Assembly: GCF_014844095.1 (NCBI RefSeq)
Contig: NZ_CP062163.1
Location: 3,071,501 to 3,135,500, forward strand
Reading direction: 5' to 3'
Length of the DNA: 64,000 nucleotides
Source of the DNA: Brevibacillus sp. JNUCC-41
GTDB taxonomy: Bacteria > Bacillota > Bacilli > Bacillales > DSM-1321
Below the pieces are notes generated by a model. That model made no database searches, had not been told where the DNA came from, and saw nothing but the letters and a program-made list of their open reading frames with translations. Position numbers and translations under genes: made by a program. Within the stretch, counting starts at the first letter, position 1; each line of letters starts with the position of its first letter. Below are positions 1 to 64,000 of the stretch, one piece after another.

Positions 1-162
1 GAAATTGGACAAAAGGGTGGAGAAGCTACGTCGGATAATCATGAGAAGGAATTTTATCAAGAAATTGGACAAAAGGGCGGAGAAGCCACCGCAGATTCCC
101 ATGGTAAAGACTTTTATAAAGAAATTGGTGAAAAAGGCGGTAAAGCACGAAATAACAATTAA
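1..162 (+). CDS. gsiB: GsiB-like KGG-repeat general stress protein (C-terminal part)
   Basis: The gene is cut by the left edge of the window. Frame 1 reads through 53 codons to a TAA at 160-162. The visible part has two and a half copies of a 20-residue hydrophilic repeat, EIGQKGGEAT followed by a variable SDNHEKEFYQ-like half, ending in KGGKARNNN. Such KGG/LEA-like repeats are typical of GsiB, a hydrophilic glucose-starvation and general stress protein controlled by SigB in B. subtilis. The neighbouring repeats are nearly identical at DNA level, so copy number may vary between strains. The promoter lies outside the window, so SigB control cannot be checked. Other KGG stress-induced proteins are possible. 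Confidence 0.85.
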   Translation, partial: EIGQKGGEATSDNHEKEFYQEIGQKGGEATADSHGKDFYKEIGEKGGKARNNN

Positions 163-168
163 CAAAGC

Positions 169-200
169 GAAAGCCTCCAGGATTCCTGGAGGCTTTCACG
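169..200. terminator. Bidirectional intrinsic terminator
   Basis: A perfect 13-bp stem (169-181 with 185-197) and a 3-nt loop lie between the gsiB-like stop codon and the convergent DUF3813 gene. The run of T after the stem is short on the plus side. Confidence 0.75.
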
Positions 201-449
201 TTATTTAGAGTGGTTTTCCAGCTCTTCCTGGAGTTCTCGCAGTTGTGCTTTTTCGGCCTCGCTCGTATTGGCAAAGGCTGATGAAAGAGCGTTTTTAGCG
301 ATTTCCTCTGTCTTGCGCTGGTCACCGTCATGCTCAGAGTGGAGAGCATTTTTAGCGATTTCCTCTGTCTTATGCTGGTCACCGTCATGCTCAGAGTGGA
401 GAGCTTCTTCAACAAATTCCCTTGCCTTTTGGAATAAATTGTTTCCCAT
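201..449 (-). CDS. Small DUF3813-type protein with internal 19-residue duplication
   Basis: An 82-residue hydrophilic, probably helical protein, MGNNLFQKAREFVEEAL and on, ending in AQLRELQEELENHSK. Its layout resembles the DUF3813 family (YitR in B. subtilis), which would fit its place just before yitU; the assignment is from memory. Residues about 17-54 are two near-identical 19-residue units (ALHSEHDGDQ then HKTEEIAKN or RKTEEIAKN). They are encoded by a 57-bp direct DNA repeat that differs at few positions. The ATG overlaps the stop of the upstream 50-codon gene (TAATG), so the two are probably translationally coupled. Function unknown. Confidence 0.75.
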   Translation of the reverse strand: MGNNLFQKAREFVEEALHSEHDGDQHKTEEIAKNALHSEHDGDQRKTEEIAKNALSSAFANTSEAEKAQLRELQEELENHSK

Positions 450-601
450 TAGAAGCCACCATAGCTTTGTTCTGACATAATTCTTAACCTGTCTTTTTCA
501 GCCTCTTCAAACGTAGTGTGATAAGGGATTTTTTCGGCATGCCTGGCAACACTTTCTTTGCCTTGCTGTACAAATCGTTTAGATTTACTGCTTTTACCCA
601 T
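449..601 (-). CDS. Small basic hypothetical protein (50 aa)
   Basis: The ATG is at 601, preceded on the minus strand by a strong SD (GGAGGAG, about 6 nt away). The 50-residue product begins MGKSSKSKRFVQQGKESVARH and ends in MSEQSYGGF. Its stop overlaps the next ATG by one base, which supports both the reading frame and a two-gene operon with the DUF3813-type gene. It has no membrane segment or cysteine and a lysine/serine-rich N-terminus. I do not recognise the family. Confidence 0.7.
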   Translation of the reverse strand: MGKSSKSKRFVQQGKESVARHAEKIPYHTTFEEAEKDRLRIMSEQSYGGF

Positions 602-712
602 TCTTATCTCCTCCGATTCTGAGCGTTGTCGACAACGGAATGGAAGCTGTTGTCCATTTTAGTTTGGCTTGAAAGAGAGATATTATGAAGGTAAAAAATG
701 ACGTATTAGGAA

Positions 713-1528
713 TTAGGCTTTTATATTGAATTTTTCTTCGAGGAAGACCGCTATACCATCCTCTTCATTCGTCAATGTAGTCGTATTTGCTACCGTTTTT
801 ACAGGTGAAATCGCATTTCCCATGGCCACCCCGGTTCCCGCAAAATCAAGCATTTCCAAATCATTATCTTCATCACCGAAAGCGATTATCCTGTTTTGAG
901 GAATTTCCAGATAGTTGGATACACGTTTTAAACCTACCGCTTTACTTAACCCGCTTTTTATTATTTCGATGATATGAAAAGGCTCTGCCCAGCGGCGGTG
1001 ATCGACCAATTCTGCATGGACATCGGATAAATGCTGGCGAATCTGCCCAACGAATTCACTATCTGTGTGAATTAGCATCGAAGTTGGGGAATCCTGAAGG
1101 TAATTGCGCAAGTCACCTGTCTTCATGGTCGGATTTCCTACATTGAACATGTTCATCAACTTTTCATCATGATAATGAACATAAACATCATCTCGGACTT
1201 CTGCTATGATGTTGTGGTATTTAAACTGATCACACGCTTCAACAATTTCTTTGGCAACACTTATATCCAATGGAGAGTGATATACCCCCCAGCTTGTATG
1301 CAATGGGTGATGGACGAAAGCGCCATTGAAATTAACGATGGGTGTAGTCAACCCCAATTCCCGGTAATAAAGTTCACTTGAGCGAAAAGGACGCCCGGTA
1401 GCGATCATAACTTCGTGTCCATCTTCTTTTAGTTTTAAGAGTGTTTTTTTAGTCCTTGAAGAAATGGTTTTGTTATCTGTAAGTAAAGTACCATCAAGAT
1501 CCAATACGATTAAATGTTTCTCAGCCAT
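713..1528 (-). CDS. yitU: HAD-superfamily Cof-type phosphatase YitU
   Basis: A 271-residue haloacid dehalogenase-like hydrolase. Motif I is VLDLDGTLLT near the N-terminus, with the two catalytic aspartates. A later GDEDNDLEML supplies the motif IV acidic residues, and an Arg-rich segment with MIATGRP gives motif II. The length and C2-type cap suggest the Cof/YitU group, several of which dephosphorylate sugar phosphates or flavin intermediates. In B. subtilis YitU has been linked to dephosphorylation of a riboflavin precursor. The start is ATG 1528 (MAEKHLIV), with AGAAGGTG upstream; an in-frame ATG at 1567 lacks this. It is divergent from yitV, as in B. subtilis. Confidence 0.9.
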   Translation of the reverse strand: MAEKHLIVLDLDGTLLTDNKTISSRTKKTLLKLKEDGHEVMIATGRPFRSSELYYRELGLTTPIVNFNGAFVHHPLHTSWGVYHSPLDISVAKEIVEACDQFKYHNIIAEVRDDVYVHYHDEKLMNMFNVGNPTMKTGDLRNYLQDSPTSMLIHTDSEFVGQIRQHLSDVHAELVDHRRWAEPFHIIEIIKSGLSKAVGLKRVSNYLEIPQNRIIAFGDEDNDLEMLDFAGTGVAMGNAISPVKTVANTTTLTNEEDGIAVFLEEKFNIKA

Positions 1529-1757
1529 GTACACACCTTCTGTTCTTTTTGATTTCATTATATGCAAATATTGTTAAGCCCATTTTAAAGTAAATGTAAA
1601 TCTTTTTCATTCTTTATGCATTCCTGTATGATATTACTATATCCAAAATCATGATGATTAAAGCGAAGCTCAGGTTTAAGGAGCGGAATGATGAATGCCA
1701 ATGCCATTTTGATAATGGTATTGAAAAGACCGGAACAAATTATTCGGAGGGGTTAAT

Positions 1758-2546
1758 TTGATAATTATTGAAAAAGAACTAATTGGACATATTCCTGTAT
1801 TGCACATAGGTGAAGGAACCACTTTCAATCAGGAATTGCCGGTTATTATTTTTATACATGGTTTCCAAAGTGCAAAAGAACACAATCTTCACTATGCTTA
1901 TTTATTGGCCGAAAAGGGTTTTCGTGTGCTTCTTCCCGATGTGATCCATCATGGGGAAAGGGGAGCTGGTTTGAGTGATTCTCAAATGATGCCCCGTTTT
2001 TGGGAAATGGTATTACAGACAATCCAGGATTTATCTTTGTTGAAGGATGATTTATTATCCCGAAAATTAATTGATCCTGACAGAATCGGCGTAGCTGGTA
2101 CCTCTATGGGGGGAATAGTGACTAATGGGGCCCTGGCTGCCTATGAGTGGATATCCGCCGGAGTCAGTTTAATGGGAAACCCATCATATGTCGCGTATGC
2201 AGAGCTCCAAATTACGGAGATTAAGAAAAGGAAAGTTAATTTCCCAGCTACTGATGAGGAAGTTTCCATGGTGATTGAACAGCTCAAGCCATTTGATTTG
2301 AGTCTGAATCAGGATAAGCTTTCAAACCGTCCGCTTCTTTTTTGGCATGGTGCCAAAGATCCGATTGTGCCTTATCAACATGCATATCGTTTTTATGAAG
2401 CTGTCAAAGCAGGGTATAATGAGGCAGATGAAAAAATTGATTTCATCCTTGATTCTAAGGCTGGGCATAAAGTGAGTAGGGAAGGCGTACTTATGACTGC
2501 AGACTGGTTTGCGAAACATTTACTGTCAACTGTGCAAAATGCTTAA
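1758..2546 (+). CDS. yitV: Alpha/beta-hydrolase esterase YitV
   Basis: A 262-residue alpha/beta hydrolase. The nucleophile elbow is GTSMGG (Ser about residue 117), an HG oxyanion motif IFIHGFQSA lies near residue 33, the acid is probably in HGAKDPIVP and the histidine in SKAGHKVS. The start is TTG 1758, with SD CGGAGGGG 6-8 nt upstream; there is no better ATG. The substrate is unknown, and B. subtilis YitV is annotated only as a putative esterase. The order yitU (divergent), yitV, yitW is conserved with B. subtilis. Confidence 0.88.
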   Translation: MIIIEKELIGHIPVLHIGEGTTFNQELPVIIFIHGFQSAKEHNLHYAYLLAEKGFRVLLPDVIHHGERGAGLSDSQMMPRFWEMVLQTIQDLSLLKDDLLSRKLIDPDRIGVAGTSMGGIVTNGALAAYEWISAGVSLMGNPSYVAYAELQITEIKKRKVNFPATDEEVSMVIEQLKPFDLSLNQDKLSNRPLLFWHGAKDPIVPYQHAYRFYEAVKAGYNEADEKIDFILDSKAGHKVSREGVLMTADWFAKHLLSTVQNA

Positions 2547-2664
2547 GTACTCACTCAAAATCTGTTATGATTCTAATACGGACATAAAATATAGTCTAAA
2601 ATGGACATAATGATGAAACAGACTATCTAAAACGAAGAGATTTTCCATGAAAGGAGTGATTGAA

Positions 2665-2973
2665 GTGGATCAAGATACAAAAGACATTATATTTGGAGCT
2701 TTGGAGCAGGTCATTGACCCTGAGCTTGGCATAGATATCGTTAATTTAGGCTTGGTATATGATGTGGATATGGATGAGGAAGGTCTGACTACCGTGACGA
2801 TGACATTGACTGCCATGGGCTGTCCGCTAGCTGGCACGATCGTCGATCAAGTCAAATTGGTTCTGGAAGATATCCCAGAGGTAAAGGAAACGGATGTGAA
2901 GATTGTCTGGAGTCCGCCATGGACTAAAGACAAAATGTCCAGGTATGCTAAAATTGCATTAGGCATCAAATAA
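2665..2973 (+). CDS. yitW: MIP18/DUF59 iron-sulfur assembly-type protein YitW
   Basis: A 102-residue MIP18-family protein. It contains DPELGIDIVNLGLVYDV, the conserved TAMGCPLA with the single cysteine, and WSPPWTKDKMS near the end. This family (SufT/YitW/PaaD-like) helps deliver iron-sulfur clusters. I chose GTG 2665 because AAAGGAG lies 8 nt upstream and the length then equals the 102 residues I recall for B. subtilis YitW; an in-frame ATG at 2647 sits before that SD. Nearby Fe-S proteins are MoaA and Fnr, which may need its activity. Confidence 0.88.
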   Translation: MDQDTKDIIFGALEQVIDPELGIDIVNLGLVYDVDMDEEGLTTVTMTLTAMGCPLAGTIVDQVKLVLEDIPEVKETDVKIVWSPPWTKDKMSRYAKIALGIK

Positions 2974-3080
2974 TAATTCTATATAGAAATGAAAAGCCAG
3001 TCAAAAAACAGTGAATCCATTCAATTGAGTCACTTATTATGGTCTGGTTTTTTCTAATACTTTCGGCTAGGAGTGGTTAA

Positions 3081-4094
3081 TTGAACAGTCAAATTAAAGA
3101 TTCATTGGACAGGCCACTAAGGGATTTAAGGATTTCAGTCATAGATCGCTGTAACTTTCGCTGCCAGTATTGCATGCCTGCTGAAATTTTTCATGAGAAC
3201 TTTCAGTTCCTGCCTAAAAGTGAGCTATTATCTTATGAGGAAATTGTAAGGCTTTCTAAAATATTCGCAAGCTTAGGGGTAAAAAAACTAAGGTTGACAG
3301 GCGGGGAACCATTACTCCGGAGAGATCTCACCACTCTGATTACAAATCTCGTCAAAATCGAAGGTATTGAAGATATTGGACTGACTACGAATGGTGTCTT
3401 CTTGAAAAAATATGCCGTGAATTTGAGGGAAGCTGGTTTGCAAAGGGTGAATATCAGCTTAGACAGCCTCGATGATGAACTTTTCAAGAAGATGAACGGC
3501 AGGAATATCGGCATAAAGCCTGTTATTGAAGGCATCGCAGCTGCCAAAGAAGCTGGGCTTGGCGTTAAAGTGAATATGGTAGTGAAAAAAGAAACCAATG
3601 AATCTCAAATCCTGCCGATGGCCCGATTTTGTAAAGAAGAGGGCATTCAATTACGCTATATAGAATTCATGGATGTCGGACATACAAATGGCTGGCAGTT
3701 GAAGAATGTCATTACGAAAAAAGAACTTCTTGAAATGCTCCAAACCGAATTTGATTTAGAACCGGTTGAAGAAGATTATTTTGGAGAGGTGGCAAAACGC
3801 TACCGTTATAAAGGCACTACTGCAGAAGTGGGCTTCATAACCTCGGTATCCGAGTCTTTTTGTTCAAGTTGTACACGTGCACGTCTCTCTGCTAATGGAA
3901 GTTTATATACATGCCTGTTTAATGGAAAGGGACATGACTTGAAGTCATTGCTCCGTTCCGGCATGACAGATGAAGAATTAACCGGGTTCATCATTTCGCT
4001 TTGGAATCTTAGAGACGACCGCTATTCGGATGAGCGGGCAGCGGGAACGGCCAAGAAACAGGAAAAAATCGAAATGTCATTCATTGGCGGGTAA
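3081..4094 (+). CDS. moaA: GTP 3',8-cyclase MoaA (molybdenum cofactor biosynthesis)
   Basis: A 337-residue radical-SAM enzyme that converts GTP to 3',8-cyclo-7,8-dihydro-GTP, the first step of molybdopterin synthesis. The N-terminal cluster motif is C24-x3-C28-x2-C31 (RCNFRCQYC), followed by LTGGEPLLR. The C-terminal cluster comes from [12 protein letters not shown] and YTCLF, and the protein ends in the double glycine (FIGG) needed for activity. The start is TTG 3081, with AGGAGTGG upstream. No other moa or moe gene is in the window. The convergent neighbour is fnr, so a shared role in nitrate respiration, whose reductase uses the cofactor, is a reasonable inference. Confidence 0.95.
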
Positions 4095-4120
4095 TATACA
4101 AATACTCCTTCCGAATGAAT

Positions 4121-4164
4121 AAAAAATGAAGGGATGGCAATTACGCCATCCCTTCATTTTTTTT
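4121..4164. terminator. Strong intrinsic terminator after moaA
   Basis: A perfect 16-bp stem (4123-4138 with 4145-4160), a 6-nt loop, and a run of eight T starting within the 3' arm. Confidence 0.93.
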
Positions 4165-4295
4165 ATAGTTAATTTTGAACTTCTGATGCCAGTCAATGGA
4201 CGAAATCGATTTTTATGCTTTTTTATGCATATTTATATTTTTTTATAGGAATCCATGGAAATGAAAATAATTAAATGGTCCTAGGGAAAATTCAG

Positions 4296-4345
4296 CCCTG
4301 AAATAAACGCCGATCATTTTCAGTCAGTACGGCATTATTTATTTA
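4296..4345 (-). terminator. Possible terminator for fnr
   Basis: On the minus strand an imperfect stem (AATGCCG with CGGCGTTTATTT) lies about 30 nt after the fnr stop and ends in a T-rich tract. The loop is long. A short ATTT tetranucleotide repeat (about 4333-4352) overlaps it. Confidence 0.4.
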
Positions 4346-4371
4346 TTTATTTACTGCTTTTTATGTGGGAT

Positions 4372-5061
4372 TTAATCGATGGTACAGATTTCTATTGGAC
4401 AGTTTTCACAGTCGATTTCCTGTTTCAAAAAATCAAAGTCAAGAATCGTAATGCGCCCCTTTTTAATGGAGATGACATTGTTTTTCCTTAATTGAGATAG
4501 CATTCGATTGACTACCTCGCGGGATGTGCCGCAAAAATTGGCGAGTTCTTGGTTTGTAAAAGGAAGATTGATAACTTTTCCGTCTTCTGCTTCAGTGCCA
4601 TAACTATTGGATAAACGGATAAGGGTGGAGTAAAAGGCACCTTTCTTGCCGTGCAGGAGCATATCGCGGAATTTAGCCTGATTTTTACGGTTCTGAGCCG
4701 ATAACCATGTCATCATCTCGACTGCAAGATGGCTATCTGAGGCGATTTTCTTTTCTAATGCTTCTTTGGAGATTACCGCAACAGATCCATCTTCCATCAT
4801 CTTTGCGTTCATCATATATTTAGGGTTTGGAGAAAATAAGACTGTTTCCCCAACCAAATCATTCTCCGAACTAATGCGTATAGTTAATTCCCGACCGTCA
4901 GGAACAACCTTACTCACTTCTACTGTACCTTTTAAAATGTAATACAAATCACTTGCTGGGGTGCTCTCGTGAAAAAGGTAGCTCCCTTTTTCCATATGTT
5001 TAACTTGCTGTTTATTATCTAAAATGGAATGCATCCGATTAGATAACGATAATTCATTCAT
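4372..5061 (-). CDS. fnr: Bacillus-type Fnr, Fe-S anaerobic regulator (Crp/Fnr family)
   Basis: A 229-residue Crp/Fnr regulator with an N-terminal cyclic-nucleotide-fold sensor and a C-terminal HTH (FTNQELANFCGTSREVVNRML). The last residues carry C218-x2-C221-x4-C226 (DCENCPIEIC). This C-terminal cysteine spacing is the arrangement of B. subtilis Fnr, whose [4Fe-4S] cluster is held by three C-terminal cysteines plus an aspartate. Asp133 (KFRDMLLHG) sits at nearly the right distance to be that fourth ligand. The start is ATG 5061 with GGAAAGGTGG upstream; a GTG at 5073 overlaps the SD. It is convergent with moaA and divergent from argC. The narGHJI and narK genes are not in the window. Confidence 0.88.
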   Translation of the reverse strand: MNELSLSNRMHSILDNKQQVKHMEKGSYLFHESTPASDLYYILKGTVEVSKVVPDGRELTIRISSENDLVGETVLFSPNPKYMMNAKMMEDGSVAVISKEALEKKIASDSHLAVEMMTWLSAQNRKNQAKFRDMLLHGKKGAFYSTLIRLSNSYGTEAEDGKVINLPFTNQELANFCGTSREVVNRMLSQLRKNNVISIKKGRITILDFDFLKQEIDCENCPIEICTID

Positions 5062-5215
5062 GCAAATGACCACCTTTCCAAATGCCGTTAAAACTCACTC
5101 ACTATTTGATTTAAACGGAAAAAACACTAACAGTCAACAACTTTGGATAATTCTAGGAATTTAGATGGATAAATTTTCATTTGAAATATTAGTTTAGAAT
5201 TTTATAAAAATACAT

Positions 5216-5244
5216 TTGATTTTATTTTTATTCAGTCTTATAAT
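5216..5244 (+). promoter_or_regulatory. argC promoter with possible ArgR/AhrC half-box
   Basis: TTGATT, a 17-nt spacer and TATAAT. Between them, read on the minus strand, is CTGAATAAAAATaaaat, which matches the left half of an arginine-repressor box (TGAATWWWWATTCA). Repressor binding there would block the polymerase. Confidence 0.6.
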
Positions 5245-5292
5245 AATAGAATCAAAGAATGACAGGGACCTGAAATTATAGGAGATGGTTTT

Positions 5293-6330
5293 ATGAACGT
5301 ATCAATAGTAGGTGCAACGGGTTATGGAGGAATGGAACTAATAAGATTCTTGAATAATCATCCGCAATTTAAAATAAAATCATTGCATACTTCTTCCCAA
5401 TTTGGCCGAAGTTTATCTGAAGAAAATGCACATTTCATGCATATGAAAGACAAATTAGAAGAAATTGACCCGGAAGCGATTGCAAAAAAATCCGATATTG
5501 TATTTCTTGCAACTCCTTCTGGTGTTTCCTCGCAACTGATTTCGGAATTTTCTGACCTTGATATTAAAGTAATCGACCTATCAGGAGACCTCAGGCTTCA
5601 AGCTCCAGGTGAATATGAACACTGGTATAAAAAACCAGCAGCGCCTCAGCACATTATTGAGGAAGCCGTATACGGATTGACTGAATGGAATGCCGAAGCA
5701 ATAAAAAAAGCAACGATTATTGCAAATCCAGGGTGCTACCCAACCGCATCACTCTTAGGTCTTGCCCCTTTATTCATTGAAGGATTGGCCGGAGCAGCTG
5801 CCGATGTGATTATCGATGCAAAATCCGGGGTTTCCGGGGCGGGTAAATCACCTTCGGCAGTCACCCATTATAGTGAAATGAATGAGAACTTTAAGATATA
5901 TAAGGTAAATCAACATCAACACATACCGGAAATCGAACAACAGCTTGGGAGATGGTCAACTGGTCTACAGCCTATTACCTTCAATACCCATCTTGTTCCA
6001 ATGACAAGAGGGATTATGGCGACGATGTATATAAAGGTAAATCGGGAAACCTCAAATGTTGAATTAAAGGATTTATACGAAACTGTTTACGAGAACCACC
6101 CATTTGTCCGAATACAGCCCCTTGATCGCTTTCCATCCACAAAACAAGTATATGGATCGAACTTTTGCGACATTGGCGTTGATTATGATGAAAGAACAGG
6201 TAAGGTAACGGTGGTTTCAGTTATTGATAATTTAGTGAAGGGTGCTGCAGGGCAGGCCATTCAAAATGCAAATATATTAATGGGACTAGAAGAAACGGCA
6301 GGACTATGGAACAGTCCGCTGTATCCGTAA
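5293..6330 (+). CDS. argC: N-acetyl-gamma-glutamyl-phosphate reductase
   Basis: A 345-residue NADP-dependent reductase for the third step of ornithine synthesis, making N-acetylglutamate semialdehyde. The N-terminal nucleotide fold is VSIVGATGYGGMEL. The active-site cysteine is in IIANPGCYPTAS, and the conserved HQHIPEIEQ and HLVPMTRGI follow. SD GGAGATGG lies 7 nt before ATG 5293. It is the first gene of argCJBD-carAB-argF, the same order as in B. subtilis. Confidence 0.97.
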   Translation: MNVSIVGATGYGGMELIRFLNNHPQFKIKSLHTSSQFGRSLSEENAHFMHMKDKLEEIDPEAIAKKSDIVFLATPSGVSSQLISEFSDLDIKVIDLSGDLRLQAPGEYEHWYKKPAAPQHIIEEAVYGLTEWNAEAIKKATIIANPGCYPTASLLGLAPLFIEGLAGAAADVIIDAKSGVSGAGKSPSAVTHYSEMNENFKIYKVNQHQHIPEIEQQLGRWSTGLQPITFNTHLVPMTRGIMATMYIKVNRETSNVELKDLYETVYENHPFVRIQPLDRFPSTKQVYGSNFCDIGVDYDERTGKVTVVSVIDNLVKGAAGQAIQNANILMGLEETAGLWNSPLYP

Positions 6331-6347
6331 ACTTTGGAGGAAAAAAA

Positions 6348-7580
6348 ATGAAAACATTACAGCCAGTTGAAGAAATCAAACAAATTCAAAAAGGAAACAT
6401 TTTAATGCCCCAAGGGTTCAAAGCGGCAGGTGTACATGCAGGATTACGCTATTCCAAAAAGGACGTTGGCATCATTTTTACCGATGTCCCAGCATCAGCC
6501 GCGGCGGTTTATACACAAAATGTTGTTCAAGCCGCTCCAATCAATGTAACGAAAGACAGCATAGCCGTTAATGGAAGGCTTCACGGTATTGTAGTGAATA
6601 GTGCTTGTGCGAATGCTTGTACAGGTGAACAGGGGTTAAAAGATGCAAATGAAATGAGGAAGCTTGCGGCTCAAAAGTTCGGTTTGAAGGACCATTCATT
6701 TGCAGTGGCTTCAACGGGAGTCATAGGGGAATTCATGGAAATGGAAAAAGTAAAAAAAGGCATAGAGTCATTGCAGCCAGAAAATACACCTGAAGCTGCT
6801 GAAGCTTTTGGTACAGCCATTTTAACAACGGATATTGTAACGAAGAGCTGTGGCTATGAAACGATTATTGACGGAAAAACCGTGAAAATGGGCGGTGCTG
6901 CGAAGGGGTCGGGAATGATTCATCCAAACATGGCCACAATGCTTGGTTTCATTACGACGGATGCTGTAATTGAACCGGATGATCTACAGCAAGCACTTTC
7001 CTCCATTACAAATGATACATTCAATCAAATCACGGTTGATGGTGATTGTTCAACGAACGACATGGTGTTAGTGCTCGCGAATGGAGAAGCAAACAATGAA
7101 CCTTTGACACCTGACCATCCTGAATGGTCCATTTTCTTGGAATTATTAAAACAAACTTCCGAAAATCTCGCCAAACAAATTGCGAAAGACGGAGAAGGTG
7201 CCACAAAACTGATAGAAGTGAATGTTCATGGCATGCCTGCGAAGCAAGATTCACAGATGTTGGCGAAGACGATCGTTGGGTCAAATCTAGTGAAAACGGC
7301 AGCTTTTGGAGCGGATGCAAACTGGGGACGAATCATCGCTGCAATGGGTAGAAGCGGAGTGGAATTCAATCCGGATCAAACAACGATCGTTTTTGGCGAT
7401 ATCGTCGTACTTAATGATGGTGAGCCGGTAATGTTTTCTGAGGAAGAAGCCAAAGTATACTTGGAAAATGAAAGTATCATCATTAATGTTTATTTGAAAG
7501 ATGGTAATGAATCAGGAACGGCTTGGGGCTGCGATTTAACCTATGATTATGTGAAAATAAACGGGAGCTATCGTTCGTAA
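6348..7580 (+). CDS. argJ: Bifunctional ornithine acetyltransferase / N-acetylglutamate synthase
   Basis: A 410-residue ArgJ. It recycles acetyl from N-acetylornithine to glutamate and usually also makes N-acetylglutamate from acetyl-CoA. The precursor self-cleaves between Ala196 and the nucleophile Thr197 in NMATMLGF, giving alpha and beta chains. KGSGMIHPN precedes the cut and DANWGRI follows in the beta chain. The start is ATG 6348 with TTGGAGGA upstream; a longer frame from 6306 overlaps the end of argC. Since no argA or argE is seen, this cyclic route is the likely one. Confidence 0.97.
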   Translation: MKTLQPVEEIKQIQKGNILMPQGFKAAGVHAGLRYSKKDVGIIFTDVPASAAAVYTQNVVQAAPINVTKDSIAVNGRLHGIVVNSACANACTGEQGLKDANEMRKLAAQKFGLKDHSFAVASTGVIGEFMEMEKVKKGIESLQPENTPEAAEAFGTAILTTDIVTKSCGYETIIDGKTVKMGGAAKGSGMIHPNMATMLGFITTDAVIEPDDLQQALSSITNDTFNQITVDGDCSTNDMVLVLANGEANNEPLTPDHPEWSIFLELLKQTSENLAKQIAKDGEGATKLIEVNVHGMPAKQDSQMLAKTIVGSNLVKTAAFGADANWGRIIAAMGRSGVEFNPDQTTIVFGDIVVLNDGEPVMFSEEEAKVYLENESIIINVYLKDGNESGTAWGCDLTYDYVKINGSYRS

Positions 7581-7592
7581 GAGGTGAAAAGT

Positions 7593-8366
7593 ATGGACAT
7601 ATTAGTTATAAAGTGCGGCGGAAGCATCATTAATGAGTTATCGGAGTCTTTTTTCAATAGTGTTAAAGAGTTACAAAACTGCGGGTACCATATTGTCTTT
7701 GTGCATGGAGGCGGCCCTGATATAAATTCAATGCTTGAAAAATTTGAAATTGAACCAGTATTTGAAGATGGTTTAAGAAAAACGACCACAGAAGTGCTGG
7801 AAATTGTGGAACTTATGCTGGCAGGCAAATCGAACCGCAGCCTTGTTCATAAATTGGAATCCCATGGCATCAAGGCAATCGGTTTAAATGGCTCTGACGG
7901 TGGAATTCTTACAGGTGATTATATCAATGAACAGAAACTTGGAGCTGTTGGTGAGATACAACAAGTCAATACGGAATTATTCGGACTATTATTCGAAAAA
8001 GGTTATTGTCCGGTATTGACGCCCATTTCAACAACCGAAGAAGGCACTATATTAAATGTGAATGCCGATATGGCTGCAGGGTCTGTAGCAAAGGCATTAT
8101 CGGCTGATATGTGTTTATTTGTGACCGATGTTAAAGGGGTCTTGAAAAATGGGCAGATCATTGACAGATTGAATGAAACAGAAACGAATAATTTAATAAA
8201 TGATGGTAGCATCCATGGGGGAATGATCCCGAAAGTCACTACAGCGCTGTCGGTGCTGAATAAAGGGATTGAAGAAGTGATGATCGTTAGTGGGAAAGAT
8301 CATTTTTATCAAGACGGACAATTCATCGGTACGAAATTTCTTCAGGAAGAAGGGGTATTTCAATGA
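7593..8366 (+). CDS. argB: N-acetylglutamate kinase
   Basis: A 257-residue amino-acid kinase that phosphorylates N-acetylglutamate. The lysine/glycine motif VIKCGGSI is at the N-terminus, FVHGGGPDIN binds substrate, and ILNVNADMAAG with VTDVKGV lies in the nucleotide half. The start is ATG 7593; GTG 7584 is part of the SD (AGAGGTG). Its stop overlaps the argD start (ATGA), so translation is probably coupled. The short N-terminus lacks the helix that arginine-inhibited forms carry, so feedback inhibition is uncertain. Confidence 0.96.
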   Translation: MDILVIKCGGSIINELSESFFNSVKELQNCGYHIVFVHGGGPDINSMLEKFEIEPVFEDGLRKTTTEVLEIVELMLAGKSNRSLVHKLESHGIKAIGLNGSDGGILTGDYINEQKLGAVGEIQQVNTELFGLLFEKGYCPVLTPISTTEEGTILNVNADMAAGSVAKALSADMCLFVTDVKGVLKNGQIIDRLNETETNNLINDGSIHGGMIPKVTTALSVLNKGIEEVMIVSGKDHFYQDGQFIGTKFLQEEGVFQ

Positions 8367-9514
8367 GTAATATATTTCCAACATATGCAAGGTGGAACAT
8401 TGAGCCAACAACAGCGTCAGGATTGAAGATTACGAGTACAGCAGGTAAAGAGTATCTGGATTTCACATCCGGAATCGGGGTTTTGAATCTTGGACATTGT
8501 CATGAGTTGGTAAAATCGGCCATCACGGAACAGCTTAATAAATATTGGCATGTATCAAACATGTTTCAAAGTTCCCTACAGGAACGGACGGCAAAAATGC
8601 TGGCTGATGCCTCTGGTTTAAGTCAGGTGTTCTTTGCCAACAGCGGTGCCGAGGCGAATGAGGCAGCTATCAAACTAGCACGTAAAGCTACCGGGAAAAG
8701 CAAAATTGTCACATGTCAGCAGTCTTTCCATGGCCGTACGTTTGCAACGATGGCTGCAACGGGGCAGGAAAAAATCAAGACTGGTTTTGGACCGATGCTA
8801 GCTTCGTTCGACTATGTTCCATTTAATGATAATGACGCCATGACTGCAGCCATCGATGAAAATACGGCAGCTGTTATGATTGAAATTGTTCAAGGAGAAG
8901 GCGGCATCCATGTTGTACAGCAATCATATCTGGACACGATTCAAAAACAATGCCAAAAACACGGAGCTCTCCTTATCATAGATGAAATTCAGACTGGAAT
9001 AGGACGTACAGGGAAACCATTTGCATTCCAGCATTTCAATATCCAACCGGACATCATCACTACAGCAAAGGGGCTGGGAAATGGCTTGCCAATCGGGGCG
9101 ATGATTGGGAAGGAAGCACTTTCTGAGTACTTTAACCCTGGAAGTCATGGATCCACTTTTGGAGGTAATCCCGTTAGTGTCTCGGCTGCCGAAGCCGTGT
9201 TAAAGGAAATTTTCCAATCAGGGTTTTTAAAAGAAACCGTTAAAAAGGCTGAATACCTTGAGAGCGAATTGGCAAAAGCATTGAAGGACATGGAAGAAGT
9301 GAAAGAGATTCGGGGTCTGGGAATGATGGTCGGAATTGAATGTAAACAAGATGTTCAGGTGTTTTTAATGGAACTGCAAGAAGAGGGCTTACTTGTATTG
9401 AGTGCAGGTCCTAAAGTGCTTCGTTTACTCCCATCCCTGACAGTTACCGAATCGGAGATCGATATGGCGATAAATAAAATAAAAAAAGTATTGGCAATAA
9501 AACAAACTATCTAA
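8363..9514 (+). CDS. argD: Acetylornithine aminotransferase
   Basis: A 383-residue class-III PLP aminotransferase that converts N-acetylglutamate semialdehyde to N-acetylornithine. The conserved elements are FFANSGAEANEAAIKLAR, QSFHGRTFA, LLIIDEIQTGIGRTG (the Asp for the pyridine nitrogen) and the PLP lysine at about K236 in TTAKGLGNG. It overlaps argB by 4 bp. About 80 bp separate it from carA, room for a second promoter. Confidence 0.96.
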   Translation: MSNIFPTYARWNIEPTTASGLKITSTAGKEYLDFTSGIGVLNLGHCHELVKSAITEQLNKYWHVSNMFQSSLQERTAKMLADASGLSQVFFANSGAEANEAAIKLARKATGKSKIVTCQQSFHGRTFATMAATGQEKIKTGFGPMLASFDYVPFNDNDAMTAAIDENTAAVMIEIVQGEGGIHVVQQSYLDTIQKQCQKHGALLIIDEIQTGIGRTGKPFAFQHFNIQPDIITTAKGLGNGLPIGAMIGKEALSEYFNPGSHGSTFGGNPVSVSAAEAVLKEIFQSGFLKETVKKAEYLESELAKALKDMEEVKEIRGLGMMVGIECKQDVQVFLMELQEEGLLVLSAGPKVLRLLPSLTVTESEIDMAINKIKKVLAIKQTI

Positions 9515-9538
9515 ATTTATTGAATTTTTATGGAACAA

Positions 9539-9556
9539 AATGAATAATTATGCTAT
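9539..9556 (+). promoter_or_regulatory. Possible arginine-repressor box before carA
   Basis: AATGAATAATTATGCTAT fits the left half and core of the ARG box (WNTGAATWWWWATTCANW), but the right half is degenerate. It lies about 40 nt before carA, in an AT-rich stretch with several weak promoter-like hexamers (TTGAAT at 9520, TATCGT at 9554). Confidence 0.4.
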
Positions 9557-9595
9557 CGTATATATAAATATACATCATCTAAAGAGGTGAAGATC

Positions 9596-10678
9596 ATGAA
9601 AAGCTATCTATATTTAGAGAATGGTTCCGTCTTTGAAGGGGAACTGCTGACTAAATCGACTGAAAAAACAATCACTGGAGAGATTGTCTTTTTCACAGGA
9701 ATGACCGGATATCAAGAAGTGTTGACAGATCCTTCATATAAGGACCAGATTGTCATCTTCACATACCCGCTAATCGGAAATTATGGAATCAATGAACATG
9801 ATTTTGAAAGTAAGAAGCCGCATGTTGCCGGTGTGATTGTATATGAAGGGAATATGAGCCATTCCCATTATCAAGCTAAATATTCACTTGGTGAATATTT
9901 AGACAAGTGGAACATTCCTCTTTTAAGCCATGTTGACACAAGAGCGGTCGTTAAGAATATAAGACAGGAAGGTTCCATGCAGGCAGTCATCACAGCGGAA
10001 GAAGAATACACTGTCGTACCTGGCCTGGTTGGTTTATCAGCCCACGTTTCTGAGGTATCCACAAAGGTTGTCGAGAGTTTTGGGGAAGGCGACAAGCACG
10101 TGGTAATGATGGATTTCGGCTATAAAAAATCCATATTGGATTCATTGGTAGAGCAAGGCTGCCGAGTCTCTGTCGTACCATTCGATACTGAATTCGAACA
10201 AATCAAGGACTTGAAGCCAGATGGAATTTTGCTTTCAAATGGGCCTGGGGATCCAAAACAGCTTGAATACCTTTTAGGAAACATTAAAAAGATCATTACG
10301 AATTTTCCAACGATGGGCATTTGCCTAGGTCATCAATTAACGGCCCTTGCCTTAGGTGGAAATACAAAGAAAATGCTGTTTGGACATCGCGGTGCGAATC
10401 AGCCCGTGGTCGATTTGAAAACGAAAAAGGTGTATATGAGTTCGCAGAATCATAGTTATGAGGTTGATGAACCGAGCTTACAAGGAACATCGTTGCAAGT
10501 GAGATTCAGAAACGTGAATGATAACACGGTTGAGGGGCTCATGCATAAAGACTTGCCTATCTTCACTACCCAATACCACCCAGAGGCAAATCCAGGACCT
10601 ATCGAGAGTTCATTACTATTCAATGACTTTTTACAAATGATAAATGATTATAGCGGGAGAGAAAAAGCTTATGCCTAA
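9596..10678 (+). CDS. carA: Carbamoyl-phosphate synthase small subunit, arginine-specific
   Basis: A 360-residue glutamine amidotransferase subunit that supplies ammonia to CarB. The N-terminal domain starts with SYLYLENGSVFEGE. The class-I amidotransferase triad includes the nucleophile Cys243 in MGICLGHQL and a His/Glu pair in TQYHPEANPGP. The start is ATG 9596 with AGAGGTG upstream. Its place inside the arg operon marks it as the arginine-linked copy, distinct from pyrAA. It overlaps carB by 8 bp. Confidence 0.96.
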   Translation: MKSYLYLENGSVFEGELLTKSTEKTITGEIVFFTGMTGYQEVLTDPSYKDQIVIFTYPLIGNYGINEHDFESKKPHVAGVIVYEGNMSHSHYQAKYSLGEYLDKWNIPLLSHVDTRAVVKNIRQEGSMQAVITAEEEYTVVPGLVGLSAHVSEVSTKVVESFGEGDKHVVMMDFGYKKSILDSLVEQGCRVSVVPFDTEFEQIKDLKPDGILLSNGPGDPKQLEYLLGNIKKIITNFPTMGICLGHQLTALALGGNTKKMLFGHRGANQPVVDLKTKKVYMSSQNHSYEVDEPSLQGTSLQVRFRNVNDNTVEGLMHKDLPIFTTQYHPEANPGPIESSLLFNDFLQMINDYSGREKAYA

Positions 10679-13600
10679 GGACGACACGATACAGACTATT
10701 TTAGTGATTGGTTCGGGGCCGATTGTCATCGGGCAGGCCGCCGAATTCGATTATGCAGGTACACAGGCCTGCCTTGCTTTAAAGGAAGAAGGATATAAAG
10801 TCATACTGGTCAACAACAATCCTGCAACGATCATGACTGATGATATGAATGCGGATGCTGTTTATTTCGAACCTTTAACAGTTGATGTACTGGAAAAGAT
10901 CATTTCCAAAGAAAAGCCGGATGGCCTGCTCGCTACATTAGGCGGTCAAACAGGATTGAATCTTGCTTATCAATTGGATGATGCCGGGATACTTGAAAAA
11001 TATAAAGTCAAATTACTGGGAACTCCGATCGACTCCATCAAAAAAGGGGAGGATCGTGAACTGTTCCGTGAGCTGATGTTTGAAATAGGTGAACCCGTTC
11101 CCGACAGTACAATTGTTCATACACTTGAAGAAGCGTTGGCATTTGCTGACAAAATCGGTTTCCCCATCATCGTTCGTCCCGCTTATACACTTGGCGGAAC
11201 TGGCGGTGGGATTGCTGATTCACTGGATGCCTTTAAGGAACTTGTACGGGGCGGACTGCAAGAAAGCCCGATAACACAATGCTTGATTGAAAGAAGCATA
11301 GCTGGTTATAAGGAAGTAGAATATGAAGTTATGCGAGATGGCAACAATACGTGCATCACCATCTGTAATATGGAAAATATCGATCCGGTAGGGATTCATA
11401 CAGGTGATTCGATCGTCGTGGCACCATCACAGACTTTATCGGACGATGAGTTTCAGATGCTGCGTGCCGCTTCCATTAAAATCATTTCTGCTTTAGGTAT
11501 CATTGGTGGCTGTAACATTCAATTTGCACTTGATCCGAATAGCAAGCAATATTATTTAATAGAAGTAAACCCGCGTGTCAGCCGTTCATCGGCACTAGCT
11601 TCCAAAGCAACAGGTTATCCCATAGCCCGCATAGCTGCCAAGCTCGCTGTCGGCTACAATTTATCGGAGCTCATCAATCCAGTAACGAAAAGCACTTATT
11701 CAAGCTTCGAACCTGCTCTTGACTATGTAGCTGTGAAGTTCCCGAGGTGGCCATTCGATAAATTCACGAGCGCCAACCGCAAATTGGGAACACAGATGAA
11801 GGCGACTGGTGAGGTGATGGCTTTACACCGCAGCTTTGAGGGAGGAGTCCAAAAGGCCGTCGATTCTTTGGAATTGAAAACGATTGGGCTGCAGCTATCA
11901 TCGCTAAGAAATAAAACAGTTCCTGAACTTTGGGGAAAGCTTGCCGAAAAATCTGATGAACGAATCTTTGTCATTTTTGAAATGCTTAGAAAAGGCGTGA
12001 CGATTGAAGAAATCCATGAAGCGACAGCCATAGATTATTTCTTTCTTAAATCCTTTGCTTCATTGATCCAAAACGAAATGGAAATTGAAGCTAAGGAAAT
12101 CGATCAGGTAACAAGGGAAGAACTTCAATCTTACAAGGAAAAGGGCTTTTCTGATCGCTATCTTGCATCCGTATGGAAAGTAAATGAAATGGAAGTGAGA
12201 GCGCACCGGAAATCACTGGGCGTAACTGCTGTCTACAAAACGGTTGATACATGTGCAGCCGAGTTCGAATCACATACGAACTATCATTATTCAACATATT
12301 TTGGTGAGAACGAACAGAAAAAAACGGCTAAAAAGAAAGTGTTGATGATTGGCAGCGGTCCGATCCGCATCGGACAGGGAATTGAATTTGATTACTGTTC
12401 GGTTCACGGTGTTTATGCACTCCAAGATGAAAATGTCGAAACGATCATGATCAATAATAATCCGGAAACGGTAAGCACGGATTTTGCGACGGCAGACCGC
12501 CTATATTTCGAACCTTTAACTCTTGAATATGTTCTGAATGTAATAGAGGCGGAAGATATTGAAGATGTTATCGTCCAATTCGGTGGGCAGACTGCGATAA
12601 ACTTGGCAAAAGGCCTGGAAGAATACGGTGTCAATTTGTTGGGGACATCATTCGATACACTTGATCAATTGGAAGACCGTGATCGTTTTTATCAGCTCCT
12701 TCAAAAACTGGATATCCCCCATGTACCGGGCTCAATGGCTAATGGTGAAGAACAATTAATTGCCAGTGCAGAGGGAATCGGTTTTCCAGTGCTCTTACGC
12801 CCATCCTATGTAATTGGCGGCCAGGGCATGGAAATCATCCGCTCCAAGGAAAGCTTATTGAATAGAATCGCAAATGGATCGGCACTTGTATATCCCGTGT
12901 TGATCGATTCCTATATTCCAGGGAAGGAAGCAGAAATCGATTTGATTGCGGATGGAAACGATGTATACATTCCCATCATTGCTGAACATATAGAGAAAGC
13001 AGGCGTCCATTCAGGGGATAGCATGGCGTTATTGCCAGCTCAATCCTTAACGGATGATATCAAAGATAAAATGACCTTTTATGCTAAAAAACTAGTTAGG
13101 GAACTTGGTTATAAAGGACTCATGAACATCCAATTCGTAATCGAGGGAAATAGTGTATATGTATTGGAAGTGAATCCTCGCGCCAGCCGGACAATTCCAA
13201 TCATAAGTAAAGTGACTGATGTATCCTTGGTGCAAATAGCGACAAAAATATTGCTCGGGAAATATTCATTGTCGAATGTGTTCGAAAAAACGGGCTTAAT
13301 GGAAGAAATTCCATATGCTGTCGTCAAATATCCGGTATTCTCTACATTTGCACTAAGCGGACTTGATTCGAAGGTAGGTCCGGAAATGAAATCAACAGGT
13401 GAAGGAATTGCCATCGGAGAAACGGTAAATGAAGCGTTGTCAAAAGTATTCCATGCTCAAAAAGCTAAACATACTTCAGGTGTTTATCAATCCGGATCAG
13501 TCCAATTAAATGAAGATTTGGTAATGCAAATCAAAGAAGCTGGTTTGACAGTGGGGAATTCAGACTTTGATAAATGGTTAAATGAAGGAAACGGCGCAGT

Positions 13601-13790
13601 CGTTTTGGCATATGGAACAACGGAAGAAGATAAGAAGCTAAGGTTACTTGCAGCGAAATACAGACTGCTTGCATTTACGGAAGAAGAGACTTTCAAGGCC
13701 TATCTACAATCGTTAGAAAATGCTGATCCAGGGGTTACCTCGCTTCAGGAATGGCTTATACCATATTCGAAAGGAGTGTCACACGTATGA
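10671..13790 (+). CDS. carB: Carbamoyl-phosphate synthase large subunit, arginine-specific
   Basis: A 1039-residue synthase with two homologous ATP-grasp halves. The first has LVIGSGPIVIGQAAEFDYAG and IVRPAYTLGGTGGG; the second has MIGSGPIRIGQGIEFDYC and LLRPSYVIGGQGME. It joins bicarbonate, ammonia and two ATP to make carbamoyl phosphate for ArgF. The C-terminal allosteric region is a little shorter than in the pyrimidine/UMP-regulated enzyme, in line with arginine-specific forms. The start is ATG 10671 inside the end of carA. The stop overlaps the argF ATG (ATGA). Confidence 0.96.
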   Translation: MPKDDTIQTILVIGSGPIVIGQAAEFDYAGTQACLALKEEGYKVILVNNNPATIMTDDMNADAVYFEPLTVDVLEKIISKEKPDGLLATLGGQTGLNLAYQLDDAGILEKYKVKLLGTPIDSIKKGEDRELFRELMFEIGEPVPDSTIVHTLEEALAFADKIGFPIIVRPAYTLGGTGGGIADSLDAFKELVRGGLQESPITQCLIERSIAGYKEVEYEVMRDGNNTCITICNMENIDPVGIHTGDSIVVAPSQTLSDDEFQMLRAASIKIISALGIIGGCNIQFALDPNSKQYYLIEVNPRVSRSSALASKATGYPIARIAAKLAVGYNLSELINPVTKSTYSSFEPALDYVAVKFPRWPFDKFTSANRKLGTQMKATGEVMALHRSFEGGVQKAVDSLELKTIGLQLSSLRNKTVPELWGKLAEKSDERIFVIFEMLRKGVTIEEIHEATAIDYFFLKSFASLIQNEMEIEAKEIDQVTREELQSYKEKGFSDRYLASVWKVNEMEVRAHRKSLGVTAVYKTVDTCAAEFESHTNYHYSTYFGENEQKKTAKKKVLMIGSGPIRIGQGIEFDYCSVHGVYALQDENVETIMINNNPETVSTDFATADRLYFEPLTLEYVLNVIEAEDIEDVIVQFGGQTAINLAKGLEEYGVNLLGTSFDTLDQLEDRDRFYQLLQKLDIPHVPGSMANGEEQLIASAEGIGFPVLLRPSYVIGGQGMEIIRSKESLLNRIANGSALVYPVLIDSYIPGKEAEIDLIADGNDVYIPIIAEHIEKAGVHSGDSMALLPAQSLTDDIKDKMTFYAKKLVRELGYKGLMNIQFVIEGNSVYVLEVNPRASRTIPIISKVTDVSLVQIATKILLGKYSLSNVFEKTGLMEEIPYAVVKYPVFSTFALSGLDSKVGPEMKSTGEGIAIGETVNEALSKVFHAQKAKHTSGVYQSGSVQLNEDLVMQIKEAGLTVGNSDFDKWLNEGNGAVVLAYGTTEEDKKLRLLAAKYRLLAFTEEETFKAYLQSLENADPGVTSLQEWLIPYSKGVSHV

Positions 13791-14746
13791 GTTCAATGAC
13801 GGCACCGACACAAGCGAAGATATTAAATGGAAAAGATTTTTTAACCATGAAGGAGTCTGCACCAACGGCAATTGCAGATTTGTTAAAGCTAGCGCAGACC
13901 ATTAAAGCCAAATTGCATGCTGGTGAAGAATATACTCCTTTAAAAGGGAAAACGCTGGGGATGATCTTTGAAAAATCGTCTACCCGTACCCGTGTATCTT
14001 TTGAAGTAGGCATGATGCAGCTTGGCGGACACGCTTTGTTCTTAAGCGGCAATGACTTGCAAATTGGGCGTGGTGAAACTATTTCCGATACTGCAAAAGT
14101 CCTTTCTGAATATATTGATGGCATCATGATTCGTACCTTCGAGCATGAAAAAATCCTGGAATTGTCAGAAAATGCATCTATCCCAGTTATCAATGGGTTA
14201 ACAGATCTTGCGCATCCTTGTCAGGTGCTTGCAGACTTCTTGACGATCATCGAGATAAAAGGGCAGCTAAAAGGCTTGAAGATGAGTTATATCGGTGATG
14301 GCAATAATGTTGCCAATTCATTGATGGTAGGCTGTGCAAAAATGGGAATGGATTTTTCCATCGGGTGTCCTGAGGCCTACAAACCTGATGAAAAGGTCGT
14401 AGCCTATGCCCAAAAAGTGGCAGAAGAGACTGGCAGTGAAATTGTGGTGACAACCTCAGCATCGGAAGCCATAAAAGATGCGGATATCGTCTATTCCGAT
14501 GTATGGACCTCCATGGGGCAGGAAATCGAGAATAGTATCCGCTTAGAAGCTTTTAAAGATTACCAAATCAATGGTGAACTTGTAAAATTTGCCAAAGAAG
14601 ATTATTTATTCATGCATTGCCTGCCTGCGCACAGGGAAGAAGAGGTAACGGCTGAAGTCATCGATGGACCTAATTCCGTCGTATTCCACCAAGCCGGAAA
14701 TCGTCTGCATGCCCAAAAGGCGGTTCTGGTGGATTTAATGTCATAA
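13787..14746 (+). CDS. argF: Ornithine carbamoyltransferase
   Basis: A 319-residue enzyme that makes citrulline from ornithine and carbamoyl phosphate. The carbamoyl-phosphate loop is KSSTRTRVSF, HPCQVLADF follows, and ornithine and the active-site cysteine are bound by HCLPAHREEE. The start is ATG 13787, since AAGGAG lies upstream and the ATG overlaps the carB stop; a longer frame from 13751 lies within carB. It is the last gene of the operon. argG and argH, needed for the final steps, are not in the window. Confidence 0.96.
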   Translation: MSSMTAPTQAKILNGKDFLTMKESAPTAIADLLKLAQTIKAKLHAGEEYTPLKGKTLGMIFEKSSTRTRVSFEVGMMQLGGHALFLSGNDLQIGRGETISDTAKVLSEYIDGIMIRTFEHEKILELSENASIPVINGLTDLAHPCQVLADFLTIIEIKGQLKGLKMSYIGDGNNVANSLMVGCAKMGMDFSIGCPEAYKPDEKVVAYAQKVAEETGSEIVVTTSASEAIKDADIVYSDVWTSMGQEIENSIRLEAFKDYQINGELVKFAKEDYLFMHCLPAHREEEVTAEVIDGPNSVVFHQAGNRLHAQKAVLVDLMS

Positions 14747-14749
14747 CAA

Positions 14750-14781
14750 AAAAACGTCTGCTCCCTGAGCAGGCGCTTTTT
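14750..14781 (+). terminator. Intrinsic terminator of the arginine operon
   Basis: Stem CTGCTC/GAGCAG (14758-14763 with 14767-14772), a 3-nt loop, outer partial pairing and a T5 run, starting just after the argF stop. Confidence 0.8.
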
Positions 14782-14879
14782 GATTCAAGCCGCTTTCCTG
14801 TATGTTCTTAATTTTTCTGACATGAATGTAAGGATACTGGTAATAATAACGGGGAAAGCATGTAAAAGGGGTGAAATCT

Positions 14880-15059
14880 ATGGGGCAAAATCGCCAATTT
14901 AAGCCAGGTCAGAAGGCACCTAATAATGGGACCTACGTAGAAATCGGTGAAACGGGCAGCACGGTAGTGAATCCGAAAATGGTAAAGCTTGATGCAGGGG
15001 ATTCTTTTCCTGAAACATCCAATCATAACCGGATTTGGACATATAAGCGGAAGCCATGA
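14880..15059 (+). CDS. yjzC: YjzC family small protein
   Basis: A 59-residue basic protein, MGQNRQFKPGQKAPNNGTY and on, with VEIGETGSTV and SNHNRIWTYKRKP near the end. It matches YjzC of B. subtilis in length, sequence pattern and place right after argF. No function is established. The start is ATG 14880 with AAAGGGGTG upstream; an in-frame GTG at 14871 is part of that SD. Confidence 0.9.
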   Translation: MGQNRQFKPGQKAPNNGTYVEIGETGSTVVNPKMVKLDAGDSFPETSNHNRIWTYKRKP

Positions 15060-15064
15060 AACAT

Positions 15065-15112
15065 CTAAAAGCAGGAAAAAGGAATGATCGCCATCCTTTT
15101 TCCTGCTTTTTC
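15065..15112. terminator. Bidirectional terminator between yjzC and iclR-type gene
   Basis: A long stem AAAAGCAGGAAAAAGGA with TCCTTTTTCCTGCTTTT (about 17 bp), with T runs on both strands. It separates two convergent genes. Confidence 0.9.
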
Positions 15113-15116
15113 CTAT

Positions 15117-15869
15117 TCAGGAATAACCGAATATTTTCGAGATTTCCAAACAGCTCTTTCTTAAATAATCGCTTAAGGGATCTTCATGATGATCTGGAAT
15201 GCTTTCGGTGAACCCGACGGCAGTGATCGCTCCCAACAATTCTGAATTATAATTAAAAACCGGAATGGACATGGAGGAAACAGAAGGTACAAGAGGCTCT
15301 TTGGCAAAAGCTATTTTGTATTTCCGAATTTCATGATATTCATCCGTTTCTTTAAGGAACGAGCCTGTAACATTACGATCTTTTTCAATCCATTCGGCTG
15401 TCAAGGAAGGATCCTGAAAAACAGTGAATACCTTTCCGGATGAGGATGAAGGGGGAAGACGCGTACCTAACTGTGCCCCGATGTTTAAGTTTTGGTTTGA
15501 ATTCCAAATTTTCGCCGTGATTGGTCCATCGTATGTCCAAACGGAAAAAAGGACTGTGCAAGAAGTATGGTGACTGATTTCCTGTAAGTAAGGAGTTATT
15601 CTGCTCGTGACATCCTCATTTCCTATTGCTGCCATGCCGTATTGAATCAGTTTGCTCCCAAGGTGATACATACCGGTTGTCTTATCGCGATATAGCAACT
15701 CAAGCTGAGTCAAAGTATTCAAATACTTATAGAGGTTACTTTTCGTTATTTCCGTTAATTCTTGAATATCAGAGAATCTTAAAGGAGTCCTTTGGGAAGC
15801 AAGTAAATCTATGATGCTCATCCCTATTTGTAATGATTGAATCGTCGAACCGGATTTTACGATTTCCAT
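15117..15869 (-). CDS. IclR-family transcriptional regulator of the aromatic cluster
   Basis: A 250-residue IclR regulator. The N-terminal winged HTH covers about residues 8-70 (LQIGMSIIDLLASQ, LTEITKSNLYKYLNTL). The C-terminal effector domain ends with a conserved small-ligand region (SSMSIPVFNYNSELLGAI). SD GGGAGA precedes ATG 15869. It is divergent from the gentisate-pathway operon, the usual layout for an IclR regulator controlling its neighbours, so a ring-cleavage intermediate or the starting acid is the likely ligand. Whether it activates or represses cannot be told; a palindrome over the operon's -10 (16094-16111) suggests repression. Confidence 0.88.
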   Translation of the reverse strand: MEIVKSGSTIQSLQIGMSIIDLLASQRTPLRFSDIQELTEITKSNLYKYLNTLTQLELLYRDKTTGMYHLGSKLIQYGMAAIGNEDVTSRITPYLQEISHHTSCTVLFSVWTYDGPITAKIWNSNQNLNIGAQLGTRLPPSSSSGKVFTVFQDPSLTAEWIEKDRNVTGSFLKETDEYHEIRKYKIAFAKEPLVPSVSSMSIPVFNYNSELLGAITAVGFTESIPDHHEDPLSDYLRKSCLEISKIFGYS

Positions 15870-16068
15870 AAGTCAATCTCCCTAATCTGTTTTAATTTAG
15901 GTCTAGTATATCAGAATCTGTAAAATATAAATGGAATTTAGCACGAAAAACCGCCGTCTGCTTGAAGCTATCAATAACCTTTCCTGTTAAATAAAAAAAT
16001 TCAGATGATCCCGAAGTACTCATAATGGTGTAGATGATAACATTTGCACAAAAATTCGCAATACTTTC

Positions 16069-16111
16069 TTGACAATATTCCGAAAATTAAGTTACTATTT
16101 ATATAAATAGT
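16069..16111 (+). promoter_or_regulatory. Gentisate operon promoter with 18-bp palindromic operator
   Basis: TTGACA (16069-16074), an 18-nt spacer and TACTAT (16093-16098). A perfect 18-bp palindrome, ACTATTTATATAAATAGT, spans 16094-16111 over the -10 and the likely start site, a good place for repressor binding. The 5' leader is then about 140 nt long. Confidence 0.72.
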
Positions 16112-16252
16112 GAACAAAGTTATCTATAAGTGAAAGTGATGAGGTGTATAGCCATCCAAATGCTGGTTTGTGAAGTGAATCCAGCAGAATTAGGATAGTG
16201 GCATCAAAGATTGGTTTTTAAAAAAATCAAGATGAATAAAGGAGAATGAAAT

Positions 16253-17200
16253 ATGAAACTAGTAACTTTCAGCAGTCAAGGATTTAAACGTATTGGTGCA
16301 ATTTACCCGAATAATGTAATAGTTGACTTGAACTATGCCTATCAAGCGCTACTTGAAAGCGAAGGGAAACTTCGCAGTGAACAAATCGCTGAAGCGTATG
16401 TCCCAGCAACAATGGAGGCGTTTTTACAGGGAGGGAATGAAAGCCTTTCCATCGCGAAAAAGGCTGCGGACTACGCTATTAACAATCGTGATTCCTTCAG
16501 ACATAAATTGGTGCATGAAATTGAAAATATCAAGCTTGAGGCACCTGTCCAAAAGCCAGGCAAAATTATTTGTGTAGGACATAACTACCGTGAGCACATT
16601 GCTGAAATGGGTCGTGAACTGCCGCCATTCCCTGTGGTATTCGCAAAGTTCGCCAATACAGTAATCGGTCCCCAGGATGATATACCGTTTTTCCCAATCT
16701 CAGAACAACTAGATTATGAAGCGGAATTCGCTTTTGTAGTCGGACAAAGAGCACGTAATGTATCCAAAGAGGATGCTCTTGATTATGTGGCTGGTTATAC
16801 AATTGCGAATGATGTAACGTACCGTGATATCCAACGGCGTACACTTGAGTGGCTTCAAGGGAAAACGGTTGAAGGAAGTGCTCCGATGGGGCCTTGGTTA
16901 GTCACTTCCGATGAACTATCCGATCCATCTGGCTTAAATGTCCGATTAACGGTAAATGGTGAAGAACGCCAAAAAACGAATACAGCCAACTTCGTATTCG
17001 ATGTGAAGTATTTAGTTGAATTTTTATCGAATTTAATGACTCTTGAACCAGGTGACATCGTACTCACAGGAACACCTGGTGGGGTAGGAGTAGCCCGTGA
17101 CCCACAAGTATTCTTAAAAGATGGTGACGTTGTCAAAATCGAAATCGACAAAATAGGTTATCTTGAAAACCGTGTGCAACGTGTCGGGGAGGGAAAATAA
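16253..17200 (+). CDS. FAH-family hydrolase, probable fumarylpyruvate hydrolase
   Basis: A 315-residue fumarylacetoacetate-hydrolase-family enzyme. The metal-binding core is recognisable: GHNYREHI, EAEFAFVVGQRAR, the ANDVTYRD region, and LEPGDIVLTGTPGGVG. In gentisate pathways this family splits fumarylpyruvate (or maleylpyruvate directly) into fumarate (maleate) and pyruvate. It is the first gene of the operon, SD AAGGAGAATG before ATG 16253, with 1 bp between its stop and the next gene. The N-terminal 95 residues are an extra domain seen in long FAH proteins. The exact substrate is inferred from the neighbouring gentisate dioxygenase. Confidence 0.85.
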   Translation: MKLVTFSSQGFKRIGAIYPNNVIVDLNYAYQALLESEGKLRSEQIAEAYVPATMEAFLQGGNESLSIAKKAADYAINNRDSFRHKLVHEIENIKLEAPVQKPGKIICVGHNYREHIAEMGRELPPFPVVFAKFANTVIGPQDDIPFFPISEQLDYEAEFAFVVGQRARNVSKEDALDYVAGYTIANDVTYRDIQRRTLEWLQGKTVEGSAPMGPWLVTSDELSDPSGLNVRLTVNGEERQKTNTANFVFDVKYLVEFLSNLMTLEPGDIVLTGTPGGVGVARDPQVFLKDGDVVKIEIDKIGYLENRVQRVGEGK

Positions 17201-17201
17201 A

Positions 17202-17693
17202 ATGGCTTATCAGGAAATCGGGACATCAATCCAATCGGTTCAACAATCAATCGACCACATTCTTGAAACAGTGACAAACCTACCGGAAGAAACGATCAGA
17301 TTTAAGCCGACAGATGATGAATGGTCAATCATGCAGATACTTTCCCATTTAGCTGAGGCCATTCCATATTGGTTAGGTGAAGTGGAAACAGTAATAGCGA
17401 TGCCTGGAGCCAAATGGGGGCGTGGATTGCAAGATCCAGCCCGATTGGCAGCAGTTACCGATACTGACAAAATCGCTGTTGATGATGTCATGAAGCAAGT
17501 GGAGGAGCTTAAATATAAAGTGGAGAGCAGTCTCGGAAATCTTGATGAAGAAACACTATCCAAAGAATCGCCACACCGGAATTTCGCTAAATTCGGAAAC
17601 AAACCAGTTTCTTATATTGTCGATCACTTCATCGATGAGCATGTTTCAGGACACTATGATCAAATTAAGCGAAATCTTTCTAAAATCCAGTGA
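17202..17693 (+). CDS. DinB-superfamily protein, candidate thiol-dependent maleylpyruvate isomerase
   Basis: A 163-residue four-helix DinB-like protein. The metal triad typical of the fold can be picked out: His49 (ILSHLAEAIPYW), His147 and His151 (DEHVSGHYDQI). Known members include the mycothiol-dependent maleylpyruvate isomerase and bacillithiol transferases (BstA/YfiT). Bacilli make bacillithiol. Sitting between the FAH hydrolase and gentisate dioxygenase, it is well placed to turn maleylpyruvate into fumarylpyruvate using bacillithiol. No zeta-class GST isomerase is present. The start is ATG 17202, SD GGGGAGGG within the FAH gene end. Family assignment is firm; the reaction is inference. 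Confidence 0.78.
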   Translation: MAYQEIGTSIQSVQQSIDHILETVTNLPEETIRFKPTDDEWSIMQILSHLAEAIPYWLGEVETVIAMPGAKWGRGLQDPARLAAVTDTDKIAVDDVMKQVEELKYKVESSLGNLDEETLSKESPHRNFAKFGNKPVSYIVDHFIDEHVSGHYDQIKRNLSKIQ

Positions 17694-17723
17694 GGAAAGA
17701 TAAAAAAGAAAGAAGGGATAAAT

Positions 17724-18836
17724 ATGGCTGGAAAATCGGAATACATGGACAGTTCAATCGTAAAAGATTTTACAAAGGATATTCAGCAGTATAACCTTGG
17801 GCCACTGTGGGAAGCCATTCCCGCTTTGATGGACCATGAACCTAAACCTCATGCACATGCTTATTTATGGAAAGAAGAGCTTTTGACAAAAAAATTGATG
17901 GAAGCGGCTGAAATCTTCACACCTGACCGGGGAGGGGAGCGCAGGGCCATTTATTTTCAAAACCCTGGCCTCACTTATCGCCAGCCTTGGGGATGGGCTT
18001 CGACGACACAAACGCTTTATGCAGCAGTTCAGCTATTATTGCCAGGTGAAGTGGCCCCTTCTCACCGTCACTCCCAAAGTGCACTTCGTTTCATTACGAA
18101 TGGTGAAGGTGCCTACTCCATCGTGCAAGGAGAAAGGATATTCATGGAAGAAGGAGATTTCTTGATCACGCCTAAAAACCTATGGCATGGTCATGGACAT
18201 GTTGGCGAAAAACCAATGATTTGGATGGATGCCCTTGATATCCCGACCATCTATTCCATAGGTGGCACTTTCTTTGAACCATATCCAGATCGGATTGAAA
18301 CGCCTAAACGTCCGGATAATTTTTCAGAGCTCCGTTATCAAGGCGGAATGGTTCGTCCAGTATCCGACCGTTATTCACAAGTGGCACCGCTTGCCAATTA
18401 CAAATGGAATGGCACAAAAGCAGCGATAGAAGGATTAATGAATTTCGAGCCGGACCCATATGAAGGTTTTGCCGTGGAATATATCAATCCATCAAATGGC
18501 CAAACGGCCAATCCGACGATGGGGGCATGGATGCAGAAACTTCCTAAAGGTTTCCATACGAAAGCACATCGCCATACCCATTCCACAATTTATCAAGTGC
18601 ACCAAGGATCAGGCTATACAGTTATTAATGGAGTGCGTTTTGACTGGTCCAAGGGAGATTATTTCGTCGTTCCGAATTGGGCATGGCATGAGCACGTTGC
18701 AGAAGCTGATTCTTACTTATTCTCGGTAAACGACCTACCAATAATGGAGAGATTCGATTTGGAACAGCAACAGTCATTAGACACAAACAATGGTTACCAA
18801 AAGATTGAAAGTGAATTCAAGCCTGTTTTGGTTTAA
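17724..18836 (+). CDS. Gentisate 1,2-dioxygenase
   Basis: A 370-residue bicupin ring-cleavage enzyme that opens gentisate between C1 and C2 to maleylpyruvate, using Fe(II). The N-terminal cupin has SHRHSQSALRFI with the two iron-binding histidines and WHGHGHV further on. The C-terminal cupin has KAHRHTHSTIYQVHQG and WAWHEH. The length is typical of the family, whose bacterial members run from about 340 to 380 residues. SD AGAAGGG precedes ATG 17724. Third gene of the operon. Confidence 0.93.
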   Translation: MAGKSEYMDSSIVKDFTKDIQQYNLGPLWEAIPALMDHEPKPHAHAYLWKEELLTKKLMEAAEIFTPDRGGERRAIYFQNPGLTYRQPWGWASTTQTLYAAVQLLLPGEVAPSHRHSQSALRFITNGEGAYSIVQGERIFMEEGDFLITPKNLWHGHGHVGEKPMIWMDALDIPTIYSIGGTFFEPYPDRIETPKRPDNFSELRYQGGMVRPVSDRYSQVAPLANYKWNGTKAAIEGLMNFEPDPYEGFAVEYINPSNGQTANPTMGAWMQKLPKGFHTKAHRHTHSTIYQVHQGSGYTVINGVRFDWSKGDYFVVPNWAWHEHVAEADSYLFSVNDLPIMERFDLEQQQSLDTNNGYQKIESEFKPVLV

Positions 18837-18894
18837 AAGTAATCTGTTTTGGACTTTCAGCTTGATCCTGATGAATATATGGAGGGCCAGCCGA

Positions 18895-18936
18895 ATGAAA
18901 ACGCTTACTGTGGCATTGGTCCGCAACTTTGGCTAA
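18895..18936 (+). CDS. Possible 13-residue peptide with strong SD
   Basis: ATG 18895 is preceded by GGAGGG with 8-nt spacing and opens a 13-codon frame, MKTLTVALVRNFG, ending in TAA. It lies between the dioxygenase and the monooxygenase. It may be a gene remnant or a leader peptide; such a short frame could also arise by chance. Confidence 0.3.
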   Translation: MKTLTVALVRNFG

Positions 18937-18961
18937 AAGCAACTAACAGGGGGAATTGATG

Positions 18962-20161
18962 ATGAGCAAAGAAAAAAAACCATTCATAGTTATCGGTGGG
19001 GGAATTGGCGGTTTGGCAACTGCTTTAGGAATTGCAGAAACTGAACAGTATGTAAAGGTCCTTGAACAAGCTCCTGAATTTGGGGAAATTGGTGCAGGGA
19101 TTCAGCTTGCAGCAAATGCCACCAATGTATTGCAGCGTTTAGGCGTTATGGATAAAATCAATGAAATTGCAGTATTTCCAAAAAGGTTGGTGCTGATGGA
19201 TGCCTTTTCCGGCAAGGAGCTTTCCGCTTTGGATTTAGGTGATGTTTATAAAGAAAGATATGGAGCGCCGTATGTTGTCTTGCATCGTTCCGATTTGCAT
19301 AAAGTACTGGCTGAAGCCTGTGAAAATAACCCGTATATTGAACTGGTTACGAACCAAACCATTATTGAAACAGTAGAAAATGAAGGTGAAGTTACTGTTA
19401 CTGCTGCTAACGGGTCTAAACATTCAGGAACTGCTGTCATTGGAGCCGATGGATTATGGTCCAAGGCACGAAAACTTTTTGTGGAAGATCAACCGATCTG
19501 CTCTCAATATGTTGCATACAGGGGAGCGATTCCGATGGAAGAGGTTACGAGCCATGGAGATTTAGATGATGTATATATGTGGATTGGGCCAAACCTTCAT
19601 CTTGTTCAATACCCAGTTAGAAGGGGGGAACTTTACAACCAAGTAGTGGTGTTCAAAAGTTCTCAATACACGGAAGAAAATGAAAAAACTGATCAATGGG
19701 GAACCCCGGAAGAAATGGACAGTGTATTTGCCGGAACATGTGAGCTTGTTCAGAATGCGATTTCATTCATTCAAAGGCAACGCCGCTGGCCGATGTATGA
19801 CCGGTTACCAATTGATAATTGGACTAAAGGAAGGGTTACGCTTACGGGCGATGCGGCACATCCAATGCTTCAATACTTGGCTCAAGGGGCTTGCCAGGCT
19901 TTAGAAGATGCAGCTTATTTGTCGGATATGCTTCATAAGCATGGAAATGACATTGAACAGGCATTTTTGGAATATCAAGAGGAACGCATTCCGCGTACAG
20001 CTAATGTTCAAACGAGTGCAAGAATGTGGGGGGAAATCATCCACAATACGACCGATGCAGGTATTCTGCTCAGGGATACGATCCTTGCAGGTCGCACGGA
20101 TAAAGATTTCCAATTCGTCGATGAATTTCATGGTTATAATAAAACGGCCGTAAAAGCATAA
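18962..20161 (+). CDS. FAD-dependent monooxygenase, probable 3-hydroxybenzoate 6-hydroxylase
   Basis: A 399-residue single-component flavin hydroxylase. It has the Rossmann motif VIGGGIGGLATALGI, the DG motif VIGADGLWSKAR and the GD motif VTLTGDAAHPMLQYLAQGA. It resembles 3-hydroxybenzoate 6-hydroxylase and salicylate-hydroxylase-type enzymes. With gentisate dioxygenase next door, para-hydroxylation of 3-hydroxybenzoate to gentisate is the most likely role. Two in-frame ATGs (18959, 18962) follow the SD AGGGGGAA; I prefer 18962 for spacing. It is the last gene of the catabolic operon. No transporter gene accompanies the cluster. Confidence 0.85.
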   Translation: MSKEKKPFIVIGGGIGGLATALGIAETEQYVKVLEQAPEFGEIGAGIQLAANATNVLQRLGVMDKINEIAVFPKRLVLMDAFSGKELSALDLGDVYKERYGAPYVVLHRSDLHKVLAEACENNPYIELVTNQTIIETVENEGEVTVTAANGSKHSGTAVIGADGLWSKARKLFVEDQPICSQYVAYRGAIPMEEVTSHGDLDDVYMWIGPNLHLVQYPVRRGELYNQVVVFKSSQYTEENEKTDQWGTPEEMDSVFAGTCELVQNAISFIQRQRRWPMYDRLPIDNWTKGRVTLTGDAAHPMLQYLAQGACQALEDAAYLSDMLHKHGNDIEQAFLEYQEERIPRTANVQTSARMWGEIIHNTTDAGILLRDTILAGRTDKDFQFVDEFHGYNKTAVKA

Positions 20162-20173
20162 GCCGTTTTGTTT
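20141..20173 (+). terminator. Terminator overlapping the end of the monooxygenase gene
   Basis: AAAACGGC (20141-20148) pairs with GCCGTTTT (20162-20169), with a 13-nt loop that contains the end of the gene and most of its stop codon. A short T-rich tail follows. Confidence 0.6.
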
Positions 20174-20424
20174 CATCCAAATCAGGGATTTTATACATTT
20201 TACAAATGAGTCTTCTATCGCTTGTGTTTTATAAGCTGCATTTGCGGCTCGTGGAATGAATAGGCAAACTGTTTTGTACGATCTTGATTTATTTCAACTT
20301 GAAGGCGTCATTGATACGCTCGTGTTCCCTATGAACGATTTTCTTTTCAAATCTCTGCTTATTCGCACTGGCTTTCACATGTGTGGAAATGAAAGAGAAG
20401 TCAATGGCAGCCGCCATTAAACGA

Positions 20425-20537
20425 ACCAAATGGTTTGCGGGAAAAGCGAGTCCTGGGGAGACCCCGCAGGCGCAAAGGCGCCGAGGAGGCTCCCGGACCG
20501 CCCGCGGAAAGCGAGTGCCTGGAGTGGAAATCAACGT
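20425..20537 (+). repeat. GC-rich intergenic repeat, copy A
   Basis: A strikingly GC-rich block in AT-rich surroundings, containing GAGACCCCGCAGGCG, GGCGCCGAGGAGGCTC, CCGCCCGCGGAAAGCGAG and GGAGTGGAAATCAACG. The same ordered words occur in reverse orientation at 30563-30692. No open frame with an SD runs through it. It looks like a dispersed bacterial intergenic repeat. Confidence 0.75.
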
Positions 20538-20557
20538 TTAAATGTACAAACCCTAAA

Positions 20558-20605
20558 ACAAACTGTAGACAAACTCGATTTCCATCGAGTTTGTCTACAG
20601 TTTGT
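20558..20605. repeat. Perfect 22-bp inverted repeat
   Basis: ACAAACTGTAGACAAACTCG plus AT (20558-20579) is followed by a 4-nt loop and its exact complement (20584-20605). It lies right after the GC-rich repeat and may belong to the same element. Confidence 0.85.
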
Positions 20606-20606
20606 G

Positions 20607-20637
20607 CCTTTCTTCTATTTGAAGAAAGGTTTTTTCC
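20607..20637 (+). terminator. Hairpin with T run upstream of clpB promoter
   Basis: CCTTTCTTC (20607-20615) pairs exactly with GAAGAAAGG (20621-20629), followed by six T. It has terminator form and would shield clpB from upstream transcription. Confidence 0.65.
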
Positions 20638-20676
20638 GTTTATCCTCCATACCTACTGCATTTTTTATAACTTTCC

Positions 20677-20704
20677 TTTACATGGGGAAAATTAGAAGTA
20701 TAAT
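20677..20704 (+). promoter_or_regulatory. SigA-type promoter of clpB
   Basis: TTTACA (20677-20682), a 16-nt spacer and a perfect TATAAT (20699-20704). Confidence 0.75.
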
Positions 20705-20715
20705 GAAATTATAAA

Positions 20716-20732
20716 GGTCAAAGTTGGTCAAA
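20716..20732 (+). promoter_or_regulatory. CtsR operator of clpB
   Basis: GGTCAAAGTTGGTCAAA matches the CtsR heptad direct repeat (RGTCAAANNNRGTCAAA) exactly. It starts about 4 nt after the likely transcription start, so heat-controlled repression by CtsR is expected. Confidence 0.92.
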
Positions 20733-20778
20733 CCGAATGGTGATTCGTTCATGATGTAGATGAATGGGAGGTTTTAAG

Positions 20779-23367
20779 ATGGATATTAATAAAATGACGG
20801 AGAGAACCCAACAGGCGTTCATTGTCGGCCAGGAACTAGCCAAAGATAGAGGGAATCCCGAGTTGACGGAGCTGCATTTATTAAAGGTCTTAATGGAACA
20901 GGATGAAAGTTTATTAATCAGGATTTTATCGGAATCTGGTAAACCGATGAATCTATTTGATATAGAGCTAAATAAGGAACTGGATCGATTACCGGAAGTG
21001 AGCGGGAGTGTTTCCCAGGTTTACATGTCAACCTCCTTACAGCAAATTTTGTCAGCTGCCGAAAAGGAAATGCAAATGTGGGAGGATGAATATTTATCTG
21101 TCGAACATATACTGCTTGCGTCGTTGCAGGTCAATAAAACAAATGTAAACAGGCTTTTTTCAACATATGGAATTGATTATGATAAAGCAAAACGGGTTAT
21201 AAACGATATAAGGGGGAATCAGCGAGTGACTAGTCAAAATCCTGAAAGCACTTATGAAGTACTGAAAAAATACGGCAGAGATCTCGTTGCTGAGGTTAAG
21301 TCGGGGAAGGTCGATCCAGTAATTGGCCGAGATACGGAAATCCGTAACGTCATCCGAATCCTTTCACGTAAAACGAAAAATAATCCTGTATTGATTGGAG
21401 AACCTGGAGTAGGTAAAACAGCGATTGTCGAGGGGCTGGCACAAAGGATCGTCAGGAAGGATGTACCGGAAGGTTTAAAGGATAAGACCGTTTTTTCGCT
21501 AGATATGAGCGCACTTGTCGCAGGGGCCAAATTCCGCGGTGAATTTGAGGAACGCCTAAAAGCGGTGTTGAGTGAGATCAAGAAGAGTGACGGTAAAATT
21601 CTTTTATTCATTGATGAATTACACACAATTGTCGGTGCAGGAAGAACGGATGGCGCACTTGATGCCGGAAATATGTTAAAGCCGATGCTTGCGCGCGGTG
21701 AGCTGCATTGTATCGGTGCAACTACCCTTGATGAATATCGGCAATATATTGAAAAGGATCCGGCTCTTGAGCGCCGTTTCCAACAGGTTCTGGTTCCCGA
21801 ACCGGATGTGGAAGATACGATTTCAATTCTGCGGGGATTAAAGGAACGGTTTGAAATTCACCATGGCGTCAGGATACATGATCGGGCAATCGTTGCGGCC
21901 TCCGTCCTTTCGAACCGTTATATAACGGAGCGGTTTTTACCGGATAAAGCGATAGATCTTGTGGATGAAGCATGTGCGATGATCCGTATGGAAATCGACT
22001 CAATGCCATCCGAGCTGGATGAAATCACGAGAAAAGTCATGCAACTTGAAATTGAAGAAGCGGCCTTGAAAAATGAGGAGGACCCACAAAGCAAGGCAAG
22101 GCTGGAAGTACTTCAAAAAGAACTATCAGAACTTCAGGATCAAGCGAATAGCATGAAATCCAAGTGGCAAATGGAGAAATCAGCACTTCAAAAGGTGCAG
22201 GACAAACGTGAAGAGCTTGAGAAACTGCGTCATGAACTGGAACAGGCTGAGAATGACTATGACCTTAACCGGGCAGCCGAACTTCGGCATGGAAGGATTC
22301 CGCAGCTTCAAAAAGAATTGGAAACAATGGAAGACGAATTGGAAAAGGAAAAAAAGGAATCACGATTGCTTCGCCAGGAAGTGACGGAGGAGGAAATTGC
22401 CTCGATTGTTGCAAGGTGGACCGGAATACCGATAAGCAAGCTGGTGGAAAGTGAAAGGGAGAAACTGCTTCGCCTATCTGATATCCTGCATGAACGCGTA
22501 ATAGGTCAAGGAGAAGCGGTGGAACTCGTATCCGATGCCGTTTTAAGAGCAAGGGCGGGAATTAAAGATCCAAATAGACCAATCGGTTCATTCATTTTTC
22601 TTGGGCCGACCGGTGTTGGTAAAACCGAATTGGTAAAAGCTTTGGCAGAAACGTTATTCGATAGTGAGGAACATATGATTCGAATCGATATGTCGGAATA
22701 TATGGAGAAACATTCAGTGTCCCGCCTTGTTGGTGCACCTCCTGGATATGTTGGATTTGAGGAAGGAGGCCAACTTACGGAGGCTGTTAGGAGAAACCCA
22801 TACTCAGTCATCTTATTAGACGAAATTGAAAAGGCACATCCGGAAGTTTTCAATATTTTGCTGCAAATGCTAGATGATGGGAGGATAACGGACTCCCAAG
22901 GCAGAACAATCAACTGTAAAAATACGGTGATCATCATGACTTCCAATATCGGTTCCCATTTCTTATTGCAGTCGAACCGGGAGGATGGTGGCATTGAAGA
23001 AGAAATAAAAGATCAGGTCTTTAAGGAATTAAGAGGCCATTTCCGTCCCGAATTTTTAAATCGCGTTGATGACATTGTTTTATTCAAACCTCTGACGAAA
23101 CAAGAAATCGTTGAAATCGTGGATAAAATGGTTCATCAATTACAGGTAAGGTTAACTGAGCAAAATATAGTTTTGAACGTCACCGAAGCGGCTAAGGAAT
23201 TCATTGCGGACCAGGGATATGACCCGGTATATGGAGCAAGACCGCTGAAGCGGTTCATCCAAAAGCATCTGGAAACGAAAATCGCCCGTAAAATCATAGC
23301 TGGGAATGTGGAGCTTAAAGAAGGAATCACGATTGATCATGCTCATGATGAATTGGTCCTCATATAA
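20779..23367 (+). CDS. clpB: ATP-dependent disaggregase ClpB
   Basis: An 862-residue Hsp100 chaperone. The N domain covers about residues 1-145. AAA-1 has Walker A GEPGVGKT (207-214), the coiled-coil middle domain spans about 400-530 (many ELE/QK heptads), and AAA-2 has Walker A GPTGVGKT (about 609-616) and GYVGFEEGG. The long middle domain and the lack of an IGF/IGL ClpP-binding loop mark ClpB rather than ClpC. It resolubilises aggregates with DnaK. The start is ATG 20779 with GGGAGG 7 nt upstream. As far as I recall B. subtilis 168 has no clpB, so the gene is an addition to this otherwise conserved gene order. CtsR control is visible upstream. Confidence 0.97.
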
Positions 23368-23411
23368 AAACGATGAAATGTAGTTTACACATAAGCAAAG
23401 TACGGTATAAC

Positions 23412-23444
23412 AAAGAGGACATCCTAAAAAGGATGTCCTCTTTT
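23412..23444. terminator. Terminator between clpB and yjzD
   Basis: AAAGAGGACATCC and GGATGTCCTCTTT pair exactly around a 6-nt loop, with T-rich flanks in both directions. It serves convergent genes. Confidence 0.9.
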
Positions 23445-23449
23445 GCTTC

Positions 23450-23641
23450 TTAATGTTGATGAGAGTCTTTAGCTGGCCCGGCAGGCAAGATAGCAGGGAT
23501 GATACAAATCAGGATAGCAGCAGCTAATCCTAAAATCGTTCCCTGCGCAGCATCGTATGAAACTCCGATCATGGAAGAAACAACATATACAGTCATATGC
23601 ACTAATAAGAATGTCCAAAAAATTGCCCAAGCATAACGCAT
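23450..23641 (-). CDS. yjzD: YjzD family membrane protein (DUF2929)
   Basis: A 63-residue protein with two transmembrane segments (about residues 4-25 and 34-53) and a short hydrophilic tail ending in DSHQH. It matches the DUF2929/YjzD family in size and layout and in place after yjzC, although here the aromatic cluster and clpB lie between. AGGTG precedes the ATG. Function unknown. Confidence 0.82.
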   Translation of the reverse strand: MRYAWAIFWTFLLVHMTVYVVSSMIGVSYDAAQGTILGLAAAILICIIPAILPAGPAKDSHQH

Positions 23642-23937
23642 CGAATTTCACCTCATTCCACTACATTCATTTTTATCTTACCATAATTAATATACAGTTA
23701 AAACGTGTTTTTAATAATAACCGTTAAATAATCCAATACATTAAATCATAAGAGAACTTTTTCCGGCAGACAAGTTGGTTCCAAACTTCAAAGGGGAACT
23801 CAAAGGGGAAAATAAAAACAAAAATCGTCCATGCTTGGTTAATTTAGGATGAAAAGTTAGGCATTTCCACTGACCCTTTCTATATTTCTTCATAAATTAA
23901 TATAGTAGTAGTAATATTCCTTAAAGGAGTTTGAACG

Positions 23938-24660
23938 ATGGAACAGCGAACTTTTCAAATTGATGACCAATGGAATATCATCTATTATCCAGAGCGGCCC
24001 AGTGGTTTTTCCGTAATGGTAATTGGAGACCGTAGTCATTTTGTCGAAAAAGACAGCAGCTTTTGGCTGCAGCATCCTGGCAGGCTGCAAATATTGGAAT
24101 ATTTAAAGGAATACGGATACACGCTATTTTCATCCAATTTTTACGGAGCCAACTGGGGCAGTCCTAAAGCACTGGACCTTTCCCTTAACCTATATATTCT
24201 TTTCATGAAAAAAGAAATAGTCAATCAAAGGGTTCATATATTGGCAGAGGGGACAGGCGCACTACTTGCCCTAAAGCTAATGAATGAACTTGGAAATAAA
24301 ATTCGGTCTGTCGTATTGATTGATCCGGTTTTTTCTTTGAAAGCACAACTTGAGAAAGAAAAGGAAAACAAGTTCTTCTATAAAAAGTGGCTGTCAGAGG
24401 TTGCTGCTGCATATGAGCTCGATCCGGCAGAATGTGAACAGCATATCCTGGAGACTGAGGGTTCAGTTATCGCAGAGAATATCCCCATGAAAGTGATTCA
24501 GGTTTTTGGAAGCTTACGGAAAGAGCAAGCCTCCCTTTATCGGCAAATCCAGCTGGCTAGGAAAGCAGATTTGCAACTGACGTATATATTGCCCGAAAAA
24601 CGTTATAAAATCCCCTATCAAATACAAAAGTTTTTCAATGAGAATGAAGAGATTTTATGA
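23938..24660 (+). CDS. yjaU: YjaU-like alpha/beta-hydrolase-fold protein, probably non-catalytic
   Basis: A 240-residue protein with alpha/beta-hydrolase-like order: a beta strand VMVIGDRSHF, helix, then VHILAEGTGALLALKL at the nucleophile elbow, and SVVLIDPVF. The usual Gly-x-Ser-x-Gly is replaced by AEGTG, so the nucleophile position is Gly, not Ser. Hydrolase activity is therefore doubtful. The place before yjaV matches yjaU of B. subtilis. SD AAAGGAG precedes ATG 23938. Confidence 0.65.
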   Translation: MEQRTFQIDDQWNIIYYPERPSGFSVMVIGDRSHFVEKDSSFWLQHPGRLQILEYLKEYGYTLFSSNFYGANWGSPKALDLSLNLYILFMKKEIVNQRVHILAEGTGALLALKLMNELGNKIRSVVLIDPVFSLKAQLEKEKENKFFYKKWLSEVAAAYELDPAECEQHILETEGSVIAENIPMKVIQVFGSLRKEQASLYRQIQLARKADLQLTYILPEKRYKIPYQIQKFFNENEEIL

Positions 24661-24762
24661 GAAGTGATATATTTTTACAATAGTTTGCATACGATACAGC
24701 ATCTAAAAAAACTAGACGTGCCGGGTAAAGTGGGTTTGATGGCATAAGAGGAGGCTGTATTT

Positions 24763-25593
24763 ATGCAAACGAACATTGTCATTGGCACTTATCAATTTGT
24801 GGGATTCTATGTGACTCAATATTTTTTGAACCAAGGTAAAGAAGTAATCGGAATCGATTGGGCTGATTCCGAAGCAAGTCAGTATATTATGGAAGAAAAG
24901 GAACTTGAAATAGGCAGGAATTCAAATTATATATACTTCCCGATTAATAAACTTAAATTATTGGATATTTCACAGCAGGACACGGTGTTCATATCTCTTT
25001 ACGATATTCAAAGCGGAAAATTGGACAAAATCGATTTTCTGATAGGCGAAATCGTTTCCTTCATTGAGAAATTCAAAAATGGCAAGGATGAAATGCCAAA
25101 TTTCGTTCTTTTCATGCCCATTGAAAAAGATGACAGTATATTTCAGTCCATATTAAGCTCGATTCGTGAAATAGATTCTGCGAAAATCATATTCTTACCG
25201 ACGATTTTTGGACCTTGGCAATCGGAAAACATGAGCTTTGAATCTGGAATCAATCAGCTTGGACAGTCAGATATCAATGCAGCAATTGCTGCCGAATATA
25301 CCGGAGATGCTCTCTATATCACAGACTTTGTTAACGCTTTGGAAGCAGTGCTTACCTCCTCTTCCGATAGGGACATCCAATTGTGCAGCAGTATAGATGA
25401 TCATTGGAATAAATGTGCCAAGTTGATATTTGGTGAAAGTATGGATTCATCCACTTCCCAATCAACAACTAAAATCAATAAAGGAACAATATTTGAAGTG
25501 CAATGCAAAATGGAACCAGCAGAAGGCATTGCTTTACAAAGAAAACATAATAAACGATTAAACTTACTTAAAAAGTGGAGAAAGCGAGACTGA
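24763..25593 (+). CDS. yjaV: YjaV-like NAD(P)-binding (epimerase-type) protein
   Basis: A 276-residue protein with an extended-SDR-like start, IVIGTYQFVGFYVTQYFL, a relaxed form of the GxxGxxG nucleotide motif, followed by an acidic residue in IGIDWAD. No YxxxK catalytic pair stands out. The gene position fits yjaV. SD AGAGGAGG before ATG 24763. Function unknown; it may bind a nucleotide without epimerase chemistry. Confidence 0.6.
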   Translation: MQTNIVIGTYQFVGFYVTQYFLNQGKEVIGIDWADSEASQYIMEEKELEIGRNSNYIYFPINKLKLLDISQQDTVFISLYDIQSGKLDKIDFLIGEIVSFIEKFKNGKDEMPNFVLFMPIEKDDSIFQSILSSIREIDSAKIIFLPTIFGPWQSENMSFESGINQLGQSDINAAIAAEYTGDALYITDFVNALEAVLTSSSDRDIQLCSSIDDHWNKCAKLIFGESMDSSTSQSTTKINKGTIFEVQCKMEPAEGIALQRKHNKRLNLLKKWRKRD

Positions 25594-25845
25594 CTTGGAG
25601 AGCGATAACCAAACATGAAATCGATAGCTTTCGATATTAGGGAAGGGCAAAACTGTATATTTGCCTCTAATCTATATGTCTTGTACTATAATGTTCAAGG
25701 ATAGGAATTTTCCTCAAAAGATATTCATGTTTTTATATGTGCGCCCTTTACGAAAGGGTGTTGTGGAATTATGATAATATTGAGCTTTATATGGCATCAC
25801 AATGATCAATTGGATGAATATTCAAAAGATAGGGGGGAAACGCGA

Positions 25846-26028
25846 ATGAGTTCAGATAAAACTCTTGAATTTATGGGAATCGCCATGAAATACTTCCCAG
25901 AGGCTAAAGCGAAGCTTGAAGCAAGCGGGATTCCATTCTCAATGGAGATGGCAGAGCCATTCATGGAGCTCTTTAAAAGCGTAATGCAAGAAGCTTATGA
26001 GCTTGGCAAACAAGATGCCCAGCGTTAA
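25846..26028 (+). CDS. comZ: ComG operon repressor ComZ
   Basis: A 60-residue protein, MSSDKTLEFMGIAMKYFPEAK and on, ending in EAYELGKQDAQR, matching ComZ in length and pattern (conserved MKYxPEAK, PFM and AYELGK). In B. subtilis ComZ lowers expression of the comG competence operon. The start is ATG 25846, SD AGGGGGG about 8 nt upstream; an in-frame ATG at 25771 has no SD. The partner gene med, normally directly upstream, is absent here. Confidence 0.9.
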   Translation: MSSDKTLEFMGIAMKYFPEAKAKLEASGIPFSMEMAEPFMELFKSVMQEAYELGKQDAQR

Positions 26029-26036
26029 TTAAAGGC

Positions 26037-26070
26037 AGGCTGTCCGGTTAAAGGGCAGCCTTGATTCTTT
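26037..26070 (+). terminator. Terminator after comZ
   Basis: AGGCTGTCC pairs with GGGCAGCCT (one G-U) around a 7-nt loop, followed by a weak T-rich tract. Confidence 0.6.
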
Positions 26071-26293
26071 ATTCTTTTTTCAAGAACTTGTCGATCAATG
26101 GGTTCAGATTGATTTTATCGATGGTCGGTTTGTATTGACTGTATAAGCCCATCAATGTTTCAACGCTCTCCATCAATTGCATGTAATCAACCCTTGATTC
26201 CTCTTCTTGTTCCGGTTCAGCTTTCCTGCCAAACATCAAATTCGAAAAATGATCATCCGGGTTTCTTTCGCGGTTGCGATTGAAGATGTCCAC
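26069..26293 (-). CDS. Small hypothetical protein at the yjzB position
   Basis: A 74-residue acidic hydrophilic protein, MDIFNRNRERNPDDHFSNLM and on. The start is GTG 26293, SD GGAGG with 8-nt spacing. It lies on the minus strand between comZ and fabH, the place of yjzB in B. subtilis, but I cannot confirm homology by sequence. The C-terminal half (YMQLMESVETLMGLYSQYKPTIDK) looks helical and resembles spore-associated small proteins of the YqfQ/YppG kind. Function unknown. Confidence 0.7.
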   Translation of the reverse strand: MDIFNRNRERNPDDHFSNLMFGRKAEPEQEEESRVDYMQLMESVETLMGLYSQYKPTIDKINLNPLIDKFLKKE

Positions 26294-26435
26294 AATGAAT
26301 ACCTCCTATACTCCCTTTATTTATAATGTATGTCCTAAAATTCCCTTGGCATAGGCGCTCGTCCGACTTCTGAAAGAGATTTCTTTAGCTTTTCAAACTG
26401 TTAACTCTTGCAAGGAAGTCTTTTTTTATATAAAA

Positions 26436-26452
26436 TTAGTACCAGGTAATAA
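26436..26452 (+). promoter_or_regulatory. FapR operator of fabH-fabF
   Basis: TTAGTACCAGGTAATAA differs by one base from the FapR palindrome TTAGTACCWGGTACTAA. It follows promoter-like TTGCAA (26408) and TATAAA (26429). FapR senses malonyl-CoA and represses fatty-acid genes. Confidence 0.85.
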
Positions 26453-26495
26453 TAGATGATTATAATAACTCATTAAAATATAAGGGGATGGCAAG

Positions 26496-27431
26496 ATGAA
26501 TGCTGGAATACTAGGGCTTGGCCGCTACTTACCCGAAAAAATCGTTACAAATGCGGATTTAGAAAAAATTATGGACACTTCCGACGAGTGGATCCGGACT
26601 AGGACGGGTATTGAGGAAAGAAGAATTGCAAATGATGATATTGATACATCAGATATGGCCTATGAAGCCGCAAAAGCTGCATTGAAAAATGCGGAAATTT
26701 CTGCTGAAAAGATAGATTTAATTCTTGTAGCAACTGTTACACCTGATCAGCCGTTTCCTTCTGTCGCTTGCATGATTCAAGAGAAATTGGGAGCTATGAA
26801 GGCAGCTGCAATGGATGTAAGTGCTGCATGTGCTGGTTTTATGTATGGAATGATCACGGCACAGCAATTTATTAAGACAGGTGCATATAAGCATGTGTTG
26901 ATTGTCGGTGTTGAAAAACTTTCGAAAGTAACCAATTGGGAAGACCGTAACACTGCTGTACTTTTTGGTGACGGAGCTGGTGCAGTTGTACTTGGACCTG
27001 TATCTGATGGCAAAGGAGTCCTTTCCTTTGAATTAGGCGCAGATGGAACAGGTGGGAAGCACTTATTACAGGAAGGAGATTTCATTCAAATGAATGGACG
27101 TGAAGTATTTAAATTTGCTGTCCGTCAGATGGGGGAATCCAGCCTGGGTGTATTGGACAAAGCTGGTTTGACAAAAGAAGATGTGGATCTGCTTGTCCCG
27201 CATCAAGCAAACATACGCATCATGGAAGCGTCAAGGGAACGATTGAATCTCCCGCTTGAAAAAATGACAAAAACGATTCATAAATATGGAAATACTTCAT
27301 CAGCGTCCATTCCGATTGCCCTTGTGGAAGAAATGGAAGCGGGAAGAATCAAGGAAAATGACTTAATCGTCATGGTCGGTTTTGGTGGTGGCCTTACATG
27401 GGGAGCAATCGCTCTTAGGTGGGGTAAATAA
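26496..27431 (+). CDS. fabH: Beta-ketoacyl-ACP synthase III
   Basis: A 311-residue initiating condensing enzyme that joins acyl-CoA to malonyl-ACP. The triad is visible as Cys112 (AACAGF), His236 (VPHQANIR) and Asn266 (KYGNTS). Bacillus enzymes prefer branched primers such as anteiso C5, giving branched fatty acids. SD AAGGGGATGG precedes ATG 26496, and fabF follows 50 bp on. A FapR box upstream indicates malonyl-CoA-linked control. Confidence 0.97.
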
Positions 27432-27481
27432 AAGAAGAAGCAAAACGTAAGTGCTTTAAAAATAGGAAGGAGCCATTTTTA

Positions 27482-28720
27482 ATGACTAAACGCCGTGTAG
27501 TTGTAACAGGTATTGGAGCAATCTCTCCAGTTGGTAATGATGCAGAAACTGGATGGAAGAATATAATCGAGGGGAAATCGGGAATAGGACCTTTAACTCG
27601 TTTGAATGCTGAAGAATTCCCCGTAAAAGTGGCTGCTGAAATCAAGGAATTTGATATAGAGACATATATAAATCGTAAAGAAGCGCGCAAAATGGACCGT
27701 TTTACCCACTATGCAATCGCCGCTTCCGTTATGGCATATAATGATAGCAAGCTGGAAATAACCGATGAAAATGCTGCACGTGTCGGGGTCTGGATCGGTT
27801 CGGGTATCGGCGGGCTGGAGACACTTGAAACACAGCATGAAAACTTTTTAAACAGAGGATATAAACGGGTGAGCCCATTTTTCGTTCCAATGATGATTCC
27901 GGACATGGCAGCCGGCCAGGTTTCTATTTTACTGGGTGCAAAAGGCATCAATTCATGTACGGTAACAGCCTGTGCAACAGGAACAAATTCAATTGGCGAT
28001 GCGTTTAAAGCCATTCAACGGGGTGATGCCGATGTCATGATCACAGGCGGGGCAGAAGCGCCAATCACGAAAATGTCTGTTGCAGGTTTCTGTGCAAATA
28101 CGGCTTTATCGACCAACCCTGATCCACAAACGGCTAGCCGTCCTTTTGATCTTAATCGTGATGGTTTCGTAATTGGGGAAGGATCGGGAATTATCGTTCT
28201 GGAAGATCTTGAACATGCATTGAATAGAGGAGCCAAGATTTATGCTGAAATAGCTGGTTATGGCTCAACTGGAGATGCCTTCCATATTACCGCTCCGGCA
28301 CCAGGTGGAGAAGGCGGGGCAAGAGCAATGAAAATTGCAATTGAGGATGCAGGTTTGAATCCGGAAGACATCCAATATGTGAATGCCCACGGAACGAGTA
28401 CGCCATACAATGACAAATACGAAACGATGGCAGTCAAAGAAGTCTTTGGCGACCATGCTAATAAACTTGCAATAAGTTCCACTAAATCGATGACAGGCCA
28501 TATGTTAGGGGCAGCTGGCGGTGTGGAAGCAATATTCACGATTCAGGCAATAAGGGACAGCATTTTGCCTCCAACCATCAATATTGAAACACCAGACCCT
28601 GAGTGTGATTTGGACTATGTTCCGAATCAAGCAAGGAAGGGCGAAATCAATGTAGCCATAAGCAATTCACTTGGATTTGGTGGACATAACGCAACCATTC
28701 TTTTCAAGAAGTATAAATAA
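27482..28720 (+). CDS. fabF: Beta-ketoacyl-ACP synthase II
   Basis: A 412-residue elongating condensing enzyme. The Cys164-His303-His340 triad lies in [16 protein letters not shown] and [10 protein letters not shown]. It elongates acyl-ACP with malonyl-ACP in membrane lipid synthesis. The start is ATG 27482, SD AGGAAGGAG about 8 nt upstream. It is co-transcribed with fabH, as in B. subtilis. Confidence 0.97.
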
Positions 28721-28731
28721 GTTATGAAGGA

Positions 28732-28763
28732 AGGGCAGATCTTTTGGGATCTGCTCTTTTTTA
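28732..28763 (+). terminator. Terminator after fabF
   Basis: AGGGCAGATC pairs with GATCTGCTCT (one G-U) and is followed by a T-rich run of more than seven. Confidence 0.88.
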
Positions 28764-28858
28764 TTTTTAAGGGAAAATGAACATGCAAGGGATATAAAAT
28801 GTGTCAACCGCCTTCTTGAAATCATACGATAGTCAAAAGAAGCGGAGGTGTATGGGAA

Positions 28859-29626
28859 ATGGGAGTCATTTCAACCAATGAATGGATGATGAAGGATTTC
28901 AACCGCCCGGTCAAGATGATGGAAAGACTTAAAAGTACATTCAACAATATCCTTGATGCTGACATGATTTATCAACATTTATTAAAGCATGGCATGTATT
29001 CGCCGAATCAAAAAACAAAACTCATATGGGAAGATTTAAAAGAAAATAATGCATGGGAAAAAACAGAAAGCTTGTTTACAGCTTATAAGAAGCTTTGGGG
29101 AGGGCCTGATGTTCCCATATATATTTTTCCGCTTATGTCTTCAGGGATATGGAATAAAAAAGTTGAAACGAAGTCAGGGTTGGCATTTAGAGATAAACTA
29201 TTCCTTTTTTACGGCAAGGGGATGGCCGAAAAGGAAATGGAGGCCCTGTTGATTCATGAATATCATCATGTTTGCCGTCTGCATCATTTGAAAAAGGACC
29301 AAAAAGACTACACTCTCCTGGATACGATGATCATGGAAGGACTGGCGGAAAGAACGGTGGAAAAATATTTAGGAGCAAAATTTTTAGCGAAATGGACTAA
29401 ATTATATCAGGAAGATAAACTACGGGAATTTTGGGTCAGGCATTTAGAGGAAAAGCACAAGATAAAACGTACAGACCCTCTTCATGATGCACTTCTGCTT
29501 GGGACGAAAGGATATCCATATATGCTTGGATACTGTAGTGGTTATTACCTGGTGAAAAATTTTGAACTCTCTGTGAAGAGATCATTCATTATCCAATCTG
29601 AAAAATTCTTATCAAAAAAGAGTTAA
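28859..29626 (+). CDS. yjaZ: YjaZ-like DUF2268 predicted zinc protease
   Basis: A 255-residue protein with a metalloprotease motif HEYHH (LLIHEYHHVCRLHH, about residues 132-145) and a later glutamate (MEGLAERTVEKY) that could be the third ligand. It matches the DUF2268 family to which YjaZ belongs. There is no signal peptide, so it acts in the cytoplasm or is exported otherwise. GGAGGTG lies 8 nt before ATG 28859. In B. subtilis the app operon follows; here yjbA does. The substrate is unknown. Confidence 0.85.
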   Translation: MGVISTNEWMMKDFNRPVKMMERLKSTFNNILDADMIYQHLLKHGMYSPNQKTKLIWEDLKENNAWEKTESLFTAYKKLWGGPDVPIYIFPLMSSGIWNKKVETKSGLAFRDKLFLFYGKGMAEKEMEALLIHEYHHVCRLHHLKKDQKDYTLLDTMIMEGLAERTVEKYLGAKFLAKWTKLYQEDKLREFWVRHLEEKHKIKRTDPLHDALLLGTKGYPYMLGYCSGYYLVKNFELSVKRSFIIQSEKFLSKKS

Positions 29627-29734
29627 TATATACGTTCTTTTTTTCTTAATCTGTTTTCTAGAATAGGAATAAATTGTATGGTTCCTGCCTATACTGATTG
29701 ACAAACAGAAATTTGTTTAAGTGAGGGATGAATG

Positions 29735-30490
29735 ATGCTATATCTTCATGATGTATGGGTTAACTGGTTTGAAGGAGAAGAAAACGGCTATAATATTTGT
29801 CATTTTCATGAATGGAGGAAGGATGACGGGATTGAACTATTAGATCAAGTTCCTTTGTTGAAAGTGTCTTCAACATTGTTCCACTACATAGAGAACGACT
29901 TGTCAGAATTACCTAAGCCATTGCTCAATGATGTTTATCAAAAAGCATATGCAAGGAAAAATCATGAAAGAATTCAGCTTGACTATTGTTTTATCGTGAC
30001 TGATGGAAATGGAATTTTAGCTGTTGATACGATAGGTTATCATATTCCGATCAGGAAAAGCAGAATAATTCCCCGGCAGGAACAAATTGTTTATGACATG
30101 ATAGAAAACCATGATGAGATGGATTACACCTTTACTGAAAAACCTACATCTGAGAAAGAATATCATATTTTGTCGCCGTCTCCCTTATTCATGAACGGTT
30201 TGACAAGAAAAGAAAGACAGCTTAAGCAATTGTTATTCATGGCCATGGACCAATTATTCACTGCGAAAAACACTGCTGAAATCCGTTATTGGTATACAGA
30301 ATGGGCCCCTGAGAAATATGAAAACATTCAAGAAATGGATTTTCAGATAGCTTGGCTTGAGTTATATGAAGAAATGAAGGAAGGCTGGTCAGAGAAGCAC
30401 CTTCAACTTTGTGAAAACCTTGTGAAGGGGCAGCCTTTTTTTGAAAAGCTTTGGCAAGTGGAGGCTGGCGATAGCCCATCGATATTATGA
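29735..30490 (+). CDS. yjbA: YjbA family protein (UPF0736)
   Basis: A 251-residue hydrophilic cytoplasmic protein. The start [20 protein letters not shown], the middle [20 protein letters not shown] and the end [12 protein letters not shown] match the UPF0736/YjbA pattern. ATG 29735 is preferred to ATG 29732 by SD spacing (GAGGGA). No catalytic motif is seen and no function is known. It sits before trpS as in B. subtilis, but on the opposite strand to it. Confidence 0.88.
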
Positions 30491-30492
30491 AC

Positions 30493-30527
30493 AAAAAGAC
30501 GATCCGATGAGGATCGTCTTTTTTTAG
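30493..30527. terminator. Terminator after yjbA
   Basis: AAAAAGACGATCC and GGATCGTCTTTTT pair exactly around a 5-nt loop (GATGA), with a T7 run. Confidence 0.92.
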
Positions 30528-30562
30528 GCTGTTTTCGCATATTTACCAAGTAAAGCGGTGTG

Positions 30563-30692
30563 GTGGATTTCCCCTCCAGATGCTCGCTTTCCGCGGGGCG
30601 GGCGGTGAGCATCCTTGGCGTAAACGCCTGTGTGGGGTCTCACCTGTCCCGCTGCTCCCGCAGGAGTCTCCCACTTGCGCTACAATCAACCT
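30563..30692 (-). repeat. GC-rich intergenic repeat, copy B
   Basis: Read on the minus strand, this block shows GAGACCCCACACAGGCG, CGCCAAGGATGCTCACCGC, CCGCCCCGCGGAAAGCGAG and CTGGAGGGGAAATCCAC, in the same order as copy A at 20425-20537. It also carries an extra left part with GACTCCTGCGGGAGCAGCGGG. It lies between yjbA and trpS, both ending there. No coding signal. Confidence 0.75.
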
Positions 30693-30742
30693 TAAATCGT
30701 TTAGTTTTTAAAAACAACAATCTTTACGAAAAGAGCCTTTTT

Positions 30743-32261
<1,519 letters not shown>

Positions 32262-33440
32262 ATGAAACCAATGTGTAAATGGTTGATGACAGGTATGTGC
32301 ATATTCCTGATTCAACAGCCAGTTCATGCGCAAGGCATGAATGAAACCAGGCAGGTGGCATTAGAAAATAAAGAATTGCCTGTGAGCGTACCGCGTTTTG
32401 TTTTTGATTCGGGGTTGAAATTCGACTACCCGGATGCTGTGCGCGGAATATATGTGACAGGGCCTGCAGCTGGCAGCAATAAATTGAATGAACTTATTAA
32501 ATATGTAGATGAAACCGATTTGAATGCGATGGTCATTGACATTAAGGATGACAGGGGGAACGTGACGTATAAACCCGAAGATCCCGGTTCTCCATATGCT
32601 GGGATCGGTAAAGACTACATAAAAAACCCAAGGTCAATGCTGAAAAAATTTGAGGATAAACAGATTTATCCAATTGCAAGGGTAGTCGTCTTTAAAGACT
32701 CCCATTTGGCCAAAGAGAAGCCTGAATTGTCTTTTTTAGATGGAGAAAAGGTATGGAAGAATGGTCGGGGGGAAGCCTTCGTTAACCCATTCTTAAAAGA
32801 AGTGTGGGATTATAATGTCGGTATTGCCATTGAAGCGGCAAAGTTGGGTTTTAAAGAAATTCAATTTGACTATGTCCGTTTTCCCGAAGGATTCGAAAAT
32901 AAAGAAGATGATTTGAAATATGATGTAGGTGAATATGATGAAGCGAAAGTGAGTAATACAGCTAAAAGGGTTCAGGCAGTGACTGATTTCGTAAGTTATG
33001 CGAGGGAAAAACTGGAGCCATATGGTGTGGAAGTATCAGTGGATATTTTTGGATATGCAGCTACATTGCCTGAAGCTCCCGGGATTGGTCAAAACTTCAC
33101 AAAAATCTCTGAGAATGTTGATGTAATTTCCTCGATGATTTATCCGAGTCACTGGACATCTTATTTTGGTATCGATAAGCCGGATTTGGAGCCTTATAAT
33201 CTCGTTAAGGAATATGCAAAATTAGAGAACGGAAAGCTGAAGGAATTAAAAACACCACCTACTTCAAGACCTTGGTTACAAGATTTTACTGCCTCATATT
33301 TAGGAGAGGGGAATTACCAAAGGTATGGTAAGGAAGAAGTGGAAGCCCAAATAAAAGCATTGAAAGACAATGGTATTGATGAATACTTATTATGGAATGC
33401 AGCTAATCGATATACAAAGGGAGTAGACTATACCCCATGA
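32262..33440 (+). CDS. Secreted putative glycoside hydrolase (DUF4015)
   Basis: A 392-residue exported protein. The signal peptide is about residues 1-24 (MKPMCKWLMTGMCIFLIQQP, then VHA), with likely cleavage after VHA. The mature part matches the DUF4015 putative glycosyl-hydrolase barrel: DLNAMVIDIKDDRGNVTY, PIARVVVFKD, EIQFDYVRFPEG and SVDIFGYAA. The aspartates in QFDYVRFPEG are candidate catalytic residues. ATG 32262 follows GAGGTGGAG; a longer frame from 32241 lacks an SD. A cell-wall or exopolysaccharide substrate is inferred only from family and export. Confidence 0.82.
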   Translation: MKPMCKWLMTGMCIFLIQQPVHAQGMNETRQVALENKELPVSVPRFVFDSGLKFDYPDAVRGIYVTGPAAGSNKLNELIKYVDETDLNAMVIDIKDDRGNVTYKPEDPGSPYAGIGKDYIKNPRSMLKKFEDKQIYPIARVVVFKDSHLAKEKPELSFLDGEKVWKNGRGEAFVNPFLKEVWDYNVGIAIEAAKLGFKEIQFDYVRFPEGFENKEDDLKYDVGEYDEAKVSNTAKRVQAVTDFVSYAREKLEPYGVEVSVDIFGYAATLPEAPGIGQNFTKISENVDVISSMIYPSHWTSYFGIDKPDLEPYNLVKEYAKLENGKLKELKTPPTSRPWLQDFTASYLGEGNYQRYGKEEVEAQIKALKDNGIDEYLLWNAANRYTKGVDYTP

Positions 33441-33477
33441 AAAAAAGGATGACCTAGGAAGTTTCTTCCGGTCATCC
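33441..33477 (-). terminator. Terminator for the small minus-strand gene
   Basis: GGATGACC pairs with GGTCATCC around a loop that has an inner GGAAG/CTTCC stem. On the minus strand it is followed by T7. It also ends the DUF4015 gene region. Confidence 0.7.
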
Positions 33478-33491
33478 ATATTCTCTCTGAA

Positions 33492-33680
33492 TTACCGCTT
33501 TTTATTCCCACCAACTTGACTCCATCCTGACTGAATTCGTTTCGAATGATCGAAAATATGAGAGTGACGTTTCCCGCCAAACCATTTTTCGCCGATGCCA
33601 TTCGTCACAACGCCATTCACGGCTGTAATGCCAATAACGCAAGCAGCGACTAAAAAAAAGTCCAAAAAGTAACTGATCAT
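33492..33680 (-). CDS. Small single-span membrane protein (62 aa)
   Basis: A 62-residue protein with one N-terminal membrane segment (MISYFLDFFLVAACVIGITA, about residues 1-25) and a basic tail with SHIFDHSKRIQSGWSQVGG. SD AGGAGGG lies 5 nt before ATG 33680. I do not recognise the family. The tail should be cytoplasmic or peripheral. Confidence 0.65.
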   Translation of the reverse strand: MISYFLDFFLVAACVIGITAVNGVVTNGIGEKWFGGKRHSHIFDHSKRIQSGWSQVGGNKKR

Positions 33681-33776
33681 CAAAACCCTCCTAATATTTT
33701 CAAGCTATTCAAGTTCCATTGTAGTGGATAAGAAATAATCTGGAAAGTATAAACTAGCAAATGAGGAGATTAAATT

Positions 33777-34358
33777 ATGAATTGGTACGAAAAGCTAAAC
33801 CAGTATTTCCCTATTGAAGAGATGAAGTCCAAAGAACATATAGAAGTCCTTTTAGAAGATAAGCAGGAAATATATAAAAAAGATGAAGGTCCCGACCATG
33901 TTTTATTGTATGTGGAAGGGGACGAGTTTATATTCGTTGATTACCTTTTTGTATCAAAGAAATCAAGGGGGCAGGGACTAGGAAGGAAATTGATTCAAAA
34001 ATTGCAAAAAAAGCAGAAAACGGTCTTGCTGGAAGTAGAACCAGTACAAGAAAATGATGATGACACATTTAAAAGGCTGAAATTTTATAAAAGGGAAGGA
34101 TTCCGGCATGCCTCTTCGATCTCCTACAGCAGAAAATCGCTTGCCACCAAGGAGGATACGCCTATGGAAATCTTATATTGGCCCGCAAATTCATCTGTTG
34201 ATGAAGAGGACGTATTTGATTTCATGAAAGAGATTTATTCTGAAATCCATACTTACAAAGATGATGATCTTTATGGGAAATCTTATCAAGATGTAGAGGA
34301 TGTACTAAGCTTGAATGCAGGTCAGGAAACGGATATTTTTAAAGAGGTGCAAATTTGA
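33777..34358 (+). CDS. yjbC: GNAT-type acetyltransferase YjbC
   Basis: A 193-residue protein with an N-terminal GNAT domain. The acetyl-CoA loop is SRGQGLGRKLIQKL (about residues 64-77), followed by FYKREGF. It matches YjbC, which is co-transcribed with spx in B. subtilis and connected to stress and thiol redox balance. Here a strong terminator and 600 bp separate it from spx. GAGG lies upstream of the ATG. The substrate is unknown. Confidence 0.88.
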   Translation: MNWYEKLNQYFPIEEMKSKEHIEVLLEDKQEIYKKDEGPDHVLLYVEGDEFIFVDYLFVSKKSRGQGLGRKLIQKLQKKQKTVLLEVEPVQENDDDTFKRLKFYKREGFRHASSISYSRKSLATKEDTPMEILYWPANSSVDEEDVFDFMKEIYSEIHTYKDDDLYGKSYQDVEDVLSLNAGQETDIFKEVQI

Positions 34359-34362
34359 GTAT

Positions 34363-34394
34363 AAGGGCCGGTTGTTTCACCGGCCCTTTTTAAT
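34363..34394 (+). terminator. Terminator after yjbC
   Basis: GGGCCGGT pairs exactly with ACCGGCCC around a 6-nt loop, followed by T5. Confidence 0.92.
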
Positions 34395-34959
34395 TTGTCG
34401 AAAAGTGTCCCAGCAAAAAACAACCGGAACGTTTGCAAACTGTCTTTTCTTATTGTGCATATTTTGCATTAAATTGAATATCTATAACTTCTTGGAACTA
34501 GCTGATTTTTGAATTGTTTTTACTTTTGGAAATATATGTGCTAAAAGAATGGTTTTTAATGTAAAAGGAGGAATTTGCATTTGATTAAAGAAAATATATT
34601 AACATGATCTTGTTTATTGACAAAGATTGGGGGTAAATAAAAGTAAAGAGTTATTTAAAGAATCATGAGGGCCGTATTGAGAGTTAAATGAGAATGGTAG
34701 GTAGGTATTTTCAATTAGAAAAAGCAGTTTTAATGTATTACATAAAAAACGGAAAAAGTTATAGTACAGGCTAAACTAGAAGTTTAAAAGGATTTTTCCA
34801 AATATCAAAAAGGGTATTCATTTTAAATAAATTAGTGTATAATAAAGAAAATGAAATACTTAATTAAAATTATTTCAAATTAGAGTGGTACTTATGAATA
34901 CTAATAGTAGATTTCCCCTCATAGATCACCGATTCTATATTTAGGGAGTGTGAGTAAAC
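34395..34959 (+). promoter_or_regulatory. Long spx upstream region with promoter and small upstream frame
   Basis: About 565 bp, very AT-rich. A likely SigA promoter is TATTCA (34815-34820), a 17-nt spacer and TATAAT (34838-34843). A 16-codon upstream frame runs 34894-34944; its stop lies inside the spx SD. Spx expression in B. subtilis is controlled by several promoters and by PerR/YodB; I could not assign those operators. Confidence 0.5.
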
Positions 34960-35355
34960 ATGGTAACATTATATACATCACCTAGTTGTACTTCATGCAG
35001 AAAAGCAAAAGCATGGTTAGAGGAACATGAGATTGGATATAAAGAAAGAAACATTTTTTCAGAACCGTTAACGATTGATGAGATTAAAGAAATTCTTCGC
35101 ATGACAGAAGATGGAACCGATGAAATCATTTCAACACGGTCAAAAACTTTCCAAAAGTTAAACGTAAATTTAGAGAGCCTGCCTCTTCAAGAATTATATA
35201 AATTGATCAAGGAGAATCCAGGTCTGTTAAGACGTCCAATTATCCTTGACGAGAAACGGCTTCAAGTTGGTTATAATGAAGATGAGATAAGACGCTTTTT
35301 ACCACGTAAAGTCCGTACCTTCCAGTTACGGGAAGCACAACGTATGGTCAACTAA
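34960..35355 (+). CDS. spx: Spx, redox-sensing RNA polymerase-binding regulator
   Basis: A 131-residue ArsC-fold regulator. The redox switch is C10-x2-C13 (PSCTSCRKA), and the RPII motif [12 protein letters not shown] follows. The C-terminus has [15 protein letters not shown], near the ClpXP/YjbH recognition part. When oxidised it binds the alpha subunit of RNA polymerase and redirects transcription during thiol stress. It has full family length. The genes for the adaptor YjbH and for MecA, another Clp adaptor, are in the same window. Confidence 0.97.
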
Positions 35356-35367
35356 TAAGGTCTTTCA

Positions 35368-35400
35368 AGCTCTGCCAGGAAATGTGCAGGGCTTTTTCTT
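35368..35400 (+). terminator. Terminator after spx
   Basis: AGCTCTGC pairs with GCAGGGCT (one G-U), with a T5 run after the stem. Confidence 0.82.
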
Positions 35401-35845
35401 TATACATAACGTTTCACTGTTTTTTTTAACTTAATGAAGGGGAACATAAAAGAATCCTTAGGCGGCAGCAGACGTTTTGGATTTGCAGCAGGTCCCTTGA
35501 ACCGGACATCAATTAAAGAAAAAATAAAGAATGCAGCTCATCATGCTGTGTATATAATAAGGCATTAATGGCAGTAAGATCAAAATTAATAAAGCATTAT
35601 GATAGTTGCATCAGGATGAATTATTTTATAGAATGAATGGAATATTAGGCAAACAATTGTTTTTTAGATAAGTAATGTTTTTTATTTCCCTTCTTCAAGG
35701 TTTTGTCATAAAATGATTTAAAATAGTCCGTTTTAATGACTATCATGATTTACAGTATTCACTTACGGGTAAAGAGCTTTTAAGAGCAATTTTCGCTTGG
35801 GGGTTATTATCCCTTCAAAATGAGAAAGGAAGGGAGAGGGGAATC
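35401..35845. other. Intergenic region between spx and mecA
   Basis: About 445 bp, AT-rich; the yjbE gene expected here from B. subtilis is absent. No frame with an SD, no repeat and no clear RNA was found. The mecA SD (GGAAGGGAGAGG) lies at its end. Confidence 0.5.
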
Positions 35846-36514
35846 ATGGAAATCGAACGCATTAATGACGATACAGTAAAATTTTATATTTCCTATATAG
35901 ATATTGAGGAAAGAGGCTTTGATCGCGAAGAAATTTGGTACAGCCGCGAGCGAAGTGAGGAGCTTTTTTGGGAAATGATGGATGAAGTGCATCAAGAAGA
36001 AGAATTCATGATTGAAGGACCCTTATGGATTCAAGTTCAAGCCCTTGAAAAAGGCTTGGAAGTTTTGGTCACAAAAGCCCAGCTTGCCAAAGATGGTCAG
36101 AAACTCGAGCTGCCTCTTTCAGATGATAAGTTAAGGGATTTGAATGTATCAGACAAGATGGATACGCTTCTTGATCAACATTTTCATGGTAAAGATGAAG
36201 AAAGCGGTATGACATTCGAAGATGGTATGATTGAATTCATCACGACTTTCGAGGATTTTGAAGATGTCATTTCATTAAGCAAGCGTCATGGCTTGGATGA
36301 ATGGACGACAAAACTTTATGTTTATCAGAATAAATATTATCTTTATATCGAATTTTCCGAGGCGGAGATTGATGAGGAAGAAATCGATAATGTTTTAAGT
36401 CTTTTATTGGAATATAGTCAGGAGTCACCTATAACGGTGCACATGCTTGAAGAGTACGGGAAGATAGTTATCGAAAATGATGTATTCACAACGGTCGATA
36501 AATATTTCGCATAG
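35846..36514 (+). CDS. mecA: Adaptor protein MecA
   Basis: A 222-residue adaptor that delivers ComK and other proteins to ClpCP. The N-terminal substrate domain starts MEIERINDDTVKFYISYIDI, an acidic linker with SDDKLRDLN follows, and the C-terminal ClpC-binding domain contains FEDFEDVISLSKR and YLYIEFSE. Its length equals B. subtilis MecA within a few residues. With coiA and comZ it makes three competence-related genes in the window. Confidence 0.96.
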   Translation: MEIERINDDTVKFYISYIDIEERGFDREEIWYSRERSEELFWEMMDEVHQEEEFMIEGPLWIQVQALEKGLEVLVTKAQLAKDGQKLELPLSDDKLRDLNVSDKMDTLLDQHFHGKDEESGMTFEDGMIEFITTFEDFEDVISLSKRHGLDEWTTKLYVYQNKYYLYIEFSEAEIDEEEIDNVLSLLLEYSQESPITVHMLEEYGKIVIENDVFTTVDKYFA

Positions 36515-36520
36515 ACTGTT

Positions 36521-36552
36521 GAGGCCGATTTCAGTAGAAATCGGCCTTTTCG
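36521..36552 (+). terminator. Terminator after mecA
   Basis: GGCCGATTTC and GAAATCGGCC pair exactly around AGTA, followed by T4. Confidence 0.88.
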
Positions 36553-36628
36553 TCCAAGAATAAATGTTTTTGCCTTAGCATGGAGGTTTTATAAATATGC
36601 CTGTGTTTGTTAATTGGAGGTAGTCTAG

Positions 36629-38137
36629 GTGAAGAATATAGTTGGCGTCGGTCTGCTTATTCTCTTGTTAGTCAGTACATGGCATTTTCTAATAAATGGC
36701 GTCGATGGCGGGCTGATTTTTTATTTAAGTCTTATATTGACCCTTTTCTTGGTGATAATTGGATTCAACATTTTCATGGAAAACCGAGATCCCATCCAGA
36801 CCATAACATGGCTTGTTATTTTTTGCGCTTTCCCATTCATCGGTTTCATTTTTTACTTTTTGTTTGGCCGTAATTTTCGGAAAGAGAGGATATTTCGCAA
36901 GAAGTACTTTTTGGACAAACAGAGTTTCGTGAAAATAAGCGGCGAAGCGGATTATAATGAACGAATTAAGGAAATGGGCGAGAACCCTCAACAGTTAATC
37001 ACTCTTGCAAATAGGCTGGGGAATAGCCCTATTTCATTTCAGACTGAAACCCGGGTTCTAAGGAATGGTGATGAAACATTTTCCAATATCATCGAAGAAT
37101 TAAAAAAAGCCAGACATCATATTCATTTAGAATATTATATTGTTAGGGATGACCGCATTGGCAGACTGTTAAAAGACATCTTGATACAAAAAGCAAAAGA
37201 GGGGGTAGAGGTCCGATTTCTATATGATGCGGTTGGTTCTTGGAAGTTAGCACGTTCTTATATCGATGAACTGAAGAATGCGGGAGCTGAAATGGTGGCC
37301 TTTGGTCCGCTGCATCTCCCTTTATTAAATAATAAATTCAACTTTCGTAACCATCGTAAAATAATTGTGATAGATGGTTCTGTCGGTTTCATCGGCGGTC
37401 TCAATATTGGGGATGAATATTTGGGACAAGATCGGAAATTCGGTTCTTGGCGGGATACGCACCTTATCATAAAGGGAGAAGCTGTCAGGACTTTACAGCT
37501 CATATTTCTCCAGGATTGGTATTATAGCACCAATAATAGTTTTTTAAGTGATGAATATCTCATGGCCGGACTGCCGAACCATCACGGATATGGCGGAATT
37601 CAATTGATTGGAGGCGGGCCTGATAGTGAGTGGACAATCATAAAAAGCATTTTCTTTAAAATGATCACTTCAGCAGAAAAGTCCGTCTGGATAGCTTCCC
37701 CGTATTTCGTTCCTGATGACGATATCTTACAAGCATTGAAGGTGGCCGCTTTAAGTGGTTTGGATGTCAGGCTGCTCGTCCCGAAGAACCCCGATAAACG
37801 TATCGTATTTCATGCTTCGAGAACTTATTTTCCCGAATTGCTTGCTTCCGGAGCTCGTATTTTCCAATATAATGAAGGCTTCATGCATAGTAAAATCATC
37901 ATCGTGGATGATCAACTGGCATCAATTGGGACAACCAATATGGATATGAGGAGCTTTCACCTGAATTTCGAAGTCAATGCTTTTCTCTATCGGACGGAAA
38001 GTACTCAGCAACTGGTGAATGATTTTTTGGAAGATATAAAGGTATCCCAAGAAGTGGAGATTGGTGCGTTTTCCAAACGGAATTTCGGTTTGAAGGTTTT
38101 GGAGTCCACTTGCCGATTGCTTTCACCCCTTCTTTAG
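36629..38137 (+). CDS. cls: Cardiolipin synthase
   Basis: A 502-residue membrane-bound phospholipase-D-superfamily enzyme that joins two phosphatidylglycerols. Two N-terminal membrane segments cover about residues 4-28 and 35-75. The first HKD motif is H242-x-K244-x4-D249 (HRKIIVIDG), the second H420-x-K422-x4-D427 (HSKIIIVDD). The start is GTG 36629, with GGAGG 8 nt upstream. It follows mecA but has its own leader after a terminator. Confidence 0.95.
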   Translation: MKNIVGVGLLILLLVSTWHFLINGVDGGLIFYLSLILTLFLVIIGFNIFMENRDPIQTITWLVIFCAFPFIGFIFYFLFGRNFRKERIFRKKYFLDKQSFVKISGEADYNERIKEMGENPQQLITLANRLGNSPISFQTETRVLRNGDETFSNIIEELKKARHHIHLEYYIVRDDRIGRLLKDILIQKAKEGVEVRFLYDAVGSWKLARSYIDELKNAGAEMVAFGPLHLPLLNNKFNFRNHRKIIVIDGSVGFIGGLNIGDEYLGQDRKFGSWRDTHLIIKGEAVRTLQLIFLQDWYYSTNNSFLSDEYLMAGLPNHHGYGGIQLIGGGPDSEWTIIKSIFFKMITSAEKSVWIASPYFVPDDDILQALKVAALSGLDVRLLVPKNPDKRIVFHASRTYFPELLASGARIFQYNEGFMHSKIIIVDDQLASIGTTNMDMRSFHLNFEVNAFLYRTESTQQLVNDFLEDIKVSQEVEIGAFSKRNFGLKVLESTCRLLSPLL

Positions 38138-38230
38138 ATACTTTCGCTTATGCCGATAAGGCATTTTTTTTTGCGGATTAAAAGGAATCCTAAGCAAAGC
38201 AGGCGAATGTAGTGGATGAGGAGGAGATGT

Positions 38231-39439
38231 ATGCTAACTGCGATAAAGAAAGATGGGACATGGGTTACCCTTCCTGAAAAGATACCAGCAAACGTGATTG
38301 ATGAATGGAGAAAGTCAGCAGATTATTACTGTCCATGCTGTAAGATGGAAATGACCATCAAAGCGGGAAAAGTCAGGATCCCGCATTTCGCCCATAAAAA
38401 TAGTTCGACATGCCGCGCTTCTTCAGAACCGGAATCCGCCTATCATTTATTGGGAAAAAGAAAATTATTTCAGTGGTTCTTATCACATGGTTATCAAGTA
38501 GTTTTAGAAGCCTACCTTCCCGAAATTAAGAAAAGGGCTGATATGTTGGTTGTGATAGGAGGTAATCGCTATGCAATAGAATTTCAATGCTCAGTTATCC
38601 CCGAGGTTGAATTCATTGAAAGGACAAAAGCCTATCAAAGCATAGGCATCAAGCCAATTTGGATCCTTGCTGCAAAACGCTTAAAAAGGAAAAGCTTGTA
38701 TGAATTCAGTTTATCCCGCTTCCACTGGCTCTTCGTCACCGGCAGCTTCCATCACCCTTTTCTTTGGATGTATTGCCCGGAAACGGATCATTTATCAGTA
38801 TTGAAGAACCTCACTCCTTTTACCCCCAGAACCGTCTTTGCCGAATTGACAACAGCTTCATTAAGGTTCCTTCCCCCAAGTCGTGCATTGCCCCAAAACT
38901 GCTTTAGATTCCCTTTTCTGCCCGCATGGAGATATAAACGAAATCGCTGGTCCCTCCATCGAGTGAAAACAGCACGGAGATGCGATCCTTTTTTCGAAGG
39001 GCTATATTTACATCATATTTCACCTGCGACACTTCCAATTGAAGTGGGTGTTCCGGTCAGAGGGATGCTGTTGATCGAAACTGCCTCGATTGAATGGCAG
39101 GCATGGTTATACATGGATGTGTTTCATGAGAAAAGAACAGGGGAAAAGATTTCTATGGCTGATATTCTCCATAATTTTAGAAAGCGTTCAAAAAAAGGTG
39201 GAATAAAGTTCAGACCGTTGCCTTTGCTTCATGAAAAACCCATCGAGTATCCTGTAGGTCAATATATCATGCTTTTGATGAAATTTGGTTATTTATCAAA
39301 ACTGAATGAAGGGGTTTTTAAAGTTGAAAAGGAAATTACCCCTCCCTTTACCAGTGATCAAGCTCAAATTTTGGAAAAAAATTTCTATGATAAGCATAAA
39401 TTGATGATGGAAAAGGGGAATATCCAGTATAATCAGTGA
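38231..39439 (+). CDS. coiA: Competence protein CoiA
   Basis: A 402-residue competence protein. A zinc-type N-terminus shows C34-x-C36-C37 and H52-x2-H55 (YYCPCCKM, PHFAHKN). A PD-(D/E)xK nuclease-like core follows, with RYAIEFQCSVI and a downstream helix. In B. subtilis and streptococci CoiA acts on incoming DNA during transformation. SD GAGGAGGAG precedes ATG 38231. The helicase YjcD (59984-62257) carries a similar Cys/His start. Confidence 0.93.
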   Translation: MLTAIKKDGTWVTLPEKIPANVIDEWRKSADYYCPCCKMEMTIKAGKVRIPHFAHKNSSTCRASSEPESAYHLLGKRKLFQWFLSHGYQVVLEAYLPEIKKRADMLVVIGGNRYAIEFQCSVIPEVEFIERTKAYQSIGIKPIWILAAKRLKRKSLYEFSLSRFHWLFVTGSFHHPFLWMYCPETDHLSVLKNLTPFTPRTVFAELTTASLRFLPPSRALPQNCFRFPFLPAWRYKRNRWSLHRVKTARRCDPFFEGLYLHHISPATLPIEVGVPVRGMLLIETASIEWQAWLYMDVFHEKRTGEKISMADILHNFRKRSKKGGIKFRPLPLLHEKPIEYPVGQYIMLLMKFGYLSKLNEGVFKVEKEITPPFTSDQAQILEKNFYDKHKLMMEKGNIQYNQ

Positions 39440-39543
39440 TAACATCTCTATTTATCTTGAATTCAGATGAATGGGCAGGATTATTTTTGTTAATGGAGAA
39501 ATAGTAATAAGAACTGGGAATTAAGAAAACTTTAAGAAAGAAT

Positions 39544-39571
39544 GAACGCTGAATGAAGTATTGCAGCGTTC
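39544..39571 (+). other. Hairpin before pepF
   Basis: GAACGCTG and CAGCGTTC pair exactly around a 12-nt loop, without a good T run. It could end coiA transcripts or shape the pepF leader. Confidence 0.4.
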
Positions 39572-39631
39572 GATCCGGTTTAAAGATTTAGCCCAATGGC
39601 AAGTTTCTATAGAATGGGGAGGAATTTTTTT

Positions 39632-41449
39632 ATGGCACAGGAAACAAAAGCAAATACATTACCTTCAAGAAGTGAAATAGCTCCTGAAGATACTTGGAGA
39701 CTGGAAGATATCTTCGCAACCGAGGAAGATTGGGAAGCTGCTTTCAAAGCGGTAAAGGAAGACCTCAAGAAGGCGGAAGCACATAAAGGGACGTTGGGAG
39801 AAAGCGCAGAAAAATTATTTGCGGCCCTTCAACTCCAAGATGAGGTATTCGAGAAGCTAGGGAAAGTTTATTCTTATTCACATATGCGCAATGATCAAGA
39901 TACAACCAATCCTTTTTATCAAGGGATGGAGGATAGGGCAAAAGCTTTATACGCCCAGGCAGCTGCTGCGTTTTCATATATGGTTCCTGAACTATTGAGT
40001 ATTGATGAAAACAAAGTGGAAGGGTTTTTGGAAGAAAAAGAAGATTTGAAATTATACAAACATTCTTTAGAGGAAATCAATCTTCAGAGGCCCCATATCT
40101 TATCTGCTGAGCAGGAAGAATTATTGGCGCAAGCATCAGAAGTACTTGATGCATCGGGCAACACTTTCGGTATGCTAAACAATGCCGATTTGAAATTCCC
40201 GACCATTAAGGATGAAGAGGGAAATGAAGTGGAAATCACTCACGGAAGGTATATCAGTTTTCTTGAGAGTGAAGATCGCCGTGTACGTGAGGAGGCATTT
40301 AAAGGGGTATACAGCAAGTATGGAGAGTTCCGTAATACATTTGCTTCAACCCTGTCAGGTGAGGTGAAAAACCACAACTTCAATGCCACGGTTCGAAAAT
40401 ATGATTCAGCACGCCAAGCGGCGTTAAGTAATAATAACATTCCGGAGACCGTATACGATAATCTCGTTAAAACGGTCAATGACAACTTGCCATTACTGCA
40501 CCGCTATCTTGATTTACGTAAAAAAGTACTGCAATTAGACGAACTTCATATGTATGATCTATTCACCCCTCTTGTTAAAGAAGTGAAGATGGAAGTGACA
40601 TATGATGAGGCCAAAGATTATGTCCTTAAAGGTCTTGCTCCGCTTGGGGAGGACTATTTGAACGTTTTGAAAGAGGGATTTGAAAATCGTTGGGTCGATG
40701 TGCATGAAAACAAAGGGAAACGAAGCGGTGCCTATTCTTCTGGTACATATGGGACGAATCCTTATATTTTAATGAACTGGCAAAATAACGTCAATAACTT
40801 ATTCACGCTCGTTCATGAGTTTGGACATTCGGTCCATAGCTACTATACACGTAAATATCAGCCATATCCATATGGGAATTATTCCATATTTGTAGCGGAA
40901 GTTGCATCGACCTGTAATGAAAACCTGTTGAACGATTATTTACTGAATTCAATCGAAGATGAAAAGAAACGCATCTATTTATTGAATCATTACCTGGAAG
41001 GTTTCCGCGGCACACTGTTCCGGCAAACGATGTTTGCAGAGTTTGAACATACGATTCATTTAAAAGCTCAAAATGGGGAAGCGTTGACAGCGGATATGCT
41101 TACTAAGGAATATTATGAGCTGAACAAGAAATACTTTGGAGAGAACGTGACCATTGATGACGAAATCGGTTTGGAATGGGCGCGTATTCCACATTTCTAC
41201 TATAATTACTACGTTTATCAATATGCAACAGGAATCAGTGCAGCAACAGCATTGAGCAAGCAAATCCTTGAAGAAGGAGAGCCTGCCGTCAAAAGGTATC
41301 TGGAGTTCTTGAAGTCAGGAAGTTCCGATTATCCGATTGAAGTGCTCAAAAAGGCTGGCGTCGATATGACAAAAGCTGAACCTGTACAAGAAGCCATGAA
41401 TGTATTCGAAGAAAAATTAAATGAGTTGGAAGAGCTTTTGAATAAATAA
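39632..41449 (+). CDS. pepF: Oligoendopeptidase F
   Basis: A 605-residue cytoplasmic M3B metallopeptidase. The zinc motif is H395-E396-x2-H399 (LVHEFGHSVHSYY), with the downstream glutamate probably in VAEVASTCNE. It cleaves short peptides. The start is ATG 39632, SD GGGGAGGAA about 8 nt upstream; a longer frame from 39596 passes through the SD. In Bacillus and Staphylococcus pepF neighbours the RoxS/RsaE small RNA, which fits the next features. Confidence 0.95.
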   Translation: MAQETKANTLPSRSEIAPEDTWRLEDIFATEEDWEAAFKAVKEDLKKAEAHKGTLGESAEKLFAALQLQDEVFEKLGKVYSYSHMRNDQDTTNPFYQGMEDRAKALYAQAAAAFSYMVPELLSIDENKVEGFLEEKEDLKLYKHSLEEINLQRPHILSAEQEELLAQASEVLDASGNTFGMLNNADLKFPTIKDEEGNEVEITHGRYISFLESEDRRVREEAFKGVYSKYGEFRNTFASTLSGEVKNHNFNATVRKYDSARQAALSNNNIPETVYDNLVKTVNDNLPLLHRYLDLRKKVLQLDELHMYDLFTPLVKEVKMEVTYDEAKDYVLKGLAPLGEDYLNVLKEGFENRWVDVHENKGKRSGAYSSGTYGTNPYILMNWQNNVNNLFTLVHEFGHSVHSYYTRKYQPYPYGNYSIFVAEVASTCNENLLNDYLLNSIEDEKKRIYLLNHYLEGFRGTLFRQTMFAEFEHTIHLKAQNGEALTADMLTKEYYELNKKYFGENVTIDDEIGLEWARIPHFYYNYYVYQYATGISAATALSKQILEEGEPAVKRYLEFLKSGSSDYPIEVLKKAGVDMTKAEPVQEAMNVFEEKLNELEELLNK

Positions 41450-41455
41450 GATGTG

Positions 41456-41486
41456 AAAAGGACCCGAGCACTTCGGGTTCTTTTCA
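41456..41486. terminator. Terminator after pepF
   Basis: AAAAGGACCCGA pairs with TTCGGGTTCTTTT (one G-U) around a 4-nt loop; T-rich on the plus side. Confidence 0.82.
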
Positions 41487-41503
41487 ACTTATATGCATGT
41501 CCG

Positions 41504-41668
41504 TCATAATCCTTTAAATCGATTTCTCTGATTTAAGCTATGAAGAATTATGAAGAAAACAAAAAATAGAATAGGGGAGGTAAAATACAGAGGAATGAGG
41601 TTCATGATACCGAGCAGCTGGACAAATAGCGACCCTATCAAGAGTATGAGTAGAATAAAGCCTTTCAA
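41504..41668 (-). CDS. Small two-span membrane protein (54 aa)
   Basis: The start is probably TTG 41668, with GGAGGTG 6 nt upstream on the minus strand; a GTG overlaps the SD. The product is very hydrophobic, with two membrane segments (FILLILLIGSLFVQLLGI; SPILFFVFFIILHSL) and a basic end RNRFKGL. The family is not recognised. It lies between pepF and the first small RNA and is transcribed away from it. Confidence 0.55.
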   Translation of the reverse strand: MKGFILLILLIGSLFVQLLGIMNLIPLYFTSPILFFVFFIILHSLNQRNRFKGL

Positions 41669-41762
41669 TTTGGTCACCTCCAACAGGCCGCAGTAAAAGC
41701 TCATCTGCGCTTTATTAGATAGTATGTTTTAAAATAAGCAGTATTCTAAAAATATGACAATA

Positions 41763-41780
41763 ATGTGAAGCTGCGCACAA
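41763..41780. promoter_or_regulatory. Rex/Fnr-like site upstream of small RNA 1
   Basis: ATGTGAAGCTGCGCACAA has the TGTG-N8-CACA core of Rex and Fnr sites, with one outer mismatch. It ends 5 nt before the -35 of the first RNA promoter. Confidence 0.55.
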
Positions 41781-41785
41781 AGTTC

Positions 41786-41815
41786 TTGCTTTTAAGGTGC
41801 ATAATCTGCTATAGT
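41786..41815 (+). promoter_or_regulatory. Promoter of small RNA 1
   Basis: TTGCTT (41786-41791), an 18-nt spacer and TATAGT (41810-41815). Predicted start near 41822. Confidence 0.65.
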
Positions 41816-41821
41816 ACAGAT

Positions 41822-41947
41822 ATAGAAGTTATCACATCCCAAACATATACCCCTTTGTTTGTTCGTCGTGAAATTTCTCCTATCCCCTTATTCGCATAAA
41901 TAGATGAAAAACCCCAGCAAATTTCGTGATTTGCCGGGGTTTTTCAT
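41822..41947 (+). ncRNA. RoxS/RsaE-like small regulatory RNA, copy 1
   Basis: About 125 nt from a predicted start to a strong terminator (stem with ACCCC and GGGGT, loop, T5, at 41907-41945). It shows the hallmark C-rich single-stranded motifs, ACCCCTTTGTTTG and TCTCCTATCCCCTTATT. These match what I know of RsaE in Staphylococcus and RoxS in B. subtilis, which pair with Shine-Dalgarno regions of central metabolism mRNAs under respiratory or NO stress. The location between pepF and yjbH also fits. No open frame competes. Confidence 0.85.
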
Positions 41948-42035
41948 TTGCAGAAAAGTAAAAGTACAAAATGACGCAGGTTGTAACATAATTTGTACGA
42001 AAGATTAGGAAATAAAAACAAATGATTTAATATTT

Positions 42036-42053
42036 TTGTGATTTGTTTCACAA
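42036..42053. promoter_or_regulatory. Perfect Rex/Fnr-type palindrome
   Basis: TTGTGATTTGTTTCACAA has exact TTGTGA-N6-TCACAA arms, fitting the NADH-sensing Rex repressor as well as Bacillus Fnr (TGTGA-N6-TCACA). It lies about 200 nt upstream of small RNA 2 and 90 nt after small RNA 1. Confidence 0.7.
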
Positions 42054-42177
42054 TTAAATTCATTCCCTTGCTTATCAGATATAAAAAACACTTATGGCTT
42101 TAAACTTAAATGGGCTCTTATTTAGCTATATATAAAAGAAACAATAATTAAAAAATGAAAAATATATTGTGAACAAA

Positions 42178-42195
42178 TTGTGAAATGTTACACAA
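42178..42195. promoter_or_regulatory. Rex/Fnr-like site before small RNA 2 promoter
   Basis: TTGTGAAATGTTACACAA has the core with one mismatch in the right arm. It ends 4 nt before the -35 (TTGAAA). Confidence 0.65.
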
Positions 42196-42199
42196 ACAG

Positions 42200-42252
42200 T
42201 TGAAACATAACTGAGTTATCTGTTATATTATTTATTGTGAAGCGAATCACAA
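42200..42252 (+). promoter_or_regulatory. Promoter of small RNA 2 with Rex/Fnr site at the start
   Basis: TTGAAA (42200-42205), an 18-nt spacer and TATATT (42224-42229). A perfect TTGTGA-N6-TCACAA palindrome lies at 42235-42252, over the predicted start. Binding there should repress. Confidence 0.7.
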
Positions 42253-42352
42253 ACAAACTTATACCCCTTTGTTTGATCGTGAAAAATTTCTCCCATCCCC
42301 TTATTTTCTTATAAAAAAAACCATGCAATCTTTTGATTTGCGTGGTTTTAAA
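42236..42352 (+). ncRNA. RoxS/RsaE-like small regulatory RNA, copy 2
   Basis: About 117 nt. It contains ACCCCTTTGTTTGATCGTG and TTTCTCCCATCCCCTTATT, closer to the classical RsaE text than copy 1, and ends in a hairpin AAACCATGCAA/TTGCGTGGTTT (42318-42348) with a short T tract. The two copies share the order of C-rich motifs but have different terminator stems, so they are diverged paralogs, not a recent duplication. Confidence 0.87.
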
Positions 42353-42382
42353 CAAAAAAGCAGTCAAATTCATGACTGCTTC
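42353..42382 (-). terminator. Terminator of the yjbH operon
   Basis: On the minus strand GCAGTCA and TGACTGC pair around a 6-nt loop that spans the yjbH stop, followed by six T. It faces the end of small RNA 2. Confidence 0.8.
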
Positions 42383-43263
42383 TTTGTATATCTCCAAAAC
42401 GTTCCGTATTTAGCAGGAATCTTTTCTGCCAACTGTTTTAAAACAAGCTTTTTCATTTCCAACTCGACGTTACTCTTATTCATATTATAAACAGTTTCAA
42501 TTTCCTTTGTGGCCACTAGATTGAAACAGCTTAAAAATTCTTCGAGAGAGGGGGGGTTTGCAGGGGCTGGCAGACCATTGAGCATATCTTCTAAAATTTG
42601 AACATATACCTCGTAAGAATAGACACCTGAAACTTTTATTCCCTCTTCTTCAATATTTTGATTGAAAAAGACAAGGGAAGGTATTTCCGTCACTTCCATT
42701 TCGTTAGTGATTTTCATGTCACATTGAAAGCCTTTGGCTGCACTGGAAGAATTGATGTCATAAAGGAATTCCTCTACATCCAGACCAACCATTTTGGCAC
42801 ATTCGGTCAAGACTTCGATATTGGATATATCCTTTTTCCCTATGAATACATATTCTTGAAGCTGCCTTAAAAAGCGAATGGCTAATTTACGCCCCTGCAA
42901 TTCCGCTGCTTTTATTGCGATGGAAGCTGTATATGGAGAAGAGATTGGGTTTTCAGACCAAAGGCTCCCGTCGCAGGACATTCCCGAGCGGCTGGCTGTC
43001 TTTTCCCAAACCTGAGCAATGTTTTCATAATTTTTATTTTTCCCCATATTAAGAGAATCGATTTTACCGCTTAAAACATGGCGTAAGCTGAACAATTGGC
43101 CATATTCTATCTGTAATTTCCTAATAATTGGTTCTAAGCCCCAGCATTCGGGACAAAGCGGATCAACAAAAACATAAATTTCAATTGGCTTTTTTCCTAT
43201 ATCATAGCAATGCTGCGTCTTGATCCAATCGGAAATATTGAAAACTGGTTTTTGTGCGCTCAA
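42370..43263 (-). CDS. yjbH: YjbH/SpxH, adaptor for Spx degradation by ClpXP
   Basis: A 297-residue DsbA-like thioredoxin-fold protein with C37-x2-C40 (DPLCPECWG) near the N-terminus. It binds Spx and speeds its breakdown by ClpXP; stress relieves this. The start is TTG 43263, overlapping the yjbI stop by 4 bp, with AAAGGAG upstream. It lies downstream of yjbI in a two-gene operon. In this window its target spx is 7 kb away, and the RoxS-like RNAs sit next to it. Confidence 0.93.
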   Translation of the reverse strand: MSAQKPVFNISDWIKTQHCYDIGKKPIEIYVFVDPLCPECWGLEPIIRKLQIEYGQLFSLRHVLSGKIDSLNMGKNKNYENIAQVWEKTASRSGMSCDGSLWSENPISSPYTASIAIKAAELQGRKLAIRFLRQLQEYVFIGKKDISNIEVLTECAKMVGLDVEEFLYDINSSSAAKGFQCDMKITNEMEVTEIPSLVFFNQNIEEEGIKVSGVYSYEVYVQILEDMLNGLPAPANPPSLEEFLSCFNLVATKEIETVYNMNKSNVELEMKKLVLKQLAEKIPAKYGTFWRYTKKQS

Positions 43264-43664
43264 CTGCCTTCTCCTTTCCCGTCAGTTCCGGATGTATTGA
43301 TCATATGCTGTGCCGTCAAATAGAGGCGGTGATAGAAAAACTCTCTAATCTCACCCTCAAGGCCAACTTCGTCCATAGCTTGATACATGCATGAGAGCCA
43401 TGCTTTCGCACGTTCTGGCGTAATTTCAAAAGGTATATGTCGAGCCCGCAACATAGGATGGCCATGCTCTTCGGTATATAAAGAGGGACCGCCTAAATAT
43501 TGAGTCATAAATTGTTTTTGCTTACGGACCGTTTCAGTTAAATCGTCAGGGAATATTGGCTGCAGATCCGGGTGCTGACTAACGTTGGAGTAAAACACAT
43601 CAATTAATTTGTGTAATTGCCCTTCTCCAATTAATTCATATGGTGTAGGGTTCCCTTGCATCAT
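43260..43664 (-). CDS. yjbI: Group II truncated hemoglobin YjbI
   Basis: A 134-residue globin. The proximal-histidine region is EEHGHPMLRARHIPFEI, and RAKAWLSCMYQAMDEVG has the G8 tryptophan typical of group II (trHbO). It binds O2 or NO and probably acts in redox protection with YjbH. SD AAAGGAG precedes ATG 43664. Its place between yjbH and cwlQ is as in B. subtilis. Confidence 0.94.
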   Translation of the reverse strand: MMQGNPTPYELIGEGQLHKLIDVFYSNVSQHPDLQPIFPDDLTETVRKQKQFMTQYLGGPSLYTEEHGHPMLRARHIPFEITPERAKAWLSCMYQAMDEVGLEGEIREFFYHRLYLTAQHMINTSGTDGKGEGS

Positions 43665-43849
43665 GTTGATTACTCCTTTTAAAGAAAGATGGTTGATATT
43701 TATTCATATTTTATCAATGACGTACTGATATAACAAATATATAGCTTAAAGAAAATTTTACATCTGTAGTATGACACAGGGGAATGATCGGAAATTACAC
43801 CTTTGGAGGGGCTTTCCCATTTGTTCTGGGGAAGAATATATATAGACAT

Positions 43850-43888
43850 GAAAAAACCGACCCGTCACAAATAAACAGGGTCAGCTTG
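43850..43888 (-). terminator. Terminator after cwlQ
   Basis: Minus-strand stem CTGACCC/GGGTCGG around a 14-nt loop, with a T6 run. Confidence 0.72.
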
Positions 43889-43890
43889 TT

Positions 43891-44550
43891 TTAACTTAAA
43901 AATGTGCCATAAACTTTTTGAACATAATTCTGAGTTTCTTTAAAGGGCGGGATGCCGTTATATTTATCGACATTTCCTGGCCCTGCATTATAAGCAGCAA
44001 GGGCAACCTGGATGTCCCCGTCATATCGTTCCATCATTTGACTTAAATATTTACTCCCGCCCATGATGTTTTGTTCTGGATCGGTTGCATCATCCACCCC
44101 AAGGCTTCTTGCAGTTGCTGGCATTAACTGCATAAGGCCAGCTGCACCCGCATAACTGGTGGCTTCAGGGTTGAAGTTCGATTCTTGTTTAATGACAGAC
44201 TTAATCAGTTTTTCCGGAAGATTATATAAACTGGCTGCCTGGCTGATGATATGATCATAGTTTTTGGCGGTTTCGCTGCTGCTCTGTTTGTTAGCATTGG
44301 CAGCGGATATCGGGTTGATGTTCAGGGCTGTTAGGCTGCTGGGTTGAAGAAAGGATTTCGTTTCAGCTTCAACATTGGATAATAAGGAACCCAATTTCTG
44401 CGAAGAGCTTTCAAGAGCATCACCCGAAACCAGTTCCGAGAGCATGTCCTGGAAAACGGATCGAGATGAATTTTCCCCTGTGATGCTGCTATTTGTGAAT
44501 TGCTGGATTGCCTGCAATTCCATAAACGTTTTGAAATCTTGGATTTTCAA
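43891..44550 (-). CDS. cwlQ: Lytic transglycosylase CwlQ (YjbJ)
   Basis: A 219-residue protein with a C-terminal SLT lysozyme-like domain. The catalytic glutamate is in [11 protein letters not shown], then [15 protein letters not shown] and [13 protein letters not shown] follow. B. subtilis YjbJ/CwlQ cleaves peptidoglycan as muramidase and soluble lytic transglycosylase. The N-terminal 100 residues are a low-complexity Ser/Asn/Leu region without a clear signal peptide, so the export route is unclear. TTG 44550 has better SD spacing (GGAGG, 8 nt) than GTG 44559, which overlaps the SD. Confidence 0.9.
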
Positions 44551-44581
44551 ACTCTCCACCTCCGAATGGGTTCAAACAGGA

Positions 44582-45160
44582 TTATTCCTGGAATTTGGCG
44601 CGATAAAACCTCTTAACCTTATTTTCGGTTTCCCTTACTGGAATTTGAAGGGTTTCAAGGAGATTCAGGAAGTTTTTTTTCCCTGCTTTTGCATCCGTCA
44701 CTTCATATTCAAGCTCAAAGTCTTCCTGATTCAAATACGAACTATGATCTAAAACAAGTAAACCCTCTTTGTAAGGAAATTCAAGGCGGTCTGTCTTTAG
44801 TGTCCCAAAACAGGTAATATCTTTTGGATCAATTCCGCATTCGAGGATTAGATGTTGGATCTCGCCATCAGGGAACGTATTATGATTCAGAAATGCATAT
44901 GCGGTTCCTTCAGGAATATCTTGATTCGTTTCCAATAGTCCCTCTGTTGCGGGCTGTTTTAAAGTCAGCTCGTATCGCCCGTTTTTCTCCCGGATCCTAA
45001 GCGCGGAATCTAGGTTTTTTAAAGTGAATCCAAGTGTATCGAAGTAATGATTTTTCTGGGTTTTAAAGTTCGATGCCCCAAGATGAAAGTATTCGATCAG
45101 TTGACGAAATTCTTTTTCGCTTAAAAGGTTTTTAAATTCAATTTCAATATGCTGGTTCAT
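44582..45160 (-). CDS. yjbK: CYTH-domain protein YjbK
   Basis: A 192-residue triphosphate-tunnel (CYTH) protein. The signature ExExK-like start is IEIEFKNLL, and LRIREKNGRYELTLKQP supplies the basic tunnel residues, with FELEYEVTDA near the end. This family hydrolyses or transfers triphosphates such as thiamine triphosphate or PPPi. ATG 45160 has SD AAAGGA 8 nt upstream; ATG 45169 is too close. It is divergent from yjbM, another nucleotide-metabolism gene; yjbL is absent. Confidence 0.88.
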   Translation of the reverse strand: MNQHIEIEFKNLLSEKEFRQLIEYFHLGASNFKTQKNHYFDTLGFTLKNLDSALRIREKNGRYELTLKQPATEGLLETNQDIPEGTAYAFLNHNTFPDGEIQHLILECGIDPKDITCFGTLKTDRLEFPYKEGLLVLDHSSYLNQEDFELEYEVTDAKAGKKNFLNLLETLQIPVRETENKVKRFYRAKFQE

Positions 45161-45360
45161 GTGCTCCATCCTTTCTGGTTGATTCTTAGGTTAATCATAT
45201 AAGAACCATTCCAGCTGTCAAATTGAATTCAATAATTTTTTGCTATTGTACTTGAATATTTAGGAATCAATTGCAGGATATGATAAAATATAAACGTTGA
45301 GCACGAAAAATGGATTATCGTATATATAGGAATTTAATACATACTTTTTGCTAGAAAAAG

Positions 45361-45457
45361 AAATAGGATCCAGCGGTGAATTGACATAAAGTCATGTGAC
45401 TGCTGGATTTAGGAGAGCGTTCTGCCCATACCAGAGTTGAACAGGCGCTTTTTAGAT
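45361..45457 (+). promoter_or_regulatory. Structured leader with terminator-like hairpin upstream of yjbM
   Basis: Two successive structures precede yjbM. The first is ATCCAGC/GCTGGAT (45368-45374 with 45402-45408) with an inner TGAC/GTCA. The second is AGCGTTCTG/CAGGCGCT (45416-45424 with 45442-45449) followed by T5, the form of an intrinsic terminator. A promoter-like TATGATAAAAT lies at about 45279-45289. This suggests attenuation of yjbM or a short RNA ending here. Confidence 0.5.
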
Positions 45458-45476
45458 AGATATAGGTGGTGTGGCA

Positions 45477-46097
45477 ATGGAGAGTTGGGACGATTTCTTG
45501 GCGCCTTATACTCAGGCTGTCGAAGAATTAAAGGTTAAGCTAAAGGGATTAAGGAAACAGTTTGAGAGAGAGAATATTCACTCGCCGATCGAATTTGTAA
45601 CAGGAAGGGTAAAGCCGATTGTCAGCATTTTGGATAAGGCGAGCCTGAAGGATATTCCCATTGATAAATTGGGAACTGAAATCCAGGATATTGCAGGGCT
45701 TCGCATGATGTGCCAGTTCGTGGATGATATCGAACAGGTAGTTGAACTATTACGAGGTCGCAATGACTTCGAGATAGTTGAGGAGAGGAATTATATTTCC
45801 CATAAAAAAGCAAGCGGCTATCGTTCTTATCATGTTGTAATCCGCTATCCGGTCCAGACGATCCATGGCGAAAAAAATATCCTTGCCGAAATACAAATCA
45901 GGACTCTTGCGATGAATTTTTGGGCGACGATCGAACATTCTTTAAATTATAAATATAAAGGCATTTTCCCGGAAGATATTCAATTGCGACTCAAACGTGC
46001 AGCGGAAGCAGCCTTCCTGCTTGATGCAGAGATGTCGCAAATCCGTACGGAAATCCAGGAAGCACAGCGTCTTTTTTTCAGGAAGAAAGATTCTTGA
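45477..46097 (+). CDS. yjbM: Small alarmone synthetase YjbM (SasB/RelQ type)
   Basis: A 206-residue single-domain (p)ppGpp synthetase, the RelQ/SAS1 group. It has GRVKPIVSILDK, the synthetase core IQDIAGLRMMC, HKKASGYRSYHVVI, and EIQIRTLAMNFWATIEHSLNYKY. It lacks hydrolase, TGS and ACT domains, as expected. It makes (p)ppGpp from ATP and GDP/GTP. ATG 45477 has SD AGGTGG 7 nt upstream. It starts an operon with nadK and yjbO. A terminator-like hairpin lies before it. Confidence 0.95.
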   Translation: MESWDDFLAPYTQAVEELKVKLKGLRKQFERENIHSPIEFVTGRVKPIVSILDKASLKDIPIDKLGTEIQDIAGLRMMCQFVDDIEQVVELLRGRNDFEIVEERNYISHKKASGYRSYHVVIRYPVQTIHGEKNILAEIQIRTLAMNFWATIEHSLNYKYKGIFPEDIQLRLKRAAEAAFLLDAEMSQIRTEIQEAQRLFFRKKDS

Positions 46098-46147
46098 ACG
46101 CATCAATGGGTAAACGAGAAGAAATCTAATTTGTGAGGTGGTATTAC

Positions 46148-46942
46148 ATGAAATTTGCGATAACGTCAAAAGGAGATGCGAAATCGAATACTTTAATGCA
46201 AAGGATGCGTACGTATCTTCAGGACTTTCATTTGGAATATGACGAAGATCAGCCGGATATTGTCATTTCTGTCGGTGGTGATGGCACTTTATTATATGCT
46301 TTTCACCGTTATAAGAATCGATTGGATAAAACTGCCTTTGTAGGTGTACATACAGGACATCTTGGTTTTTATGCAGATTGGACCCCTGATGAAATTGAAA
46401 AATTGGTGATAGCTTTAGCGAAAACCCCATTTCAAATAGTGGAATATCCACTGCTCGAAACGATTGTCCGTTATCAGCATGGAGGACGGGAAGCAAGATT
46501 TTTGGCTTTGAATGAATCGACGGTCAAAAGTGTGGAAGGGACGCTCGTCATGGACGTTGAAATACGCGGCCAGCATTTCGAGACGTTCCGTGGAGATGGG
46601 TTATGCATTGCGACGCCATCTGGAAGCACGGCATATAATAAGGCGCTTGGCGGGGCCATCGTCCATCCATCAATCGATGCCATCCAGATAACCGAATTGG
46701 CATCTATTAATAACCGGGTGTTTAGGACCGTAGGATCTCCGCTTCTGCTGCCGGCACATCATACGTGTATGTTCAGGCCGGTCAATGCGGTCAATTTTCA
46801 AATTACGGTCGACCATTTGTCCTTGCTTCAGGAAAATGTAAAGTCAATACAGTGCCGAGTGGCAGATGAAAAGATCCGATTTGCCAGATTCCGCCCTTTT
46901 CCTTTCTGGAAAAGAGTGCATGATTCATTTATTGCTAATTAA
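46148..46942 (+). CDS. nadK: NAD kinase
   Basis: A 264-residue kinase that makes NADP from NAD using ATP or polyphosphate. The GGDGT motif is in [13 protein letters not shown], the NE motif in [11 protein letters not shown], and the conserved [20 protein letters not shown] follows. The start is ATG 46148 with GAGGTGG upstream. B. subtilis YjbN holds the same place between yjbM and yjbO. Confidence 0.95.
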
Positions 46943-46959
46943 GGAGATAGATTCACCTC

Positions 46960-47874
46960 ATGTCAAATCAAAACTTTTCTTTGACCTGGTCGGTTTTTGA
47001 AGAGGACTCTGGCTCTTTATTGCGAGAGTTTCTCCGCAAATGCGATATTTCAAAACGAGCATTAACGGATATTAAGTTTAAAGGTGGATATATCCAGTTG
47101 AACGGCGAAGAAGTAACTGTGAGGGAACGGATTGAAACGGGTGACATCGTCACCGTCATATTTCCGCCGGAGCAGGCAAGCGAAGGCCTTTTGCCGGAAC
47201 CCATCCCCCTGAATGTCAGATATGAAGATGAGTTTGTATTGGTGGTGGCCAAGCCCCCTTCCATGAATACCATTCCTTCCCGCGAGCATCCCAACGGCAG
47301 TTTGGCGAATGGCTTGGCGGGTTATTATAGGAAGACGGGAATACAGGCGACGATTCATATAGTTACACGTCTTGACCGGGATACATCAGGTTTGGTTTTA
47401 ATTGCCAAGCATCGGCATATCCATCACCTTTTAAGTGAGCAGCAAAAATCTGGACAGGTTAAACGGAGATACCAAGCCGTAGCTGAAGGAATCGTTGAAG
47501 GACCTGTAGGAGAGATAGTGGCGCCAATCGGACGAAAATCGACCAGCATCATTGAACGGGAAGTCAGGCAGGATGGCCGGTATGCCTGTACTCTATTTAA
47601 GGTATTGGCACATACAGGGTCCCATACATTCCTTAATTTGGAACTCAGGACAGGGCGTACACATCAAATCAGGGTCCATATGGCGCATATTGGTCACCCG
47701 CTGGCTGGTGATGATTTATATGGAGGGAACAGGAGAGGTATCCCTCGCCAAGCCCTTCATTGTTTTGAATTGAAATTTTTACATCCTTTCACGAAGAAGA
47801 TGATGGTATTTCAAGAAGAGTTACCAGAAGATATGACCCGCTTGCTCGAGGGAAGTAAAGAATGGGATTCCTGA
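46960..47874 (+). CDS. yjbO: RluA/RluD-family pseudouridine synthase YjbO
   Basis: A 304-residue RNA pseudouridine synthase. The N-terminal S4-like part is LREFLRKCDISKRALTDIKFKGG, and the catalytic aspartate lies in VTRLDRDTSGLVLIAK. RTGRTHQIRVHMAHIGHPLAGDDLYGG completes the fold. The target is probably 23S rRNA, but the exact uridine is unknown. SD AAGGAG lies 17 bp after nadK. Confidence 0.93.
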   Translation: MSNQNFSLTWSVFEEDSGSLLREFLRKCDISKRALTDIKFKGGYIQLNGEEVTVRERIETGDIVTVIFPPEQASEGLLPEPIPLNVRYEDEFVLVVAKPPSMNTIPSREHPNGSLANGLAGYYRKTGIQATIHIVTRLDRDTSGLVLIAKHRHIHHLLSEQQKSGQVKRRYQAVAEGIVEGPVGEIVAPIGRKSTSIIEREVRQDGRYACTLFKVLAHTGSHTFLNLELRTGRTHQIRVHMAHIGHPLAGDDLYGGNRRGIPRQALHCFELKFLHPFTKKMMVFQEELPEDMTRLLEGSKEWDS

Positions 47875-47914
47875 CTTTGTATCCGGGCTGCATTAAACGA
47901 AACCACTTCATAGA

Positions 47915-47950
47915 CGCAAAAAAAACTCACCAAGATGGCGAGTTTTTTTG
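47915..47950. terminator. Terminator between yjbO and prpE
   Basis: AAAAAACTC/GAGTTTTTTT with inner CCA/TGG around a 3-nt loop and one mismatch. T/A runs on both sides, so it can work in both directions. Confidence 0.78.
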
Positions 47951-47951
47951 G

Positions 47952-48695
47952 TTAATCAAAAGATGTCCTGAATTTTTCCGCTATATATGGCATGGAAGAA
48001 GGCACCTCTTGAAGATCCATTTCGGGATAACGGACAGCTGTCAGTTTTCCACCGAAGACGCAGCCTGTATCAATATTATAAGTATGATTGACTCTTCTAG
48101 CTTCAGGGACTGGTGTATGTCCATATACGATCCATGTTTCCCCTTTGTATGATTGGGCCCAGTCTTTTCTGACCGGTGACCCATCGGGGTGTTTGGAGCC
48201 ATTGATATCACCATAGAGGACAAAGGTCTTTACCTTATTGCTATATTGGCCAATATAGTCACTGCGAATTCCTGCATGGGCAATGATCAACCGCCCTTCA
48301 TCAATGAGTTGATAAAGTGGGGAACGTTCATACAGATCCATGAACTTTTTTCGGATCTTCTTCTGATCCCGAATGTTCAGTGATTCATATTCAGCTACGG
48401 TAGTCTCTAAACCGTGTGATATTTGAACTTTATTGCCTGAAAAATAACGATACAATTTATTGCAGTGGTTACCTGGGGCATACCTTGCTATATTTTGGTT
48501 TATGACTAATTCATGGACAACCTCTATTACTTGAAGGGAATTTGGGCCGCGATCGGTTAAATCCCCTACAAAGCCGAGAATTCTTCCGGAGGGATGTACA
48601 GGAAACCCAGTCTTCCATGTATAGCCCATTTTTTCGGTCAGCTGCCTGAATTCAGCGAAACATCCATGAATGTCCCCTATGATATCGATGTTCAT
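47952..48695 (-). CDS. prpE: PrpE, bis(5'-nucleosyl)-tetraphosphatase / PPP-type phosphatase
   Basis: A 247-residue metallophosphatase with the PPP signatures [16 protein letters not shown] and GNHCNK. In B. subtilis PrpE hydrolyses Ap4A asymmetrically and also dephosphorylates phosphotyrosine; it affects spore germination. ATG 48695 has AAAGGGTG upstream; a GTG at 48704 overlaps the SD. Convergent with yjbO. Confidence 0.92.
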
Positions 48696-48808
48696 TTGAC
48701 ACACCCTTTGTTTGTTTTGTATATGTTTATGGTATTAGTATAGTATTATTTAAAAAAATAAAATATAAACGAGGAAATGAAAAAATATGTTTTAGGAGGT
48801 GTATGGTT

Positions 48809-50188
48809 ATGGAGGAGATGAAGGACCGAGAGCGGGAGAATAGTCAAATGAATAACGAGCTTTTGCTTGAAGCGCTTAAAACGGAAAGTCTAGATCAGTT
48901 CCGTACGGAGTTCCTTGAAATGCATCCATATGATCAGGCTCAATTTTATACAAGCTTGTCAGATGAATTCAGATCCGTCGTTTACACATATTTGTCACCG
49001 GAAGAAATGGCGGACCTTTTTGAAAATATAGAAATTGATGAAGAGGATTACGAAAGCCTGTTGGCTGAAATGAATCCTTCTTATGCAGCCGATATGCTTT
49101 CCAATATGTACGCGGATGATGCGGCTGACGTCCTGAATGAAATCAATGATGAGCAGGCCGTCAGCTATTTGACCATCATGGATGATGAAGCGGCAAGTGA
49201 AATCCAGGAGCTTCTGAACTATGAGGAATCTACGGCAGGAAGTATCATGACGACAGAATTCATTGCCATTGAAGCAAATGAAACCGCTCAATCAGCCATG
49301 CAAATCTTAAAAAGGGAAGCTCCGGAAGCGGAAACGATTTATTATGTGTTCGTTACCGATCGGGATAAGAAGCTGCTTGGTGTTTTATCTCTCAGGACAT
49401 TGATCATTGCTGATGAAGATGCTTTAATCGGTGATTTAATGGATGATAGGGTAGTTTCCGTCCCTGTATCTGAAGACCAGGAAGAGGTGGCACGAAAAAT
49501 AAGGGATTATAACTTCCTTGCCGTGCCGGTCGTCGATTTCCAAAACCATTTATTGGGGATTATAACCGTTGATGATATCATTGACGTCATGGATGAAGAG
49601 GCATCCGATGACTATTCTAAATTGGCAGGTATTTCTGATCTTGATCATGTTGATAAGAGTCCCTTTTCCGCTGCAAAAAAACGGCTGCCATGGTTGGTCA
49701 TCCTTTTGTTTTTAGGCTTGCTGACTGCAAGCTTGATCGGCCGATTCGAAGAGATACTAAGCCAAAAAGCGATTCTTGCTGTATTTATTCCATTGATAGG
49801 CGGCATGGCTGGAAATACAGGAACACAAGCATTGGCAGTAGCAGTCAGAGGAATCGCAACAGGTGAATTAGAACAGGAAAGCAAGTGGAAACTGGTCCTT
49901 CGAGAGGCTGGAACTGGCCTTATTATTGGCCTGACATGCGGAATTGCCATCATTTTCATTGTCTATTTTTGGCAAGGTGATTTAATGTTAGGGTTATTGG
50001 TCGGAATTTCCATTTTCATAACTCTGATCGTTGCCACACTTGCCGGTTCAATCGTCCCTCTTCTCATGCATAAAATGAAAATCGACCCAGCGGTAGCTTC
50101 AGGTCCTTTCATTACAACAATCAACGACCTCATCAGTATTCTTATTTATTTCGGATTAGCAACTTTATTAATGGGCTATCTACTATAA
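48809..50188 (+). CDS. mgtE: Magnesium transporter MgtE
   Basis: A 459-residue Mg2+ channel. An acidic MgtE-N domain (about residues 20-130), a CBS pair (about 135-255, with STAGSIMTTEF and VDDIIDVMDEE), a plug helix, and five membrane segments from about residue 290. NTGTQALAVAVRG lies in the pore region. The cytosolic domains sense Mg2+ and close the channel. ATG 48809 has SD AGGAGGT with 8-nt spacing. No M-box riboswitch fits in the 100-bp leader. Confidence 0.95.
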   Translation: MEEMKDRERENSQMNNELLLEALKTESLDQFRTEFLEMHPYDQAQFYTSLSDEFRSVVYTYLSPEEMADLFENIEIDEEDYESLLAEMNPSYAADMLSNMYADDAADVLNEINDEQAVSYLTIMDDEAASEIQELLNYEESTAGSIMTTEFIAIEANETAQSAMQILKREAPEAETIYYVFVTDRDKKLLGVLSLRTLIIADEDALIGDLMDDRVVSVPVSEDQEEVARKIRDYNFLAVPVVDFQNHLLGIITVDDIIDVMDEEASDDYSKLAGISDLDHVDKSPFSAAKKRLPWLVILLFLGLLTASLIGRFEEILSQKAILAVFIPLIGGMAGNTGTQALAVAVRGIATGELEQESKWKLVLREAGTGLIIGLTCGIAIIFIVYFWQGDLMLGLLVGISIFITLIVATLAGSIVPLLMHKMKIDPAVASGPFITTINDLISILIYFGLATLLMGYLL

Positions 50189-50197
50189 GTCCAAGGA

Positions 50198-50218
50198 GGC
50201 CCTCTTTGGAGGGCCATT
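50198..50218 (+). terminator. Hairpin after mgtE
   Basis: GGCCCTC/GGAGGGCC around TTT. The run after it is not T-rich, so it may be a weak terminator or a 3' stabiliser. Confidence 0.45.
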
Positions 50219-50263
50219 CCCACAGGACTTTAGAAAACGGTATTTTTATCAAAGGAATTTTGA

Positions 50264-50290
50264 TATACTATCATTAGTAGCAGGTACTAA
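50264..50290 (+). promoter_or_regulatory. fabI promoter with FapR operator
   Basis: TATACT (50264-50269) is followed by TTAGTAGCAGGTACTAA (50274-50290), one base from the FapR palindrome. It lies about 33 nt before fabI. Confidence 0.85.
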
Positions 50291-50322
50291 TAACTTGTAT
50301 TAAAAATAGGAGGTCACATACG

Positions 50323-51096
50323 ATGACTTTTTCATTAGAAGGAAAAACGTTTGTCATAATGGGTGTTGCGAATAAAAGAAGTATTGCATGGGGAGTTGCC
50401 CGTTCCTTACATAAAGCAGGTGCAAAGCTGATCTTCACTTACGGAAAAGACCGTACGGAAAAAAGCGTTAGGGAACTATCTTCTACATTGGAAGGGGAGC
50501 CTTCCACCATTTTACAATGTGATGTAACGAAGGATGAAAGCATTGATGAATGTTTTGCGGCGATTAAGGAAGAAACAGGTATCATTCATGGCTTGGTACA
50601 CAGTGTCGCATTTGCTAACAAGGAAGAGCTGGACGGTGAGTTCGTCAACACGAGCCGTGAAGGGTTCTTGCTTGCCCATAATATCAGTTCATTCTCATTG
50701 ACGGCTGTAGCTAAAGCGGCGAAGGAAATCATGACTGAAGGCGGCAGTATTGTCACAATGACGTATCTTGGCGGTGAACGGGTCATGCCAAATTATAATG
50801 TAATGGGAGTGGCCAAGGCCTCACTAGAAGCCAATGTCCGTTACCTGTCAAGTGATCTTGGCAAAGATAACATCCGAGTGAATGCAATTTCAGCCGGTCC
50901 AATCCGTACCTTATCCGCTAAAGGTGTCCGTGACTTCAATACAATTTTAAAGAAGATTGAGGAAGAAGCACCGCTTCGTCGTACAACCACTCCGGAAGAA
51001 GTAGGGGATACGGCAGTATTTTTATTAAGTGACATGTCCCGCGGAATTACCGGGGAAAATATCCATGTGGATTCCGGTTATCATATAATTGGATGA
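50323..51096 (+). CDS. fabI: Enoyl-ACP reductase FabI
   Basis: A 257-residue short-chain dehydrogenase that completes each fatty-acid elongation cycle with NAD(P)H. The nucleotide loop is MGVANKRSIAWGVA; catalytic Tyr and Lys lie in YNVMGVAKAS. SAGPIRTLSAKGV binds substrate. This is the triclosan-sensitive class. SD AGGAGG precedes ATG 50323. A FapR box links it to fabH-fabF. Confidence 0.97.
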   Translation: MTFSLEGKTFVIMGVANKRSIAWGVARSLHKAGAKLIFTYGKDRTEKSVRELSSTLEGEPSTILQCDVTKDESIDECFAAIKEETGIIHGLVHSVAFANKEELDGEFVNTSREGFLLAHNISSFSLTAVAKAAKEIMTEGGSIVTMTYLGGERVMPNYNVMGVAKASLEANVRYLSSDLGKDNIRVNAISAGPIRTLSAKGVRDFNTILKKIEEEAPLRRTTTPEEVGDTAVFLLSDMSRGITGENIHVDSGYHIIG

Positions 51097-51099
51097 TAA

Positions 51100-51130
51100 A
51101 AAGGGGACTCTTTAAGGTCCCCTTTTTAAT
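51100..51130. terminator. Bidirectional terminator between fabI and gerXC
   Basis: AAAAAGGGGAC and GTCCCCTTTTT pair exactly around an 8-nt loop (TCTTTAAG), with T and A runs on either side. Confidence 0.92.
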
Positions 51131-52304
51131 TTTTTGAACTTTTATCATCCTGTTCATCAAAGATTGGTGTTAATGTTTGTTTTCCGGTATCTTGAAGAAT
51201 TACTTCAATCTTAATCGACTTAATCGAATCTTCATCTAAAGGAATCCTTCCTCCTGTTTCGATTTTTTTCCAAGTTTTAATATCCTCTCGATAAAGTGTT
51301 TTCGATAACCTAAACAGGTCCAGCCCTCTTTTTTGTGTATATTGATATGTGTATTTTATTTCTTTCTTGATAGAGCGTATTAATTCCTTTTCATATTCTT
51401 TGCGTGTTATGCCACTTTTCAACATGTCAACACTTGCTTTAATCTTCATTTTTATATGAAAACGAACTTTTCCGTTTTTTTCTACGATAGGTGTTATCTT
51501 AGTCTTCTTATCGTACACAATAATTGATGTGTTCCTTTCCGTTCCAGGGAAAAGGGTAACGTTATCACGAACAAATTGTTTGTTCACTAATCTTGCACCA
51601 TTCATCACCTTTTTAGGCAGAATGGCATTTATTTTATTTTCTGAAATAACAGCGATGTTTTCCATTAATAAATCCTTCTTTTTTTCTTTCTGCCCGGTCC
51701 ATTGCTCCGTAATCTTTAGTTGGGGAATTGAAACGTAATAAGCAGGTTCGTCCAGCTCAATGAGAATCTCTCTTAAATTTATCGGTGGGATGAAAGAGCT
51801 TTGATTATAGTTCCCCTTTGGATCGCTTAATTTTGAAAAAGCCATGGAAATGTTTTCGATAGGGGAAATAAGCATGGCATCTTTAACCGCACCCTTAGTC
51901 ATAAAAAAGTAAATTCTGTAGCGTGTTTCGCGATAACGGTCCAATAAATCAAGCGTATTTTTGAAGTTACCAGTTTTAATGGCTTCTTCCGATAAAATAA
52001 CAAAGGAAAGATGTCCCCAATAAATACGTCGATCTGACGTATGATATAAATTAAACAAGGCTTCATCGAGAGTCTTTCCAGTAGCACTTCCGACATCTGC
52101 AGCGTTTAGGGAGCTGGGATCTCCACCTGATTCGGATTTTGCCAGCCCTTGCATATTAATGATTTGAAGGTGAACGACGACCTGCCCGTCCTTATAATCG
52201 ATCCCTATTCCATTTGCATAAACAAGTCGTTCAGGTTCATTTGAATCCCAGCAACCAGAGAGAACGGAAACACATAATAGAATTAGAATGAATCTGTTCC
52301 TCAT
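51126..52304 (-). CDS. Ger(x)C-family spore germination lipoprotein
   Basis: A 392-residue C subunit of a GerA-type germinant receptor. A lipoprotein signal ends in VLSGC18 (MRNRFILILLCVSVLSGC), with WDSNEPERL after it, as usual for GerAC proteins. The rest is the three-domain periplasm-type body, acting on the outer face of the spore inner membrane. It overlaps gerXA by 4 bp (ATGA). Last gene of the operon. Confidence 0.93.
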   Translation of the reverse strand: MRNRFILILLCVSVLSGCWDSNEPERLVYANGIGIDYKDGQVVVHLQIINMQGLAKSESGGDPSSLNAADVGSATGKTLDEALFNLYHTSDRRIYWGHLSFVILSEEAIKTGNFKNTLDLLDRYRETRYRIYFFMTKGAVKDAMLISPIENISMAFSKLSDPKGNYNQSSFIPPINLREILIELDEPAYYVSIPQLKITEQWTGQKEKKKDLLMENIAVISENKINAILPKKVMNGARLVNKQFVRDNVTLFPGTERNTSIIVYDKKTKITPIVEKNGKVRFHIKMKIKASVDMLKSGITRKEYEKELIRSIKKEIKYTYQYTQKRGLDLFRLSKTLYREDIKTWKKIETGGRIPLDEDSIKSIKIEVILQDTGKQTLTPIFDEQDDKSSKN

Positions 52305-53824
52305 TTTTTTCCATCATCGCCTTTCTTCGTGGGGTCTTTAGAAGAAAAGATAGAAGGGCGTTTTTTATCCAAAGAGGGAGGAACCCGAAAAAGGGTTTTT
52401 ACAACATTGGACCAACTTAAGTTAGCGGATACTTCCATATAAGGAACACCTAATATTCGTATATTACTCACATACGCACAGAGAAATAGCGCTAAAAGGA
52501 TGAATGCGAAAAGACCTAAAAAAGAGGCGGAAATAATAGCAACCAGCCTAATTAAACTAATGACCCCAATGATCGATTGATTGACGAGTGTAAAAGTAGC
52601 CACAGCTGAGCCTGCAATCACAACAAGCATGGCAGGACTTGTTAAACCGGAACGGATCGCAGCATCCCCAATAATTAAAGCGCCCAATACACTTAATGTT
52701 GGACCAATTGATGTAGGTAACCGCATCCCGGCTTCTTTGAATATTTCAAAGACGATGACCATCGTAATGGCTTCAAGTGCGGTAGGAAGTGGCAATCCTC
52801 TTCTGGACTCGACAACGGTAGCCAACAAGATCAAAGGGAGCTGATCTTGATGAAAGGTGGTTAAAGCCACCCAAAAACCTGGTAAAAGAGCGGCGATGAA
52901 AATGCCAAAAAGTCGAAGAGCCCTTTCAAAGGAAGCATAGATAGACGTGTATTCATTGTCTTCCGATGTTTTTAATACAATAAAAAGGTTGATTGGGGTG
53001 ATCATCGCATAGGCAACCCCGTCAATTAAAATTAAGATCCTGCCTTTTAATAGGCATTGGACGGCAAAGTCAGGCTTACCTGTATAGTCATGCCTTGGGA
53101 AGAGGATGGAGGGCTGTTCTTCAATTAACACCATGAACTGATTTCCTCCAAATATTCCATCTATATCAATTGCTTCAATCTTTTTAGAGATTTGCTGAAC
53201 TATATCTGGCTCAGTGATATCATCCATATATAAAACAGCGACTTTAGTCAAAGTTCGTCTGCCCACTTCGAAATATTTTACACTTAAAGAATTTGTACGC
53301 ATTCTCTTCCTGATTAAAGCCACATTGATGGACAAATCTTCAATAAAATTATCTCTAGGTCCTTTTATCGTTACTTCTGACGATGTTTCCTCTGGATTAC
53401 GTTGAGGGCGATTTGCTATGTTTACAGATAACAGAAAACCGAATTCATCTAAGTAAAGTAACAATCTTCCAGAGTAGATATCTGCGAACAACTCTTCCTT
53501 GGTATTCACTTCAGTAAGCTGTGGAAGATGGAGTGAAACTTTTATTTCGTCAATTGTTATTTTCCCTCTTGGATATTTTTCGAAAAATAATGTTAGCCTT
53601 TCAAATACGAGATTATTTAATAATTCAGTATCGACAAGTCCTTCACATCCAATTACTGTAATTTTTATCGGTGACTCATCACGATATACACTGGTTTGAA
53701 AAAAAACATCTCCTGAGTTTTGAAAGATTTCTTTTAAATCTGATTCATTTTTTATCACAAGTTTATCAGGTTTTTCTGGTTTCCTATTCGGACTGGATGG
53801 TTGTCGGTTCTTTTTTTTGAACAT
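52301..53824 (-). CDS. GerA-type germinant receptor A subunit
   Basis: A 507-residue GerAA/SpoVAF-like protein. A hydrophilic N-terminal part of about 280 residues, then around five membrane segments (from AMITPINLFIVL to FAFILLALFLCAYV). The PRRG-type signatures are SRRGLPLPTALEAI and FEIFKEAGMRLPT. A Lys/Asp-rich tail ends in KKGDDGKK. ATG 53824 (MFKKKN) has AAAGGAGG about 10 nt upstream; its first 41 bp overlap gerXB. The germinant is unknown. Confidence 0.93.
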   Translation of the reverse strand: MFKKKNRQPSSPNRKPEKPDKLVIKNESDLKEIFQNSGDVFFQTSVYRDESPIKITVIGCEGLVDTELLNNLVFERLTLFFEKYPRGKITIDEIKVSLHLPQLTEVNTKEELFADIYSGRLLLYLDEFGFLLSVNIANRPQRNPEETSSEVTIKGPRDNFIEDLSINVALIRKRMRTNSLSVKYFEVGRRTLTKVAVLYMDDITEPDIVQQISKKIEAIDIDGIFGGNQFMVLIEEQPSILFPRHDYTGKPDFAVQCLLKGRILILIDGVAYAMITPINLFIVLKTSEDNEYTSIYASFERALRLFGIFIAALLPGFWVALTTFHQDQLPLILLATVVESRRGLPLPTALEAITMVIVFEIFKEAGMRLPTSIGPTLSVLGALIIGDAAIRSGLTSPAMLVVIAGSAVATFTLVNQSIIGVISLIRLVAIISASFLGLFAFILLALFLCAYVSNIRILGVPYMEVSANLSWSNVVKTLFRVPPSLDKKRPSIFSSKDPTKKGDDGKK

Positions 53825-54917
53825 CGGATGTGGACCTCCTTTTTCTTCGATTACTAAAGAAAACAAATAAACATAAAAGGATGGAAACGGCTAATAAGAA
53901 ATATAAGGTAATCGGCAAAACAAATGTTTTTATAAAGGAATATAGAATAATATCGCTGAAGTTAAATGAATTAGAAATGATTAGGAACATAGAATAGGTT
54001 AGGAGCAATATGATTTTGTTTCGCTTCTTTTTAATGGATAGCACTTCGAGTGATAAAAATAGGAAAAAGGAAACACGGATAAAGGCTCCAGTTAACCATT
54101 GATAAATCGACAAGAAATCAAGATGCTCAATGAATCTTCCTAATGTGACTAATCCCCATTGCTCAAAGGCAGGATACTTTTGCCTTGCAGCTTCGACTGG
54201 GCCGAATTCTACAATGGAGCCAATAAGTGGCCCAAGAATAAGCCATGTAAGGATGATAGTATTTATAGCAAAAACCTTGAATCTTAGTTTTCCATGAACT
54301 TTTTGCTGCATAAAAAGTATGACAATCAATTCGATAAGGCCAGACAAGGGATAAATAATACCTGCAAAGACAGGGGACCATCCATTTTCAAGCATGGGTT
54401 TCAAAAGTGAATAATCTTTAAATTGTATGTTCGTGATTGCAACAAAAAAGCCAAACGCAATGACGGCCGTCAGTACAAATGTATTTACAATAGCGATCGT
54501 TTGTATGTTTGTTGAGGCAAGGAAAAAGCATAAACCAGTAAATAAGATGATTTCAAATATCGAAGGAGTTATGGGCAAATAGGAAATCTTTGTCCATACA
54601 ACCATCTCTTTTAATGAAACCGCAGCCAAAAAAGCGAAAAAGAGACTCAGTGTAAAGGATAAAATCCTGCCTGTTACCTTCCCAATATTTTTTTCCACCC
54701 AGACAAAAATATTTGTCTGGCCTGTGGCTTTATGGATATAGAATAAGAGAAAACACCAAATCAAAATTAGGCCTAAAGCAAGTAGAACAGAAATCCAGGC
54801 ATCCCTTTTGGCCGCCCGTAACAAATGAGGAAGAATCGTTACATGATTTTTCAAGCCGACAGCCGTCATCATGATTAAAGATAGTTGTACGGTTGAAATC
54901 TTTCCACTATTTTTCAT
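53784..54917 (-). CDS. GerAB-type germinant receptor permease subunit
   Basis: A 377-residue APC-superfamily membrane protein with about ten segments, of the endospore germination permease (GerAB/YndE) family. It begins MKNSGKISTVQLSLIMMTAV and has a basic hydrophilic tail (RRKRRSTSDVQKK). In known receptors this subunit binds the germinant. The order here is B-A-C instead of A-B-C. ATG 54917 and TTG 54923 are both possible starts with AAAGGAG upstream. Confidence 0.92.
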   Translation of the reverse strand: MKNSGKISTVQLSLIMMTAVGLKNHVTILPHLLRAAKRDAWISVLLALGLILIWCFLLFYIHKATGQTNIFVWVEKNIGKVTGRILSFTLSLFFAFLAAVSLKEMVVWTKISYLPITPSIFEIILFTGLCFFLASTNIQTIAIVNTFVLTAVIAFGFFVAITNIQFKDYSLLKPMLENGWSPVFAGIIYPLSGLIELIVILFMQQKVHGKLRFKVFAINTIILTWLILGPLIGSIVEFGPVEAARQKYPAFEQWGLVTLGRFIEHLDFLSIYQWLTGAFIRVSFFLFLSLEVLSIKKKRNKIILLLTYSMFLIISNSFNFSDIILYSFIKTFVLPITLYFLLAVSILLCLFVFFSNRRKRRSTSDVQKKEPTTIQSE

Positions 54918-55135
54918 CTTCAATATACTCCTTTAATAACTCGATAGCTTTAGTTTTCTCCATTAATCCCCAACATATCCAAGATAAGTTGATGTCCTTT
55001 TTTAGGGAGCGGCACATCTCCAGCATAAAGAAGGGCGAATCTCATATAAATGATACATAGAGCTGATATTCATTATTTGCGAGAATCGGCAAAAACTTCT
55101 TTCAACCCTATTCGTGAAAAAGAAGGAGGGGAATC

Positions 55136-55450
55136 ATGGACGTGAAGAAAGTTGGTATGCCTAGTGCCGTTGGAAAACAAACCATACACAATCCGCTGAA
55201 GAGACATATTGATTGTACTGAAAGAAATATCAGCACTTCATATACTGCAGAGGAATTGGTGGAGCTGTTGTCACGGCTTCCAGCCTTTGCACCTAAACCT
55301 GTTTGTAAGTTCATCATCAATGACCGTACACTGTTTGGGAAATTGGAACAAAAAAAAGAGTCCAGTTTGTTTATAAGGCATAAATTCGGGAAAAAAGTTG
55401 TCCAATACAATATGGAGCAGCTGCAGTCTGTGAATATCCTGAAATATTAA
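55136..55450 (+). CDS. Small CotO-domain-like coat protein
   Basis: A 104-residue basic protein. Its second half, SRLPAFAPKPVCKFIIND and on, lines up by eye with the C-terminal part of the next gene product (SRLSNHQGFPKPLCEAIVKG), sharing SRL, PKP-C and a spaced K/I pattern. It is therefore probably a paralog of the CotO C-terminal domain without the long acidic N-terminal region. SD GAAGGAGGGG precedes ATG 55136. It is 11 bp upstream of cotO, so it is likely in the same spore-coat operon. Confidence 0.75.
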   Translation: MDVKKVGMPSAVGKQTIHNPLKRHIDCTERNISTSYTAEELVELLSRLPAFAPKPVCKFIINDRTLFGKLEQKKESSLFIRHKFGKKVVQYNMEQLQSVNILKY

Positions 55451-55461
55451 GGAGGGTTTTC

Positions 55462-56037
55462 ATGTCAGAGAAAAATGGCGATAAGGAATCCAAACCACTT
55501 TTATATGTCAATCAAGCAAAAATATCAGATCAGCGTGGGAATATGCAAAGTGATTTTCGAACGAAAAAGGCTACACCTCAAGACAGCGTTGAGCCTGAAC
55601 CCGAACTACAGGAAGCCGAGCAAAATGAAGAAAAAATCGAAAAAGTCAAACGGGAATTCGGTGTTTATGATGCCATGATGGAAATTGAAAAAGAGATTAC
55701 GGGATTAAGGAAAATCACCGAACAATATGCACCTGAGCAAACTCCGGTTGAACAAATGGAACATCCTGAACAAATAGAACCAGAAAACGAAAAATCAGTT
55801 AAGAGAAAAAGGAAAAAGGTGGAGAAGAAAGAATCTTCCCGCGAAATCATTTCCCGACTATCCAATCATCAAGGTTTTCCAAAGCCATTATGTGAGGCTA
55901 TTGTAAAGGGAAAAATGATTCAGTTTCATGTGTTGGGAATGAAAGGGGAATCAGTGAAGATTAAAAGAGGGAAGCATATTCGTTTCGTGGAACTGCCGGA
56001 TTTCATCGATGCCAAAATAATTGAAGAACCTAAGTGA
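55462..56037 (+). CDS. cotO: Spore coat protein CotO
   Basis: A 191-residue protein matching the CotO (YjbX) family. It begins MSEKNGDKESKPLLYVNQAK, has a charged Glu/Lys-rich middle (about residues 30-130, low complexity) and a C-terminal domain with PKPLCEAIVKGK and RFVELPDFID. CotO is needed for outer coat assembly and encasement in B. subtilis. SD AAGGAGGG. It follows fabI at a distance, as in B. subtilis, with the gerX operon inserted between. Confidence 0.88.
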   Translation: MSEKNGDKESKPLLYVNQAKISDQRGNMQSDFRTKKATPQDSVEPEPELQEAEQNEEKIEKVKREFGVYDAMMEIEKEITGLRKITEQYAPEQTPVEQMEHPEQIEPENEKSVKRKRKKVEKKESSREIISRLSNHQGFPKPLCEAIVKGKMIQFHVLGMKGESVKIKRGKHIRFVELPDFIDAKIIEEPK

Positions 56038-56051
56038 AGGAGCAATATTAA

Positions 56052-56417
56052 ATGTTTCCCCCACAAAATGAATTTACCTTATTTATAATATTAGGATTGG
56101 CTTCCTTCAGGCTGACACGTTTGATCGTTTTCGATAAAATCACGGAGCCGCTGCGCCGCCCCTTTTTTAAAGAGATAGAGGAAAAAAGTGAAGAAGGGGA
56201 TGTGGAAATATTTTTAGTGCCCAAGGAGAAGGGCCTGCTTGGCTGGATTGGACAATTGCTAAGCTGTTTTTGGTGCGTGGGTGTCTGGGTTAGCCTTTTT
56301 CTGGTTTTCCTTTATATCCAACATTGGTTTATTGGCGACGTATTGACATTTATCCTTGCCGTAGCAGCAGTAGGCGCAATCATTGAGGTCATAATCAGCA
56401 AATTTATGGACATTTGA
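56052..56417 (+). CDS. yjcA: YjcA-like sporulation membrane protein (DUF1360)
   Basis: A 121-residue protein with about three hydrophobic segments. It has RLTRLIVFDKITEPLR near the N-terminus, the conserved LLSCFWCVGVWVSL with a C-x2-C pair, and a hydrophobic end. It matches DUF1360/YjcA, linked to sporulation in B. subtilis. AAGGAG precedes the ATG. The gene order cotO-yjcA is kept while cotZYXWV between them is missing here; a cotX-type gene is 6 kb away. Confidence 0.87.
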   Translation: MFPPQNEFTLFIILGLASFRLTRLIVFDKITEPLRRPFFKEIEEKSEEGDVEIFLVPKEKGLLGWIGQLLSCFWCVGVWVSLFLVFLYIQHWFIGDVLTFILAVAAVGAIIEVIISKFMDI

Positions 56418-56480
56418 TTGGAAACAACTTGTCTCTTCGTTCATATAGTATGGTATAGATCTTAAAGGAGGAGTCATAAA

Positions 56481-56594
56481 TTGAATCAGAAACAGAATCC
56501 ATGGACATATGCAAAACCGATTAAAAAAGATCAACCGGTCAAAATCAAGAAAGACTGTGGCTGTAATAACAACTATAAAAATAAAGGCTATTGA
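56481..56594 (+). CDS. Small Lys/Asn-rich protein with CGC motif (37 aa)
   Basis: TTG 56481 has a very strong SD (AAAGGAGGAG, about 8 nt away). It gives a 37-residue peptide, MNQKQNPWTYAKPIKKDQPV and on, ending in KKDCGCNNNYKNKGY. The strong SD, the C-x-C motif and its place in a coat/spore block make a spore coat or cortex role plausible. A strong terminator follows. The family is not recognised. Confidence 0.65.
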   Translation: MNQKQNPWTYAKPIKKDQPVKIKKDCGCNNNYKNKGY

Positions 56595-56596
56595 TT

Positions 56597-56631
56597 GAAA
56601 AAACCTTTCCATTTAGGAAAGGTTTTTTTTA
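56597..56631 (+). terminator. Terminator after the coat gene block
   Basis: AAAAACCTTTCC and GGAAAGGTTTTT pair exactly around a 5-nt loop, with T8. Confidence 0.93.
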
Positions 56632-56708
56632 TTTCCTAATCCTACCATTCATAAAAAAACAGTTAAACAAGAAAATAACAATAGAACGAAAAATTAGGAT
56701 GTGAATCT

Positions 56709-57206
56709 ATGTTCAGACAAGGAAGATATTTTAAGGGCAGCTTACTGGTTTTTATGGTTGTTTTGTATGTGCTTACTGGATGCAGCAATCAGAATGATGG
56801 AAAAACGGAGAATTTAGCAATGATTAAGCGTACGAATCCTGAACCGATGGATATCATTAATGGAATGGATGGGAAGGATGAAAAGGGACTGATCTCAAAG
56901 GTCAAGGAAACAGTTGCTAATGAAGACTCCATCTATGACGTAATCGTCGTGAAAAACGAAAAAAAGATTATCGTCGCTTATAAAGTTAAGCATCTGCAAC
57001 GTTTTCATATGAAGAAGATTGAAAAGAATGTGACTAAAAATCTGGAAGAGAAGTTTCCCGAAAATGATTTTATCGTATCGAGCGATTATAAAATCTTTTT
57101 GGAATCTGTGAGATTGAACGAGTTACTCAAAGAAAAAGATGTACCCGAGAAAAAGGCAAGGAAGAAGTTCAACGAAATTGAAGAACTTCAAAAAGAATTA
57201 ATTTAG
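56709..57206 (+). CDS. YhcN/YlaJ-family sporulation lipoprotein
   Basis: A 165-residue lipoprotein: the signal MFRQGRYFKGSLLVFMVVLY leads to VLTGC25. The mature part has SIYDVIVVKNEKKIIVAYKV, typical of YhcN/YlaJ. Such lipoproteins are found in the spore membrane and accompany spoVA2-type operons. It lies 15 bp upstream of spoVAC, so it is probably co-transcribed with it. Confidence 0.87.
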   Translation: MFRQGRYFKGSLLVFMVVLYVLTGCSNQNDGKTENLAMIKRTNPEPMDIINGMDGKDEKGLISKVKETVANEDSIYDVIVVKNEKKIIVAYKVKHLQRFHMKKIEKNVTKNLEEKFPENDFIVSSDYKIFLESVRLNELLKEKDVPEKKARKKFNEIEELQKELI

Positions 57207-57221
57207 AAGAGAGGTTCAGCT

Positions 57222-57692
57222 ATGAGCGGCAAAGAGAAAACGACCCCACAGCAGAATGCATATCAAGAACTTCAAGGGAAGCATGAAATTAAAAGACCAA
57301 TAGTGAAGAATTGTTTGAAAGCCTTTTTAGTAGGTGGCATTTTCTGCATGGTCGGACAAGCCATTTCGTACTTCTATATTTACTTTTTCAACTTTACGGA
57401 ACAGACAGCTGGTGGTCCTACAACTGCCACCATGGTGTTCCTGGCCCTTTTGATGACCGGTTTCGGATTTTATGACCGCATTGGCCAGTTTGCTGGAGCA
57501 GGAAGTGCCGTCCCTGTTACAGGATTCGGTAACGCAGTCATTTCGGCTGCAATCGAACATCGGACGGAAGGTTTTGTACTTGGTGTTGGATCCAATATGT
57601 TTAAATTGGCCGGATCTGTCATTTTATTTGGAGTATTTTCAGCCTTTGTCGTGGCGTTGATAAAAACAATTTATCAAATGAGTGGGGGCTAA
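57222..57692 (+). CDS. spoVAC: Stage V sporulation protein AC
   Basis: A 156-residue protein with several membrane segments. It shows AFLVGGIFCMVGQAISYFY, MTGFGFYDRIGQFAGAGSAVPVTGFGNA, and a C-terminal hydrophobic segment. SpoVAC is part of the channel that moves dipicolinic acid into and out of the spore and can act as a mechanosensitive channel. SD AGAGAGG. It is followed within 3 bp by spoVAD. Confidence 0.95.
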   Translation: MSGKEKTTPQQNAYQELQGKHEIKRPIVKNCLKAFLVGGIFCMVGQAISYFYIYFFNFTEQTAGGPTTATMVFLALLMTGFGFYDRIGQFAGAGSAVPVTGFGNAVISAAIEHRTEGFVLGVGSNMFKLAGSVILFGVFSAFVVALIKTIYQMSGG

Positions 57693-57695
57693 GCG

Positions 57696-58721
57696 GTGTT
57701 AAAGGGAGAACAAACATGGATGTTTACCAATAAACCGGTCATCTTGGAAACAGGGGTAACAGGCGGGCCATTTGAAGCAAATGGAGAAATCGCGGGTGAT
57801 TTCGATATCCTATACGACGATTTGTGGATGGAGCAGGAATCATATGAGAAGGCACATCGACATTTGATGGAAAAAGCGGTTGAGCTTGCATTGGAAAAAG
57901 GTAAGATCAACAAGGAACAGGTACAATTTTTTTTGGCGGGTGATTTAATCAATCAGGTTACACCTACAAGCTTTGCAGCCAGAACTAATGGGATTCCATA
58001 CTTCGGCTTGTTTGGAGCCTGTTCCACTTCAATGGAAGGGCTTGCTCTAGCTGCCTTCATCACTAATTATGGCGGGGCTAACTATGTGTTGACAGGTGCC
58101 TCGAGCCACAATGCAGCTGTAGAAAAACAATTTCGCTATCCAACTGAATATGGAGGGCAAAAACCACCTACAGCTCAATGGACGATAACCGGAGCGGGGG
58201 TGGCGCTGGTTGCTCCTGATGGAAGCGAGCAAGGGGAATTTCCCCACATTGTCTCGGCCACTATCGGGAAGGTCATTGACATGGGATTGAAAGATCCTTT
58301 CAATATGGGGGGAGCGATGGCCCCGGCGGCCGTCGATACGATACTTGCCCATTTCAAAGATACTGGTTTGACCCCGGATGATTATGATTTCATCATTACT
58401 GGTGATTTAGGTCAAATAGGGTGGAAGACAGCGATTGACTTATTAAAGCAAAAGGGATGTGACATCAATCAGGAAAAATTCAAGGATTGCGGATTGATGA
58501 TTTTTAAAAAGAATCAGCCTGTTTTGGCTGGCGGGAGCGGCGCGGGATGTTCGGCAGTGGTTCTATACGGTCATATATTAAATGAGATGATTTCTGGCAA
58601 ATATAAAAAAATCCTGCTTGTCGCAACAGGAGCATTATTGTCACCACTTTCCGTCCAGCAAAAAGATACGATTCCGTGCATTGCCCATGCGGTGGCCATT
58701 GAATATGGGATGAATTCATGA
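57696..58721 (+). CDS. spoVAD: Stage V sporulation protein AD
   Basis: A 341-residue thiolase-fold protein. Features are [20 protein letters not shown], the [14 protein letters not shown] segment at the position of the thiolase nucleophile, and [15 protein letters not shown]. SpoVAD binds dipicolinic acid on the outer face of the spore inner membrane. The start is GTG 57696; its SD lies in the spoVAC stop region. Full family length. Confidence 0.95.
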
Positions 58722-58737
58722 AAAAGGAGAGATTTCG

Positions 58738-59094
58738 ATGTTAGCAATGTTTTTTTGGGCCTTTGTCATCGGTGGCTTGATCTGTGTCGTCGGCCAGCTT
58801 CTTTTCGATGTTGCTAAGCTGACACCGGCACATACGTTAAGCTTGTTCGTTGTAATAGGAGCTGTTCTTGGCGGGTTTGATTTATATGCGCCGCTAGTTG
58901 ACTTTGCCGGTGCTGGAGCAACCGTACCGATCGTTTCGTTTGGGAACTCGCTGGTGAACGGGGCGATGATGGAATCGGAAAAACATGGGCTCGTTGGCGT
59001 ACTGACAGGTATGTTTGAAATTACGAGTTCCGGTATCTCTGCTGCAATCGTCTTTGGATTCATCGGAGCTTTGGTTTTCAGGCCAAAAGGATGA
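58738..59094 (+). CDS. spoVAE: Stage V sporulation protein AE (AEb type)
   Basis: A 118-residue membrane protein, [20 protein letters not shown] and on, with the hallmark [24 protein letters not shown] shared with SpoVAC. It has about three to four segments. It completes a three-gene spoVA set without spoVAA, AB or AF, the composition of spoVA2-type operons. AAAAGGAG precedes ATG 58738. Confidence 0.95.
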
Positions 59095-59195
59095 ATTAGC
59101 CGAAATAGGCAGCCTGGACTAGGACATGGCCTATACATATTTGTCCAGACCTACATATGTTATCAGTAAGCTTTAGCGAGAGCGAGGTGATATGT

Positions 59196-59342
59196 ATGTT
59201 TGGTTATGGTGGCTACGGTTGTTGTGGCGGCAGCGGTTATGGCTACGGCGGCGGTTATGGCTACGGTGGCGGTTCCACTTTTGCGATAATCGTTGTATTG
59301 TTTATTCTATTGATCATTGTAGGGGCTTCTTTCTGCTGTTAA
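59196..59342 (+). CDS. YjcZ-family small sporulation peptide
   Basis: A 48-residue peptide. The N-terminal half is Gly/Tyr-rich ([20 protein letters not shown]), then comes one membrane segment ([20 protein letters not shown]). This is the YjcZ/YtpI-like family common in bacillus sporulation operons. GAGGTG lies 6 nt before ATG 59196; a longer frame from 59157 lacks an SD. Function unknown, probably spore membrane. Confidence 0.9.
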
Positions 59343-59350
59343 GGTAAAAG

Positions 59351-59383
59351 GAATAGGCAGAAGAAGCCTATTCTTTTTTTTTG
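59351..59383 (+). terminator. Terminator after the YjcZ-type gene
   Basis: GAATAGGC and GCCTATTC pair exactly around a 7-nt loop, with T9. Confidence 0.93.
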
Positions 59384-59449
59384 TTTGGGCCTAGCACCAT
59401 TTTTCTGATAATGCCATAGGATAGGTACAGAAAAGGGAGGGGCTTAGGT

Positions 59450-59704
59450 ATGGATAATAACTTTTTTAAGAACATAGAAGGTAAAACGGGCGTAAATATG
59501 AAAGATGTATTAGAATTGGCAAACTCGCTGCAAGGAGCCAATTTTAAAGATGAAACAACTGTTAGAAATGTCATTAAGCGTGTTTCAAAAATTGCGAACA
59601 AACCGGTCAATAAGGAAACGGAAGATAAAATCGTCCATTCCATCGTGTCTGAAGGGAATAAACTGGATTTCGGTACTATTTCTAATATGATAAATAAAAA
59701 GTGA
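59450..59704 (+). CDS. spoVIF: Stage VI sporulation protein F (YjcC)
   Basis: An 84-residue protein, MDNNFFKNIEGKTGVNMKDV and on, with LANSLQGANFKDE and a basic end. It matches SpoVIF/YjcC, a late mother-cell factor needed for full spore coat gene expression with GerE in B. subtilis. SD AGGGAGGGG before ATG 59450. The order before yjcD is as in B. subtilis. Confidence 0.9.
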   Translation: MDNNFFKNIEGKTGVNMKDVLELANSLQGANFKDETTVRNVIKRVSKIANKPVNKETEDKIVHSIVSEGNKLDFGTISNMINKK

Positions 59705-59706
59705 AA

Positions 59707-59744
59707 AAAGGCCTGCTATCATGCAGGCCTTCAGTTTTTTTAAA
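59707..59744 (+). terminator. Terminator after spoVIF
   Basis: AAGGCCTGC and GCAGGCCTT pair exactly around TATCAT, followed by a T-rich tract after four bases. Confidence 0.85.
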
Positions 59745-59904
59745 AAAGTTGCAGTTGCTTCCAGAAATTTGCCGACTGCCTGCCAATCCTCCTCGCCATA
59801 AGCATCTAGCGATGTCCCGGCAAGTTTGTTTTTCGGCAGGAGTGTCGCAAATTTCTTATTTTAAGTAAGGGTTTCATAAAACAGTAAAAATCTAAAGTAT
59901 AAAC

Positions 59905-59946
59905 TGTTCTTATACATGGTTCGGGAAGAGACCATGTATAAGAACA
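59905..59946. repeat. Perfect 16-bp inverted repeat before the end of yjcD
   Basis: TGTTCTTATACATGGT (59905-59920) and its exact complement (59931-59946) flank a 10-nt loop. There is no T run on either strand, so it is not a classical terminator. It lies in the spoVIF-yjcD intergenic space. Confidence 0.8.
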
Positions 59947-59983
59947 TCTTGTATTTCCTAAGATGGAGAGCATCAGCTTTTGG

Positions 59984-62257
59984 TCAAAGCTTCAGAAAAC
60001 GTGATGGGTGGGCGGTCCGTCCGCGTCTAGTTTGCAGGATGGAAAGGTAAAGGTCCTTTTTTGCCCTGGTTGCCGCTACATAGAGCAATCGTCTTTCCTC
60101 TTCAAGGGGGGATAGTTCCCCTTTCCGGTAAGATTCAAGTGCGAAATCATGAGGAATGCTGCCATCGACAGCAGCAAGAACATAAACCGTGTTATATTCA
60201 AGCCCTTTGGAACGGTGTATGGTGGTAAGCTGTATGGCATCCTTAAAATGTTTCGATAGCTGTTTAATCTCTTGTACCATCGCAGTCATATGATCGACAT
60301 GTTCAAGGAAAGCGGCGACGGTGGGGAAACGATTTGCTGCCACCTTTAAGTCACGGATGTCATCGGATCCTTTTTCCAGGTTCGCATCATTCCCGCGTTT
60401 CTTTACATATTCCTGGTATCCTAAATCTTTCTCGATGATTTCTAAAGCTACGAGTGGCGACATAATTTTTAAAGAGCGGATCTGTCCTGGAATCGTTTTT
60501 AATTTTCGTTCTTGAAAAGCATGTCCTGTCTTAACAAAAGCAAATGCATCGATAAAATCACAATCCTGCAATATTGTCATTGCTTTTAACTCCTGTAATA
60601 TACTTTGCTTTAAGAATAAGGAGGATAGGACATCAGATGCTGCCTTGCTGTCATGAGGATGCAAACTCAAGCGCATAAAGGCAAGCATGCCGCGGATGAC
60701 CTTGCGCTGATAAAACGAATCCGCATCCTTTTCAATGACGAATGGCAGGTTGGAAGCGGCTAGTCGTTCAAAAATGGCCCTGGACATCGTATGTGTCCTG
60801 TACAATACTGCAAAGTCCCCAGGGTTTGCTCCCTTGGATATTTTTTCTTGGATATCGGATACGATCATCGTTGCTTCCAATTCCTCATCATAAGGATAAA
60901 ATAAAACAGGAGGGTTTCCTGAATCATGTTGTGCCCTCATCTTTTTCTCCATCCGGTTCTGGTTGCGCTTGATCAATCGGTTCGCTGTAGCGACAATTTC
61001 ATGGGAAGAGCGGTAATTCTCCGTAAGCTTCACAACTTGGGATTGAGGGAAATCATGATTGAAATTCAAAATATACTTCGGATCGCTTCCTCGGAATGAA
61101 TAGATGGATTGATCATCATCTCCAACTGCACATACATTTTTTGATTCAGCAGAGAGGAGTTTTATCAATTCATATTGAACTTTATTGATATCCTGAAATT
61201 CATCTACCAAAAAGTAGTTAAATCTTTGCTGATATTTCTTTAAAAAATCCGGGTGATTTTTTAAAAATACATAACAGCCTACAAGCATATCATCAAAATC
61301 ATACTTCCCTGTTTGCTGTTTATATTCTTCATATTTCTTATATAAAAATAAACACGATTTCTCCCAATCGTCCTTAGGGTGAATATCTTCTGGAAAGGCC
61401 AAAGAGTTTTTCCAAAGTCCGATTTGCTGAAGGGCTTGATCATATGCAAATTCCTTATCATCAAGTTCCAGTTCCCTGCCAGCCTGTTTCAATACCTTTT
61501 CTTTTTCCCATTCCCACTTCAATAGGAAATCGCGCTGCCATTTGGCTGGTTCATGGAAAATGAGGATTTTATAAAAGATGCTATGAAAGGTCCCGCTAAC
61601 GATTTGAGAAACAAGGGAAGGCGTCATATAGGGATAGCCGAGCAGACGCTGCTGCATTTCCTTAGCGGATTTTGCCGTAAATGTTACAAGCATGATACTT
61701 TTTGGATCAACTTTTTTCACTGTAAGCATATAGGCAGTGCGTACTGTCAATACGCGGGTTTTCCCGCTGCCTGCTCCTGAAAGGACGAGAATTGGACCAT
61801 CGATTGTCATTACGGCCTTGAGTTGCTCTGCATCGAGTACAACCCCTGATGAGGATAATTCTTGAAAGTATGGTTCCTCTGATTGTGAAAGACCCAATGG
61901 TTTATCTGAATATTTCGGATTGCCGGTTATGGGCCGGCTTTTAAGGAAAGGTTCTGTAATGGTTTTCGTTTCCGTAATGGTTCGTGATGTTGGAATCCTA
62001 AATCCGTTCTGTTCCACATATTCTAATGGCTTGTCCTCGTTCATCGGTTCTGAAAGGGGTATTTCACAGGGTACCTGCGACGGGTCACTGTGATAAAAAT
62101 AAGGTGTCTCATGGATTCCAATAAATAATTTCACTGGTTTATGACAAATGATACAAGAAAGCTGATCACGTTTTCCTTTTTCAAAAAGTGTCTGCAGCTC
62201 ACCAGCTGAAACGGTATGTAAATGTACGATTTCATTGCCAGATTTTGCTTGATTCAT
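59984..62257 (-). CDS. yjcD: UvrD/PcrA-like DNA helicase YjcD
   Basis: A 757-residue superfamily-1 helicase with all main motifs: VLSGAGSGKTRVL (I), NYFLVDEFQDINKVQ (II), GDDDQSIYSFRGSDP (III), LTENYRSS (IV), TTIHRSKGLEYNTVYVL (V) and LLYVAATRAKKDL (VI). Before the helicase core, about residues 30-60 carry CIICHKPVKLF and YFYHSD, a Cys/His segment like that of CoiA, probably zinc-binding. ATG 62257 follows an AGAGG SD at a rather long 10-11 nt; an upstream ATG at 62302 has no SD. A role in DNA repair or recombination is inferred. Confidence 0.92.
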   Translation of the reverse strand: MNQAKSGNEIVHLHTVSAGELQTLFEKGKRDQLSCIICHKPVKLFIGIHETPYFYHSDPSQVPCEIPLSEPMNEDKPLEYVEQNGFRIPTSRTITETKTITEPFLKSRPITGNPKYSDKPLGLSQSEEPYFQELSSSGVVLDAEQLKAVMTIDGPILVLSGAGSGKTRVLTVRTAYMLTVKKVDPKSIMLVTFTAKSAKEMQQRLLGYPYMTPSLVSQIVSGTFHSIFYKILIFHEPAKWQRDFLLKWEWEKEKVLKQAGRELELDDKEFAYDQALQQIGLWKNSLAFPEDIHPKDDWEKSCLFLYKKYEEYKQQTGKYDFDDMLVGCYVFLKNHPDFLKKYQQRFNYFLVDEFQDINKVQYELIKLLSAESKNVCAVGDDDQSIYSFRGSDPKYILNFNHDFPQSQVVKLTENYRSSHEIVATANRLIKRNQNRMEKKMRAQHDSGNPPVLFYPYDEELEATMIVSDIQEKISKGANPGDFAVLYRTHTMSRAIFERLAASNLPFVIEKDADSFYQRKVIRGMLAFMRLSLHPHDSKAASDVLSSLFLKQSILQELKAMTILQDCDFIDAFAFVKTGHAFQERKLKTIPGQIRSLKIMSPLVALEIIEKDLGYQEYVKKRGNDANLEKGSDDIRDLKVAANRFPTVAAFLEHVDHMTAMVQEIKQLSKHFKDAIQLTTIHRSKGLEYNTVYVLAAVDGSIPHDFALESYRKGELSPLEEERRLLYVAATRAKKDLYLSILQTRRGRTAHPSRFLKL

Positions 62258-62409
62258 ATAAATGGATACCTCTAATCTATTAAAAATATCGGCAATACTC
62301 ATCATACCAGAAGATCAGGAAAAAAGAATGCGGAAATCATGTTTAAATTATGGTTCCGGATGGGTAATTGAATGACAACATTACTATTTAAATATAAGGA
62401 GGGGTTACT

Positions 62410-62706
62410 ATGGGATACATAGCACCTGTTACACAATTTGATTATATTCAATATGCTAACCGGACGATCGAAGCTGCAGAGAAAGTAAGAATTGTTAAAG
62501 GGACGGCACCCATTCAACCTATCCGTTTTGATCAGATGTTGGAAAGGGAAAGGGAAAGCATTGGAGGATTACTACAAATTCAAGATAATAATCGGGTAAG
62601 TACATATGGTGCAGGCACATATAAAGGTCAAATGGGCATGAGGGCAAGTGAAGATTTTACGGCTGGAATGACAGGAAAAGGAAGGTTTATCAACAAAAGT
62701 GTCTAG
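62410..62706 (+). CDS. Conserved-looking hypothetical protein (98 aa)
   Basis: A 98-residue soluble protein, MGYIAPVTQFDYIQYANRTI and on, ending in GMTGKGRFINKSV. SD AAGGAGGGG lies about 7 nt before ATG 62410, and a terminator follows, so expression is well supported. It is divergent from yjcD. No motif or family is recognised. Its place among sporulation genes hints at, but does not show, a spore role. Confidence 0.7.
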   Translation: MGYIAPVTQFDYIQYANRTIEAAEKVRIVKGTAPIQPIRFDQMLERERESIGGLLQIQDNNRVSTYGAGTYKGQMGMRASEDFTAGMTGKGRFINKSV

Positions 62707-62721
62707 TTTCTCCATGAAAGA

Positions 62722-62756
62722 CAAAAGAGGACACGTGAAGTGTCCTTTTTGTGTTG
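62722..62756. terminator. Terminator between the 98-aa gene and cotX
   Basis: AGGACAC and GTGTCCT pair exactly around a 5-nt loop, with flanking A and T runs giving two-way function. Confidence 0.85.
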
Positions 62757-62763
62757 ATTTTTT

Positions 62764-63252
62764 TTAAAGAATGTCAATTTCCACGATTAGAGCTAACAAT
62801 AGTTGCAGTAATAGTTGGATGTTTAAAGCGACTTGTGCATCAGTGGTTGTAATGTCGATATCACGGCTGTTTTCAACAATTGTTTTTTGGCGCGTGATTT
62901 GTTTAACATTAGAAGATTGGATTAATTCTTGAGTGATCCTATCAGCATTATCAGAATCTGAAATGGAAATGCTTACGATGACCGCGATAGCAGCTTGTAG
63001 GGCAGTTTGTAGAGAAAGGGCCGCTTTAACATCCGTTGAAGTGACATTTACATTACAAGAATCTTTAATGTAAATAAGTTCTTCAGAAAGCTGCACTTGA
63101 TTATTATCCTGTTTTGCCTCTTGGTCAATCTGTGTTTCCTCCTCGTTACAGAATCCTGTCAGGGGATGTCTGGAAGCGGAATCTAGAGCTGACCATGATC
63201 TTTCAGAATCATCATGAGTGTTACAATTGCTACGATATACATTTTGGTTCAT
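62764..63252 (-). CDS. cotX: Spore coat protein X (CotX family)
   Basis: A 162-residue protein of the CotX/CotV domain family. Two related C-terminal units can be seen: IKDSCNVNVTSTDVKAALSLQTALQAAI and VENSRDIDITTTDAQVALNIQLLLQLLL, sharing x-D/S-x-x-TTDxxxALxxQ. The N-terminal 55 residues are hydrophilic. CotX belongs to the insoluble crust fraction of the spore coat. GGAGG lies upstream. The usual cotVWXYZ cluster is reduced: only this gene and a possible cotW-like gene are seen. Confidence 0.88.
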   Translation of the reverse strand: MNQNVYRSNCNTHDDSERSWSALDSASRHPLTGFCNEEETQIDQEAKQDNNQVQLSEELIYIKDSCNVNVTSTDVKAALSLQTALQAAIAVIVSISISDSDNADRITQELIQSSNVKQITRQKTIVENSRDIDITTTDAQVALNIQLLLQLLLALIVEIDIL

Positions 63253-63477
63253 GTTGTTTTTTCCTCCTTAGGTTTTATTCCCTATTAAAATATGCTTTGA
63301 TGATTAATCGGGTTGGACGAATAAATCAGTTAATTCGTCTATTTTTTAAATACTTAGAGAAAGTATTAGTGTGTGGGGGATGATTAATAAAGAAGCTGGA
63401 GCTTTAGGAATGAAATGTATGTGCTGCTATGTCTCGGTTTACTTATTTCTCGCCAGCAAGTAGGGTGATATGGTGCG

Positions 63478-63741
63478 TCATTTATTTTTGGAATCCGTGA
63501 ATTTATTGTGAATGGAATTTGTAACTGGATTAACATCATGTTCCGTGATGTTCTTTTCTTGGTTAATGATTTTTTGTGATTGCTCTTGTAAATGACGAAT
63601 GGTTTCTTTAAGGTTGTTTTTCTCTCTCTCAGTTAGATCGACTTTTTCCCTTTTGAAACCATATTTTCTCATAGTCCTCGAAACCAGCAGTTCCATCAGT
63701 CTTTTTTGAGACTCCTCCAGATTAAAATCATTGTTACCCAT
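63478..63741 (-). CDS. Possible CotW-like spore coat protein
   Basis: An 87-residue charged, probably coiled-coil protein, MGNNDFNLEESQKRLMELLV and on, with SRTMRKYGFKREKVDLTEREK and LKETIRHLQEQSQKI. The ELLVSRTMRKYGF pattern resembles CotW-type small coat proteins from memory, and it lies upstream of cotX. SD AAGGAGGG. Another small spore protein is possible. Confidence 0.6.
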   Translation of the reverse strand: MGNNDFNLEESQKRLMELLVSRTMRKYGFKREKVDLTEREKNNLKETIRHLQEQSQKIINQEKNITEHDVNPVTNSIHNKFTDSKNK

Positions 63742-63853
63742 AAAATTTTCCCTCCTTCTTGCTTTCTATATATAGACTATGCATTTTTGAGGAGATTGCC
63801 ATTGGACGCAAATGGTTTTTTTTTATAAAACGATATATAAGTCCATGAACGAA

Positions 63854-63898
63854 CAAAAAAAGCTGTCCAATCAGAAGACTGAAAGGACAGCTTTTTTT
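63854..63898. terminator. Terminator between the CotW-like gene region and yjcF
   Basis: AAAAAAAGCTGTCC/GGACAGCTTTTTTT with an inner TCAG/CTGA stem. It overlaps the end of the acetyltransferase gene and works for its minus-strand transcript. Confidence 0.88.
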
Positions 63899-64000
63899 AT
63901 CGTAAAATGGTTTTCTTCATCGTTTTATGAGCAATGCCAGCATCCATGAATTCGTCGGATACGATCTCATACCCTAATTTTGAATAGAAAGGGATAGCAT
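63897..64000 (-). CDS. yjcF: GNAT acetyltransferase, C-terminal part (YjcF-like)
   Basis: The right edge cuts the gene. The last 33 residues read AIPFYSKLGYEIVSDEFMDA and on, with the GNAT pattern A-x-x-FY-x-K-x-GY and GIAHKTMKK at the end. It resembles YjcF, which lies near yjcD in B. subtilis. The acetyl-CoA loop is outside the window. Confidence 0.8.
   Translation of the reverse strand, partial: AIPFYSKLGYEIVSDEFMDAGIAHKTMKKTILR

Follow-up and report, generated by a model that had tools for sequence, protein, structure and literature searches.

Which enzyme carries out the cis-trans isomerization of maleylpyruvate in a Gram-positive gentisate pathway without glutathione and mycothiol is the question raised by a small gene in the window (the whole stretch of 64,000 nucleotides that was analysed), where a DinB-fold protein is encoded within a gentisate gene cluster. 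The original prediction was that this protein may isomerize maleylpyruvate with bacillithiol. We consider it probable that it is a single-domain maleylpyruvate cis-trans isomerase of the YfiT/BstA type, dependent on a metal and on a low-molecular-weight thiol, with bacillithiol as that thiol and the activity itself inferred. Taken separately, the isomerase activity, inferred from context, gene fusion and the type of the partner hydrolase, is very likely, and bacillithiol as the thiol, also an inference, is likely if the protein is indeed an isomerase.

Gene content of the locus

The gene is an intact open reading frame encoding a DinB-fold protein of 163 aa, and the stretch immediately upstream of it reads GGGGAGGG. 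The features of the locus are as follows.

15117-15869, minus strand: divergent IclR-family regulator, PcaR/PcaU/PobR-like (PF09339 and PF01614; TIGR02431, 4e-19)
16069-16098, plus strand: sigma-70-like promoter match ahead of the operon, TTGACA-18-TACTAT (from a consensus scan; no better than chance in this region)
16253-17200, plus strand: FAH-family hydrolase, predicted fumarylpyruvate hydrolase, FPH type (PF01557, 1.3e-74; 204 bits to 6J57 versus 122 to 6JVV)
17202-17693, plus strand: DinB/S-transferase-like protein, predicted thiol-dependent maleylpyruvate isomerase (Pfam, gene order, conservation, fold model)
17346-17348, plus strand: His49, predicted metal ligand (invariance, alignment with 2RD9)
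17640-17654, plus strand: His147 to His151, predicted metal ligands (invariance, alignment with 2RD9)
17724-18836, plus strand: gentisate 1,2-dioxygenase-like bicupin, GDO (TIGR02272, 6e-94; best solved relative 3BU7)
18962-20161, plus strand: 3-hydroxybenzoate 6-monooxygenase-like FAD enzyme (NF006021, 422 bits, below the cut-off of 459)

The position of the gene between an FAH hydrolase gene and a gentisate dioxygenase gene, as originally described, is borne out by the PF01557 and TIGR02272 matches, with a gap of 1 bp between the FAH stop and the DinB start and of 30 bases between the DinB end and the GDO start. The GDO scored 315 bits against TIGR02272, under the curated equivalog cut-off of 442 bits, and its best solved relative is a gentisate 1,2-dioxygenase (3BU7, 256 bits). 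Since both the GDO and the FAD enzyme fall under their curated equivalog cut-offs, a substituted gentisate is also conceivable as the substrate. Scans of the region for promoters and terminators gave nothing above chance; the divergent placing of the IclR regulator is kept in many homologous loci. The host (genome size 5.49 Mb) had been taken for a Bacillus, which we correct: the genome is Peribacillus-like (Bacillaceae) and not Bacillus in the strict sense.

Fold and family placement

The DinB protein matched three Pfam families, each above its cut-off (DinB_2, 1.6e-9; MST, 4.5e-7; DinB, 1.2e-6). The codons of the predicted triad lie at 17346-17348 (His49), 17640-17642 (His147) and 17652-17654 (His151), and the three histidines were unchanged in 40/40 relatives in an alignment reaching down to 35% identity; together with the Pfam matches this upholds the earlier description of a DinB-fold protein with these three residues. 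They also align with histidines of the YfiT-like protein 2RD9, His49 with one and His147/His151 with two. Further residues invariant in the 40 relatives are E40, W41, S42, I43, Q45, E52, W57, W72-G73-R74, R81, N127, F131, K134, P135, Q154, R157 and N158.

A single-sequence phmmer search of the protein against the PDB gave no match, so that an alignment profile was needed. An AlphaFold2 model (pLDDT 94.5, pTM 0.89) had its closest structural matches in YfiT (1RXQ, Z 18.1) and 2RD9 (Z 18.0). Further fold neighbours included a mycothiol transferase of M. tuberculosis (8F5V, Z 14.8), the mycothiol-dependent maleylpyruvate isomerase (MDMPI; 2NSF, Z 13.3) and BstA of S. aureus (5WK0, Z 11.1). Fold by itself proves little, as middling Z scores are common among helical bundles. 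With its DinB-type four-helix fold and three-His site, the window protein is a member of the DinB/S-transferase-like (STL) superfamily.

Within this superfamily, MDMPI can be compared with the window protein. The MDMPI gene is grouped with those for GDO and fumarylpyruvate hydrolase, and mycothiol is an actinobacterial thiol. The C. glutamicum enzyme (NCgl2918; 2NSF/2NSG) shares with the window protein a DinB-like N-terminal fold (Z 13.3 over 151 residues) and the reaction predicted here, but it is a protein of 240 aa with an extra C-terminal domain, compared with a single domain of 163 aa, and the two are only ~10% identical. The criterion of two domains and about 240 aa is thus not met, with only residues 5-155 of the 240 in 2NSF being covered. 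Nor is that of the triad: the 2NSF paper reportedly gives the MDMPI metal site as His52-Glu144-His148, whereas His-His-His is invariant in the 40 relatives of the window protein. MDMPI_N (PF11716) did not match the window protein at E 0.1, and 7/40 relatives matched it weakly (best 9e-4).

YfiT/BstA proteins (1RXQ, 5WK0; BstA-H of B. subtilis) resemble the window protein in their single-domain fold, His-His-His metal site and bacillithiol-making host, but identity is <20%, and the WGR/R81/N127/K134 set distinguishes the window subgroup. The YfiT equivalog NF009807 was not met (22.7 bits versus a cut-off of 160). For the known members of this group, conjugation is established with model electrophiles, and no natural substrate is known. 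The zeta-GST maleylpyruvate/maleylacetoacetate isomerases (NagL/MaiA, TIGR01262) share the reaction predicted here, the step from the GDO product to the substrate of fumarylpyruvate hydrolase, but have an unrelated fold and use a different thiol, glutathione; the DinB fold of the window protein does not meet the criterion for this GST-type family. The protein therefore lies outside the MDMPI and GST families, in STL/DinB, close to the Bst transferases and beyond the YfiT equivalog.

Co-occurrence with gentisate dioxygenase and conserved gene order

Relatives were sought in 84,980 genomes with peptide patterns blind to neighbouring genes, which recovered 47 loci. The order FAH-DinB-GDO was found in all 47, with FAH to DinB spacing mostly of 10 nt or less, or with the two genes overlapping. 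At the family level (43 genomes), DinB was present in 23 genomes, exactly those with GDO. Across 397 genomes drawn evenly from the order, DinB occurred in 31 and GDO in 34, and every one of the 31 DinB genomes also had GDO (Fisher 4e-43, uncorrected for kinship); counted by genus, the figures were 21/135 for DinB and 22/135 for GDO. Three genomes with GDO and without DinB (G169, G311 and G402) were considered as counterexamples and rejected, as their GDO and FAH sit in other clades; their intact FAHs are of the maleylpyruvate hydrolase (MPH) type, and G402 has two clusters, one with a short FAH frame. A phylum-wide GDO search beyond the order added one genome (G746), with two GDO loci, neither adjoined by DinB.

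The GDO tree groups the DinB-associated genes in a single clade (SH-aLRT 97), which includes six unlinked copies, and places the DinB-free types outside it. GDO genes of this clade without an adjacent DinB were found in G032, G058, G214, G239, G389 and, as a second copy, G288; in every one of these genomes a DinB gene lies at another place. In G058, G214 and G239 the FAH-DinB pair is intact and GDO is separate. FAH and DinB also form a single open frame in two lineages (471 aa in G248 and 481 aa in G164), in which both halves retain their motifs. Both the pairs kept apart from GDO and the fusions indicate that, functionally, the DinB protein is most closely tied to the hydrolase.

Several individual loci deserve separate mention. 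G032 retains FAH-DinB-GDO in one locus (L176) beside a second window-type cluster (L177) in which DinB was lost between GDO and FAH, ~250 bp remaining at 7398-7650 with no long frame. In Terrilactibacillus sp. S3-3 (L104, 5030-8767), FAH, DinB and the FAD enzyme are each split over several frames, reflecting decay or sequencing errors. A record titled Arthrobacter beigongshangensis REN13 (NZ_JADHDX010000004.1) contains an AT-rich, Bacillus-type gentisate cluster, 75-81% identical to the window, with a GDO that groups with Lysinibacillus; this record is probably mislabelled or contaminated.

Two kinds of FAH partner and no other recognisable isomerase

Direct cleavage of maleylpyruvate by the FAH enzyme would have refuted the original prediction, and this was addressed through the type of the FAH partner, by similarity only. 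The window FAH scored 204 bits to 6J57, the solved C. glutamicum fumarylpyruvate hydrolase, compared with 122 bits to 6JVV, the solved Sphingobium maleylpyruvate hydrolase; it is also similar to YisK and HpcE. In BLAST comparisons all FAHs adjoining DinB scored 122-150 bits to 6JVV, while 13 full-length FAHs from DinB-free GDO clusters scored 218-262 bits, the two ranges being without overlap (86 entries, not all independent owing to overlapping locus sets). Three FAHs of DinB-free clusters tested against the PDB had 6JVV as best match (242-255 bits). The window genome has ten FAH genes, and the eight best, which were compared, reached at most 149 bits to 6JVV. From these similarities we infer that the window FAH is of the FPH rather than the MPH type.

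Other GDO clusters within the order have an isomerase-free gentisate route, with an HbzF-type maleylpyruvate hydrolase (6JVV). Unlike the window cluster, these have no DinB, and neither their FAH nor their GDO belongs to the clade associated with DinB. GDO clusters of this kind, 40-52% identical to the window GDO (37-53% when G746, of another class, is included), never occurred with DinB, and their FAHs presumably need no isomerase. Read most simply, an isomerase is superfluous where a cluster encodes a direct maleylpyruvate hydrolase, and clusters with a fumarylpyruvate hydrolase carry DinB to make its substrate.

Second GDO clusters with MPH-type FAH occur in Bacillales (L171, L179, L180 and similar). 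That of L179 also includes a CoA ligase, an acyl-CoA-dehydrogenase-like protein and a small thioesterase, with genes of like size in L171 and L180; these clusters possibly encode a CoA-dependent route to gentisate or a relative.

A GST-type isomerase (TIGR01262) was absent from all 36 GDO-bearing Bacillota genomes searched, the window genome included. PF11716, the mycothiol-type N domain, gave only weak matches in GDO genomes, in frames of 104-276 aa (mostly 160-190), i.e., ordinary DinB paralogues; there was no sign of a two-domain mycothiol-type isomerase, although the C-terminal domain was not searched separately. The predicted isomerization thus draws support from co-occurrence and gene order with GDO and FAH, the fusions, the FPH-type FAH and the lack of another recognisable isomerase, with the activity remaining an inference.

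Proposed reaction, the thiol and alternative explanations

In the proposed pathway, the FAD enzyme would convert 3-hydroxybenzoate to gentisate, GDO would open gentisate to maleylpyruvate, the window DinB protein would isomerize this to fumarylpyruvate, and FAH would split fumarylpyruvate into fumarate and pyruvate. A divalent metal held by His49/His147/His151 (metal binding is inferred) may activate the bacillithiol thiolate for reversible addition to the maleylpyruvate C=C bond; rotation of the adduct about the now single bond and expulsion of the thiol could then leave the trans isomer. The conserved R74, R81, N127 and K134 may hold the carboxylates, a suggestion made without distances to the metal.

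For the predicted use of bacillithiol, the part that stands is the plausibility given by the fold, nearest to YfiT/BstA, and by the published behaviour of this fold family; nothing shows which thiol, if any, is used. BshC was present in 35/35 GDO genomes. We rejected this co-occurrence as evidence for bacillithiol, because BshC is in 386/397 genomes of the order anyway and is uninformative. Of the 11 genomes without a BshC match, nine belong to one genus (g18, family f15), which would offer a natural control for the absence of bacillithiol. This uninformative pattern, and the absence of evidence for bacillithiol-binding residues, leave room for a maleylpyruvate isomerase working with cysteine, CoA or another thiol, or with metal only and no thiol. 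We regard this as possible but unlikely, since all eight B. subtilis STL proteins (including YfiT = BstA) are metal-dependent and active with bacillithiol but inactive with cysteine and CoA (PMC5815605), and the known DinB-fold isomerase for the maleylpyruvate step, that of C. glutamicum, uses mycothiol as cofactor (PMC4360819).

The protein could alternatively be a bacillithiol S-transferase that detoxifies by-products of gentisate breakdown (excess maleylpyruvate or carboxy-benzoquinone), with FAH splitting maleylpyruvate directly. Its nearest solved fold, YfiT/BstA, is indeed that of a transferase. However, the partner FAH is of the fumarylpyruvate hydrolase type (by similarity only), MPH-type GDO clusters lack DinB although a detoxifier should be wanted in both, and fusion to FAH and strict gene order better suit a pathway step, making this explanation improbable. 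A non-catalytic accessory or assembly partner of FAH would fit the tightness of the FAH-DinB pair, fused in two lineages and together when GDO is elsewhere, but is very improbable, given that the invariant triad with E40, W41, E52, W72, G73, R74, R81, N127 and K134 resembles an active site.

Significance for bacillithiol and gentisate catabolism

The preferred reading, bacillithiol-dependent isomerization of maleylpyruvate, had been put forward as a variant not known to be described, and we found no report of such an enzyme in the open-access literature (subscription papers were not covered). We lean towards the broader conclusion that Bacillales independently recruited a single-domain protein of the bacillithiol-transferase type, which forms a third class among the thiol-dependent maleylpyruvate isomerases. 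This would be the first catabolic step known to need bacillithiol and would provide the first physiological substrate of a Bst-type protein, with a fused bifunctional isomerase-hydrolase in some species. If true, the DinB fold was used convergently for the same reaction as in MDMPI with a different thiol.

The above analyses tie one bacillithiol-transferase-type protein to a defined pathway and, by inference, to a defined substrate. Deletion of all eight STL genes in B. subtilis caused no growth phenotype (PMC5815605). With the DinB protein tied to a defined pathway, testing growth on a single carbon source could reveal a first clear catabolic phenotype for bacillithiol. The type of FAH allows genomes to be annotated for the isomerase route or the direct-hydrolysis route. 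If the proposed activity is true, it would close the isomerase gap in gentisate breakdown by Gram-positive bacteria having neither glutathione nor mycothiol, and, if bacillithiol is the thiol used, this would be its first known role in a nutrient pathway.

Follow-up and report, generated by a model that had tools for sequence, protein, structure and literature searches.

The small RNAs RoxS of Bacillus subtilis and RsaE of Staphylococcus (RF01820) are the closest described relatives of the locus analyzed here. In B. subtilis, ResD has been shown to activate roxS under nitric oxide (NO) and low oxygen, and Durand et al. described a conserved 8-base ResD site around position -65 (PMC4409812). 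Rex binds an operator located just downstream of the start and represses roxS until NADH rises (PMC5419742). Through its C-rich regions, CRR3 foremost, the RNA pairs with transcripts of TCA and NAD(H)-linked genes at their ribosome-binding sites (PMC4409812, PMC5419742, PMC8464778, PMC10433868). RoxS adjusts metabolism to redox state. The inputs of ResD (NO/oxygen) and Rex (NADH) meet at one promoter, and their contributions are hard to separate. Here, we describe a tandem pair of roxS genes and propose, with good confidence, that the two RNAs are functional siblings derived from one tandem duplication, whose inputs were then split, copy 2 being Rex-gated and copy 1 not.

The pair lies in a 64,000-nucleotide stretch of the genome of Brevibacillus sp. 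JNUCC-41 (the window; positions refer to it unless a genome coordinate is given). The genome is a single contig of 5.49 Mb in which a rex gene was found, and its host appears to belong to Peribacillus in the wide sense; a genome from another genus of this family (G040) coincides on the tree with Peribacillus deserti. Both neighbors of the pair are conserved: on the left, pepF, encoding oligopeptidase F (39596..41449, forward strand; Pfam Peptidase_M3 and Peptidase_M3_N), and on the right, a yjbH/spxH-like gene for a thioredoxin-fold protein (42370..43263, reverse strand; Pfam Thioredoxin_5), which is convergent with copy 2. This gap is the normal place of roxS, and the same location is found in many named Bacillaceae. 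A gene for a small hydrophobic protein of about 54 amino acids with no Pfam match (41504-41668, reverse strand) is also present between pepF and roxS.

Judged from their sequences, both units are RsaE/RoxS small RNAs. Copy 1 (41822..41946, forward strand) and copy 2 (42237..42350, forward strand), spaced about 415 bases apart in the pepF-yjbH interval, lie where the initial annotation had placed two RNA-like units, and its description of them was accurate. The covariance search with the Rfam RsaE model (RF01820) matched both over their full length, so that the outcome at odds with this description, a match to neither, did not occur. Copy 2, at 88.3 bits, exceeded the gathering score of 79; copy 1, at 55.8 bits (E 2.5e-7), fell short of it and scored 103 bits with our own model. 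The Rex operator is a regulatory element that known members have in common but that lies outside the definition of the RNA family; copy 1 is therefore classed as a paralogue of RoxS whose control is altered. A three-tier 5' hairpin with ACCCC in its loop is present in both copies, and the C-rich motifs ACCCCTTTGTTTG, in the hairpin loop, and TCTCC(T/C)ATCCCCTT, in a single-stranded linker, are 94-100% identical over the 21 species of the main clade defined below. Each unit also has the intrinsic terminator and the -35/-10 pair ascribed to it: the terminators fold, with folding z-scores of -7.4 and -4.9, and the promoters are alike, both with an extended TG-N -10 element. The promoter of copy 1 (41786..41815, forward strand) combines a -35 TTGCTT, an 18-base spacer and a -10 TG-C-TATAGT in a region 90% identical over the 21 species; that of copy 2 (42200..42229, forward strand) combines TTGAAA, 18 bases and TG-T-TATATT and is 84% identical.

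Copy 1 falls under the Rfam gathering cut-off in every main-clade tandem genome, and a third copy elsewhere in the host is truly decaying, two points which could suggest that one tandem copy is a decaying pseudogene as well. We regard this as highly improbable and rejected it for copy 1 on the basis of RNA conservation and of the hairpin. Over 21 species, the body of copy 1 is as conserved as that of copy 2 (95.5% versus 95.1% identity, with 48% in the spacer), and the 13-nt CRR1 motif is 100% identical within each copy. The 5' hairpin, predicted by folding each RNA, is intact in copy 1 of all 21 species and in 20 of the 21 copy 2 sequences; per-RNA folding was used to judge its retention because the RNAalifold consensus of the mixed alignment retained the terminator stem only. 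The low score of copy 1 goes together with a changed 5' stem and a longer internal loop.

Four TTGTGA-N6-TCACAA-like sites, two of them perfect, had been noted around the pair and are indeed present, with two mismatches at 41763, none at 42036, one at 42178 and none at 42235. Over the whole window, six sites with at most two mismatches were counted against 4.85 expected, which is no more than chance; four of these six are clustered within 0.5 kb at the roxS pair. A chance origin of this cluster was rejected since only three perfect sites exist in the entire 5.49-Mb genome, two of which lie here, and both are conserved. The third perfect site (G000:C1:2569918-2569935, L139) immediately precedes the gene of an NAD-dependent epimerase-like protein. 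A Rex-like site with one mismatch (G000:C1:146771-146788, L142) lies directly upstream of a gene reading as nadB (L-aspartate oxidase, NAD synthesis), so that nadB is plausibly controlled by Rex as well.

The four sites are not the equivalent Rex/Fnr operators that they had been taken for. Those at 41763 and 42178 match, in position and sequence, the ResD site of B. subtilis roxS and are assigned as putative ResD-type sites by this comparison (PMC4409812). The putative activator site of copy 1, ATGTGAAGCTGCGCACAA (41763..41780, forward strand), is found at -59/-60 from the RNA start, where TGTGAA and the right-hand GCACAA are retained in the 21 main-clade species. That of copy 2 (42167..42195, forward strand) consists of TTGTGAA repeated directly at 42167 and 42178, at a distance of 11 bases, the segment 42165-42185 being 94% identical across 21 species. 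The two sites thus occupy equivalent positions, each some 59 bases ahead of its RNA, and single-copy relatives also have a ResD-type site at this place, with TGTGAA kept. A reading of 41763 and 42178 as weak Rex sites is disfavored since the T of TCACAA (position 13) is not conserved and their location fits the ResD site.

The two copies differ at the RNA start. Copy 2 bears a perfect putative Rex operator over its start, TTGTGAAGCGAATCACAA (42235..42252, forward strand), as had been stated in the initial annotation, and 11-12 of the 12 positions in its arms are kept in each of the 21 species. When the operator was sought at the same place in copy 1, it was found broken in all 21 main-clade species: the sequence reads TATAGA-N5-TCACAT, the left arm being gone (with ATAAGA and CATAGA as variants within the clade) and the spacer being one base shorter. 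The claim that copy 1 has only an imperfect upstream site is thus right in that no intact start site exists, and incomplete in that the wreck of one is still carried in these 21 species. Beyond the lost arm, the bases of copy 1 still form the lower stem of the RNA, and the hairpin is even lengthened. As this hairpin has been kept while the operator was destroyed, what was lost is a DNA signal and not an RNA feature. The broken site retains one arm (TCACA), and Rex may therefore still contact it weakly. The first description, of two RoxS/RsaE paralogues that differ in operator layout, is thus correct for this genome.

The duplication is not a trait of this strain, as the initial annotation had it, but is common to most of the genus: a tandem roxS pair was found in 28 of the 36 species surveyed and a single copy in the other eight. 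In an even, order-wide sample of 318 genomes from 120 genera, 201 had a match; outside the host genus, 190 of the 192 genomes with a match are single-copy, and the two with two matches belong to one other genus, the strict filters of this survey being such that very weak copies may be missed. The suggested comparison of the pepF-yjbH gap across Bacillaceae placed roxS there in many named genomes, with two copies only in the Peribacillus relative and in Oceanobacillus caeni among the matches listed, which comprised at most 80 loci. The Oceanobacillus-type pairs, which flank a small open reading frame, are a separate duplication event; a frame like that at 41504-41668 can be read in O. caeni (L087) and in genus g86 (L154), where it separates the two roxS copies. 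In both, the roxS start palindrome has changed in both arms towards TTGTAA-N6-TTACAA (L087 4376-5035; L154 1500-2110), a form which is intact in g86 and closely approached by the O. caeni copies, as if operator and repressor had changed together.

In a tree of the neighboring PepF and YjbH parts, 24 tandem species group together with a support of 99. This clade A comprises the 21 species of the tight main clade and G001, G002 and G011; the other pairs (G009, G010 and G022; G032) fall outside it. In the tree of RNA copies, the copy 1 sequences of the main clade cluster with that of the early-branching G001 (support 96), whereas third copies are nested within the copy 2 group, the placement of the G011 and G032 copies being poorly supported. 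The simplest account of these trees would be an old tandem duplication in clade A, one or more further duplications in the line of G009, G010 and G022, and a third copy transposed later. The start site of copy 1 is already weak in G001 and G002 (9 of 12). In G011, the most divergent species of clade A, it is still a good Rex-like site (11 of 12); hence, the Rex site was lost after the copies had arisen, and not in every species of clade A.

A simpler view of the pair is that it only provides dosage: the copies would be redundant, together giving more RoxS, and loss of the Rex operator from copy 1 would be a neutral accident. The seeds of the two RNAs are nearly identical, and the pairs of G009, G010 and G022, which stem from the second duplication, have kept the Rex sites in both copies, so that duplication alone does not require an input split and pairs can be retained without one. 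We nevertheless consider dosage alone unlikely, since the identical breakage is fixed in 21 of 21 species amid a promoter about 90% identical, with the overlapping RNA hairpin kept, and the copy 2 operator is maintained in all 21. A division of inputs between two functional siblings remains our preferred reading.

The initial annotation counted two redox RNAs, but a third RoxS-like unit, beyond its field of view, exists in the same genome (L003; G000:C1:3037099-3037207, reverse strand), 34 kb left of the window and 77 kb from the pair. Its C-rich motifs are eroded, it has no Rex operator and its 5' hairpin is lost, the terminator being intact. Several relatives likewise carry the third copy at a distance of about 77 kb; it is intact only in G003, and each of the seven further genomes in which it was detected shows either erosion of the motifs and hairpin or loss of part of the unit. 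In our reading, the third copy descends from copy 2 and is decaying. It is adjoined (L003 1320-1500) by a dispersed GC-rich repeat (CTCCTGCGGGAAAAGCGTGTCCCAGGGA...), which recurs in part elsewhere in the genome (L004, L194 and L195); this repeat may have helped to move the third copy. Host-genome matches weaker than the third copy (E > 0.05) were treated as chance, and one of them, L004, contained no RoxS motifs on inspection.

The fourth site is an isolated perfect palindrome between the copies, TTGTGATTTGTTTCACAA (42036..42053, forward strand), and appears to be a conserved operator for Rex or Fnr. In the alignment of 21 species, its arms are 92% identical, its six-base core 60% and the surrounding spacer 48%; 11-12 of the 12 arm positions are kept in 20 of the 21 species, G013 being the only one without it. 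Depending on the species, it lies 166 to 212 bases from copy 2, and strict helical phasing is therefore not maintained. TGTGA-N6-TCACA is also the Fnr consensus. In addition, the window encodes an Fnr-type regulator (about 4375-5094, reverse strand) with a Crp/Fnr helix-turn-helix and a C-terminal CX2CX4C cluster (CENCPIEIC). The palindrome could accordingly be an Fnr site, through which oxygen loss would act on the pair or on some other transcript, and not a second Rex operator at a distance. We rate this as a serious possibility that falls short of being probable: on the opposite strand the site reads TTGTGAA-N4-ATCACAA and shares its asymmetry with the Rex operator of copy 2 (in G021, it is identical to the most frequent version of that operator), and a search on either side found no conserved promoter at the expected distance. 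This assignment concerns 42036 alone and is compatible with a split of inputs between the two copies.

From what is directly observed at this locus, namely homology, synteny, copy numbers, ancestry and loss of an operator against conservation of the RNA, we infer the following scheme for transcription, Rex and ResD binding, targets and regulation. After tandem duplication in the ancestor of the 24 sampled Peribacillus species, the inputs would have been divided between the copies. Because promoter and ResD-type site are kept in both, both should be activated by ResDE, which would switch them on under low oxygen or nitric oxide as known in B. subtilis. Copy 2 would be repressed by Rex through its start operator until NADH rises, its expression needing both ResD and relief from Rex. 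Copy 1, having lost this operator through a changed left arm and a shorter spacer, should be free of Rex and would follow ResD alone. Both RNAs would use the C-rich loop and the CRR2-3 stretch to pair with G-rich ribosome-binding sites, thereby damping TCA-cycle and NAD(H)-linked enzymes. The two copies thus probably answer different signals, and their responses to NADH or oxygen may differ, as the initial annotation suggested. A further step is tentative and, in our view, rather doubtful: a Rex-gated and a Rex-blind RoxS with nearly the same targets would let NADH and NO/oxygen raise RoxS independently, 42036 being a distal operator through which Rex would repress copy 2, and copy 2 only, more strongly. 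In many species, one copy has apparently lost an input while otherwise matching its sibling. The pair constitutes a natural experiment in which the promoters are directly comparable.

In sequence, 5' hairpin, C-rich motifs and pepF-yjbH location, the pair resembles B. subtilis RoxS and Staphylococcus RsaE, as it does in having a ResD-type site upstream and, in copy 2, a Rex operator over the start. Unlike these systems, the host has two tandem copies and a remnant, a copy 1 without the Rex operator and an extra conserved palindrome between the copies. The RNAs also differ just after CRR3, where copy 2 reads CCCCTTATTT and B. subtilis RoxS CCCCTTTGTT; many copy 1 sequences read CCCCTTATTCG, a change similar to that of copy 2. 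Owing to these changes, the target sets may differ slightly from that of B. subtilis and between the copies. A search of both strands of the genome for exact complements of CRR2-3 yielded 97 places versus 84 for the reversed control, which is no useful enrichment. Near-perfect complements were seen at the ribosome-binding sites of a hydantoinase/allantoinase-like gene (L171, G000:C1:2862364) and of a KDPG-aldolase-like gene (L173, 4743985); both are candidate RoxS targets, the genome-wide count being not clearly above control.

No report of a duplicated RoxS/RsaE was found in the literature searched, a search whose reach mostly excluded subscription journals, and RoxS/RsaE is absent from a review of sibling small RNAs (PMC4211561). 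We regard the finding itself as real and as better than ordinary: within one genus, a small RNA of a known family has been duplicated, and one copy has lost an operator that can be identified, a state maintained over many species. Tandem paralogous regulatory RNAs which share their pairing regions are known from PrrF1/PrrF2, OmrA/OmrB and AbcR1/AbcR2, and the promoters of OmrA and OmrB differ, as does their expression (PMC4211561). The present pair is like these siblings in its arrangement and unlike them in its RNA family and its regulators. What it adds to them is that one sibling has lost a single, identified operator, a loss which can be followed over 21 species.
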